Made by a program: the position numbers and the translations under genes | Notes under the pieces: generated by a model | What the model saw: the letters and a program-made list of their open reading frames with translations, nothing else | What the model was told of the DNA's origin: nothing | Databases searched by the model: none | Source of the DNA: Actinocrinis puniceicyclus | GTDB lineage: Bacteria; Actinomycetota; Actinomycetes; Streptomycetales; Catenulisporaceae | Length of the DNA: 43,215 nt | Direction: 5' to 3' | NCBI RefSeq assembly: GCF_018283645.1 | Contig: NZ_JAGSXH010000047.1 | Span: 1-43,215 of the forward strand | In this document: in pieces, positions 1-43,215 of the stretch | How positions within the stretch are numbered: position 1 is the stretch's first letter | Layout: each line of letters opens with the position of its first letter

Positions 1-1
1 C

Positions 2-103
2 AGCGACCGCGAGATGCGACTGCTGAAGGAGCGGCACGTCAGACCACACGAGTTCCACGGCGAGTGGAACTACGACCTGATTGCGACCGAACCGCCCGAA
101 TGA
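2..103 (+). CDS. 3' end of a probable ISAzo13-family transposase (partial)
   Basis: The reading frame is open from the window edge to TGA at 101-103 and gives 33 residues that contain HEFHGEWNYDL. A C-terminal FHGEWNYT-like motif is what I remember from ISAzo13-type (Rhodopirellula-type DDE) transposases, so this is probably the last part of such a gene. Its body lies to the left of the window. It runs convergently towards the sigma factor gene that ends at 154, leaving only about 50 bases between them. I could not identify a terminal inverted repeat in that gap. Whether the transposase is intact cannot be judged. Confidence 0.6.
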   Translation, partial: SDREMRLLKERHVRPHEFHGEWNYDLIATEPPE

Positions 104-153
104 GCGTGTCGTTCATTTCCAGGCCCTGACCGCCGCGCGCGCCGCGCCGCCCT

Positions 154-1242
154 TTACTCGTCGACCAGCAGCTTCTCGCGCAACTGCGCGAGCGTGCGGG
201 CGAGCAGCCGGGAGACGTGCATCTGCGAGATGCCGATCTCGTCGGCGATCTGAGACTGCGTCATGTTGCCGAAGAAGCGCAGCAGCAAAATCCGCTTCTC
301 GCGCGCCGGCAGCTGTTCCAGCAGCGGCTTGAGCGATTCGCGGTACTCCACGCCCTCCAGCGCCTCGTCCTCGCTGCCGAGCGAGTCGGCCACGGCCGGG
401 GACTCGTCGTCGCCGGACTCAGGCACGTCGAGCGACAGCGTTGAGTAAGCGTTGGCCGATTCGAGCCCTTCGAGCACCTCTTCCTCGGACAGGCCCAGGT
501 GCCCGGCGAGCTCGCCCACGGTGGGGGAGCGACCGTTGCGCTGGGACAGTTCGCTGGTCGCCGCGGTCAGCGACAGCCGCAGCTCCTGCAGCCGACGCGG
601 CACGCGCACGGCCCAGCCCTTGTCCCGGAAGTGCCGCTTGATCTCCCCGATGATCGTGGGAGTGGCGTAGGTGGAGAACTCCACACCGCGCTGCGGGTCG
701 AACCGGTCCACCGACTTGATCAGGCCGATCGTGGCCACCTGGGTCAGGTCGTCGAGCGGTTCGCCGCGATTGCGGAAGCGCCGGGCCAGATGCTCGACCA
801 GCGGCAGGTGCATGCGCACCAGCCGATCGCGGATCTGCGCCCGGGCCGGGTCCTGCGGGGTGAGCTCGGCCATCCGGCGGAACAGTTCGCGGGCCTCGGC
901 GTGCGCGGCGGCGTGCGCCGAACTGCGCGGGGTGCTCTGATGCGTGCCCTGGTGCGGGGTGCGCACCGCACCGGCTTCCGGTTCGGCGGCGGGAAGTTCG
1001 AAGGCGCCGTCGCCTTCCAGGGCGTCGACGTCCGCGCCGTTGACCGCGGCGCCGTCGACCTCCGCGCCGTTCACGTCCGCAGCGTCCATGTCCGCAGCGT
1101 CCATGTCCGCAGCGTCCATGTCCGCAGCTTCCACGTCGGTACCGCTGAGGTCCGCGGACTCGGCGTCCAGGGCGTGCGAGTCCACGCTGCCGGGGTGGGC
1201 GCCGCCGGGCGCCGGGGTGGTCGGGGTGTGCGCGGTAGTCAC
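154..1242 (-). CDS. RNA polymerase sigma factor, SigB/SigF/SigG subfamily
   Basis: A 362-residue alternative sigma factor of the stress/differentiation group. The first ~115 residues are low-complexity, with Asp/Ala pentapeptide repeats (AADMD) at about 39-75. Region 2 spans about 140-210 (LVEHLARRFRNRGEPLDDL, then FDPQRGVEFSTYA). Region 3 follows with RVPRRLQEL near 213-221, and region 4 is at about 305-355 with the helix-turn-helix MTQSQIADEIGISQMHVSR. The GTG start at 1242 overlaps the TGA stop of the upstream anti-sigma gene by 4 bp (GTGA), which indicates translational coupling and settles the start. Family knowledge: SigB/SigF factors are held inactive by RsbW-type kinases and released by anti-anti-sigma proteins. 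No anti-anti-sigma gene is seen in this window. The exact paralogue (SigF, SigG and so on) cannot be assigned by eye. Confidence 0.93.
   Translation of the reverse strand: MTTAHTPTTPAPGGAHPGSVDSHALDAESADLSGTDVEAADMDAADMDAADMDAADVNGAEVDGAAVNGADVDALEGDGAFELPAAEPEAGAVRTPHQGTHQSTPRSSAHAAAHAEARELFRRMAELTPQDPARAQIRDRLVRMHLPLVEHLARRFRNRGEPLDDLTQVATIGLIKSVDRFDPQRGVEFSTYATPTIIGEIKRHFRDKGWAVRVPRRLQELRLSLTAATSELSQRNGRSPTVGELAGHLGLSEEEVLEGLESANAYSTLSLDVPESGDDESPAVADSLGSEDEALEGVEYRESLKPLLEQLPAREKRILLLRFFGNMTQSQIADEIGISQMHVSRLLARTLAQLREKLLVDE
1081..1125. repeat. 15-bp tandem repeat, three exact copies, inside the sigma factor gene
   Basis: The unit agcgtccatgtccgc occurs three times in a row at 1081-1095, 1096-1110 and 1111-1125. 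Degenerate copies lie on both sides, at about 1065-1080 and 1126-1140. Each unit encodes one pentapeptide of the Asp/Ala-rich N-terminal segment, so gain or loss of units keeps the reading frame. Confidence 0.95.
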
Positions 1243-1706
1243 TCTGCCGCCTTCTCCAGGCCGTCGCGCCGCTTGACCATGGTGATCGCCACCGTTCGCC
1301 CGTCCTCGGCGGTCACCGCGTCCACCTCGCCGGCCAGGGCGGTCAGCACCGTCCAGGCGAACGTGTCGCGGGCAGGCGGCCTGCCATCCGAGGTCGGCGC
1401 CGAGACCGTGATCGCCAACGCGCTGCCCGCCAGGTCGAAACGGCACGTCAGGCTCGTGCCCTCGACCGCCTTCTGCAGCAACATGGCGCAGGACTCGTCG
1501 ACCGCGATCCGCAGGTCCTCGATCTCGTCCAGGGTGAAGTCCAGCCGTGCGGCCAGACCCGCGGTCGCCGTGCGCAGCACGGACAGATAGGCTCCGACGG
1601 CCGGGATGCGCACCTCCACGAAGTCGCGATCCTCCACCGCGGTCGCCCCTCCCGCCGAGCCCAGCCTTGAAGCGGCTTGTGTCCGTCCAACCGCGTCTTG
1701 GTCCAC
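1239..1706 (-). CDS. RsbW-like anti-sigma factor (HATPase_c serine kinase domain)
   Basis: A 155-residue protein in the two-gene unit anti-sigma then sigma. It has the small GHKL fold of RsbW/SpoIIAB proteins. VEVRIPAVGAYLSVLR resembles the first strand and helix, and LRIAVDESCAMLL is the N-box region, where the usual Asn position is degenerate as in several actinobacterial sigma-F kinases. ITVSAPTSDG and the C-terminal AEDGRTVAITMVKR complete the sheet. The GTG start at 1706 was chosen because GGGAGG sits 8 nt upstream and the N-terminus then fits the family length. Earlier in-frame starts would add unrelated residues. It should bind and inhibit the sigma factor encoded just downstream. The cognate antagonist is not in the window. 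Confidence 0.85.
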   Translation of the reverse strand: MDQDAVGRTQAASRLGSAGGATAVEDRDFVEVRIPAVGAYLSVLRTATAGLAARLDFTLDEIEDLRIAVDESCAMLLQKAVEGTSLTCRFDLAGSALAITVSAPTSDGRPPARDTFAWTVLTALAGEVDAVTAEDGRTVAITMVKRRDGLEKAAE

Positions 1707-1847
1707 TGTGTCTGCCTCCCGCGTCCGTGCCAGGCAATCTGCCCCACGCCGACCGCACGCATCGTATGCAGCCGCACCCTGCTGTGAGAAGAAAGTACCT
1801 CCAACGGGTGACCGCTGTCGCCTCGCAACACTGATACGTCCGGGCAC

Positions 1848-1880
1848 TTTTCCACAGCCGCGCCACCCCGGTGTGGACAA
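1848..1880. other. Two DnaA-box-like 9-mers in inverted orientation
   Basis: TTTTCCACA at 1848-1856 (+) and TTGTCCACA read on the minus strand at 1880-1872 face each other between sodN and the anti-sigma gene. The second matches the actinobacterial DnaA-box consensus exactly. Two boxes do not make an origin. They could be a local DnaA target or chance. Confidence 0.3.
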
Positions 1881-1887
1881 CGGCCGG

Positions 1888-1920
1888 GACGGCCGGGCGG
1901 TTCCCGGCGCCCCGGCCGTC
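1888..1920 (-). terminator. Hairpin downstream of sodN
   Basis: Perfect 10-bp arms gacggccggg (1888-1897) and cccggccgtc (1911-1920) enclose a 13-base loop, about 20 bases past the sodN stop. No U-tract follows, which is usual for high-GC actinobacteria. Confidence 0.6.
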
Positions 1921-1941
1921 GCAGAGGCCGCAGATCGCAGG

Positions 1942-2355
1942 TCAGGCGGCCTGCTTGGTCTCCCAGAAGATCTTGTCGATCTCGGCGATCAGATCGAGCA
2001 GGCGCTGACCGGTGGCCGGGTCGTTCGAGCCCTTCGCGCCGCTCGCGCCGGCGGCCTTGACCGCGTCGTTGAACAGCCCGTGCAACTGCGGGTATTTCTC
2101 GAAGTGCGCGGCCTTGAAGTAGTCCGCCCACAGCACCTCCAGGTGGTGCTTGACCAGTTCGGCCCGCTGCTCCTTGATCTGGACCGCGCGGGTGCGGAAG
2201 GTCGGGTCCTCGTTGCCCTGGTACTTCTCCTGGATCGCCTTGACCGACTCCGCTTCGATCCGGGCCTGCGCCGGGTCGTATACGCCGCACGGCAGGTCGC
2301 AGTGTGCGTACGCGGTCAGCCTTGGGGCGAAGATGCGCATCGGTGACAGCTTCAT
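1942..2355 (-). CDS. sodN: Nickel-containing superoxide dismutase
   Basis: This gene encodes Ni-SOD, which converts superoxide to oxygen and peroxide in the cytoplasm. The 137-residue precursor holds the nickel-hook motif HCDLPCGVYDP after a short leader. Cleavage before that His would give a mature protein of about 120 residues, with His1, Cys2 and Cys6 as nickel ligands, as known for the family. The four-helix body is conserved, with KEQRAELVKHHLEVLW and KGSNDPATGQRLLDLI and the ending KIFWETKQAA. ATG 2355 gives a 17-residue leader and has AAGGGG 9 nt upstream. An internal Met would give a 12-residue leader. The leader peptidase gene sodX is divergent, only 36 bp away. In Streptomyces sodN responds to nickel through the Fur-family regulator Nur; I see no clear Nur box in the short gap. 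Confidence 0.97.
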   Translation of the reverse strand: MKLSPMRIFAPRLTAYAHCDLPCGVYDPAQARIEAESVKAIQEKYQGNEDPTFRTRAVQIKEQRAELVKHHLEVLWADYFKAAHFEKYPQLHGLFNDAVKAAGASGAKGSNDPATGQRLLDLIAEIDKIFWETKQAA

Positions 2356-2378
2356 GAGGGATGTCCCCTTCGGTCCTC

Positions 2379-2384
2379 TACGGT
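2379..2384 (+). promoter_or_regulatory. -10-like hexamer for a leaderless sodX transcript
   Basis: TACGGT lies 7 nt before the GTG at 2392, so transcription would start at or next to the start codon. There is no ribosome binding site and no clear -35. Confidence 0.4.
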
Positions 2385-2391
2385 TCGGTCC

Positions 2392-2814
2392 GTGTCCGAG
2401 CCTACTCCGCACCCACCCGTGCCGCCGAGCATGGGATCATCGCGTGCTGTGAGCGCTGTCACCGGTTCGGCCCCATTCGGTCTGGCGCGCGTCTCCGGTG
2501 CGTCCATGGTGCCGGCGTACTACGACGGCGACAGGCTGCTGGTTCGCTACGGCGCGCCGGTCGGTCCGGGAGACGTCGTGCTCGCCCGCGATCCGCGCGA
2601 TCCGCAACTGGTGCTGCTCAAGCGGATCGCACGGCGCGAAGACGGCGGCTGGTGGCTGCTCGCGGACAACCCCTACGCGCCGGGGGACTCCCGCCAGTTC
2701 GGCGCAGTGCCCGACGAACTGGTGATCGGGCGGGTGCTCGCGCGGCTCTGGCCGCCGAGGGCGGTGCGGCGAAGCGGCGCCGGCCGGTTGTTCAGGTCGC
2801 GACGCCGGAGGTAG
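2392..2814 (+). CDS. sodX: Nickel SOD maturation protease (S26 signal-peptidase fold)
   Basis: A 140-residue S26-type serine protease that by family knowledge removes the N-terminal leader of pro-SodN so that His1 can bind nickel. The catalytic Ser is in VSGASMVPAYYDGDRLLVRYG (about residues 33-52). The general-base Lys is in LVLLKRIARR (about 79-88), followed by the conserved GWWLLADNPYAPGDSRQFG. There is no transmembrane helix, unlike LepB, which fits a cytoplasmic substrate. The C-terminus is strongly basic (RSRRRR). The GTG start at 2392 follows a TACGGT hexamer; ATG 2431 or GTG 2449 are shorter alternatives. Its 3' end overlaps the convergent CGNR-type gene by 23 bp. Confidence 0.88.
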   Translation: MSEPTPHPPVPPSMGSSRAVSAVTGSAPFGLARVSGASMVPAYYDGDRLLVRYGAPVGPGDVVLARDPRDPQLVLLKRIARREDGGWWLLADNPYAPGDSRQFGAVPDELVIGRVLARLWPPRAVRRSGAGRLFRSRRRR

Positions 2815-3358
2815 CCAGCGCGGCCTCCCGGCGGCGCGCCCGGTACGCGGCGACGTTCGCCCGGGTCGCGCAGCGCTCGGAGCAGTAGCGCCGAGAGCGG
2901 TTCGTCGAGGTGTCGATGAATACATCGCGACACGGTGCCGCCTGACACACGCCGAGCCGGTCCATGCCGACCTCGGTGGCTTGCACGGCCAAACCCATGC
3001 ACGCCTTCGCGCCGTACGCGGCCGCCGTGGATGGCGCGCCCTCGGCCAGATGCAGATGCCAGTCCGTATCGTCGTGCCCGGAGATCTGGGGCCTGATCGG
3101 ATACTGCTCCAGCAGTTGGTTCAGCACGGCCACGGCCTGTTGCGGGTCTCCCGCCTCCACCGCGTCGAACACGACCCGCAGTCGGTGGCGCAGCGATCGC
3201 AGCTCGACCAGGTCTGCGTGGGAGAGCCGTCCGCAGGCGCCTTGACGGGACAGCAGCGCCCGTGCGTCATCGACCGTCGTAAGGCGGTCCTGGTCGCGGT
3301 ACGGATCGGCCGTATTCACCAGCTGTACGGCGCGGTCCGCGTAGGAGGCAAGTTCCAC
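2792..3358 (-). CDS. CGNR zinc-finger / ABATE-domain transcriptional regulator
   Basis: A 188-residue protein with an N-terminal ABATE-like ligand domain (opening ELASYADRAVQLVNTADPYR) and a C-terminal zinc finger (GVCQAAPCRDVFIDTSTN, then RSRRYCSERC) followed by the basic helix ANVAAYRARRR. Family knowledge: these proteins are thought to be stress-linked DNA-binding regulators. The namesake CGNR tetrapeptide reads CATR here, while the Cys ligands are kept. The GTG start at 3358 has GAGG upstream and gives the usual family length. The gene is convergent with sodX, overlapping its end by 23 bp, and divergent from the malic enzyme gene. Confidence 0.85.
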   Translation of the reverse strand: MELASYADRAVQLVNTADPYRDQDRLTTVDDARALLSRQGACGRLSHADLVELRSLRHRLRVVFDAVEAGDPQQAVAVLNQLLEQYPIRPQISGHDDTDWHLHLAEGAPSTAAAYGAKACMGLAVQATEVGMDRLGVCQAAPCRDVFIDTSTNRSRRYCSERCATRANVAAYRARRREAALATSGVAT

Positions 3359-3971
3359 TGCGTTGACCTCGGTGTTGTCATGCGAACGGTAATGGCGTGT
3401 GGGACGGGTCGGCGGTTCGTACCCGCGTGCTTACCGTACGCGATTCGCGGCTCGCGGGAGCGGACTTGCCGTTACGGTACGCCTCTATGCGGGCTTGGCA
3501 AGCCTACGGATTGCCCGGATCAGCGCTGCGGGCGCGGGTTACAGCCGTGCGGGCCGTCCGGTAAAACCCGTCGTGATCATGCCTATTTGCCGAAAATCAC
3601 ACCGTCTGAAGGATCACGGACTGAGTCATTCCCTGGAAACTCCCTGCCGCGGCGGCGTAGGGTTTCCGTAAGAGTCCAGCCCGGCGCCCTGCGCACCGGG
3701 CCGTGTGATTCCGCATCGGCAGGCCCGGTTCGTCACCCTCAGCCGGCTGGCCCGCGGTGTCACAATGACCACAGCGACCGGACACCAACGGTTATCGGTC
3801 GGCCTCGGCCGCGCATCTCCACCCTCGCGCGCGTCTCGGCGGTCGGCCGCACCCTCCACCCTCCCGGTGCCTCGACGGGCGCAGCACCGCCGGGTGGGCG
3901 GTTCGCCCGCTCACCCGATCGTCCTGGTGCGCACCGCGGGGACACCCAGCCGACCGAAGGATGCTCCCCCC
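3359..3971. other. Long intergenic region between the CGNR-type regulator and malic enzyme
   Basis: 613 bases without a convincing gene; open frames here do not look coding. Visible structure: an inverted pair TACCGTA (3432-3438) and TACGGTA (3473-3479), a second pair cttgcc/ggcaag nearby, and a potential stem at about 3639-3671 (ggaaa...tttcc with an inner ccct/aggg). The region must hold the promoters of both divergent genes, but I cannot place them. Confidence 0.5.
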
Positions 3972-5177
3972 ATGCCTGGGCAGTTCCCCTCCTCCCAGCC
4001 CGCGCCCGGTGGCTCGCCCGAGTCCGCCGGCAATCCCGTGTTCGCGTTGCACCGCGGCGGCAAGCTGGCCGTCGCCGCGACCGTGCCGCTGCGCGACCGG
4101 GACGACCTCTCGCTCGCGTACACCCCGGGTGTGGCCGAGGTGTGCACCGCGATCGCCGAGCGTCCCGAGCTGGCGCTCGACTACACCTGGAAGTCCAACA
4201 CCGTGGCCGTGGTCACCGACGGCACCGCCGTGCTCGGCCTCGGCGACATCGGCCCGCTTGCCGCGCTGCCCGTGATGGAGGGCAAGGCGATCCTGTTCAA
4301 GCACTTCGGCGGCGTGGACGCGGTCCCGATCTGCCTGGACTGCACGGACGTGGACGAGCTGGTGGAGACGATCGCCCGGCTCGCTCCGGCCTTCGGCGGG
4401 ATCAACCTGGAGGACATCTCCGCCCCGCGCTGCTTCGAGATCGAGGCGCGGCTGCGGGACCGGCTGGACATCCCGGTCTTCCACGACGACCAGCACGGCA
4501 CCGCGATCGTGCTGCTCGCGGCGCTGCGCAACGCGGCCACGGTCACCGGCCGCACGCTCGCGCAGCTGCGCGCGGTGATCTCCGGCGCCGGCGCGGCGGG
4601 GGTGGCCATCGCGAAGATCCTCGTGCAGGCGGGCATCGGAGACGTGGCGGTCGCCGACTCCAAGGGCATCGTGGACGCCGGCCGGGAGGACCTGAACCCG
4701 GTGAAGCGCGAGCTTGCGGCGCTGACCAACCGCGCCGGGCTCAGCGGCAGCCTTGAGTCGGCGCTGGCCGGCGCGGACGTGTTCATCGGCGTGTCGGCCG
4801 GTACCGTGCCCGAGTCCGCGGTCGCCACCATGGCGCGGGACTGCATCATCACCGCGATGGCGAACCCGAATCCGGAGATCCACCCGGACGTGGCCCGCAA
4901 ATACGCCGCCGTGGTCGCCACCGGCCGCTCGGACTTCCCCAACCAGGTCAACAACGTGCTGGCCTTCCCCGGGGTGTTCGCCGGGGCGTTGTCGGTACGC
5001 GCCGCGCAGATCACCGAGTCGATGAAGCTGGCCGCCGCCGACGCACTGGCCGCCGTGGTCGCCGACGAGCTCTCGCCCGAGTGCGTGATCCCGTCGCCCT
5101 TCGACCCGCGGGTCGCGCCCGCGGTCACCGCGGCCGTGGCGCAGGCGGCCCGGGAGGCGGGGGTCGCGCGCGGCTGA
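3972..5177 (+). CDS. Malic enzyme (NAD(P)-dependent malate oxidoreductase, short bacterial form)
   Basis: A 401-residue decarboxylating malate dehydrogenase that makes pyruvate, CO2 and reduced NAD(P). It shows the N-terminal malic domain with [30 protein letters not shown] and [17 protein letters not shown], then the metal-site segment [12 protein letters not shown] and [12 protein letters not shown]. The NAD-binding domain has [15 protein letters not shown] and FIGVSAG, ending in [17 protein letters not shown]. It lacks the C-terminal phosphotransacetylase-like domain of long MaeB proteins. ATG 3972 was chosen because GAAGGA lies about 10 nt upstream and the longer in-frame extension is low-complexity. 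NAD versus NADP preference cannot be decided by eye. Confidence 0.93.
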
Positions 5178-5281
5178 GCCCGCCGCGCGCGAGACGATCG
5201 AGTGCGAGAGCCTGAGCCTTCTGTCGGCGGCCTCGGCTGTGACGCTGGTCCTACTCGGTGGCCGCCTCGGTTACCGGTGGG

Positions 5282-5287
5282 TAGGGT
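5282..5287 (+). promoter_or_regulatory. -10-like hexamer before the MDR oxidoreductase
   Basis: TAGGGT ends 7 nt before the ATG at 5295, consistent with a leaderless mRNA. A purine-rich GAGG lies within the same 7 bases, so a short leader with a weak ribosome binding site is the alternative. Confidence 0.35.
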
Positions 5288-5294
5288 GAGGCGC

Positions 5295-6254
5295 ATGTTC
5301 GCTGTCTACGCCGCTGCCATCGACAAGGACGAGCCGCTCAAGGGCCTCGCGCTGGCGCAGCGCCCGGAACCCGAGGCGCCCCCGGGCTGGACCACGGTCC
5401 GGCTGCGCGCGGCCGCCCTCAACCATCACGACCTGTGGTCGCTGCGCGGGGTCGGCCTGTCCGGGGCGCAGCTGCCGATGATCCTCGGCTGCGACGGTGC
5501 CGGCATCGACGAGGACGGCAACGAGGTGGTCGTACACGCCGTCGTCGGCGAGGCGGGGCGCGGGGTCGCCGATGGTGAGCGGCCAACGATTCTGACGGAG
5601 CGTTATCAGGGCACCTTCGCCGAGCGGGTGGCGGTGCCGCGGTGGAACCTGCTGCCCAAGCCGGCCGCGCTCTCGTTCGAGCAGGCCGCCTGTCTGCCGA
5701 CCGCGTGGCTGACGGCCTATCGGATGCTGTTCACGCGCTCGGGGACGCGTCCGGGCGACACGGTCCTGGTGCAGGGCGCGGGCGGCGGGGTCGCCACGGC
5801 GCTGATCGTGCTCGCGCGCGCGGCGGGGTACCGCGTATGGGCTACGTCGCGCTCCGAGGAGAAACGCGCACGCGCGCTCGAACTCGGCGCGCACCGGGCG
5901 TTCGAGTCCGGGGCGAGACTGCCGGAGCGGGTGGACGCGGTGATGGAGACCGTGGGCGCGGCGACCTGGGCACACTCGGTGGCCTCGGTGCGCGAGGAGG
6001 GCACGATCGTGATCTCGGGGGCGACCTCGGGACCCAATCCGCCGGCCGCGCTGACCCGGGTCTACTTCCACCAGTTGCGGGTGGTCGGCTCGACCATGGG
6101 TTCGCGCGACGAACTGGCCGGGCTGTTGCGCTTCTGTGAGGTCTCCGGGGTGCGCCCGGTCATCGACTCGGTGCTGCCGTTGGCGCAGGCCGCGGACGGC
6201 TTCGCGAAGATGCAGACCGGCGACCTCATCGGCAAGATCGTCTTCACGGTCTGA
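5295..6254 (+). CDS. Zinc-binding-dehydrogenase-like MDR oxidoreductase
   Basis: A 319-residue medium-chain dehydrogenase/reductase. The GroES-like N-terminal domain has [19 protein letters not shown] and the segment [11 protein letters not shown]. The Rossmann domain has the nucleotide motif [20 protein letters not shown] at about 158-177, and the protein closes with [10 protein letters not shown]. The position of the catalytic-zinc Cys of alcohol dehydrogenases is Asn-His-His here, which points to the zinc-free quinone/enoyl reductase branch. Substrate unknown. It lies 117 bp downstream of the malic enzyme gene on the same strand and is followed by a strong terminator shared with the convergent PadR operon. 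Confidence 0.85.
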
Positions 6255-6268
6255 TCCACGGGACGCGA

Positions 6269-6313
6269 CGCGCCTGTGCCCCGCCGGAACGGATCCGGCG
6301 GGGCACAGGCGCG
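6269..6313. terminator. Bidirectional 20-bp hairpin terminator
   Basis: Perfect 20-bp arms (6269-6288 and 6294-6313) with a 5-base loop, acgga. It sits between the convergent MDR oxidoreductase and padR stops and can serve both. Confidence 0.85.
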
Positions 6314-6356
6314 TTACGAGCCGGGTCGCGACGCCGGGATCAGGACGCTGCCGGGA

Positions 6357-7451
6357 TCAGGCCGCGTCGCCGGGGCCGCGGTCGTGCGGTCCCTCGAACA
6401 GGTTCCGCAGGTCCGCCACCGCCCGGTCGATGATCGCCTTCGCCTCGGCCTTCTGCGTCTCGGACAGCGGTCCGTGGCGGCGCAGGCTGTCGAAGAAGGG
6501 GCCGGCGTCCCGGCGCACGCCCTCGAACAGGTCTCGAAGCTGCGGGCCGAACACCTCCCAGTCGAAGGGGCGCCGGCCGCCGCTCTTGCCGCCGCCCGGC
6601 TGACCGGGCACCGCGTCCTGCGGCTCGCCCGCGGGGGGCTGGTCGGCCCGTTCCCGCGTGCCGCCCTCCTCGTGACCCCAGAACGGCGCGCCGCCGAACA
6701 GCCAGGCCCACGGCGGTCCCGGCGGCTGACCCTGGCGCTGCCGGGCCCACTGCTCCTCCCACTGCTCCTTCCACTGGCGTGCCCACTGCTCCTTCCAGGC
6801 GCGCTGCCAGTCCTTCCACTGCTCGCGCTGCCCGCCCAGGTCGCGCTTCCAGTCCCGCCACTGCTCGCGCTGCTCGCGCTTCCAGTCGCGCCACTGGTCC
6901 CGGTCCCAGTCCGCAGACTCGGGCGGCGGGCCCCCGGGCATCGAGCGCCAGTCGAACGGCGCGCCCGGGCCCCAGGCGCCAGGCCGCGGGCCCGCACCCG
7001 CGGCCGAGCCGGCCCCGGTTCCGGCGCGGGCCGGGCCCTCGGAGGCTTCGCGCGCGGCCTGCAGCGCCGCTTCACGGGCCTCCGCCTCCAGCTCCTCGCG
7101 CACGGTGCGGGCGGACTCGCGCACCTCGTCGCGGATGCCCTCGGCCAGATCGTTGACCGAGTCGCGGATCTCGCTCTCCAGCGCCTCAAGTTCCTCGGCG
7201 CGCGCCGCCAGCTCGCGACGTCCGGCCTCGGTGATCTGGTAGACCTTCCGGCCCCCGTCCGTCTCGTGCCGCACCAGGCCCTCGGATTCCAGCCGGGCCA
7301 GGCGCGGGTAAACCGTGCCGGCGCTCGGCGCGTAGAGCCCCGCGAAGCGCTCACGCAACTGCTGGATGATCTCGTAACCGTGCCGCGGGCTCTCCTCCAG
7401 CAGCTTGAGCAGGTAAAGCCGTAGCCGGCCGTGGCCGAAGACAGGGGTCAT
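6357..7451 (-). CDS. PadR-family regulator with a long tryptophan-rich C-terminal extension
   Basis: A 364-residue protein. The PadR winged helix is at about 8-85 (LRLYLLKLLEESPRHGYEI, GLYAPSAGTVYPRLARLESE, GRKVYQITEAGRREL). A charged helix follows at 86-135 and an Ala/Gly/Pro linker at 138-180. Residues 182-235 form a highly charged, probably helical stretch with Trp every 3-4 positions for most of its length (RDWKREQREQWRDWKRD and QWARQWKEQWEEQW). In all there are 17 Trp between 160 and 258. A final helical segment (about 298-353) ends the protein. Typical PadR proteins are 110-200 residues. The ATG at 7451 overlaps the TGA stop of the upstream toastrack gene by 4 bp, so the two are co-translated. 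It probably represses its own operon through the palindromes at 8515-8554. Confidence 0.92.
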   Translation of the reverse strand: MTPVFGHGRLRLYLLKLLEESPRHGYEIIQQLRERFAGLYAPSAGTVYPRLARLESEGLVRHETDGGRKVYQITEAGRRELAARAEELEALESEIRDSVNDLAEGIRDEVRESARTVREELEAEAREAALQAAREASEGPARAGTGAGSAAGAGPRPGAWGPGAPFDWRSMPGGPPPESADWDRDQWRDWKREQREQWRDWKRDLGGQREQWKDWQRAWKEQWARQWKEQWEEQWARQRQGQPPGPPWAWLFGGAPFWGHEEGGTRERADQPPAGEPQDAVPGQPGGGKSGGRRPFDWEVFGPQLRDLFEGVRRDAGPFFDSLRRHGPLSETQKAEAKAIIDRAVADLRNLFEGPHDRGPGDAA

Positions 7452-8488
7452 CGCGCTTCCTCGCTGTTCTCGCCGTTTTCGCCGTCCGTGCCGGTCCCGG
7501 CCGGGTCCGTCGCGTCGGCGTGCGTGCCGTCGTGCTGTCCGCCCGGACCGCCGGCGTCGTGCGGCTGAGATGCGCCGCCCTGCGCCGTGTCGCCTCCAGG
7601 TACCGCGTCCTCGGGGACGGCGTCCTTCGGGTCTTGCCGGGCGGCGGGCCGCTCGTCCTCGACGAGCACGTCCCAGGGCTCTTCGTCGGCGCTGCGTCGC
7701 AGCAGCGTCACCGAGCCGGAGACCGTCTTGCCGGTCAGCACCGCGGTTCCGCCGCCCACCGTGCCGGTCAGCTTCTGCGAGCCGCGCATACCGCTGGCGC
7801 GCACCTCGGGGAAGGAGCTGACGGCCCGTCCGTTCGCGGTGCCGAGGTCCACGCGCACATCGGGGTCGTGCGGCAGCCGGACGGTCATCGCCCCCGACAC
7901 GCACTGCAGCTTCACCGACGAAGGCACCGGCTGCTCAAGGTCCAGCGCGATCGCGCCCGACACGGCGGACAGGTCGATCGCGCCGCCCGCCCCGGCGATC
8001 ACCGTGATCGCACCGGAGACCGCCTTGACCGCCAGGTCGCCGGTCACCTGCTCGGCGGTCACCGCCCCGGACACGGTCGAGACGCGCGCCTCGCCGTGCA
8101 CGCCCGCCAGCGTCACCTCGCCGGACACGCCCTTGACCGAGACGCGCTCGTGGAAGTTCGACACCACGACCGGGCCGGACAGGACCCTGACGTCGACCAG
8201 CGCGTCCGGAGGCAGCGCGAGCGAGAGCTCGACTTCCATCCGCTTGCCGGCCAGCAGCCACTGGAACAGTTGCGGCCTGGCGTACTCGCCGTGCCGCACC
8301 ACCAGCTCGCCGCTGTCCGACAGCTCGACCTGGAGCGGCGGTCCGCTCAGCTTGGTCACCTCCAGCGTGGCCGGGCCGTCCTTGCCGATGAGGTTGACTC
8401 GACCGGCCACGGCGCTCAGGCGCACCGAACGCACACCGTCACCCAGGGCCACCTGGTCCGGGTGCTCCAACTTCCAGCTCTCTGGCAT
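7448..8488 (-). CDS. DUF4097 / toastrack beta-repeat protein
   Basis: A 346-residue protein whose residues ~15-270 are a run of short beta-strands with recurring VSG signatures (VLSGPVVVSNF, VKGVSGEVTLAG, VSTVSGAVTAEQ, VKAVSGAITVI, LSAVSGAIALDL, CVSGAMTVRL). This is the pattern of the DUF4097 'toastrack' domain. The last ~75 residues are an acidic, Gly/Asp-rich tail that looks disordered. There is no signal peptide or membrane helix, so it should be cytoplasmic. Family knowledge: toastrack domains are often encoded beside PadR regulators in stress-sensing modules, as here, where the stop overlaps the padR start by 4 bp. GGGAGG lies 9 nt before the ATG. Biochemical role unknown. Confidence 0.88.
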   Translation of the reverse strand: MPESWKLEHPDQVALGDGVRSVRLSAVAGRVNLIGKDGPATLEVTKLSGPPLQVELSDSGELVVRHGEYARPQLFQWLLAGKRMEVELSLALPPDALVDVRVLSGPVVVSNFHERVSVKGVSGEVTLAGVHGEARVSTVSGAVTAEQVTGDLAVKAVSGAITVIAGAGGAIDLSAVSGAIALDLEQPVPSSVKLQCVSGAMTVRLPHDPDVRVDLGTANGRAVSSFPEVRASGMRGSQKLTGTVGGGTAVLTGKTVSGSVTLLRRSADEEPWDVLVEDERPAARQDPKDAVPEDAVPGGDTAQGGASQPHDAGGPGGQHDGTHADATDPAGTGTDGENGENSEEAR

Positions 8489-8514
8489 CTACGCGGCCCT
8501 CCCGCATTCCGAGG

Positions 8515-8532
8515 GACGCGATGTATCGCGTC
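8515..8532. promoter_or_regulatory. Palindromic operator 1 upstream of the toastrack-padR operon
   Basis: Arms gacgcgat and atcgcgtc around a central gt make an 18-bp near-perfect palindrome, 26 bases upstream of the toastrack start. It shares the core CGAT-AT-ATCG type with operator 2. Probable PadR binding site by position and symmetry. Confidence 0.65.
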
Positions 8533-8544
8533 TCTGTAAAACCA

Positions 8545-8554
8545 CGATATATCG
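8545..8554. promoter_or_regulatory. Palindromic operator 2 upstream of the toastrack-padR operon
   Basis: cgatatatcg is a perfect 10-bp palindrome. Its centre is 26 bp from that of operator 1, about two and a half helical turns. CGATATATCG-like cores are typical of PadR targets in actinobacteria. Confidence 0.65.
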
Positions 8555-8651
8555 CGTTGCCGGGAAGTCAAGCCACGGGCGGCGACCGCCGCCGCCCGGC
8601 CGCCGCGACGTGCGGAAACGCCCTCTGCGGCCGGCGGGGGTGCCGCGCTGG

Positions 8652-8834
8652 TCAGTCGTCCTCTTCCGCGTCGTCCAGCCGCGCCAGCCACGTGGCCAGC
8701 CGCTCGATCGGCGTTTCGAACTCCGGGTTGAGGTCGACGAACTCGCGCAGCCGCTCGGCGACCCAGGCGAGTGAGACCATTTCCTCGCCACGCCGATCGT
8801 CGAGCTCTTCGATGCCGCGGTCGGTGAAGTACAC
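8652..8834 (-). CDS. Small conserved actinobacterial protein (DUF6104-like)
   Basis: A 60-residue acidic protein starting with YFTDRGIEELDDRRGEE and ending in ERLATWLARLDDAEEDD, with FVDLNPEFETPIERLA in the middle. It matches what I remember as DUF6104, a short protein conserved in Streptomyces and relatives and of unknown function. The GTG start at 8834 was chosen because GGAG lies 8 nt upstream and the family begins at this YFTDRG motif; an ATG further upstream would add an unconserved stretch. It stands alone between kgd and the toastrack operon, all on the same strand. Confidence 0.75.
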   Translation of the reverse strand: MYFTDRGIEELDDRRGEEMVSLAWVAERLREFVDLNPEFETPIERLATWLARLDDAEEDD

Positions 8835-8960
8835 CGGTGGTGCTCCGTTCCAGATCCGGTCTTCGTGCTCTTCTCGTGCGCCGATCTTCCCCATGCCGCG
8901 CATCCGCCGCGCGCATCCGCCGCGCGGTGCGCACCCGCGTCCGCCCGGGCGGACGAGGAA

Positions 8961-8990
8961 GCGGCCCCGGTCCGGATCGGACGGGGCCGC
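8961..8990 (-). terminator. Hairpin terminator downstream of kgd
   Basis: gcggccccg pairs with cggggccgc, and the inner tccg pairs with cgga around a gat loop, with one bulged g. It lies 20 bases past the kgd stop, in front of the DUF6104 gene. Confidence 0.75.
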
Positions 8991-9010
8991 GTTCGTCGCC
9001 GGGGCGCCGC

Positions 9011-12000
9011 TCAGTCGGCGAATGCCTCTTCCACCACCCGGTGCTGCTCCACCTCGTGCCGCTTGGCCGAGCCGACCGCGGGCGAGGAGGAGGCCGGGCG
9101 CGAGACACAGGTCAGCGCTCGCCCGCCCAGTTCGGCCGGCAGGTTCAGCGCGATGAACGGCCAGGCGCCCTGGTTTGCCGGCTCCTCCTGCACCCACCGC
9201 ACCTCGGCGCCGGCCGGGTACTTGCCGATCTCCGCCAGCAACTCAGCCGCGGGCAGCGGGTACAGCCGCTCGGCGCGCAGGATCGCCGTGTCGGTGATGG
9301 CCTGCTTGCCGCGGCGCGCGGCCAGATCCCAGTAGACCTTGCCGGAGCACACCAGGATCCGCCGCACCGCCTCGGGCTGCACGCCGGCGTCACCGAGCAC
9401 CGGCTGGAAGCCGCGGTGGGCGAACTCCTCGATCGAGGAGGCCGCGGCCTTCAGCCGCAGCATCGACTTCGGCGTGAACACCACCAGCGGCTTGTGCGCC
9501 GGGTTGTGCGCCTGCCAGCGCAGCAGGTGGAAGTAGGAGGACGGCAGCGACGGCATCGCCACGGTCATGTTGTTCTGGGCACACATCTGGAGGTACCGCT
9601 CGATCCGGGCCGAGGAGTGGTCCGGTCCCTGACCCTCGTATCCGTGCGGAAGCAGCAGTACCACGCCCGAGTGCTGGCCCCACTTCTGCTCGCCGGAGGA
9701 GATGAACTCGTCCACGATGGTCTGCGCGCCGTTGCCGAAGTCGCCGAACTGCGCCTCCCACAGCACCAGCGCCCCGGGACGGGCCACCGAGTAGCCGTAC
9801 TCGAAGCCCATCGCGGCGAACTCGGAGAGCATCGAGTCGTACACCGAATACGTGGCCTGGTTCTCGGACAGGTACGACAGCGGCGTGTACTCCTTGGCCG
9901 AGTGCCGGTCCACGATCACGTGGTGCCGCTGGACGAAGGTGCCGCGCCGCGAGTCCTGGCCGGTGAGACGGACCGGCACGCCCTCCATCAGCAGCGAGCC
10001 GAAGGCGAGGGTCTCACCCATCGCCCAGTCGATCGTGCCGTCGGTGACCATCTGCGCCCGGCGCTGGAGCTGGGGCACCACGCGCGGGTGCGCCTCGAAG
10101 CCCTCGGGCAGGTTGACGTGCACCTCGACGATCCGCTTGACCACCTCGTCGCTGATCGCGGTGCTCACCGGAACCGGGAACGGCACGCCGTCCTCGGTGT
10201 GCCCGTTGAAGGTCAGCGACGACGCGTCCGTCTTCGGCGCGCTGTCCTTGGTCTCCGCGAAAACCTGCTCCAGCTTCGACTGGTAGTCCTTGAGCGCGGC
10301 CTCCGCCTCGTCCAGGGTGATGTCGCCGCGGCCGATCAGCGCCTCGGTGTAGAGCTTGCGCACCGAGCGCTTGGCCTCGATCAGCTGGTACATCAGCGGC
10401 TGGGTCATCGACGGGTCGTCGCCCTCGTTGTGCCCGCGCCGCCGGTAGCAGACCATGTCGATCACGACGTCCTTGTTGAACGACTGGCGGAACTCGAAGG
10501 CCAGCTGGGCGACTCGGACGCACGCCTCGGGATCGTCGCCGTTGACGTGGAAGATCGGCGCCTCGACCATGCGCGCCACGTCGGTCGCGTACACCGAGGA
10601 GCGCGAGAAGACCGGCGAGGTGGTGAAGCCGACCTGGTTGTTGATCACCAGGTGGATCGTGCCGCCGGTGCGGAACCCGCGTAGCTGCGACATGTTCAGC
10701 GTCTCGGCGACCACGCCCTGTCCGGCGAACGCGGCGTCTCCGTGCATCAGGATCGGCAACACGGTGAAGGCGGTGCCGGCCTTGTTGATGATGTCCTGCT
10801 TGGCCCGCACGTAGCCTTCGAGGACCGGGTCCACCGCCTCCAGATGCGAGGGGTTGGCCACCAGCGAGACCTTGATCTGCTTGCCGGAGAGCGCCGTGAA
10901 GGTGCCCTCGGTGCCCAGGTGGTACTTCACGTCGCCGGAGCCGTGCATCGACTTCGGGTCGAGGTTGCCCTCGAACTCGCTGAACACCTTGCCGTACGGC
11001 TTGCCGACGATGTTCGTCAGGACATTGAGACGGCCGCGGTGCGGCATGCCGATCGCGGCCTCGTCCAGGCCCTGCTCGGCGGCCGCGGAGATGATCTGGT
11101 CCAGCAGCGGGATCGCCGATTCGCCGCCTTCCAGCGAGAAGCGCTTCTGGCCGACGTACTTGACCTGCAGGAAGGTTTCGAACGCCTCGGCCGCGTTGAG
11201 CCGGTTGAGGATGCGCAACTGCTCCTCGCGGGTCGGCTTGGCGTTGCCGGCCTCCACCTTCGACTGGATCCAGCGGCGCTGCTCCGGGTCCTGGATGTGC
11301 ATGTACTCGATGCCGACGGTGCGGCAGTACGAGTCGCGCAGCACCCCGAGGATGTCGCGCAGCTTCATCAGCGGCTTTCCGCCGAAGCCGCCGGTGGCGA
11401 ACTCGCGCTCCAGGTCCCACAGGGTCAGCCCGTGCGACACCACGTCGAGGTCGGGGTGGCGGCGCTGCTTGTACTCAAGCGGGTCGGTGTCCGCCATCAG
11501 GTGCCCGCGGGTGCGGTAGGAGTCGATCAGCTCGATGACGCGCGCCGTCTTGCTGATGTCGTTCTCGTGCGAGGCGGGGATGTCCTGGATCCAGCGCACC
11601 GGCTCGTACGGGATGCGCAGCGACTCGAAGACCTTGTCGTAGAACCCGTCCTCGCCCAGCAGCAGCCGGTGGATCGCGCGCAGGAACTCGCCGGACTGCG
11701 CGCCCTGGATGATGCGGTGGTCGTAGGTGGAGGTCAGCGTCATGACCTTGCTCACCGCGAGGCGCGACAGCGTCTCCTCGCTCGCACCCTGGTACTCGGC
11801 GGGGTACTCCATGGCCCCGACGCCGAGGATCGCGCCCTGACCCTTCATCAGGCGCGGCACCGAGTGCACGGTACCGATACCGCCCGGGTTCGTCAGCGAG
11901 ATCGTGGTGCCGGCGAAGTCGTCCGCCGTCAGCTTGTTGTTGCGCGCCTTGCGGACGATGTCCTCGTAGGACTGCCAGAACTCGCGGAAGTCCATCAGTT

Positions 12001-12850
12001 CCGCGGCCTTGATCGAGGGCACCACCAGCGAGCGCGAGCCGTCCGGCTTGGTCACGTCGATGGCCAGGCCGAGGTTGACGTGCTCGGGGGTGACCACCGC
12101 GGGCTTGCCGTCGACCTGGGCGTAAGAGGCGTTCATGGCCGGCATGGCCTTGACCGCCTGCACCATCGCGAAGCCGATGAGGTGGGTGAAGGAGACCTTG
12201 CCGCCGCGGGCGCGCTTGAGGAAGTTGTTGACCACGATGCGGTTGTCGATCAGCAGCTTCGCCGGGACCGCGCGCACGGAGGTGGCTGTCGGCAGTTCGA
12301 GCGAGACCTCCATGTTCGACACGACCCGGGCGGCCGGGCCCTTGAGCACGGTGGTCTGCGAGCCGCCGCCGGCGGGCGTGGAGGCGGCGGGCGGAGCGGT
12401 GATCGCGGCGTCGCGCGGCACGCCGCTGGCCGGGGAGACGGCGACCGGCGTCGGCTTGGCGGCGATGCCGTCGGGCGCGGCGGGCGTGGCCGGCTCGGCA
12501 GCGGGCGTGGGCGCGGCGGGTGCCGCCGGCCCTGCCGTCGGCGCCGGTGCGGCTGAAGCGGGGGCCGCGGCCTGCCGGGCCGGCGCGCTGGGGCGCTGGG
12601 GCGCGCTCGTGGCCGGCGTGCTCGCCGCCGCCGCGGTGGCGGCGGTGTCGGTCGGCTGGTAGTCGGCGAAGAAGTCCCACCACGCCTTGTCCACGGAGGC
12701 CGGATCGCGCAGGTACTGCTGGTAGATCTCATCGACGAGCCACTCGTTGGGCCCGAACTCGGCCGCTGTGTGCGCGGCGGGGTGGTTCGGGCCCCCCTGC
12801 GCCGGCTCTGTCGAGGTCGATGTGGACGCTGACGTGGACTGTGGCGACAC
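9011..12850 (-). CDS. kgd: Multifunctional 2-oxoglutarate decarboxylase / dehydrogenase E1 with fused E2-like domain
   Basis: A 1279-residue TCA-cycle enzyme of the actinobacterial Kgd/OdhA type. Residues ~31-64 are the E1o N-terminal region ([19 protein letters not shown]). An Ala/Pro linker occupies ~65-170, and no lipoyl domain is present. The E2-like succinyltransferase domain spans ~175-400, with catalytic [10 protein letters not shown] at ~374-383. The rest is the thiamine-diphosphate E1, including [28 protein letters not shown] and NNQVGFTT, then the transketolase-like C-terminus ([20 protein letters not shown]). The GTG at 12850 was chosen by the conserved family start (VSPQS); its ribosome binding site is weak. 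In relatives an FHA protein (GarA/OdhI) inhibits the enzyme; no such gene is in the window. It is a single-gene unit with its own terminator. Confidence 0.97.
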
Positions 12851-13269
12851 GGCGGGTTCCGCCCTCTTCCGCTTCGTAGATCCGTGTTCTATGGCTGTGC
12901 CGGTGAACAGCCGGATGCCAGGTGGGGCGCCCGCATGCATGAATAAAGCCCTGCGGGAACTCCCAGCGGGCAGCGGTCATCCAGATTACGCCCTTTTCCG
13001 GGCCGATCGCCGCTTGTCGCGCTGAACAGCGACGAGTATCACACTGTCCACCGCGTTTACCACCCAGGAAGATGGTAGCCGGATAGCCCGGAATGACTAC
13101 AGCTGGATGAGCCGCGAACGAGGCGTGCGGAGCCGTGTGCGCCGAGTCATCGCACTGCGCCGGGCCGGCCGGCCGACCGCGTTCGCGACCTTCGCCGTTC
13201 ACCCTTGGTTCAACGGCACCGCGCATGCCCGCATTCCGTGCGAATCCACGCGTCGTCTCGATCGCCGTC
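12851..13269. other. Intergenic region upstream of kgd
   Basis: 419 bases between the kgd start and the sensor kinase stop; the neighbouring genes are on the same strand, so this carries the kgd promoter. TGTGATACT on the minus strand near 13040 could be an extended -10, but no matching -35 is clear. GGCGG/CCGCC just before the GTG could form a small stem over the ribosome binding region. No convincing gene is seen. Confidence 0.4.
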
Positions 13270-14475
13270 TCACAGTCCGGACGCGGTTGGGCGGGCGGGC
13301 GGTTGCGAATCGGCGGGCAGCTCGACCCGGATCAGCGCGCCGCGGCTGGACGGGGCGACTTCGATCGTGCCGCCGTGCAGTTCGATCGCCCAGCGCGCGA
13401 TGGCCAGCCCGAGCCCGGTGCCGCCGCCGGTCGGCTGCCCGCCGCCGTCCGTCCCGCGGGTGAATCGCTCGAACACGCGGGTCCGCTCGCCCTCCGGGAT
13501 GCCGGGCCCCTCGTCGGCCACCTCGATCCGGATGCCGCCGCCCCACCGCGCGGCCGCGCCGACCCGTACCACGCCGTCCGGAGGGGAGTGCTTGGCCGCG
13601 TTGTCCACCAGGTTCGCGACGACCTGGTGCAGCCGGGACTGGTCGGCCCGGGCGATCAGGTCGCGCGGCTCGACCGACAGGCTGAAGCGCACCGGCCGCG
13701 CGGCTGCCGCGGCCTCGCCCACGGCGCGGGCCAGGAACGGCTCGACGGCGAAGTCGGACAGGTCCAGCGGTACCGCCCCGGCCTCCAGCCGGGAGAGGTC
13801 CAGCAGTTCCTCGACCAGCCGGCCGAGCCGCTCGGTCTGCGTCAAAGCGGCCTTGACCACCGCGTCGTCCGGCCCGGTCACCCCGTCCACCACGTTCTCC
13901 AGCACGGCGCGCAGGACCGAGATCGGGGTGCGCAGTTCGTGCGAGACGTTCGCGATCAGCTCGCGGCGCTGCCGGTCCGCCGCGCCGAGGTCCGCGGCCA
14001 TCTGGTTGAACGCCCCGGCGAGTTCGCCGACCTCGTCCCGGGACGAGGCGCGGATCCGGCGGCTGTAGTCCCCGGCGGCCATCGCGCGCGCCGCGGCGGT
14101 CATCCGGCGCAGCGGGGACGTCATGCCGTGCGCGAGGATCTGGGTCACGATCATCGACAGCACGATCGCGGTCAGCACGACGTAACGCGCGCGGATGCCG
14201 ATCGATACGCCGATCGCGGTAAAGGAGCCCGCGAAGGTGACGCTCGCGATCACCAGGATCCCGAGCTTCGCCTTGATCGAGCGGACCGGGTCCAGCGGGC
14301 GCAGGTCGAGCCAGAGCCGGCGCAACCGCGGAAAGCGCGCGAGCAGCGTGCCGAGGCCCGGCGTCCACGGGATCTCGTGCGGCGCCCCGGCAGGCAGGTC
14401 GCCAGGGCGCGGATCGCGGGCCTGCCGCGGGCCCGGATCGCGCTCCTCGCGCCGCCGCCGCCGCGGACCGTTCAC
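13270..14475 (-). CDS. Two-component sensor histidine kinase
   Basis: A 401-residue membrane kinase. After a basic, Arg/Pro-rich N-terminus come two hydrophobic helices at about 70-93 and 98-116, separated by only a few residues, so there is almost no extracellular sensor. HAMP follows at ~117-168, then the phospho-acceptor motif NVSHELRTP with His ~179. The ATPase core has the N box NLVDNAAKHS, the G1 box DEGPGIP and the G2 box GTGLGLAI. The GTG start overlaps the regulator's stop by 4 bp (GTGA at 14472-14475). It should phosphorylate the response regulator encoded just upstream. With no extracellular loop it may sense the membrane or a partner protein. The signal is unknown. Confidence 0.93.
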   Translation of the reverse strand: MNGPRRRRREERDPGPRQARDPRPGDLPAGAPHEIPWTPGLGTLLARFPRLRRLWLDLRPLDPVRSIKAKLGILVIASVTFAGSFTAIGVSIGIRARYVVLTAIVLSMIVTQILAHGMTSPLRRMTAAARAMAAGDYSRRIRASSRDEVGELAGAFNQMAADLGAADRQRRELIANVSHELRTPISVLRAVLENVVDGVTGPDDAVVKAALTQTERLGRLVEELLDLSRLEAGAVPLDLSDFAVEPFLARAVGEAAAAARPVRFSLSVEPRDLIARADQSRLHQVVANLVDNAAKHSPPDGVVRVGAAARWGGGIRIEVADEGPGIPEGERTRVFERFTRGTDGGGQPTGGGTGLGLAIARWAIELHGGTIEVAPSSRGALIRVELPADSQPPARPTASGL

Positions 14476-15347
14476 GGCCGTTCCGGCGGTGGGTCCGCGG
14501 GCGTCGGCGGCGCCCCGGCCGCTTCCGGCCCCGTGGCCGTGGCCGTAGCCGTAGCAGCCTCTCCGTCGGCCTCGGCCTCCAGCGCGTAGCCGATCCCGTG
14601 CACGGTGCGGATCCACTCCGCCCCGATCTTCTTACGCAGAGCCTTGATATGTGAGTCGACGGTCCGGGTCCCCGAGGCGTCCGCCCAGTCCCACACCTCG
14701 GCCAGCAGCGACTCGCGGGACGCGACCGTCCCCGGCTTGCGTGCCAGGCAGCCGAGCAGGTCGAACTCGATCGGCGTGAGGTGCACGTCCGTCCCGTCCA
14801 CCCGCACCCGCCGCGCCGCATGGTCGAGTTCCAGCGCGGGCCGCCCGTCGCGCGGCTCCTCGTGGCTCTCGCCGCGCCCCGCGGCCGCCGCGTGCCCTCG
14901 TAACCGCACCGAACGTGCCGCCTGCGCCTCATCGAGCCCGCGGGCGTGCTCCAGCGTCTGTTCGCGCACCACCTCGACCCGCCGCAGCAGCGCCTGCACC
15001 CGCGCGATCAGCTCCCGCATCGAGAACGGCTTGGTCAGGTAGTCGTCCGCGCCCGAACCGAGCCCCGCCAGCAGATCCGGCTCGGCGTCCCGCGCGGTGA
15101 GCATGAGCACCGGAGTCGGCCGTTCGCGTTGAATGCGCCTGCACACTTCGAGGCCGTCGAAGCCCGGCAGCATCACGTCCAGGACCACCGCGTCCGGCTT
15201 GTGCTCGCGCACGGCGGCCATCGCCCCCGGCCCGTCCCCGGCGTGCACCGTGGCGAACCCCGCCGCGGCCAGCCGCGCCACCACCGCGTCCGCGAGCGTC
15301 GGCTCGTCCTCGACGACCAGGATCAGGCGGCGCACGGGTGTGTCCAT
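14472..15347 (-). CDS. Two-component response regulator, OmpR/PhoB type
   Basis: A 291-residue DNA-binding regulator. The receiver domain (8-122) has acidic residues E13/D14, phospho-acceptor Asp57 in VVLDVMLPG, Thr84 and Lys106 in YLTKPFS. The winged helix follows at about 175-260, with LTPIEFDLLGCLARKPGTVASRE and RTVDSHIKALRKKIG. Between the two lies an unusually long charged linker of ~50 residues, and an Ala/Thr/Pro-rich tail of ~30 residues ends the protein. ATG 15347 is the start that fits the receiver fold. It is the first gene of the pair with the sensor kinase and is divergent from pgi. Confidence 0.93.
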   Translation of the reverse strand: MDTPVRRLILVVEDEPTLADAVVARLAAAGFATVHAGDGPGAMAAVREHKPDAVVLDVMLPGFDGLEVCRRIQRERPTPVLMLTARDAEPDLLAGLGSGADDYLTKPFSMRELIARVQALLRRVEVVREQTLEHARGLDEAQAARSVRLRGHAAAAGRGESHEEPRDGRPALELDHAARRVRVDGTDVHLTPIEFDLLGCLARKPGTVASRESLLAEVWDWADASGTRTVDSHIKALRKKIGAEWIRTVHGIGYALEAEADGEAATATATATGPEAAGAPPTPADPPPERP

Positions 15348-15484
15348 GTCGGGAAGCTTAGGCGCCGCCGTGAAACAGATGCGGCGTGGCCCGTAGTGCG
15401 CCGGGCCGATGTTAGGTTCGGCGGTGCAGTGAAGAAGACGTGTGGATATCAGTGGTTTCGACACCGCAGTTCGAGGAGACGCCG

Positions 15485-17140
15485 ATGGCGCAGCAGTTGA
15501 CCCAGACCGAGCAGTGGCAGGCCCTGGCGGACCACCGGGAGAAGTTCGGCGCGACGCATCTGCGGGAACTCTTCGCCGCGGACCCGCGGCGCGCGGGCAA
15601 GCACACGCTGCCGGTCGGCGATCTGACCGTCGACCTGTCCAAGAACCTGATCACCGACGAGACGCTGGCGCTGCTGGTGGGCCTCGCCCGCGCGCGCGGC
15701 GTCGAGGTCCTGCGCGACGCGATGTTCCGCGGCGAGAAGATCAACCTGACCGAGAACCGGGCCGTGCTGCACGTCGCGCTGCGCGCGCCGCGTTCGGAGC
15801 ACATCGAGGTGGACGGCCAGGACGTCGTACCCGGCGTGCACGAGGTGCTTGACCGGATGGCCGCCTTCGCCGACCGCGTCCGTTCGGGCGAGTGGACCGG
15901 CCACGCGGTCGACGGACACGGCGGCAAGCCGATCCGCAACGTGGTCAACATCGGCATCGGCGGCTCGGACCTGGGCCCGGCGATGGCGTACGAGGCGCTG
16001 CGCGCGTACTCGGACCGCACGCGGGTGTTCCGCTTCGTCTCCAACGTGGACGGCGCGGACCTCCATGAGGCGACGCGCGACCTGGACCCGGCCGAGACCC
16101 TCTTCATCGTCTCCTCGAAGACCTTCACCACCGTGGAGACCGTCACCAACGCCACGTCGGCGCGCGCCTGGCTGCTGGCCGGGCTCGGCGGGGACGAGTC
16201 GGCCGTCGCAAAGCACTTCGTCGCGGTCTCGACGAACGCGGCCGAGGTGGCGAAGTTCGGCATCGACACGCGCAACATGTTCGGCTTCTGGGACTGGGTC
16301 GGCGGCCGCTACTCCTACGACTCGGCGATCGGCCTTTCGCTGATGATCGCGATCGGGCCGAAGCAGTTCCGCGAGATGCTGGACGGCTTCCACACCGTCG
16401 ACGAGCACTTCCGCACCGCGCCGCTGGAGCGCAACGTGCCGGCGCTGCTCGGGCTGCTGGGCGTCTGGTATGGCTCCTTCTTCGACGCCCAGACCCATGC
16501 GGTGCTCCCGTACAGCCACTACCTGAGCAGGTTCTCCGCGTACCTCCAGCAGTTGGACATGGAGTCCAACGGCAAGAGCGTCCAGCGCGACGGCGAGCCG
16601 GTGGCCTGGCAGACCGGCCCGATCGTGTGGGGCACGCCGGGCACCAACGGCCAGCACGCCTACTACCAACTCATCCATCAGGGTACGAAAATCATCCCGG
16701 CCGACTTCATCGGCTTCGCCGAGCCGGTGATTCCCGCGGCCGACCCGCGCGGCGCGCACCAGGACATGCTGACCGCGAACTTCCTGGCCCAGACCGAGGC
16801 GCTGGCCTTCGGCAAGACCAGGGAGCAGGTGGAGGCGGAGGGCACGGATCCGGCGATCGTGCCGCACCGGGTGTTCAAGGGCAACCACCCGACGACCACG
16901 ATCCTCGCCCCGACGCTGACGCCCTCGGTACTCGGCCAACTCGTCGCGCTCTATGAGCACAAGGTGTTCACCCAGGGTGCGGTGTGGAACATCAACTCCT
17001 TCGACCAGTGGGGCGTGGAGCTCGGCAAGGTGCTGGCGAAGAAGATCGAGCCCGAACTCGGCGCGGGCGGCTCACACGGCGAGCACGACTCGTCGACCAC
17101 GAGCCTGATCGAGCGGTACCGCGGGCTGCGTGGCCGGTAG
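15485..17140 (+). CDS. pgi: Glucose-6-phosphate isomerase
   Basis: A 551-residue enzyme interconverting glucose 6-phosphate and fructose 6-phosphate in glycolysis and gluconeogenesis; the length equals that of the long bacterial PGI type. Seen: [15 protein letters not shown] near 157-171, [10 protein letters not shown], the signature [16 protein letters not shown], the active-site Glu region LDMESNGKS, and the C-terminal signature [18 protein letters not shown] 15485 follows GAGGAGA at 5 nt. An in-frame GTG at 15440 would add 15 residues without family support. A hairpin follows the stop. Confidence 0.97.
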
Positions 17141-17162
17141 AGCTCGCACGCACGACGGTTGG

Positions 17163-17188
17163 GCGGCGCCGGAACGTCTCGGCGCCGC
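17163..17188. terminator. Hairpin between convergent pgi and Uma2 genes
   Basis: gcggcgccg (17163-17171) and cggcgccgc (17180-17188) form a 9-bp perfect stem with an 8-base loop, 22 bases past the pgi stop. Confidence 0.65.
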
Positions 17189-17197
17189 TCGCAGTGG

Positions 17198-17767
17198 TCA
17201 GCGTTCGAAGATGGATGTGTCGATCGTGCGGTTGAACGGCTCGGGAAGCTCCAGCAGTTCGCCGTACGACGTTCTGATCGTGACGGAGTAGCGGCTTGCC
17301 TTTGCGTCCGGCACGTAGCGCGGCGTCGACTGCAGTAGCGCCATCTTGCGCGGCTTGTCGATCAGGAGATAGAGCGGCACTCCCGATGCTGCATACCCCC
17401 TGGCCTTGTCCTCCCGATCGCGCCGGGCGGCGTTGCCGTTGTCTTTGCCGGAGACGACTTCGACAGCCATGACGAGCGCACTCGCCGGGTTTAGCCAGAC
17501 ATCGGGATCGAGTTCGTCATACCGGTAGTAGGCAAGATCGGGAATGAACTCCTCGTCGGTGGCCGGCAGGAAGACAGTGGTCATCTCAAGCGCGATCAGG
17601 CCGGGAACCAGCCCTATAGCGTCCCTCAGATGGCTGACTGCGAAAGCGTGCCGGTTGAACGGTGTGGCGGCGTTCACGATGAGTTCCCCGTCGATGATCT
17701 CGGCTCGAACGGTATCCGGCAGCACTTCCTCGATGACCTTGTTGAGCAGGTCCGTAGTCAGGCTCAT
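17198..17767 (-). CDS. Uma2-family putative endonuclease
   Basis: A 189-residue protein of the Uma2/DUF820 family, which has a restriction-endonuclease-like fold. Consistent motifs are AEIIDGELIVNAATPFNRH near 22-40, then the acidic catalytic-type residues in FIPDLAYYRYDELDP and ALVMAVEVVSGKDNG, and the Lys/Arg region DREDKARGYAASGVPLYLLID. GGAGG sits 7 nt before the ATG at 17767. Uma2 genes are abundant in actinomycetes and cyanobacteria and often occur singly, as here. The cellular role is unknown. It is convergent with pgi and divergent from era. Confidence 0.88.
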   Translation of the reverse strand: MSLTTDLLNKVIEEVLPDTVRAEIIDGELIVNAATPFNRHAFAVSHLRDAIGLVPGLIALEMTTVFLPATDEEFIPDLAYYRYDELDPDVWLNPASALVMAVEVVSGKDNGNAARRDREDKARGYAASGVPLYLLIDKPRKMALLQSTPRYVPDAKASRYSVTIRTSYGELLELPEPFNRTIDTSIFER

Positions 17768-17886
17768 GCCGACTCCTCCGATTGGTCTCACCCCGAGGCC
17801 GCCAGTCTATCGATCCACTCTGACAGCCGTCCGAGCCGTTGGCCAGGGCGAATGCGGGCCTGTCGGTGCGGACCCGCCGGATGCGG

Positions 17887-17892
17887 GACAAT
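17887..17892 (+). promoter_or_regulatory. -10-like hexamer before era
   Basis: GACAAT ends 7 nt before ATG 17900, and no Shine-Dalgarno sequence separates them, which suggests a leaderless message. Confidence 0.35.
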
Positions 17893-17899
17893 GGCGGCC

Positions 17900-19057
17900 A
17901 TGACCGAGCCGCGCCGCAGTTCCAGCCCCCGGGCCAAGGCCTCCCGCAACGCCGCACGGGGCAGCGCCCAGCAGTGGGCCGCCGACCGCAAGGCTGCCGA
18001 GCAGCGGCGCAACCGCTCCATCGCGAAGGCGGAGCGGCGCACGACGGCCGACTCGGTGCGTTCCGCTGAACCCGCTCCGACCGCGGCCGGGCGCGCACGG
18101 GTCGAGGACTCGCCGACTCCGACCTCATACACGGAAACGCCGGAGGGGTACCGCGCGGGGTTCGCGTGCTTCGTCGGCCGGCCGAACGCGGGCAAGTCCA
18201 CGCTGACCAACGCGCTCGTCGGCGCGAAGATCGCCATCACCTCGGGGCGCCCGCAGACCACCCGGCACGCGGTGCGCGGCATCGTGCACCGGTCCGACGC
18301 CCAGCTCGTGGTCGTGGACACTCCAGGGCTGCACCGGCCGCGCACGCTTCTCGGCGAACGGCTGAACGACCAGGTGCGCGCGACCTGGAGCGAGGTCGAC
18401 GTCATCGGTTTCTGCATCCCGGCGGATCAGAAGATCGGCCCCGGCGACACGTACATCGCCCGGCAACTGGCCGAGGTACGCCGCACGCCGAAGGTCGCGA
18501 TCGTGACCAAGATCGACACGGTCGGCAAGCAGGCGGTCGGCGAGCAGCTGCTCGCCGCGGTCGAGCTGGGCAAGGAGGTCGGGATCGAGTGGGCCGACGT
18601 GGTCCCGGTCTCCGCGGTGGCCGGCGACCAGGTCGGGCTGCTGGCCGATCTGCTGGTCACGCAGCTGCCCGTTTCGCCGCCGCTGTACCCCGGCGGGGAG
18701 CTGACGGACGAACCCGAGCAGGTCATGGTCGCCGAGCTGATCCGCGAGGCGGCGCTTGAGGGCGTGCGGGACGAGTTGCCGCACTCGCTCGCGGTGACCG
18801 TGGAGGAGATGCAGCCGCGAGCGGGGCGCTCCAAGGACCGGCCGCTGCTGGACGTGCACGCGATCCTGTACGTCGAGCGGCAGAGCCAGAAGGCGATCGT
18901 CATCGGTACCGGAGGCGCACGGCTTCGCGATGTCGGCACCCGCGCGCGCCTCCAGATCGAGGCGCTGCTCGGTACGCCGGTGTTCCTGGACCTGCACGTG
19001 AAAGTGGCCAAGGACTGGCAGCGCGACCCGAAGCAGTTGCAGCGGCTGGGTTTCTGA
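17900..19057 (+). CDS. era: GTPase Era, with a long basic N-terminal extension
   Basis: A 385-residue GTPase for 30S ribosome assembly and 16S rRNA 3'-end maturation. The G domain starts near residue 90: G1 GRPNAGKST, G2 QTTRHAVRG, G3 VVDTPGLH, G4 VTKIDTVG and G5 VPVSAV. The C-terminal KH domain has the GxxG loop as IGTGGARLRDVG (IGPKG in most Era proteins) and ends in the family-typical VKVAKDWQRDPKQLQRLGF. About 80 extra residues precede the G domain, rich in Arg, Ala and Ser; ordinary Era has fewer than 20 there. An ATG 9 bases upstream is an equally possible start. The extension could be real or partly a mis-set start, but no in-frame ATG or GTG near the G domain has a good ribosome binding site. 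Confidence 0.93.
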   Translation: MTEPRRSSSPRAKASRNAARGSAQQWAADRKAAEQRRNRSIAKAERRTTADSVRSAEPAPTAAGRARVEDSPTPTSYTETPEGYRAGFACFVGRPNAGKSTLTNALVGAKIAITSGRPQTTRHAVRGIVHRSDAQLVVVDTPGLHRPRTLLGERLNDQVRATWSEVDVIGFCIPADQKIGPGDTYIARQLAEVRRTPKVAIVTKIDTVGKQAVGEQLLAAVELGKEVGIEWADVVPVSAVAGDQVGLLADLLVTQLPVSPPLYPGGELTDEPEQVMVAELIREAALEGVRDELPHSLAVTVEEMQPRAGRSKDRPLLDVHAILYVERQSQKAIVIGTGGARLRDVGTRARLQIEALLGTPVFLDLHVKVAKDWQRDPKQLQRLGF

Positions 19058-19111
19058 CGGCCGGACGAGAGCCGGTCCACCGGCGGGTCATCCCGGCGCG
19101 GGACACGCGCA

Positions 19112-20236
19112 TCAGAGCGTGAGCGTCCAGGCGGCGTGCGTCGCGATCGGTTGGAAGCCGAGGCGGCGGTTCACCGCCAGCATCCGGTGATTGTCCACCG
19201 CGTTGTAGGTGTCCAGCATCGTCAGCGAAGGCTCAGCCTTCAGCAACTCCCCGATCAACTGCGCCTTCACCCGCAGCGCCAAGCCCAGGCCGCGGTACTC
19301 GGGCACCACCACGGTCTCGTTCTGCTCGCCGCGTAGGCCGTCGGCCGTGTGAGCGCTGGAGAGCGCTGCAATGCAGCCGGTGGCACGGTCGATCAGGCAC
19401 GCGGTGTACTCGCGCAGCCCGGCGCGGAGCGCGGCCTGCTCGCGGTGGCGCACCTCGGCAGGGGTGAACGGTGAGAACTGCGCGGCCGCGGGATCGGGCG
19501 CCGGCGCCCCGGTGGCGGACGCGGCCATCGCTGCGGCAGGCACGGTATGCAGGCCGTCGAGCGCCCTGATGTAGCCCGGCAGGAAGTCGTCCGGGCAGTG
19601 GCTCTTCCAGTGAAGCGGCACGAAGCCGTCGTGACGCGGCGGCAGCGCGTGCCGGCGGTGCGAGCCGGAACGGCCCACCGCCTGCGCGCTGTGCACGATC
19701 GCGGCCGTCCGCTCGCGCGACAGCGGGCCGCGCAGGTCCAGCCGGGAACGCAGGTCGCGACTCGCGACGTACATGCCGTGCCGGGCCGCGAAGTTCTCGC
19801 TTGCACGCGTACGCGGCGCGTCCAGCATCAGGCGCGAGCGGTGCCACGTTCGGGCGGCGTCCGCCAGCGCGTCGAGCAAAGCCGAGCCGACACCGCAACG
19901 GCGCGCGGACGGGTGCACGACGATCGCCGCGTGCGCGACTTCCCGGTGGAAGGCTTCGTACACGCCCAGCCACGCCCAGCCGCCCACGCCGCCGGCCTCG
20001 TCCGTCGCGGCGAACAGCACCCGGCGCCCGCGGTACGGCGGGACCAGCAGAACCCGCAACTCGGCCGGGCTTACCGGCGGCTCTCCGGGACGGTCGGCCA
20101 GGTCGGCGGCGTTCTGGCAGGCCAACAGCCAGCACAGCTGCGCCGTAGCCAACCCGCCCGGCCCCAGTTCCAGCGCCGTCACCCGCCACCCGCGGGTCGG
20201 GCAGGCTGCGGCGGGTTGAGCGAAGAGGGCGCGCAC
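19112..20236 (-). CDS. Tandem GNAT-domain acetyltransferase
   Basis: A 374-residue protein with two GNAT folds. The first has the acetyl-CoA loop in IVVHPSARRCGVGSALL (about 110-126). The second has VVVPEYRGLGLALRVKAQL (about 312-330) followed by DTYNAVDNHRMLAVNRRLGF, the typical motif B. Double GNATs such as MshD are known in actinobacteria, but this sequence is not clearly MshD, so the substrate is unassigned. The GTG at 20236 is used; GTG 20182, with GGGTGGCGG upstream, is a shorter option. It is convergent with era and divergent from the leuA leader. Confidence 0.8.
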   Translation of the reverse strand: MRALFAQPAAACPTRGWRVTALELGPGGLATAQLCWLLACQNAADLADRPGEPPVSPAELRVLLVPPYRGRRVLFAATDEAGGVGGWAWLGVYEAFHREVAHAAIVVHPSARRCGVGSALLDALADAARTWHRSRLMLDAPRTRASENFAARHGMYVASRDLRSRLDLRGPLSRERTAAIVHSAQAVGRSGSHRRHALPPRHDGFVPLHWKSHCPDDFLPGYIRALDGLHTVPAAAMAASATGAPAPDPAAAQFSPFTPAEVRHREQAALRAGLREYTACLIDRATGCIAALSSAHTADGLRGEQNETVVVPEYRGLGLALRVKAQLIGELLKAEPSLTMLDTYNAVDNHRMLAVNRRLGFQPIATHAAWTLTL

Positions 20237-20400
20237 ATTCCCATCTCACAGCGTGCGCCGCCTTCGAGCCAGCAGAAACGCCCGGGGACACGCGAGTTGC
20301 GCAGGAATCGGGGCGCGTCGTGCGGCCCGGCCCGCGGGCGCGGCCTGTCCGCATGGTGGACGTCGGCCGGATGGATTGGCCGCGCCGCGGTGTGATCCGC

Positions 20401-20406
20401 TACCGT
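20401..20406 (+). promoter_or_regulatory. -10 hexamer of the leuA leader promoter
   Basis: TACCGT lies 9 nt before the ATG of the leader peptide, and TTGGCC is found about 19 bases further upstream. The transcript would begin almost at the leader start codon. Confidence 0.45.
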
Positions 20407-20415
20407 GGGTGTCCT

Positions 20416-20463
20416 ATGTACGCCAAGCGGCTGCTTCTTACCTGCCGCGGCGGGGGTCTGTAG
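20416..20463 (+). CDS. leuL: leuA leader peptide (MYAKRLLLTCRGGGL)
   Basis: A 15-codon open frame with three consecutive Leu codons (CTG CTT CTT at 20431-20439) and a fourth Leu just before TAG. It sits 98 bases upstream of the leuA start and overlaps the hairpin at 20445-20489. Runs of Leu codons in such a position are the hallmark of ribosome-mediated attenuation of leucine biosynthesis: with scarce charged tRNA-Leu the ribosome stalls and changes the folding of the RNA downstream. It has no clear ribosome binding site and may be leaderless. Confidence 0.75.
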   Translation: MYAKRLLLTCRGGGL

Positions 20464-20489
20464 ACCACAGACCGGCACCCCTGCCGCGG
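20445..20489 (+). promoter_or_regulatory. leuA attenuator hairpin
   Basis: The outer stem pairs ccgcggcggg (20445 on) with the strand ending at 20489, with one G-U pair. The inner 7-bp stem ggtctgt (20455-20461)/acagacc (20467-20473) has the loop agacc, with a short ggc bulge between the two. The leader stop codon lies at the loop. A T-rich tract follows at 20490-20520. An alternative, mutually exclusive 7-bp helix pairs gaccggc (20470-20476) with gccggtc (20521-20527). Which form terminates cannot be settled by eye. Confidence 0.65.
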
Positions 20490-20492
20490 TGA

Positions 20493-22328
<1,836 letters not shown>

Positions 22329-22388
22329 ATCAGCCCGCTTTTCCGGGCACCCGCGGCACAGGGTTCCCACAGCGGCATGGGAACCAAT

Positions 22389-22428
22389 ACGCTGATGGAC
22401 CGCGTCTTCGGGCGCGGTCCATCAGCGT
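22389..22428. terminator. 18-bp stem with a UUCG tetraloop, downstream of leuA
   Basis: The 18-nt arms 22389-22406 and 22411-22428 pair throughout, with one G-U, around the very stable tetraloop UUCG. It is 60 bases past the leuA stop and just before the zinc-ribbon gene, so it is a strong terminator isolating the two. Confidence 0.85.
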
Positions 22429-22448
22429 CTGCGCTAGGGGGTAAATCC

Positions 22449-23066
22449 GTGTTCTTCCTCATCTGGGGATTCAAGGTCCGTTTCAAGGTGCTCGGCAGCG
22501 GCACCTTCTTCTGCCCGCGCTGCGGCGGCGACCGGCCGTTCGAGCGCCGGCAGGCCAAGCGCTGGTTCCACCTGTACTACATTCCGCTGATTCCGGCCTC
22601 GGTCCTCGGCGAGCAGATCCGCTGCGGCGTGTGCCAGACCTCGTACACCCAGGACGTGCTGAACCGCCCGACCTCCGGCCAGCTGTCGGCGCTGCTGATC
22701 GACGCCGCCCGCGGCACGGTGGTACACGTGCTGCGCACCGGCTCCACCGAGTCGCCCGCAGCCCGGGCGGCGGCGGTCCACGAGATCGGCAAGGTCGGCC
22801 TGCCCGGCTACGCCGACGAGAACCTCAGCGCCGACCTGGACGTGGTGCCCGGCGACTTGTCCCAGCTCTACGCCGCGCTCGGCTCGCAGTTGGCCGACAC
22901 CGGCAAGGAGTCGCTGCTCGGCGCGGCCGCGCGGGTCGCCCTGGCCGACGGCCCGCTGACGGACCTTGAGCGTCAGGTTCTGGTCTCCACCGGCGCATCC
23001 CTCGGCATGACCGCGACGCACACCGCCGGGGTCATCTCCGTTGCCGAGCAGGCCGCCCGCGCGTGA
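22449..23066 (+). CDS. Zinc-ribbon protein with a TerB-like C-terminal segment
   Basis: A 205-residue protein of unknown function. A hydrophobic start (VFFLIWGFKVRFKVLG) is followed by a zinc ribbon with FFCPRCGGDRPF and IRCGVCQTSYTQDVLN. Between them lies a segment with several aromatic residues (WFHLYYIPLIPAS) typical of small 'zinc_ribbon' family proteins. The C-terminal helices (ESLLGAAARVALADGPLTDLERQVLVSTGASLGM) resemble a TerB/tellurite-resistance-type bundle. GTG 22449 follows AGGGGG at 7 nt. It precedes recO on the same strand. Confidence 0.75.
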   Translation: MFFLIWGFKVRFKVLGSGTFFCPRCGGDRPFERRQAKRWFHLYYIPLIPASVLGEQIRCGVCQTSYTQDVLNRPTSGQLSALLIDAARGTVVHVLRTGSTESPAARAAAVHEIGKVGLPGYADENLSADLDVVPGDLSQLYAALGSQLADTGKESLLGAAARVALADGPLTDLERQVLVSTGASLGMTATHTAGVISVAEQAARA

Positions 23067-23148
23067 CGCCGCCCGCCAGGGGCCGTGCGCCGCGCGCCGG
23101 GGTTGTGGAGGTTGGGTGCAGAAGGGCCGCAGGCCGTGAACGGCGTGC

Positions 23149-23154
23149 GAGAAT
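23149..23154 (+). promoter_or_regulatory. -10-like hexamer before recO
   Basis: GAGAAT ends 6 nt before the recO GTG and no ribosome binding site is visible, which suggests a leaderless start for the recO-uppS unit. Confidence 0.35.
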
Positions 23155-23160
23155 CAGCGG

Positions 23161-23922
23161 GTGAGCCTGCATCGCGCCGACGGGATCGTCCTGCGCACCC
23201 AGAAGCTGGGTGAGGCGGACCGGATCATCACGATCCTGACCCGCGAGCACGGCCGCGTCCGGCTGGTGGCCAAGGGCGTGCGGCGCACCAGTTCGAAGTT
23301 CGGCGCCCGGCTCGAACCCTTCGCGCACGTGGACTTCCAGGTCTTCTCGCGGCGCCATCAGCCCTTGGGCAACCGCGCGCTCGACCTGATCACCCAGGCT
23401 GAGACGATCGCGCCGTACGGCGAGCGGATCGTGAACGACTACAGCCGCTACACCTCCGGTACCGCGATGCTGGAAACCGCCGAGCGGCTCACCGACGCCG
23501 AGGGCGAGCCGGCCGTCCAGCAGTACCTGCTGCTGCTCGGCGGGTTACGCGCGCTGACGTCGGGAGAGCACGCGCCGGGCCTGGTGCTCGATGCCTTCAT
23601 ACTGCGTTCGCTGGCCGTGGCGGGTTACGCACCCTCCTTCTACGACTGTGCCCAGTGCGGAGCGGAGCCCACGCAGGATGCGCCCTGGCGCTTCTTCGCC
23701 GTGGCCGCCGGGGGAGTGGTGTGCCCGAACTGCAAGCCACCGGCCTGTGCCGTACCGCAGCGCCCCACGCTTGACCTGCTTGGGGCGCTGCTCGCCGGCG
23801 AGTGGCGGACCGCGGACGCGAGCGAAGAGCGGCACAGGCGGGAAGGCAGCGGCCTGGTGGCGGCCTACCTGCAATGGCACGTCGAGCGAGGACTACGGTC
23901 GCTGAAACTGGTGGAACGGTAA
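23161..23922 (+). CDS. recO: DNA repair protein RecO
   Basis: A 253-residue RecF-pathway mediator that anneals DNA and helps load RecA. The N-terminal OB fold contains [23 protein letters not shown] and [25 protein letters not shown] helical domain follows, with a zinc site from [10 protein letters not shown] (~162) and [11 protein letters not shown] (~188). The length is normal. It contains one TTA leucine codon (23545-23547). It is followed by uppS after 10 bp, so the two are co-transcribed. Confidence 0.95.
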
Positions 23923-23932
23923 GGAAAGTCAA

Positions 23933-24757
23933 GTGCGACGCAAGAACCACGGCGGCTATCCGGCCGCCCCGCGCGGCCCGCGGTCCTACCGCGACCCGAA
24001 GCCGCACAAGGACGGCGCGGAACCGCCGAAGATCCCGGCCGAGCTGGTGCCCAGGCACGTGGCGATCGTGATGGACGGCAACGGGCGTTGGGCCAAGGCG
24101 CGCAACCTGCCGCGCACCAAAGGCCACGAGGAGGGCGAGAAGTCGCTGTTCGACGTTGTCGAGGGCGCGGTGCAGATCGGCGTGACGCACATCAGCGCGT
24201 ACGCGTTCTCCACCGAGAACTGGAAGCGCTCGCCGGACGAGGTGCGCTGGCTGATGGGTTTCAACCGGCTGACCATTCGTCGCCGTATCGATGAGATGGA
24301 CGAGCTCGGGGTGCGCATCCGCTGGGCGGGTCGGCGGCCGCGGCTGTGGAAGTCGGTCATCGAGGAGCTGGAGATGGCCGAGGAGCGCACGAGAGACAAC
24401 AAACGGTTCACGCTGACGATGTGCGTCAACTACGGCGGCCGCGCCGAGTTGGCGGACGCGGCGGCGGCCATGGCGCGCGACGCGGTCGCGGGGAAGCTGA
24501 ACCCGAACCGGATCGACGAGCGCACGCTCGCCCGCTACCTCGACGAAGCGGATCTGCCGGACGTGGACCTGTTCCTGCGTTCCTCCGGCGAGCAGCGCAT
24601 CTCGAACTTCATGCTCTGGCAGGCCGCGTACGCGGAGATGGTGTTCCTGGACACGCTCTGGCCGGACTTCGACCGGCGAGACCTGTGGCGCGCCATCGAG
24701 ATCTACGCGGAGCGGGACCGCCGGTTCGGCGGCGCCCTGCCCAATGCCGTCGCGTGA
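23933..24757 (+). CDS. uppS: Isoprenyl transferase (undecaprenyl diphosphate synthase type)
   Basis: A 274-residue cis-prenyltransferase that makes the polyprenyl diphosphate carrier for cell-wall synthesis. The catalytic Asp is in [24 protein letters not shown] (~47-70). Also seen are [28 protein letters not shown], and the C-terminal signature [27 protein letters not shown], ending in [17 protein letters not shown]. The first ~40 residues are basic and Pro-rich. GTG 23933 has AAGGAAA 5 nt upstream. Actinomycetes often have several cis-prenyltransferases; the exact chain length cannot be told. Confidence 0.94.
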
Positions 24758-24840
24758 ACGGCGCCGTGGTCTGAGGACGTTTGGCCTGGTTTTGGGGTCA
24801 ACCGTCCGTAATGGTATGTGCCCGGACGTCAGAGGCCTGC

Positions 24841-25605
24841 TCAGTGCGTGAGCGGCTGCCGCACCCGGATCTTCGACTGCTTGTGCGGCAGTTGCTCCCA
24901 GTCATCCATGAAGCGGCCCTCCAGGCCGTGCTTGCGGGCCAGTTCAAGCAGGGTCTCGGTGCGGAAGTAGTAGTCCTCCCACAGCACATGGTGCTCGCTG
25001 CCCTCGGTGCGGTCGAAGGTGAAGTCGAAGAAGCCGCCCGGCGCCAGGATGCGCCCGACGTGCGCCAGCGCCTCGTCGACCACCTCGACGGGGGAGTGGG
25101 AGAAGACGCTGTGGGCGTGTACGACGTCGAAGTGGCCGGCGGGCAGGAAGGCGAAGGTCAGGTCGTCGACCAACGCCAGGTTCGGCAACTTGTCCTGGAG
25201 CCCCTGCCGCACGAGGGTCTGCTGGGCGGCCAGCAGGATGTCGGGCGAGATGTCGATGCCGTGGTAGTGCCCGGTGTCGAGGTGGTCGATGAACCGCCAG
25301 CCGGCGCGCAGGTTCCCGCAGCCGATCTCCAGCATCCGGTCGCCCGCCTTGAGCCCGTGGTCGACCAGGTAGTCGAACTGCATCTGGCCGAGCGCCAGCC
25401 AGCGTTCGTGCGTCTTGCTTCCGACCGCGGCCTCGGGACTGCGGGCGGCGTCCGAGCGCATCACCGCCCGGTAGTAGGACACGTGGTCGCGGGTGGACAG
25501 GCGCAGGCGCAGATCGCGGGTCAGGCGCCGCAGGTGGGCGGGGACGCGTCCGGGGTGCTGAAGGGCGTACTTGGCCTGGTGCAGCGGATTGGCGCGGTTG
25601 GGCAT
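24841..25605 (-). CDS. Class I SAM-dependent methyltransferase
   Basis: A 254-residue methyltransferase. Motif I is MLEIGCGNLRAGWRFI near 92-107, followed by the acidic residue of YHGIDISPDILLAAQ, and motif IV-like FDVVHAHSVFSHSP near 160. The post-I region VDEALAHVGRILAPGGFFDFTFD is typical. The first ~70 residues are basic and helical (RRLTRDLRLRLSTRDHVSYYR). GGGAGG lies 6 nt before ATG 25605. Substrate unknown. It is convergent with uppS and divergent from the following GNAT. Confidence 0.85.
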   Translation of the reverse strand: MPNRANPLHQAKYALQHPGRVPAHLRRLTRDLRLRLSTRDHVSYYRAVMRSDAARSPEAAVGSKTHERWLALGQMQFDYLVDHGLKAGDRMLEIGCGNLRAGWRFIDHLDTGHYHGIDISPDILLAAQQTLVRQGLQDKLPNLALVDDLTFAFLPAGHFDVVHAHSVFSHSPVEVVDEALAHVGRILAPGGFFDFTFDRTEGSEHHVLWEDYYFRTETLLELARKHGLEGRFMDDWEQLPHKQSKIRVRQPLTH

Positions 25606-25829
25606 CGTGTGCCTCCCGAGGTTAGGGTCGGCTGTCGGGTCGGTCGGCTGTCTTTCCGTCTCGGCCCGCAGCGCGAGACATTCCACCAGACCGGCACCGA
25701 TTTCGGGGGGAAATGGGACCGATCGATCGCGTGATTCACCGGGGAGCGCCACCGCATGACGGATCCATGGCTGATCCATTCCTGATCCCAGCTTGATCCC
25801 AGCCCGGGCCCAGCCGTGGCGCCGCGCGC

Positions 25830-25861
25830 TGTTATTGCGTTGCGGTGTTATTGCGTTGCGG
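25830..25861. repeat. 16-bp perfect tandem duplication
   Basis: tgttattgcgttgcgg occurs twice without a gap (25830-25845 and 25846-25861), 29 bases before the GNAT start. Several gatcc motifs precede it at 25760-25800. The AT-rich core gttattg is unusual in this GC-rich context. Confidence 0.9.
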
Positions 25862-25890
25862 TCGCGCTGCCGCGCCCTGATGATCAGGTG

Positions 25891-26475
25891 ATGGAGACTA
25901 ACCAGCAACCGCAGTGGCTCCCGCGCGACGTGTCGCCGCCCGAGCAGTTCGCGGTCGACGGCATGCTCGTGCGCCGCTGGACGGCGGACGACGAGCAGGC
26001 CGGCTACGAAGCGATCACCGCGTCCTACGAGCCCTTGCACGCGTGGATGGACTGGATCTCCGAGCCACGCACCCGGCAGGAGCACCGCGAGTGGATCGAG
26101 CGGCAACTGGCCTCGTGGCCTTCCGGCTTCTCCTACAACTACGGCGTCTTCGACGCGGCCGCCGGCACGCTGCTCGCCGTGATCGGCGTGCACGACCGGG
26201 TCGGGCCCGGCGGACTGGAGATCGGTTACTGGTGCCACATCGACCACACCGGCAAGGGCGTCATCACGCGCGCCGCCCGCGCGTTGACCGACATCCTGCT
26301 CGCCCTGCCCGGCGTCGACCGGGTCGAAATCCACTGCGACGAGGCGAACGAGCGCAGCGCGGCCGTGCCGCGCCGCCTCGGCTACCGGCTCGACCGGATC
26401 GAGGACGACACGATCGCCGCACCGCTCGAGACCGGCCGCGCAATGGTGTGGATCAAGGAGCGGGAGCGCGCCTGA
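25891..26475 (+). CDS. GNAT acetyltransferase, RimJ/RimL type
   Basis: A 194-residue acetyltransferase of the RimJ/RimL (Acetyltransf_3) branch, which acetylates protein N-termini or small amines. Seen: FAVDGMLVRRWTADDEQAGYEAIT, then GVFDAAAGTLLAVIGVHDR, the sheet EIGYWCHIDHTGKGVITRAARAL (acetyl-CoA loop, G-K-G), and VEIHCDEANERSAAVPRRLGYRLD, ending in MVWIKERE. ATG 25891 was chosen over an upstream GTG because the upstream extension lies in the tandem repeat. Its 3' end is 15 bp from the convergent zur stop. Confidence 0.88.
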   Translation: METNQQPQWLPRDVSPPEQFAVDGMLVRRWTADDEQAGYEAITASYEPLHAWMDWISEPRTRQEHREWIERQLASWPSGFSYNYGVFDAAAGTLLAVIGVHDRVGPGGLEIGYWCHIDHTGKGVITRAARALTDILLALPGVDRVEIHCDEANERSAAVPRRLGYRLDRIEDDTIAAPLETGRAMVWIKERERA

Positions 26476-26490
26476 ACAGATCCGGCGCCG

Positions 26491-26922
26491 TCAGCGCGCC
26501 GCGCACTGCGCGCAGGTGCCGAAGATCTCCAGGGTGTGCGCGACGTCCGTGAAACCGTGCTCGGCCGCGATCCGGTCCGCCCAGCTCTCCACGGCCGGCC
26601 CCTCCACCTCGACGGTCTTGCCGCAGCCGCGGCAGACCAGGTGGTGATGATGGCTGCCGGATGTGCACCGCCGGTAGACCGCCTCGCCGTCGTCCGTGCG
26701 CACCACGTCGACAGCACCGGCGTCCGCGAGGGACTGGAGCGTGCGGTACACGGTCGTCAGGCCCACCGAGTCGCCGCGGTGCTTGAGGCGGTCGTGCAAC
26801 TGCTGCGCCGACTGGAAGTCGTCGGTCTCTTCCAGCAGGGCGGTGACCGCGGCCCGCTGCCGGGTCGAACGGCCGGGCGCGGGAACCTGCGGGCGCGGCC
26901 CGCCGGTCTCGGTCTCGCTCAT
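26491..26922 (-). CDS. zur: Fur-family zinc uptake regulator Zur
   Basis: A 143-residue Fur-family repressor. The winged helix contains RSTRQRAAVTALLEETDDFQSAQQLHDRLK and VGLTTVYRTLQSLADAG. The metal-binding part has YRRCTSGSHHHHLVCRGCGKTVEVEGPAVESW, with HHHH and CxxC, and a second CxxC in FGTCAQC. The sequence and its place beside glyS resemble Streptomyces Zur, which represses zinc importers and alternative ribosomal proteins when zinc is plentiful. GAGGAG lies 8 nt before ATG 26922. The znu transporter genes usually found next to it are absent here. A perfect inverted repeat stands 42 bases upstream. Confidence 0.88.
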   Translation of the reverse strand: MSETETGGPRPQVPAPGRSTRQRAAVTALLEETDDFQSAQQLHDRLKHRGDSVGLTTVYRTLQSLADAGAVDVVRTDDGEAVYRRCTSGSHHHHLVCRGCGKTVEVEGPAVESWADRIAAEHGFTDVAHTLEIFGTCAQCAAR

Positions 26923-26963
26923 CGCCGGTGCTCCTCGCTCGGGTGAATCTCCCCCAAAAGTAC

Positions 26964-26989
26964 CCCGGGCGCGACCGTGCGCGCCCGGG
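26964..26989. repeat. Perfect 10-bp inverted repeat between zur and glyS
   Basis: cccgggcgcg (26964-26973) and cgcgcccggg (26980-26989) with a 6-base loop, 42 bases upstream of zur. It could be a stem in the zur leader or a protein site. It does not look like the Streptomyces Zur box, which is AT-rich. Confidence 0.6.
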
Positions 26990-27056
26990 ACATTGTGGCA
27001 CCGCGCGCCGTTCCGGGCGCCGGCCCGACCGGGCCGGGGCCGCCGCGTGGAACGCG

Positions 27057-27087
27057 TTGGAAACCCGGCGCTCACCCTCGGTACGCT
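27057..27087 (+). promoter_or_regulatory. Possible glyS promoter
   Basis: TTGGAA (27057-27062), a 19-bp spacer and TACGCT (27082-27087) give a plausible principal-sigma promoter, about 60 bases before the glyS start. Confidence 0.3.
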
Positions 27088-27153
27088 TTCCCCCTTGGTT
27101 GACCGCACACCAGCCGGGTGTGATGGCGAACAGAGCAGACGAGAGAGCACACC

Positions 27154-28536
27154 GTGCCCGCCGACAAGATCGACACCATCGTGCGCCTCGCAAAGGCCCG
27201 CGGCATCGTCTTCCCCTCCAGCGAGATCTACGGCGGCTCCCGCGCCGCCTACGACTACGGTCCGCTCGGCGTGGAGCTGAAGGAGAACGTCAAGCGGCAG
27301 TGGTGGCAGGCGCTGGTGCGCGGCCGGGACGACGTGGTCGGGCTCGACTCCTCGGTGATCCTGGCACGCGAGGTCTGGGAGGCGTCAGGGCACGTCAAGG
27401 AGTTCGCCGATCCGCTCACCGAATGCCTCTCCTGTCACAAGCGCTTCCGCGCCGACCACCTGGAGGAGGCGTACGAGGCCAAGCACAAGCACGCCCCCGA
27501 GCACGGCCTGGCCGACGTCAACTGCCCCAACTGCGGCAACAAGGGCCAGTTCACCGAGCCGAAGATGTTCAACGGCATGCTCACCACGCACCTGGGCCCG
27601 GTCCAGGACGGCTCCGGCCTGCACTACCTGCGCCCGGAGACCGCGCAGGGCATCTTCGTGTCCTACAAGAACGTCTTCGAGACCGCGCGCAAGAAGATCC
27701 CGTTCGGCATCGGCCAGATGGGCAAGTCCTTCCGCAACGAGATCACCCCCGGCAACTTCATCTTCCGCACCCGCGAGTTCGAGCAGATGGAGATGGAGTT
27801 CTTCGTGCGTCCCGGCGAGGACGAGAAGTGGCACGAGTACTGGATCGAGGAGCGCTACGCCTGGTACACGGGCCTGGGCATCGACCCGGCGAACCTGCGG
27901 ATCTTCGAGCACCCGAAGGAGAAGCTGTCGCACTACTCGAAGCGGACCGTCGACATCGAGTACCGGTTCAACTTCGGCGGCAGTGAGTTCTCCGAACTCG
28001 AGGGCATCGCGAACCGCACCGACTTCGACCTGAACACGCACTCGAAGCACTCCGGCCAGGACCTGTCGTACTTCGATCAGGCGAACAACGAGCGGTTCAC
28101 GCCGTACGTCATCGAGCCCGCGGCTGGCGTGAACCGCTGCATGCTCGCGTTCCTCATGGACGCCTACAGCGCGGATGAGGCGCCCAACGCCAAGGGTGTG
28201 ATGGAGCCGCGTACCGTGCTCAAGCTGGACCGCAGGCTCGCGCCGGTGAAGGTGGCCGTGCTGCCGCTCTCGCGCAACGCGGACCTCTCGCCGAAGGCCC
28301 GGCAGTTGGCTGACTCGCTGCGTGCCCACTGGAACGTCGACTTCGACGACGCGCAGGCGATCGGCCGGCGCTATCGGCGCCAGGACGAGGTCGGCACCCC
28401 CTTCTGCGTCACCGTGGACTTCGAGACGCTGGAGGACAACGCGGTGACGGTCCGCGAGCGTGACACGATGGCGCAGGAACGGGTCTCGCTCGACCAGGTC
28501 GAGTCGTACCTGGCCGCGCGGCTGGTCGGCTGCTGA
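27154..28536 (+). CDS. glyS: Glycyl-tRNA synthetase (single-chain, dimeric type)
   Basis: A 460-residue class II synthetase charging tRNA-Gly. Seen: the N-terminal [25 protein letters not shown], a zinc-type knuckle (CLSCHKRF and CPNCGNKG, ~92-130), motif 1/2 region [17 protein letters not shown] and [25 protein letters not shown], motif 3 region [20 protein letters not shown], and the C-terminal anticodon-binding domain [21 protein letters not shown]. The length is typical of actinobacterial alpha2 enzymes. GTG 27154 is set by the conserved start. It is divergent from zur. Confidence 0.97.
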
Positions 28537-28583
28537 TCCGCTGATCCGCAGCCTGCTGATCCGTCGCCCGCTCCCGGACGGTG

Positions 28584-29216
28584 TTACTTCGAGGCCGCGC
28601 ACTTGGGCGAGTGCGCGGCCTCGGTCACGTTCGACACCTGCCAGTGGCTGGCCGCGCGCGTCAGTGTGAGCGCGGTGTACGTACCCGGCGTGCCGGCCTT
28701 CTGCACAGCCGGACCCACTACGTGTGTCTTCGCGTCCCCGCGCATGACGTTGCGCCAGCTGGCGCAGAAGGACACGGTGGCCTTCCCGGTCGCGTCAGGT
28801 GGCGTGTAGACCGTGTTCGACACCACCAACACGCCCACCGGCTGCTGGTGCCTGGCGGACCAGCCGGTCACCTCGTGTCGCACGGTACTCAGCGCGCTGC
28901 CGGACCAGTAGACGCCCAACAGCGGATCCTTGGAGCCGGCACCGTACTCGGCGTGCAGTTGAGCGCGGACCGACTGCTGCACGGTATACAACACCTGATG
29001 CTCGATGCGGTTGGTCGGCCGTGGGTGCTTGAACGCCAGGCCCATCGTCGTGGGCAGCGTGATGCGTTCGTCCACCGGCGCCGCGACCGCGGTCGGGCTG
29101 ATATCGGGAGTAGGCCGCGGCGCGGAGTTGCACCCCGCGACCGCTCCCAGCGGCGCCAACATCAGCAGCGCCGCCGCTGTCTTACGCACAGACCTTTGGC
29201 CTGCCAAGTCATTCAC
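28584..29216 (-). CDS. Predicted secreted lipoprotein of unknown function
   Basis: A 210-residue protein with a lipoprotein signal: basic RSVRKT, a hydrophobic stretch AAALLMLAPLGAVAG and lipobox VAGC with Cys at residue 29, so the mature protein should be lipid-anchored outside the membrane. The mature part has two further Cys (SFCAS and SPKCAA) that may form a disulfide. No domain is recognised. GTG 29216 was chosen because it places the signal correctly; GTG 29189 would leave almost no basic n-region. The last codons form one arm of a terminator stem. It is convergent with glyS. Confidence 0.75.
   Translation of the reverse strand: MNDLAGQRSVRKTAAALLMLAPLGAVAGCNSAPRPTPDISPTAVAAPVDERITLPTTMGLAFKHPRPTNRIEHQVLYTVQQSVRAQLHAEYGAGSKDPLLGVYWSGSALSTVRHEVTGWSARHQQPVGVLVVSNTVYTPPDATGKATVSFCASWRNVMRGDAKTHVVGPAVQKAGTPGTYTALTLTRAASHWQVSNVTEAAHSPKCAASK
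28591..28622. terminator. 13-bp hairpin inside the 3' end of the lipoprotein gene
   Basis: gaggccgcgcact (28591-28603) pairs perfectly with agtgcgcggcctc (28610-28622). It lies 54 bases past the glyS stop and just within the lipoprotein coding end, so it probably terminates glyS and is also translated on the other strand. Confidence 0.7.
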
Positions 29217-29321
29217 CAGTCCACTGTCCCCGCGTGCCCGAATCGCTAAGCGTGGCGACGTGCCCGCTAAGGGTAGTCGGGGCAACGTAAGCGAGCCTCA
29301 ATAGTGCCTCAGGACACGACA

Positions 29322-30122
29322 CTAAGGCGCGGATATTTCTCGGTTGTCGGTTGCCGCGGCGAGCGCGGTGGGCGCGGTCGGAGCGACGGCGGCCATCGCG
29401 GCCCCCACGATCCCCGCGGTGTTGGCCAGGCGGGCCGCCACGAGTTCCGTGCGCAGCGAGAGCAGCGGCAGGAAGCGGTCCGCGTGTCTGGACACCCCGC
29501 CGCCCACGATGATCAGATCCGGACTGAACAGCGCCTCGGCGCGCGAGAGGTATTCCTGGACGCGCTCGGCCCAATCCTCCCAGGTCAGCTTCTTCTCCTC
29601 GCGCACCCGGGCCGAGGCGCGGCGTTCGGCGTCCTTGCCGCGCACCTCGATGTGTCCCAGTTCGGTGTTGGGAACCAGCACCCCGTCGGCGAAAAGTGCC
29701 GACCCGATCCCGGTGCCGAAGGTGAACATGATCACTACGCCACTGCGACCCCGTCCCGCACCGTGCGCCATTTCCGCGACACCGGCGGCATCGGCGTCGT
29801 TCAGGACCCGCGGCAGCCGTCCGCCCGCGATGGACAGCGCGTGGGTGAACAGCGTAGGAGCGTCGATGCCGACCCAGCCAGGGTCTACGTTTGCCGCAGT
29901 AAGGACTGTCCCGTGCCTTACGACGCCGGGGAAGGTGATACCCACGGCGCCGGTCCAGGTGAAGCGCCCGGCCACCAGGCCGACCGTCTCGGCCACGGCA
30001 TCCGGCGTCGCGGGCTGAGGCGTCTCCAGGCGGTAACGCTCGGCGGTCAACTCGCCGGTGACCGTGTCGACCGGGGCGGCCTTGATGCCTGAGCCGCCGA
30101 TGTCGATGCCCAATGCGAGCAC
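29322..30122 (-). CDS. ppgK: Polyphosphate glucokinase (ROK family)
   Basis: A 266-residue glucokinase that phosphorylates glucose with polyphosphate (and often ATP). Motifs in order: phosphate-binding [17 protein letters not shown] (3-19), VGITFPGVV, the catalytic Asp region [15 protein letters not shown] (~107-121), [15 protein letters not shown], the substrate-binding [17 protein letters not shown], and [18 protein letters not shown]. The length matches actinobacterial PPGK. AAAGGAGG lies 6 nt before GTG 30122, an excellent site. Together with pgi in the window it feeds glucose into glycolysis. It is divergent from dusB. Confidence 0.95.
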
Positions 30123-30259
30123 GCTTAGCCTCCTTTCCGGTCTAGGCCGACCACGCCCCAGCGGACGCCGCGACCAGGGCCACCGGCTCCGGGGCGCGGA
30201 TCTGGGACAATGGACCGGTACCCGCGAACACGCCCGAGCAACGGTCCGAGGTCCATTAG

Positions 30260-31426
30260 ATGCCCGCAGTACATACGCCGCTCGCGGTCGGTCCTTATCA
30301 GGTCTGGCCGCCCGTGGTCCTCGCCCCGATGGCGGGCATCACCAATCCGCCGTTCCGCGCGCTGTGCCGCGAACAGGCGACCAGCCGGGTGCCGGCCGCG
30401 GACACAGGGCACCCGGCAGGGCTGTTCGTCTGCGAGATGGTCACGACGGTCGGGCTGGTCGAGGGTAACCCCAAGACCCGCAAGATGATCCACTTCGAGC
30501 CGGACGAGCAGCCCCGGTCGGTCCAGCTCTACGGCGTGGACCCGGACTATGTCGGACGCGCAGTGCGTATCGTCGCGGAGGAAGACCTTGCTGATCACAT
30601 CGATCTGAATTTCGGCTGCCCCGTCCCCAAGGTCACCCGTCGCGGCGGCGGTTGCGCGCTCCCGTACCACCGGGTGCTGTTCCGCAACATCGTGCGGGCG
30701 GCGGTGCGTAACGCCGGAGCGCTGCCCGTGACCGTGAAAATGCGCGTGGGCATCGACCCGGAGCACGAGACCTACCTGGAGGCCGGCCGGATCGCCGAGG
30801 ACGAAGGCGTCGCGGCTGTGGCGCTGCACGCGCGCACGGGCGCGCAGGGCTATTCGGGCGAGGCGGACTGGGACCGGATCGCGAAGCTCAAGGCCGAGCT
30901 CAGCGGGGTTCCGGTGCTCGGCAACGGCGATATCTGGGAGGGCGCGGACGCGCTGCGCATGATGGCCGAGACCGGCGCGGACGGGGTCGTGGTCGGCCGC
31001 GGCTGCCTGGGCCGCCCGTGGCTGTTCGCGGACCTGGCCGCGGCGTTCGTCGGCGGCGCACCGGTGCGCCCCTGCCTCGGCGAGGTCGCCGCGATGATGC
31101 GCCGCCACGCCGAGGGCCTGGTCGCGATGCACCGCTCCGATCACGGTGTGCGCGAGTTCCGCAAGCACGTCGCCTGGTATCTCAAAGGCTTTCCGGTCGG
31201 CTCCGAACTGCGCGGCAGGCTGGCGCAGGCCTCGAACCTGCCGGAGCTCGAAGAGCTGCTCGCCCGGCTCGACCGCGCTGAGCCCTGGCCCGCCGCCAAC
31301 GAGGGCTCGCCGCGCGGCCGCAGCCACGCCTCGGAGCGCCGGGTCACACTGCCCTACGGCTGGTTGGAGAACCCTGACGACCCGACGCCGCCCACCGGCG
31401 CCGAGACCGACGAATCAGGCGGCTGA
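30260..31426 (+). CDS. dusB: tRNA dihydrouridine synthase
   Basis: A 388-residue FMN enzyme that reduces uridine in the tRNA D-loop. The TIM barrel opens with [20 protein letters not shown]. The catalytic Cys region is [49 protein letters not shown] and [17 protein letters not shown] follow, and [15 protein letters not shown] is the FMN phosphate site. The C-terminal ~60 residues are variable and Pro-rich. ATG 30260 follows CGAGG at 8 nt. GACAAT at 30206-30211 may be its -10, giving a 5' leader of about 40 nt. Confidence 0.94.
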
Positions 31427-31784
31427 TACTGCCTGGAGCGGCGCCTCGCCCCGGGTGGCGACGCCGCTGCGCCGGGCGGCGGCGTCACCGGAGACAGAGA
31501 CAGAGACAGGGGCAGGGGCAGCGAGCCGTGTGCTCCCGGCGCCTCGCCGCATGCCCGGGCTGCCCGCGGCCTCGTCCGCCGTTTCACCGCCGCGGTTCGG
31601 GGCATCGGAACCGGGCCGTCCGGCGAAGCGCGCGAGAGTTATCCACAGGGTGGTCAGTCTCACGCTGACATCGTCGTGACCGGCCGGTACTGTCATGAGA
31701 ACCAGGAGGTGGGCGCCGGTCGTGCGGGTCGGCGTCCATTTCGCACCTTGTACGCGCACGCGTTTGAGCTTCAGGGAGCCTCAC
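31427..31784. other. Intergenic region upstream of ppdK
   Basis: 358 bases between dusB and ppdK on the same strand. It contains a short direct repeat of gagaca (three copies, 31491-31508) followed by ggcagg-type units, and one DnaA-box-like TTATCCACA near 31637. No convincing gene or terminator stem is seen; the ppdK promoter must lie here. Confidence 0.45.
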
Positions 31785-34529
31785 GTGCCGATCGACATTG
31801 CGCCGACTGCTGCGGCGACTCGGACAACCAAATACGTCTACGACTTCACCGAGGGCAACAAGGATCTGAAGGATCTGCTCGGCGGCAAGGGTGCGAACCT
31901 CGCCGAGATGACCAACCTCGGTCTGCCGGTCCCGCCGGGGTTCACCCTCACCACGGAGGCATGCCGCGCATACCTGTCCGACGGCGACGAGCCGGACGGT
32001 CTGCGCGCCGAGGTCTCCGAGCACCTGGCCGCGCTGGAGGCGCGGATGGGCCGCCGGCTGGGCGCGAGCGCGGACCCGCTGCTGGTCTCAGTGCGCTCCG
32101 GTGCCAAGTTCTCCATGCCCGGGATGATGGAGACGGTGCTGAACATCGGTCTGTCCGACGAATCGGTGCGGGGCCTGGCCGAGGTGGCCGGTGACGAGCG
32201 CTTCGCCTGGGATTCGTACCGGCGGCTGATCCAGATGTTCGGCAAGACGGTGCTCGGCATCGAGGGCGAGCACTTCGAGGACGCGATCGACGCCGCGAAG
32301 AAGGCGAAGAACGTAACCAGCGATCTGGACCTGGACGCCGAGGATCTGCGCGCGCTGGTCGAGTCGTACAAGGCGATCGTGCGTGAGCACGCCCAGCGGG
32401 AGTTCCCGCAGGATCCGCGCGAGCAGATGGACCTGGCGATCCGCGCCGTGTTCGACTCCTGGAACACCAAGCGGGCCAAGCTCTACCGGCGGCAGGAGCG
32501 CATCCCGCACGACCTGGGCACTGCGGTCAACGTGTGCTCGATGGTGTTCGGCAACCTCGGTCCCGACTCGGGCACCGGCGTCGCGTTCACCCGCGACCCG
32601 GCGACCGGCTCCCAGGGCGTCTACGGCGACTACCTGGCGAACGCGCAGGGCGAGGACGTGGTCGCGGGCATCCGCAACACCGTGCCGCTGCAGGATCTCG
32701 AAAAGCTCGACCCGAAGTCGTACCGCGAACTGCTGGACATCATGGCCACGCTGGAAGGCCACTACCGCGACCTGTGCGACATCGAGTTCACCATCGAGCG
32801 CGGCAAGCTCTGGATGCTGCAGACCCGCGTCGGCAAGCGCACCGCGGCCGCCGCGTTCCTGATCGCCACCAGCCTGGTCGACGAGGGCGCGATCGACCGG
32901 GACGAGGCGGTCTCCCGGGTCACCGGCGCGCAGCTGGCGCAGCTGATGTTCCCGCAGTTCGACACCCGAGGCGGCCATACGCGCATCACCACCGGCATGA
33001 ACGCCTCGCCGGGCGCCGCGGTCGGCAAGGCGGTCTTCGACTCGTACACCGCGGTGAAGTGGTCGCGCTCCGGCGAGCGGGTGATCCTCATCCGCCGCGA
33101 GACCAACCCGGACGACCTCAACGGCATGATCGCGGCGCAGGGCATCCTGACCTCGCGCGGCGGCAAGACCTCGCACGCCGCAGTGGTCGCCCGCGGCATG
33201 GGCAAGACCTGCGTGTGCGGCGCCGAGGAACTGCACGTCGACACCAAGGGACGCAGGTTCACCGCCCCGGGCGGCACCACCGTCGAGGAGGGCGACCTGA
33301 TCTCCATCGACGGCACCTCCGGAGCGGTCTACCTCGGCGAGGTGGCGGTCGCGCCGTCCCCGGTGGTCGAGTACTTCGAGGGCCGGCTGGGCGCGGACTC
33401 GCCGCGGGCCGGCGAGCTTGTCAAGGCCGTGCACCGGATCATGACGTGGGCCGACGAGCGGCGCCGGCTGTACGTGCGCGCCAACGCGGACAACCCGGAG
33501 GACGCCGCGCGCGCCCGCCGGTTCGGCGCACAGGGCATCGGCCTGTGCCGCACGGAGCACATGTTCCTCGGCGAGCGCCGCGCGCTGGTCGAGCGGCTGA
33601 TCCTCGCCGAAGACGAGTCCGAGCGCGTCAAGGTGCTCGACGAACTGCTGCCTATGCAGCGCGACGACTTCGTGGCGATCCTCACCGCGATGGGCGGCCT
33701 GCCCGTGACCGTGCGGCTGCTCGACCCGCCGCTGCACGAGTTCCTTCCCGACCTGACCGAGCTGTCCGTGCGCGTGGCCGTGGCCGAGGCGCGCGGCGAA
33801 CAGCACGAGGGCGACCTGCGGCTGTTGCAGGCGGTGCACAAGCTGCACGAGGCCAACCCGATGCTCGGCCTGCGCGGAGTGCGGCTCGGCCTGGTTGTGC
33901 CGGGCCTGTTCATCATGCAGGTCAGGGCGCTGGCGGAGGCTGCCGCGCAGGTGGCCAAGGCGGGCGGGGTGGCCCGGATCGAGATCATGGTGCCGCTGGT
34001 CGGCGCGGTGCAGGAGCTGGAGATCATCCGCGAGGAGGCCCGCGCGGTGCTCGACGAGGTTCGCGAGATCACCGGAGCCGACATCCGGGCGCTGATCGGC
34101 ACGATGATCGAGCTGCCCCGCGCGGCCCTGACCGCAGGCCAGATCGCCGAGGCCGCCGAGTTCTTCTCCTTCGGCACCAACGACCTGACGCAGACGACCT
34201 GGGGCTTCAGCCGAGACGACGTGGAGGCCGCGTTCTTCAGCGCCTACCTGGACAAGGGCATCTTCGGCGTCTCCCCGTTCGAGACCCTGGACCGCGGCGG
34301 GGTCGGCCGCCTGGTGCAGATCGCCGCTGACGAAGGCAAGGCCGCCCGCCCGTCGCTCAAACTCGGCGTGTGCGGCGAACACGGCGGCGACCCGGACTCG
34401 GTGCACTTCTTCCACCAGGTTGGTCTCGACTACGTGTCCTGCTCGCCGTTCCGCGTCCCGGTGGCCCGGCTGGAGGCCGCCCGCGCGGCTGTACAGCAGC
34501 AGTGCGAGCGTACCGACACGACCGCCTGA
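31785..34529 (+). CDS. ppdK: Pyruvate, phosphate dikinase
   Basis: A 914-residue enzyme interconverting pyruvate + ATP + Pi and PEP + AMP + PPi. The ATP-grasp domain has DLLGGKGANLAEMTNLGLPVPPGF near 22-45, SVRSGAKFSMPGMMETVLNIG, and EFTIERGKLWMLQTRVGKRT. The swivelling phospho-His domain has GGKTSHAAVVARGMGKTCVCG. The PEP-utilising barrel has ANADNPEDAARARRFGAQGIGLCRTEHMF and SFGTNDLTQTTWGFSRDD, ending in LGVCGEHGGDPDSVHFFHQVGLDYVSCSPFRVP with the catalytic Cys. GTG 31785 follows GGGAG at 6 nt. With malic enzyme in the same window it can close a PEP-pyruvate-malate node. Confidence 0.97.
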   Translation: MPIDIAPTAAATRTTKYVYDFTEGNKDLKDLLGGKGANLAEMTNLGLPVPPGFTLTTEACRAYLSDGDEPDGLRAEVSEHLAALEARMGRRLGASADPLLVSVRSGAKFSMPGMMETVLNIGLSDESVRGLAEVAGDERFAWDSYRRLIQMFGKTVLGIEGEHFEDAIDAAKKAKNVTSDLDLDAEDLRALVESYKAIVREHAQREFPQDPREQMDLAIRAVFDSWNTKRAKLYRRQERIPHDLGTAVNVCSMVFGNLGPDSGTGVAFTRDPATGSQGVYGDYLANAQGEDVVAGIRNTVPLQDLEKLDPKSYRELLDIMATLEGHYRDLCDIEFTIERGKLWMLQTRVGKRTAAAAFLIATSLVDEGAIDRDEAVSRVTGAQLAQLMFPQFDTRGGHTRITTGMNASPGAAVGKAVFDSYTAVKWSRSGERVILIRRETNPDDLNGMIAAQGILTSRGGKTSHAAVVARGMGKTCVCGAEELHVDTKGRRFTAPGGTTVEEGDLISIDGTSGAVYLGEVAVAPSPVVEYFEGRLGADSPRAGELVKAVHRIMTWADERRRLYVRANADNPEDAARARRFGAQGIGLCRTEHMFLGERRALVERLILAEDESERVKVLDELLPMQRDDFVAILTAMGGLPVTVRLLDPPLHEFLPDLTELSVRVAVAEARGEQHEGDLRLLQAVHKLHEANPMLGLRGVRLGLVVPGLFIMQVRALAEAAAQVAKAGGVARIEIMVPLVGAVQELEIIREEARAVLDEVREITGADIRALIGTMIELPRAALTAGQIAEAAEFFSFGTNDLTQTTWGFSRDDVEAAFFSAYLDKGIFGVSPFETLDRGGVGRLVQIAADEGKAARPSLKLGVCGEHGGDPDSVHFFHQVGLDYVSCSPFRVPVARLEAARAAVQQQCERTDTTA

Positions 34530-34618
34530 CCGCTTCGCTCCACCCGCGCCCCAACGCCTGCCGTGCGTCGGGTTAGCCGTTGTCGTTCTCGCACCCGGTC
34601 GAATGGCCCTTCCGGGGC

Positions 34619-35080
34619 CTATCCGGCCTCGAAGGCCTTCTCGTAGGAGACCGACAGCGGCGACCCGATGTACGGCGGGTACAACGGTATTGTCGTGTAC
34701 CCGCTGCGCTCGTAGAACCGGATCGCCTCGGGCTGTCCGGTCCCGGTCTCCAGGTAGATCCGCGGCGCGCCGAGCCGCCGGGCCAGCGCCTCGGCCGCGG
34801 CGAGCAGCCGGCCGGCCGCCGTGGTGCCGCGCGAGGTGGGCACCACGTACATCCGCTTCAGTTCCAGTCCTTCGAGCCCTGATGCGCGGTTGGGCTGTAG
34901 CGCGCAACAGCCGATCGGCGTGCCGTTCTCGCGCATCAGCAGGAAGCGGATGTCATCGGTCAGGTGCTCGTCACTGTCCGCGCCTACGTCCGGATAGCGT
35001 GCGCTGATGTCGGCGCGCAGTTCCTGGCGCAGCTTGGCCAGCTCCTCGTCGTCAACAGGCACCGGTTCGATCGTGATCAC
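34619..35080 (-). CDS. GNAT acetyltransferase
   Basis: A 153-residue single-domain GNAT. The acetyl-CoA loop region is LKRMYVVPTSRGTTAAGRLLAAAEALA (~74-100). IYLETGTGQPEAIRFYERSGYTTIPLYPPYIG is the typical motif B followed by the Gly-Tyr end seen in many small N-acetyltransferases. In the usual R/Q-x-x-G-x-G/A loop the third Gly is replaced (RGTTAAG). Substrate unknown. GTG 35080 has no good ribosome binding site but has TAGCGT 6 nt upstream. Confidence 0.85.
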   Translation of the reverse strand: MITIEPVPVDDEELAKLRQELRADISARYPDVGADSDEHLTDDIRFLLMRENGTPIGCCALQPNRASGLEGLELKRMYVVPTSRGTTAAGRLLAAAEALARRLGAPRIYLETGTGQPEAIRFYERSGYTTIPLYPPYIGSPLSVSYEKAFEAG

Positions 35081-35086
35081 CGCTTC

Positions 35087-35092
35087 ACGCTA
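35087..35092 (-). promoter_or_regulatory. -10-like hexamer before the GNAT gene
   Basis: TAGCGT on the minus strand lies 6 nt before the GTG at 35080, fitting a leaderless start. Confidence 0.35.
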
Positions 35093-35169
35093 GCCATTCG
35101 ATGTTGCGGAGATATATCGGCCAAGTAACCCGGGACGTTCACACGGACGTGCTGCGCGCCGCCGCGCAC

Positions 35170-35175
35170 TACCGT
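35170..35175 (+). promoter_or_regulatory. -10-like hexamer before dgt
   Basis: TACCGT lies 6 nt before ATG 35182 with no ribosome binding site between, so dgt is probably leaderless. It is the same hexamer as at the leuA leader. Confidence 0.45.
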
Positions 35176-35181
35176 TGATCC

Positions 35182-36441
35182 ATGACACAGGTCATCACCG
35201 TGCCCGGGTACGACCAGGCGGACGTGGAGCGGTACGCCGTCGAGCCCGCCAGCGAGCTCAAGCGCACCGGCGGGGAACGCACCCCCTTCCAGCGCGACCG
35301 CGCGCGCGTTCTGCACAGCCTCGCGCTGCGCCGCCTGGCCGGAAAGACCCAGGTCGTCACTCCCGGCGAGTCCGACTTCCCGCGCACCCGGCTGACCCAT
35401 TCGCTGGAGGTGGCGCAGATCGGCCGCGAACTGGCCGGCTCCCTCGGTGCCGACCCGGACCTGGTCGAGGCCGCCTGCCTCGCGCACGACCTCGGCCACC
35501 CGCCCTTCGGCCACACCGGTGAAGCCGCGCTCAACGAGGTCACCGGCGCGATCGGCGGCTTCGAAGGCAACGCGCAGAACCTGCGCATCCTCACCCGCCT
35601 CGAAGCGAAGGTCGTCCGGGCGGACGGCCGGTCCGCCGGGCTCAACCCGACCCGCGGGCTGCTTGATGCCGCGACCAAGTACCCGTGGACGCGCCGCCCC
35701 GGGAACACCAAGTTCGGTGCTTACTCGGACGATCTTCCGGTCTTCTCCTGGTTGCGCATCGGCGCGCCGCCCGATCCGGTCAAATGTTTCGAGGCGCAGA
35801 TCATGGACTGGTCCGACGACGTCGCCTACTCGGTGCACGATCTTGAGGACGCGATCTACGCCGGGCACGTCGATCCCAGGATCCTCCTCGTCGAGGGGGA
35901 ACGCGCCGCGCTGTTCGAACGCTCCCGCGGCTACGCCCCCGACGCCGAGCCCGCGGAACTGGCCGCCGCGCTCGACCGGCTGCAGACGCTGGAGTGGTGG
36001 CCCGCCGATTATGATCGTTCCTTTGCCGCCCAGGCCCGGCTCAAGGGCGCCGCGAGCGAGTTGATCGGCCGCTTCTGCTTAGCCGTCGTGCGTGCGACGC
36101 GGTCCGAGTTCGGACCCGGACCGCATACGCGGTACAACGCCCATCTCGTCGTACCGCGTCCGATCCGCCTGGAGAACGCGGTGCTCAAGGCGGTCGCGGC
36201 GCGTTACGTCATGGAGACCGAGCATGCCCTCGCCTTGCGCACGCAGCAGGCGGCACTGATCCGTGAGCTGGTCGCGCTGCTCGCCGCCCGGCCCGAACAG
36301 CTGGAGCCGCCGTTTCAGGCATGGTGGTCCGAAGCCTCCGACGACGGTGCGCGCCTGCGCGTCGTCGTGGACCAGATAGCCTCGCTCACCGACAGCTCGG
36401 CCCGGCGGCTACACCGACGCCTTGTCGGAAGCGCCGCGTAG
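35182..36441 (+). CDS. dgt: dGTP triphosphohydrolase-like HD protein
   Basis: A 419-residue HD-domain phosphohydrolase, probably releasing triphosphate from deoxynucleoside triphosphates. Seen: [23 protein letters not shown] near 35-57, [15 protein letters not shown], the HD motif [19 protein letters not shown] (~108-126), [17 protein letters not shown], and the second metal-ligand Asp in [17 protein letters not shown]. It has a TTA leucine codon at 36079-36081. Its TAG stop (36439-36441) doubles as the first half of the TAGAAT hexamer before dnaG, which starts 10 bp later. Position next to dnaG is conserved in actinomycetes. Confidence 0.93.
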
Positions 36442-36444
36442 AAT
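36439..36444 (+). promoter_or_regulatory. -10 hexamer of dnaG, overlapping the dgt stop
   Basis: TAGAAT, close to the actinobacterial consensus, ends 7 nt before the dnaG ATG and shares its TAG with the dgt stop codon. No Shine-Dalgarno sequence is present. Confidence 0.45.
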
Positions 36445-36451
36445 CCCGACC

Positions 36452-38422
36452 ATGGCCGGGCGCATTCGGGACGAGGACGTGAAAGCCGTCCGCGACGCGT
36501 CCGCGATCGCCGATGTCATCGGGGAGCACATCCAGCTGCGCTCCGCGGGCGGCGGGAATCTCAAGGGCCTGTGCCCGTTTCACGACGAGAAGTCCCCGTC
36601 CTTCAACGTGACGCCGGCGCGCGGCCTTTGGCACTGCTTCGGCTGCGGCGAGGGCGGGGACGTCATCACGTTCCTGACGAAGCTCGAACACCTCTCCTTC
36701 AACGAGGCGGTCGAGCAACTGGCCAAGCGTGCCCGCATCGAGCTGCGGTACGCCGAAGGCGGCTACACCAAGCGCACCGAGACCAGCGAACGCGCACGGC
36801 TGCTTGAGGCGCACAGCGTCGCCGCGGAGTACTACCGGGAGCAGCTGACCACTCCCGCGGCCAAGCACGGCAGGGAGTTCCTCAACAGCCGCGGCTTCGA
36901 CGCTGCGGCGCTAGAACGCTTCGGCGTCGGCTACGCGCCCGGCGGCTGGGACGCGCTCGTCCGGCACCTGCGCGGCCGCGGCTTCACCGACAAGGAACTG
37001 CTGGTCGGCGGCCTCGCCTCCGAGGGACGGCGTGGCCCGATCGACCGCTTCCGTGACCGCCTCGCCTGGCCGATCGCGGACATCGGCGGCGAGGTGATCG
37101 GGTTCGGCGCGCGGCGGCTGAGCGAGGACAAGGACTCGCCCAAGTACCTGAACACCCCCGAGACTCCGCTCTACAAGAAGTCCTCGGTGCTCTACGGTCT
37201 CGACCTGGCGCGCAAGGAGCTCGGCAAGCAGCAGCGCGCGGTCGTGGTCGAGGGCTACACCGACGTGATGGCCTGCCACCTGGCCGGCGAGACCACCGCG
37301 ATCGCGACCTGCGGGACCGCGTTCGGTGAGGAGCACATCAAGATCCTGCGCAGGCTGCTGGCGGACCGCAACCAGTACCTCGGCTGTGAGGTCGTCTTCA
37401 CCTTCGACGGCGACTCGGCCGGCCAGAAGGCGGCGCTGCGGGCGTTCATGGAGGACCAGCGCTGGGTCACGCAGACCTTCGTGGCGGTGCAGCCGGACGG
37501 TATGGACCCCTGCGACCTGCGGATCGCCCGCGGCGACGCGGCTGTCAGGGATCTGGTCTCGTCGCGGATCCCGCTGTTCGAGTTCGCGATCAGGGCCCGG
37601 CTGTCCGAGCACAACCTGGATACACCGGAGGGCCGGGTGCGTGCACTGCGCGCCGCGGCCCCCATCGTCGCCGCGATCCACGACCCGGCGCTGCGTCCCG
37701 AGTACGCCCGCAGGCTGGCCGGCTGGCTCGGCTTCGACGACGTGCCGCTCGTTCTCGCCGAGGTCCGGCGCGCGACCCCCAACGCGCGGCGCAACATCCC
37801 GGGACAGACCCGCGGCGCGTCCTCCGCGCCCGCTTCGTCGTCTGTCACCGCTGCCTCGCACACCGCTTCGCAGGGGCCGCCCGCGGCGAGCGCCGCCACC
37901 GCCGGCGCCGCGTCGCCGTCGGCGGGCAACGCGCTGCCCACCGGCCCTGCCTCCCGCCGACAGCGTGAAGCCCTCAAGCTCGCCTTGCAGTACCCGAAGT
38001 TGGCCGGCGCGACCTTCGACGGGCTGGGCCCGGAGGAGTTCACCGCGCCCGCTTACGCCGCCGTGCACGCGGCCATATCGGCGGCCGGAGGGGCATCGGG
38101 CGCCGCGGACCCGGTGCAGTGGCTGAGCACGGTGAGCGCGGCCGCCGCCGACGACTCGGTTCGTTCCCTGATCAACCGGCTGGCCGTGGAGCCGTTGATG
38201 CTGCGGGAAAACGCCAAGGGCGGCCAGAGCGTCGACGCGCGCTACGCGACGGAACTGGTGACCCGGATCTGGATCGACGCGGTCGAGCTGCGCCGCGCCG
38301 AAACCCTCTCCCGGCTGCGCCGACTGGACCCGGTCGCGCAGCCCGAGGATTACCAGAAGCTCTCCGTTGAGCTGAACGAGTTGAACATGTTCCGGGCGCA
38401 GCTGTTCTCCTCCCTCGACTGA
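36452..38422 (+). CDS. dnaG: DNA primase
   Basis: A 656-residue primase making RNA primers at the replication fork. The CHC2 zinc domain has LKGLCPFHDEKSPSFNV and LWHCFGCGEGGDVITFL (~38-75). The core has the TOPRIM motifs VVVEGYTDVMACHLAG and VVFTFDGDSAGQKAALRAFMEDQRW, then MDPCDLRIARGDAAV. An Ala/Ser/Pro linker (~445-510) leads to the helical DnaB-interacting C-terminus (~515-656). ATG 36452 fits the conserved family start (AGRIRDEDVKAVRDAS). It is followed 381 bp later by a sigma-70 gene; a dnaG-sigma pairing is ancient. Confidence 0.97.
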   Translation: MAGRIRDEDVKAVRDASAIADVIGEHIQLRSAGGGNLKGLCPFHDEKSPSFNVTPARGLWHCFGCGEGGDVITFLTKLEHLSFNEAVEQLAKRARIELRYAEGGYTKRTETSERARLLEAHSVAAEYYREQLTTPAAKHGREFLNSRGFDAAALERFGVGYAPGGWDALVRHLRGRGFTDKELLVGGLASEGRRGPIDRFRDRLAWPIADIGGEVIGFGARRLSEDKDSPKYLNTPETPLYKKSSVLYGLDLARKELGKQQRAVVVEGYTDVMACHLAGETTAIATCGTAFGEEHIKILRRLLADRNQYLGCEVVFTFDGDSAGQKAALRAFMEDQRWVTQTFVAVQPDGMDPCDLRIARGDAAVRDLVSSRIPLFEFAIRARLSEHNLDTPEGRVRALRAAAPIVAAIHDPALRPEYARRLAGWLGFDDVPLVLAEVRRATPNARRNIPGQTRGASSAPASSSVTAASHTASQGPPAASAATAGAASPSAGNALPTGPASRRQREALKLALQYPKLAGATFDGLGPEEFTAPAYAAVHAAISAAGGASGAADPVQWLSTVSAAAADDSVRSLINRLAVEPLMLRENAKGGQSVDARYATELVTRIWIDAVELRRAETLSRLRRLDPVAQPEDYQKLSVELNELNMFRAQLFSSLD

Positions 38423-38803
38423 CGTCTGTAGGCGCGTCCCGAGCGGGTGCGCTCGCGACCCGGCGGGACCATCCGCGGGACCACGCCCCGCGCCATCGCG
38501 CGTGCCGCAGCGCCTCTCCCCGACGCCTTCTCCAGCGCTTTGCGTGACTGCGCCGACACCTGGCGTATCACCGCCGAATCCCCGGATTCGCCGAAGTTCT
38601 TGCCCGTCGGGAGGCGCGAAACGGTGCGTGCCGGGGTAGGGGAGGAGTCGTGGAATCCACACCGCGTGGAGCCGACCGCGTCGCCGATCCGGCGGGGCGC
38701 GGTGCACAAGTCGCCAGTGACGTCCGGGTGTTCGGGCACCGTGCGGGGACGACGAGGTCCCCGGCGGCCCGGCGGGCTGGCCGGTGAAGTGGACGGAGTT
38801 CGT
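38423..38803. other. Intergenic region between dnaG and the sigma-70 gene
   Basis: 381 bases. The sigma reading frame stays open leftwards through most of it, so a longer N-terminus cannot be ruled out, but the predicted residues are Arg/Pro-rich and unlike a protein start. I see no clear -10/-35 pair and no strong terminator. Confidence 0.4.
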
Positions 38804-40399
38804 ATGGACGGCGCCCTCGCACGTGTCATCGTCGGACCCACACCGGGCGGGGCCGAGCAGCAGCAGGCCGCGCAGCAGCCGCGCGGCGAGCGCATCCTGT
38901 CCGTGGTCACCCAGCCACGCGAAACGGCCGTACAGGCCGCACCTTCCGAGGCAGTGGAGACGGTGCCACCGCAGGACGCGCTCGCGGACACCCAAGAGCT
39001 GCCCCTGGCCCGGGTGATGCCACTGCCGGTCAACCGGGATGCCGCCACCCTCACGTCCGAGCCCGCCGCAGCGCGTCCGCAACCCGGGCCGCGAGGGCGT
39101 GGCGCAGCTACAGCGGGCACGGCCACCCCGCTCGTCAACGGCTCCGTGTCGGGTCCGCGTATCGACATTGGGACCGCAGCCGAAGCCGTAGCCGCAGCCG
39201 TAGCCGAAACGAGCGCCGACGGCGACGCCGAGACCGCTGCCCGCAACGATGCCGAGAGCACTGCCGACCCGGACGCAAGTCTGGCCGAAGCGGCCGACCC
39301 TGACCCGGAGCCCGGCGCCGATCTGGAATCCGGCCAGTCGGGCCAGTCCGGCCCCGAGGCGGCGCGCACCCGCGACCTGCGCGAGCCGGACCCGCAGGAA
39401 CTGGCCGAGACCGAGGCGGAAGAGGAACCCACCGCGCAGGAGCAGGAGGCGGCCGACGCCCACGTGGCCGCCTGGGCTGACTCCGCCGGTCCCGCGGGCG
39501 ACCTCTTTCGCCAGTACCTGCGCGAGATAGGCCGCATTCCGCTGCTGACCGCGGTGGAGGAGGTGGAACTGGCCCGCGCCGTCGAAGCCGGCCTGTTCGC
39601 GGACGAGAAGCTGCTGCACTGCTTCGACCTGCGCCCCGAGGACCGTCGCGACCTGCATGTGCTGGTGCTGCACGGCCAGGCGGCCAAGCGCAAGCTCATC
39701 GAGGCGAACCTGCGCCTGGTCGTGTCGATCGCCAAACGCTACATCGGCCGCGGAATGTCGATCCTCGACCTGGTGCAGGAGGGCAACCTGGGTCTGATCC
39801 GCGCGGTCGAGAAGTTCGACTACGCCCGCGGATACAAGTTCTCCACGTACGCGACCTGGTGGATCCGCCAGGCGATGAGCCGGGCGCTGGCGGACCAAGC
39901 CCGCACGATCAGGGTTCCGGTGCACGTGGTGGAGCTGATGAACCGGGTGGTCCGGTTGCAGCGGGCGCTGCTTCAGGCCAACTCGATCGAGCCGACCCCC
40001 GAGCAGATCGCGGATGTGCTGGGCGTCCCCGAGGAACGTGTCGTCGAGGTCCTGCGTCTCGCCCAGGAGCCGGTCTCGTTGCACGCCCCGGTAGGCGAAG
40101 AGGACGACGTGGCGCTCGGCGACCTGATCGAGGACGCGGACGCGGTCTCACCGGCCGACTCCGTGGCTGTGATGATGCTGCGCGAGCACCTGGATACGCT
40201 GCTCTCGACCCTCGGCGAGCGGGAAAAGCGCGTGGTTCAGCTGCGTTACGGCCTCACCGACGGCGAACCGCACACCTTGGAGGAAATCGGCCGCACCTTC
40301 GGTGTCACGCGTGAACGCATCCGCCAGATCGAGGCCAAGACGCTGGCGAAGCTGCGCGGCCACTCGTATGCCGACCAGCTCAAGGACTACCTGCGTTGA
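38804..40399 (+). CDS. Sigma-70 factor of the RpoD/Hrd class with a long acidic N-terminus
   Basis: A 531-residue primary-type sigma factor. Residues ~1-225 are low-complexity (Ala, Glu, Asp, Pro), where Streptomyces HrdB also has an unconserved acidic extension. Region 1.2 is [32 protein letters not shown]. Region 2 contains [61 protein letters not shown], with the -10 reading helix. Region 3 is [21 protein letters not shown]. Region 4 is [45 protein letters not shown]. The position after dnaG is that of hrdB in Streptomyces, but residues in regions 3-4 also resemble HrdA/HrdD-type group 2 factors. ATG 38804 has GGAG 5 nt upstream. It is followed by a strong terminator. Confidence 0.93.
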
Positions 40400-40515
40400 G
40401 CGTTTGGCTCAAGGGCCGCCCGCGTTGACTGAGGCGGGAGCCTAGTAGGCCGGCCCGGGGTCGAGTCGAGGCCGGCGGCCCAGGAATGTCGAGAACGGGC
40501 CGGGAAGCCGAGAAG

Positions 40516-40556
40516 GGGCCGGTGGCTCGGGCGAGCATGGCCCGAGCCACCGGCCC
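40516..40556. terminator. 17-bp hairpin between the sigma-70 and YtxH-like genes
   Basis: gggccggtggctcgggc (40516-40532) pairs perfectly with 40540-40556 around a 7-base loop. It lies between convergent stops and can serve both. Confidence 0.85.
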
Positions 40557-40627
40557 ACCAACCCATCGGCGCGGCTCAGCGTGACGATCAGCGGCGAGCG
40601 CTCGTCAACGCCCGTTCCCGCGAGGAC

Positions 40628-40957
40628 TCATTGATCTGCGAGCGGATCCTCATCAAAGCGGCTTCCGCCGTGCTTCGCGCCGTTCGGCGCTGAATGACTA
40701 ACGCTGTTGAATCGGTCTCCGAACCGGTGCGTGACCACCTCGCTGGCATGTCGCACCTGCTGCGCAGCCGACATCCCGGCGTTCTTCGCGACATGCGCGG
40801 CGCGATCGCCGGCATTCGACGCGCCGTGCCGCACCCGCGGATCCGCGGCGAGAGACGACACGGCGGCGGAGACCCGTTCGTAAAGCCGCGGGCCGATCTT
40901 GCTCCCGGCCAGCAGACCGAGCACCATTCCGCTTACAAAACTGATCTTGGCCTTCAT
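40628..40957 (-). CDS. YtxH-like small membrane protein
   Basis: A 109-residue protein. One N-terminal membrane helix (ISFVSGMVLGLLAGSKIG, residues 4-21) is followed by a basic, Ala-rich helical tail (LYERVSAAVSSLAADPRVRH, then AAHVAKNAGMSAAQQ). This is the plan of YtxH/general-stress-type proteins in Gram-positives. GGGAG lies 5 nt before ATG 40957. It faces the sigma-70 gene. Function unknown. Confidence 0.7.
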   Translation of the reverse strand: MKAKISFVSGMVLGLLAGSKIGPRLYERVSAAVSSLAADPRVRHGASNAGDRAAHVAKNAGMSAAQQVRHASEVVTHRFGDRFNSVSHSAPNGAKHGGSRFDEDPLADQ

Positions 40958-41289
40958 CACCACTCCCAGCGAAGCCCGGCAGGTTCGTCGGATCCATCGG
41001 TCCCAGCAATCCGCTGGGTGCGGTGGGACCAGTGGGTCCGGCGGCCCGGGTGGGCCACAGCGGATCCCGCACGGGCAAGGACCCGACGAGCCGCGACTAC
41101 CCGCACGCAGTCCCACCTAATCGGCGCACCGGTCCCCTTGCCCCTCGTGGCGCACGCTCCACCGTCAGACTTCGCCGGATACGGAGTGGCGGAGCACCCC
41201 CCTGGATGCGCTAAGGTTGGTGTCCGCAGGGCCGCGATCAGGTAGCAGTAACGATAAACACGCCGTGACCAGCGGTCTGGCATGAACGA
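40958..41289. other. Intergenic region before the tRNA genes
   Basis: 332 bases with no convincing gene. TAAGGT at 41212-41217 could be a -10 for the tRNA-Asn transcript, about 70 bases upstream, but a matching -35 is not clear. Confidence 0.35.
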
Positions 41290-41362
41290 TCCCGCATAGC
41301 TCAACTGGCAGAGCAGCCGGCTGTTAACCGGCAGGTTATAGGTTCGAGTCCTATTGCGGGAG
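41290..41362 (+). tRNA. tRNA-Asn (GUU)
   Basis: A full cloverleaf of 73 nt. The acceptor stem tcccgca/tgcggga closes it, the D-arm contains agctcaactggcagagc, the anticodon loop CTGTTAA carries GUU (41323-41325), and the T-arm ggttcgagtcc is standard. The discriminator is G and CCA is not encoded. Confidence 0.95.
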
Positions 41363-41370
41363 CGCACGAC

Positions 41371-41401
41371 AACGTCTCCGAGGCGCCCGCCCGGAGACGT
41401 T
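41371..41401 (+). terminator. Hairpin after tRNA-Asn
   Basis: aacgtctccg (41371-41380) pairs with cggagacgtt (41392-41401), 8 bases past the tRNA. Confidence 0.65.
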
Positions 41402-41467
41402 TCGCGTCTACCGCGGGAAATGGTTGATTCCGGGCCGAATCGGGCACAAGCCATCCGTTGGTGACGA

Positions 41468-41541
41468 GGGGCGGTAGCTCAGCCGGTTAGAGCAGAGGAC
41501 TCATAATCCTTGGGTCGTGGGTTCGAGTCCCACCCGCCCTA
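41468..41541 (+). tRNA. tRNA-Met (CAU), elongator type
   Basis: A full cloverleaf of 74 nt. The acceptor stem ggggcgg/ccgccct has a G-U first pair. The anticodon loop CTCATAA carries CAU (41502-41504), and the loop is the one seen in elongator tRNA-Met. The T-arm gtgggttcgagtcccac is perfect. The discriminator is A followed by genomic CC. A tRNA-Ile2 with lysidine-modified CAU is the alternative, less likely from the loop. The integrase gene lies next door. Confidence 0.88.
41512..41541 (+). other. Probable attachment-site core in the 3' half of tRNA-Met
   Basis: Tyrosine integrases next to a tRNA usually recombine within its T-arm and 3' end, leaving the tRNA intact. The integrase gene lies 417 bases away, so the left junction is expected here. 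The matching direct repeat would be outside the window to the right and was not seen. Confidence 0.35.
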
Positions 41542-41608
41542 CCGAGGTTGGACATCCAACCAGGCGGGTGAGCTGCATATATGCCCAGTTTCTCTCCGTA
41601 TGGTTCAG

Positions 41609-41633
41609 ACCACCTGACGTAGTGTCAGGTGGT
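41609..41633. repeat. 10-bp inverted repeat in the element end
   Basis: accacctgac (41609-41618) and gtcaggtggt (41624-41633) with the 5-base spacer gtagt, about 70 bases from the tRNA-Met 3' end. Confidence 0.75.
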
Positions 41634-41911
41634 GGTGGGAGGGAAGTGGGAGGGAACCGGATGGATCTTGGTCGCCGGTTTGTAACGAAAGCGCCCGTGG
41701 GAAAAGTGGGGTCGAATCCGTTGGTCGGGCCTCTCCACCGTTTCTGATCGTGTTCTGTCGGTGCCGTGCGCTGGTTGTCGCGCCGTGCGTGGATGGCCGG
41801 TGCGACGGTGATGGGTGGCTGCGTCGGTGGTCGCGGGGCCGGGGACTGTGTCCGTGTGTCGGGCCGGCGTGGCGGCTTGTGTAACGGCGCCGTGGCATGG
41901 GCCTGGACGTG

Positions 41912-41941
41912 GCTGCGCCCCGCCGTGTGGCGGGGCGCAGC
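41912..41941 (-). terminator. Hairpin terminator of the integrase
   Basis: gctgcgccccgcc (41912-41924) pairs perfectly with ggcggggcgcagc (41929-41941) around gtgt, 18 bases past the integrase stop. Confidence 0.8.
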
Positions 41942-41958
41942 GTTGCGGCGGGGGTCGG

Positions 41959-43215
41959 TTATGCGGCTTGCGGTGCGGGGGCGTCGCCGTCTCGGGGTTC
42001 GTGCGTCGCGTTGCCGGCTGGGTGGTCGCGGTGGTGGAAGATGGCGGCGAGGGTGTCGGCGGCGGTGCGGCGGGCTTCGTCGGCCACCGACATGTACGTG
42101 TCGCGGGTGAACGATGATGTGGTGTGGCCCAGCAGGTCCTGCACCAGCTTGATGTCGATGCCTGCTGTGAGTGCGTGGGTGGCGGTGCCGTGGCGCAGGT
42201 CGTGCAGCCGGATCGGCGGTAGGTCGTGTTCGCGCACGAGCTTGTAGAACTCGTAGGTCAGTTGCGCGGGGTGCAACCGGCGCCCGTCGGGGTGGGTGAA
42301 GACCAGGTTCGTATCCGGCCAGGCTTGGCCCATGGCGGTGCGGTTGCGTTCCTGTTTGGCGCGGTGTGCGCGCAGTAGCTCGACCATGGGTTGGGCGATG
42401 GCGATGGTGCGGTAGGAGTCTTCTGATTTGGGGGCGGTCAGCTTGGTTTGCCAGCCGATCTGGGCGAGTTGGCAGGTGACGGTCAGTTCCCCCGCGTCGA
42501 GGTCGACGTCGTGCCAGTGCAGTCCTGCGGTTTCTCCGCGGCGCATGCCGGTGAAGGCCATCAGGTGGTAGGCGATGGCGAAGGGGTGGCCGTGGGTGGT
42601 GTGCAGGAAGGCGATGGTCTGTTCGATGGTCCAGATCATCACCGGGGAGGGCTTCTTCCCGGTCTTGCGCCACGCGGCGACGCGTGGCTGGGTCCAGACC
42701 AGGCCGCGGGGTCGGCGTCCGCCGGACAGGCGGATGAGTTTGGCGGGGTTGACGGGGATGAGCATCTGGGCGACCGCGTCCGAGAGGGCGGAGGAGAGGG
42801 TGGCGCGGATGCGTTTGACGCTGGAGGGGCCGGTGATCCGCCGCGGCGCGCCGAGTGCCTTGATCCGGGCTCTGATGCGCCGTGCCTGGTCCGCGTCGCC
42901 GGTCTCGATGGCTTGGCCGAGTTCGACTTTGAGGGCGGCGCGGCGCAGGTTGTCGGCTTCGATCTTCGTGTTCTGCGTTTCGATCGCGTCGACGAGGCCG
43001 CGGACGTGGCTCACGCGCAGCTTGTCCAGGCGGATCTTCCCGAGGTGGGGGATGAGGTGGACGCGGATGTGCATCTGGTAGGACATCTGGGTGCCGCCGG
43101 CCAGGTCGGCTTTGGTGGTCAGCCATTCGGTGAGGTATTGGCCGAGGGTGAGCGGATTGTCGACGGCTTGGCCGAGGGTCAGGCGTTTGCGGATCTCGTC
43201 CTCGTCCGGCAGCGG
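41959..43215 (-). CDS. Tyrosine site-specific integrase (5' end outside the window)
   Basis: At least 418 residues of a phage-type tyrosine recombinase, open to the window edge. The visible start is a core-binding region with LTLGQYLTEWLTTKADLAGGTQ and YQMHIRVHLIPHLGKIRLDKL. The catalytic domain has Arg I in FTGMRRGETAGLHW, the beta-hairpin Lys region TAPKSEDSYRTI, HxxR in RLHDLRHGTATHAL, the third His in VQDLLGHTT and the nucleophile Tyr in TRDTYMSV. All catalytic residues are present, so it should be active. The tail is Pro/Asp-rich. It reads towards tRNA-Met, the typical arrangement of actinomycete integrative elements and prophages; the element extends to the right. Confidence 0.93.
   Translation of the reverse strand, partial: PLPDEDEIRKRLTLGQAVDNPLTLGQYLTEWLTTKADLAGGTQMSYQMHIRVHLIPHLGKIRLDKLRVSHVRGLVDAIETQNTKIEADNLRRAALKVELGQAIETGDADQARRIRARIKALGAPRRITGPSSVKRIRATLSSALSDAVAQMLIPVNPAKLIRLSGGRRPRGLVWTQPRVAAWRKTGKKPSPVMIWTIEQTIAFLHTTHGHPFAIAYHLMAFTGMRRGETAGLHWHDVDLDAGELTVTCQLAQIGWQTKLTAPKSEDSYRTIAIAQPMVELLRAHRAKQERNRTAMGQAWPDTNLVFTHPDGRRLHPAQLTYEFYKLVREHDLPPIRLHDLRHGTATHALTAGIDIKLVQDLLGHTTSSFTRDTYMSVADEARRTAADTLAAIFHHRDHPAGNATHEPRDGDAPAPQAA

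What the first reader, a model, noticed from the sequence alone, without database searches (positions are those of the whole stretch)
6747..6974. Tryptophan-zipper-like charged helix fused to a PadR repressor
Residues 182-235 of the PadR protein have Trp at 182, 187, 190, 198, 201, 212, 215, 219, 223, 227, 231 and 235, mostly 3-4 apart, separated by Arg/Lys/Glu/Gln. There are 17 Trp within residues 160-258. On a helix this puts an indole stripe along one face. Ordinary PadR proteins stop near residue 110-200. Such a stripe could bind membrane, nucleic acid or the acidic tail of the co-translated toastrack protein. The function is inference; the pattern is seen directly.
Basis: partly seen in the sequence, partly recalled or inferred. 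Interest (0 to 1): 0.6.

Follow-up and report, generated by a model that had tools for sequence, protein, structure and literature searches.

The report
Conserved tryptophan-striped helix in PadR repressor
A bacterial gene repressor carries an extra long helix with tryptophans lined up along one side; the spacing is kept, probably by selection, in two separate branches of actinobacteria, most likely so that helices can pack together, although what it contacts is not yet known.

Summary
It is not chance or mere slippage: W columns are 95-97% conserved against 57-75% for other columns across genera. Gaps between Trp are almost all 3, 4, 7, 8 or 11 residues (106/117 against 50±5.5 expected). In Catenulispora pN/pS across the stripe is about 0.10. 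AlphaFold2 predicts one helix, residues 184-239 (pLDDT 80-90). The stripe occurs in two separate clades, the window's family and a Streptosporangiaceae clade, at the same place between PadR domain and C-terminal helices. Intervening lineages (Streptomyces, Micromonospora- and Nocardiopsis-type) lack it. All 64 orthologues, striped or not, follow a Toastrack gene; most have a GATAYATC operator-like site upstream. The stripe is therefore a lineage-specific accessory of an ordinary, probably autoregulated Toastrack-PadR pair. Its period (3.67-3.75, hendecad-like) matches the neighbouring arm helix, so I favour Trp-lined helix packing; membrane contact is the main rival. Binding to the Toastrack acidic tail is disfavoured, because striped Streptosporangiaceae lack that tail. 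Partner and function are inferred, not shown.

The parts
6357..7451 (-). PadR-family regulator CDS (364 aa): wHTH 1-74, long arm helix 75-137, Pro/Gly-rich linker, Trp-stripe helix 184-239, low-confidence linker 249-296, C-terminal two-helix domain 298-352
   Evidence: Pfam PadR E=1.5e-23; AlphaFold2 secondary structure; orthologues
6747..6908 (-). Trp stripe, W182 to W235 (12 Trp)
   Evidence: translation and positions; conservation
6735..6902 (-). predicted single helix 184-239
   Evidence: AlphaFold2 pLDDT 80-90; homologous helix 160-206 in the Catenulispora model at lower confidence
6746..6896 (-). short tandem DNA repeats (12, 24, 33 and 42 bp units), the likely route by which the stripe lengthened
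   Evidence: Tandem Repeats Finder
7041..7229 (-). arm helix 75-137, hydrophobic period about 97-98 degrees per residue (hendecad-like), present in all orthologue groups tested
7448..8488 (-). co-directional Toastrack (DUF4097) gene, product with acidic C-terminal tail; its stop overlaps the padR start (ATGA)
   Evidence: Pfam DUF4097 E=8.4e-9 and NCBIfam LiaG E=6.6e-16 below its cut-off; adjacency in 64/64 orthologous loci
8516..8531 (.). palindrome ACGCGATGTATCGCGT, candidate PadR operator 1
8542..8557 (.). near-palindrome CCACGATATATCGCGT, candidate PadR operator 2, 26 bp from operator 1 and overlapping the predicted -10 (8544-8549)

Best explanation
The gene encodes the repressor half of a conserved, probably autoregulated Toastrack-PadR operon. 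Between its DNA-binding domain with long dimerisation arm and its C-terminal helical domain, two actinobacterial lineages have built an extra long helix whose hydrophobic residues are almost only tryptophans in a hendecad/heptad register. The most likely working is helix-helix packing: the Trp stripe lies along another helix (the similarly long arm helix of the same chain, the stripe of the dimer partner, or another dimer) to make a Trp-lined coiled coil. This would stiffen or multimerise the repressor and could couple a signal at the linker or C-terminal domain to DNA binding at the paired operators. Shown: presence, conservation, phase and two-clade distribution. Predicted: helix. Inferred: packing partner, oligomerisation and signal coupling.
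For: Helix predicted in the window protein and, less confidently, in Catenulispora. 106 of 117 W-W gaps over 16 distinct patterns are 3, 4, 7, 8 or 11, null 50.4 (sd 5.5). Length changes in the Streptosporangiaceae alignment are mostly 7-residue steps that keep phase. W columns are 95-97% conserved against 57-75% for other columns in cross-genus sets. pN/pS about 0.10 in Catenulispora. The stripe's moment peaks at 96-100 degrees in most stripes and the arm helix at 97-99 degrees in every lineage. In Streptomyces the region at this place is a long Ala/Arg/Glu-rich sequence with moment peaking at 99-101 degrees, which suggests a coiled-coil element whose core was remade in Trp. Stripe helix length (56 aa) is close to arm length (63 aa).
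Against: Streptosporangiaceae stripes have only about one Trp per heptad in their N-terminal half, a thin core. The same periodicity would suit a lipid-facing 11-residue-repeat helix. Helicity in Catenulispora is predicted at pLDDT 55-61 only.
Confidence: 0.45

Rival explanations
1. Peripheral membrane sensor: the Trp stripe inserts at the lipid interface and brings the repressor to the inner face of the membrane, where the Toastrack partner is thought to assemble, so that envelope state controls repression.
For: Toastrack is proposed as a sub-membrane signalling platform coupled to PadR-like regulators (PMC11237479). Strong amphipathicity (18-aa moments up to 0.75) and Wimley-White interfacial energy of about -0.5 to -8 kcal/mol for most stripes if helical. 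Lipid-binding helices of the alpha-synuclein type also use 11-residue repeats (and general knowledge).
Against: Net charge of the stripe is -3 in Catenulispora and only +1 to +4 elsewhere in the window's family, not the clear positive charge usual for helices that bind anionic bacterial membranes. Energies are marginal, and positive (+3) for one stripe (L074). Apart from one Leu and a few Ala the window stripe has no other non-polar side chains.
Confidence: 0.27
2. The stripe docks on the Toastrack protein (its beta-helix surface or acidic tail), forming a repressor-antirepressor complex.
For: Toastrack gene immediately upstream on the same strand in 64/64 orthologous loci, mostly overlapping. 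Larger stripes go with more acidic tails overall (Spearman -0.37), driven by the window's own family.
Against: Striped Streptosporangiaceae Toastracks mostly have virtually no tail. Stripeless lineages keep the same pair. Only 1 Toastrack column is shared by the two striped groups against both stripeless groups, compared with 4 for the control split.
Confidence: 0.13
3. Neutral low-complexity expansion by replication slippage, with no function in the Trp residues.
For: 12, 24, 33 and 42 bp tandem repeats in the DNA; variable stripe length between genera.
Against: W columns far more conserved than others, pN/pS about 0.10 in Catenulispora, in-register gaps in both clades. Slippage explains how the stripe grew, not why it is kept.
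Confidence: 0.05
4. Tryptophan-supply sensor: a Trp-dense stretch makes translation of the repressor depend on charged tRNA-Trp.
For: 12 UGG codons within 54 codons.
Against: Such a sensor needs no helical phase, yet phase is kept across genera.
Confidence: 0.03
5. Aromatic-ligand (antibiotic) binding surface, by analogy with the Trp-lined drug site of LmrR-type PadR proteins.
For: PadR domain matches LmrR and Rv3488 folds; some PadR proteins sense planar drugs (general knowledge).
Against: LmrR's Trp lies in the PadR domain dimer pore (general knowledge), whereas this stripe is a separate helix well beyond the domain; a 12-Trp stripe far exceeds a ligand site.
Confidence: 0.05

Closest known systems
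PadR-family transcriptional regulators (PF03551; LmrR, Rv3488, LftR)
   Same: winged-helix DNA-binding domain and dimerisation helix; PDB sequence and fold matches
   Different: no listed PadR match in the PDB extends over the Trp stripe
Toastrack/PadR envelope-stress neighbourhoods and Listeria LltR operon (PMC11237479, PMC6624303)
   Same: PadR next to a DUF4097/Toastrack gene, likely controlling its own operon
   Different: no HAAS (DUF1700) domain was found in the window's pair; gene order is Toastrack then padR; no Trp stripe is described in the passages read
Designed tryptophan-zipper coiled coil (PDB 1T8Z, Liu et al. 2004, cited in PMC4619341)
   Same: helix with Trp as core residue at heptad-like spacing
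   Different: designed heptad pentamer; the natural stripe is hendecad-like, mixed 4/7/11, and its oligomeric state is unknown
Alpha-synuclein-type 11-residue-repeat lipid-binding helices
   Same: about 3.67 residues per turn
   Different: Trp instead of small and aliphatic residues, near-neutral charge, bacterial regulator

Membership tests
PadR family | PadR winged-helix domain | tested here: met
   PF03551 E=1.5e-23, above cut-off; Foldseek hits to PadR structures
PadR family | DNA binding / repression of own operon | not testable with these tools
   Conserved GATAYATC-type sites at the operon promoter in 43/63 loci support it indirectly
Toastrack (DUF4097) partner system | Toastrack gene adjacent on the same strand | tested here: met
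   DUF4097 E=8.4e-9; 64/64 loci
HAAS-PadR dyad | HAAS (DUF1700/DUF1048) domain in the partner | tested here: not met
   Only DUF4097 found in the partner, no HAAS in either protein
Tryptophan-zipper coiled coil | helix with Trp in coiled-coil register | tested here: met
   helix predicted; gaps 3/4/7/8/11; hendecad-like, not strict a/d heptads
Tryptophan-zipper coiled coil | Trp-Trp packing in an oligomer | not testable with these tools
   no complex prediction offered
Membrane-binding amphipathic helix | favourable interfacial energy with net positive charge | tested here: inconclusive
   energy -0.5 to -8 kcal/mol in most, +3 in one; window-family charge -3 to +4

The most novel reading that the evidence does not exclude
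A natural tryptophan-zipper coiled coil, evolved independently twice at the same place in the same repressor family, that multimerises a PadR regulator and acts as its signal-responsive switch. Recurrent evolution would make it a natural model for a fold known from design.
Probability: 0.25. Interest if true: 0.72.

Novelty: new variant of a known kind. Interest (0 to 1): 0.5.

Why it matters
Trp is the costliest and rarest residue, yet two actinobacterial lineages keep a long helix with up to 12-18 Trp in register. If it packs as a Trp-lined coiled coil it is a natural counterpart of a designed fold; if it binds membrane it gives the Toastrack-PadR envelope pair a physical sensor. Either result would say how a widely conserved but uncharacterised actinobacterial operon is switched.

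Tried and rejected
Slippage-only origin: rejected by conservation and pN/pS. Acidic-tail docking: disfavoured. Co-variation of Toastrack or PadR-domain columns with the stripe: no signal above control. Mobile module: a stripe profile matched only three places in 79 genomes, all at PadR orthologue loci, and the segment had no second copy in the own genome; the profile's sensitivity is limited. Pfam and NCBIfam gave no family for the stripe. Paper searches found no PadR protein with a Trp-rich helix. Several order/class genome searches failed on the server and were counted, and one was misaimed at the wrong genome. In one search the third query had a mistyped prefix and is not used.

Full report
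OBSERVATION. The PadR gene runs on the minus strand from 7451 to 6357 (364 aa). Trp positions are 160, 168, 182, 187, 190, 198, 201, 212, 215, 219, 223, 227, 231, 235, 248, 250, 258 and 298, exactly as reported. The density is far beyond chance (p 1.7e-13 at 1.5% Trp), and no other open frame of the window exceeds 9 Trp in 99 residues. The DNA here carries 12, 24, 33 and 42 bp tandem repeats, so short duplications probably lengthened the segment.

STRUCTURE. Pfam gives PadR for residues 14-82 (E 1.5e-23) and nothing over the stripe. AlphaFold2 with nine aligned sequences predicts helices 7-20, 25-35, 44-56, a long arm 75-137, the Trp helix 184-239 (pLDDT 80-90) and C-terminal helices 298-326 and 331-352, with low confidence in linkers 140-172 and 249-296. 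The Catenulispora orthologue gives the same layout with lower confidence (helix 160-206, pLDDT 55-61). The Foldseek matches are PadR-type DNA-binding domains. Only confidence and secondary structure were available, so packing was not inspected.

CONSERVATION. In the window's family all eight distinct complete Catenulispora-type proteins have gaps 5,3,7,4,4,4,4,7,11, and three Actinospica-type proteins have an expanded version (for example 5,3,11,11,7,4,4,4,4,7). Streptosporangiaceae orthologues have 11,7,7,7,4,4,4, or 7,7,7,4,4, or 7,11,4,4. Over 16 distinct patterns, 106 of 117 gaps are 3, 4, 7, 8 or 11; random placement gives 50.4 (sd 5.5). W columns are 95% conserved against 57% for other stripe columns in Streptosporangiaceae, and 97% against 75% in the window's family as a whole; within Catenulispora alone the difference is not significant because the whole stripe is conserved (p 0.066). 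Across the stripe in Catenulispora pN is 0.025 and pS 0.250. Selection therefore acts on the protein.

DISTRIBUTION. Orthologues were found in 13/14 family genomes and in 51/51 genomes of the order containing the Streptosporangiaceae set. In the class sample 48/98 genomes had a match of E 1e-15 or better, of which about 22 besides the window are orthologues by score. In a tree of the PadR domain (first 125 residues) the striped proteins fall mainly into two groups: the window's family (support 99) and one Streptosporangiaceae group (support 91). They are separated by Streptomyces, Micromonosporaceae and Nocardiopsis-type proteins without it; two further proteins (L094, L112) pass the 5-Trp threshold with different motifs. 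The tree needs at least three changes, with at least two forced by strongly supported branches. Either gain in parallel or an old stripe lost several times is possible; many inner branches are weak. Taxon names for coded genomes are inferred from size, kinship and the named loci. Streptomyces orthologues have at this place a long Ala/Arg/Glu-rich sequence with only two closely placed Trp (14 apart), whose hydrophobic moment peaks at 99-101 degrees. A stripe profile matched no other protein in 79 genomes.

CONTEXT. The Toastrack (DUF4097) gene lies directly upstream on the same strand in all 64 distinct orthologous loci, striped or not, often overlapping by ATGA. Upstream of it the window has two palindromic sites, ACGCGATGTATCGCGT (8516-8531) and CCACGATATATCGCGT (8542-8557); the second overlaps the -10 of the only promoter-like match (8571-8544). 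The GATAYATC-type core recurs at this place in 43 of 63 loci. This is strong indirect evidence that the PadR protein controls its own operon. Toastrack has been proposed as a sub-membrane signalling platform paired with PadR regulators (PMC11237479), and in Listeria loss of LltR control strongly raises an operon with a DUF4097 gene (PMC6624303).

MECHANISM. The stripe follows about 96-100 degrees per residue, hendecad-like, and the arm helix has the same period (97-99 degrees) in all lineages. The stripe and arm have similar length. Together with the Ala-rich counterpart in Streptomyces this favours packing between helices (0.45). The alternatives are membrane contact (0.27), Toastrack docking (0.13), ligand binding (0.05), neutral repeat (0.05) and Trp-supply sensing (0.03). 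The acidic-tail idea fails as a general account because most striped Streptosporangiaceae have almost no tail, and no Toastrack columns track the stripe beyond the control.

VERDICT. A real, selected and unusual element on an otherwise ordinary regulator: a new variant of a known kind. Its partner is undetermined and directly testable with a peptide.

Noticed in passing
8516-8531 and 8542-8557: Paired near-palindromes with GATAYATC-type core, conserved upstream of Toastrack-padR across the class: candidate PadR operator overlapping the promoter. A genome-wide regulon scan was not possible.
   Followed up: partly
8652-8834 (minus): DUF6104 protein (60 aa, E 6e-37) between the 2-oxoglutarate dehydrogenase gene and the Toastrack gene.
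   Followed up: no
9011-12940 (minus): Fused E2-E1 2-oxoglutarate dehydrogenase (Kgd type) upstream of the operon on the same strand.
   Followed up: no
L066, L070, L073, L076, L079: Streptomyces orthologues carry a long Ala/Arg/Glu-rich segment with hendecad-like period where the Trp stripe lies in the window's family.
   Followed up: partly
L071, L078, L103, L106 and similar: Nocardiopsis-type orthologues carry a short shared motif of the form WxREWxRFxQGFGAFGAxW at the same place, followed by long low-complexity tails.
   Followed up: no
L099, L116, L117 and other Streptosporangiaceae loci: Differences in stripe length are mostly 7-residue steps, so the helical phase is kept through insertions and deletions.
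   Followed up: partly
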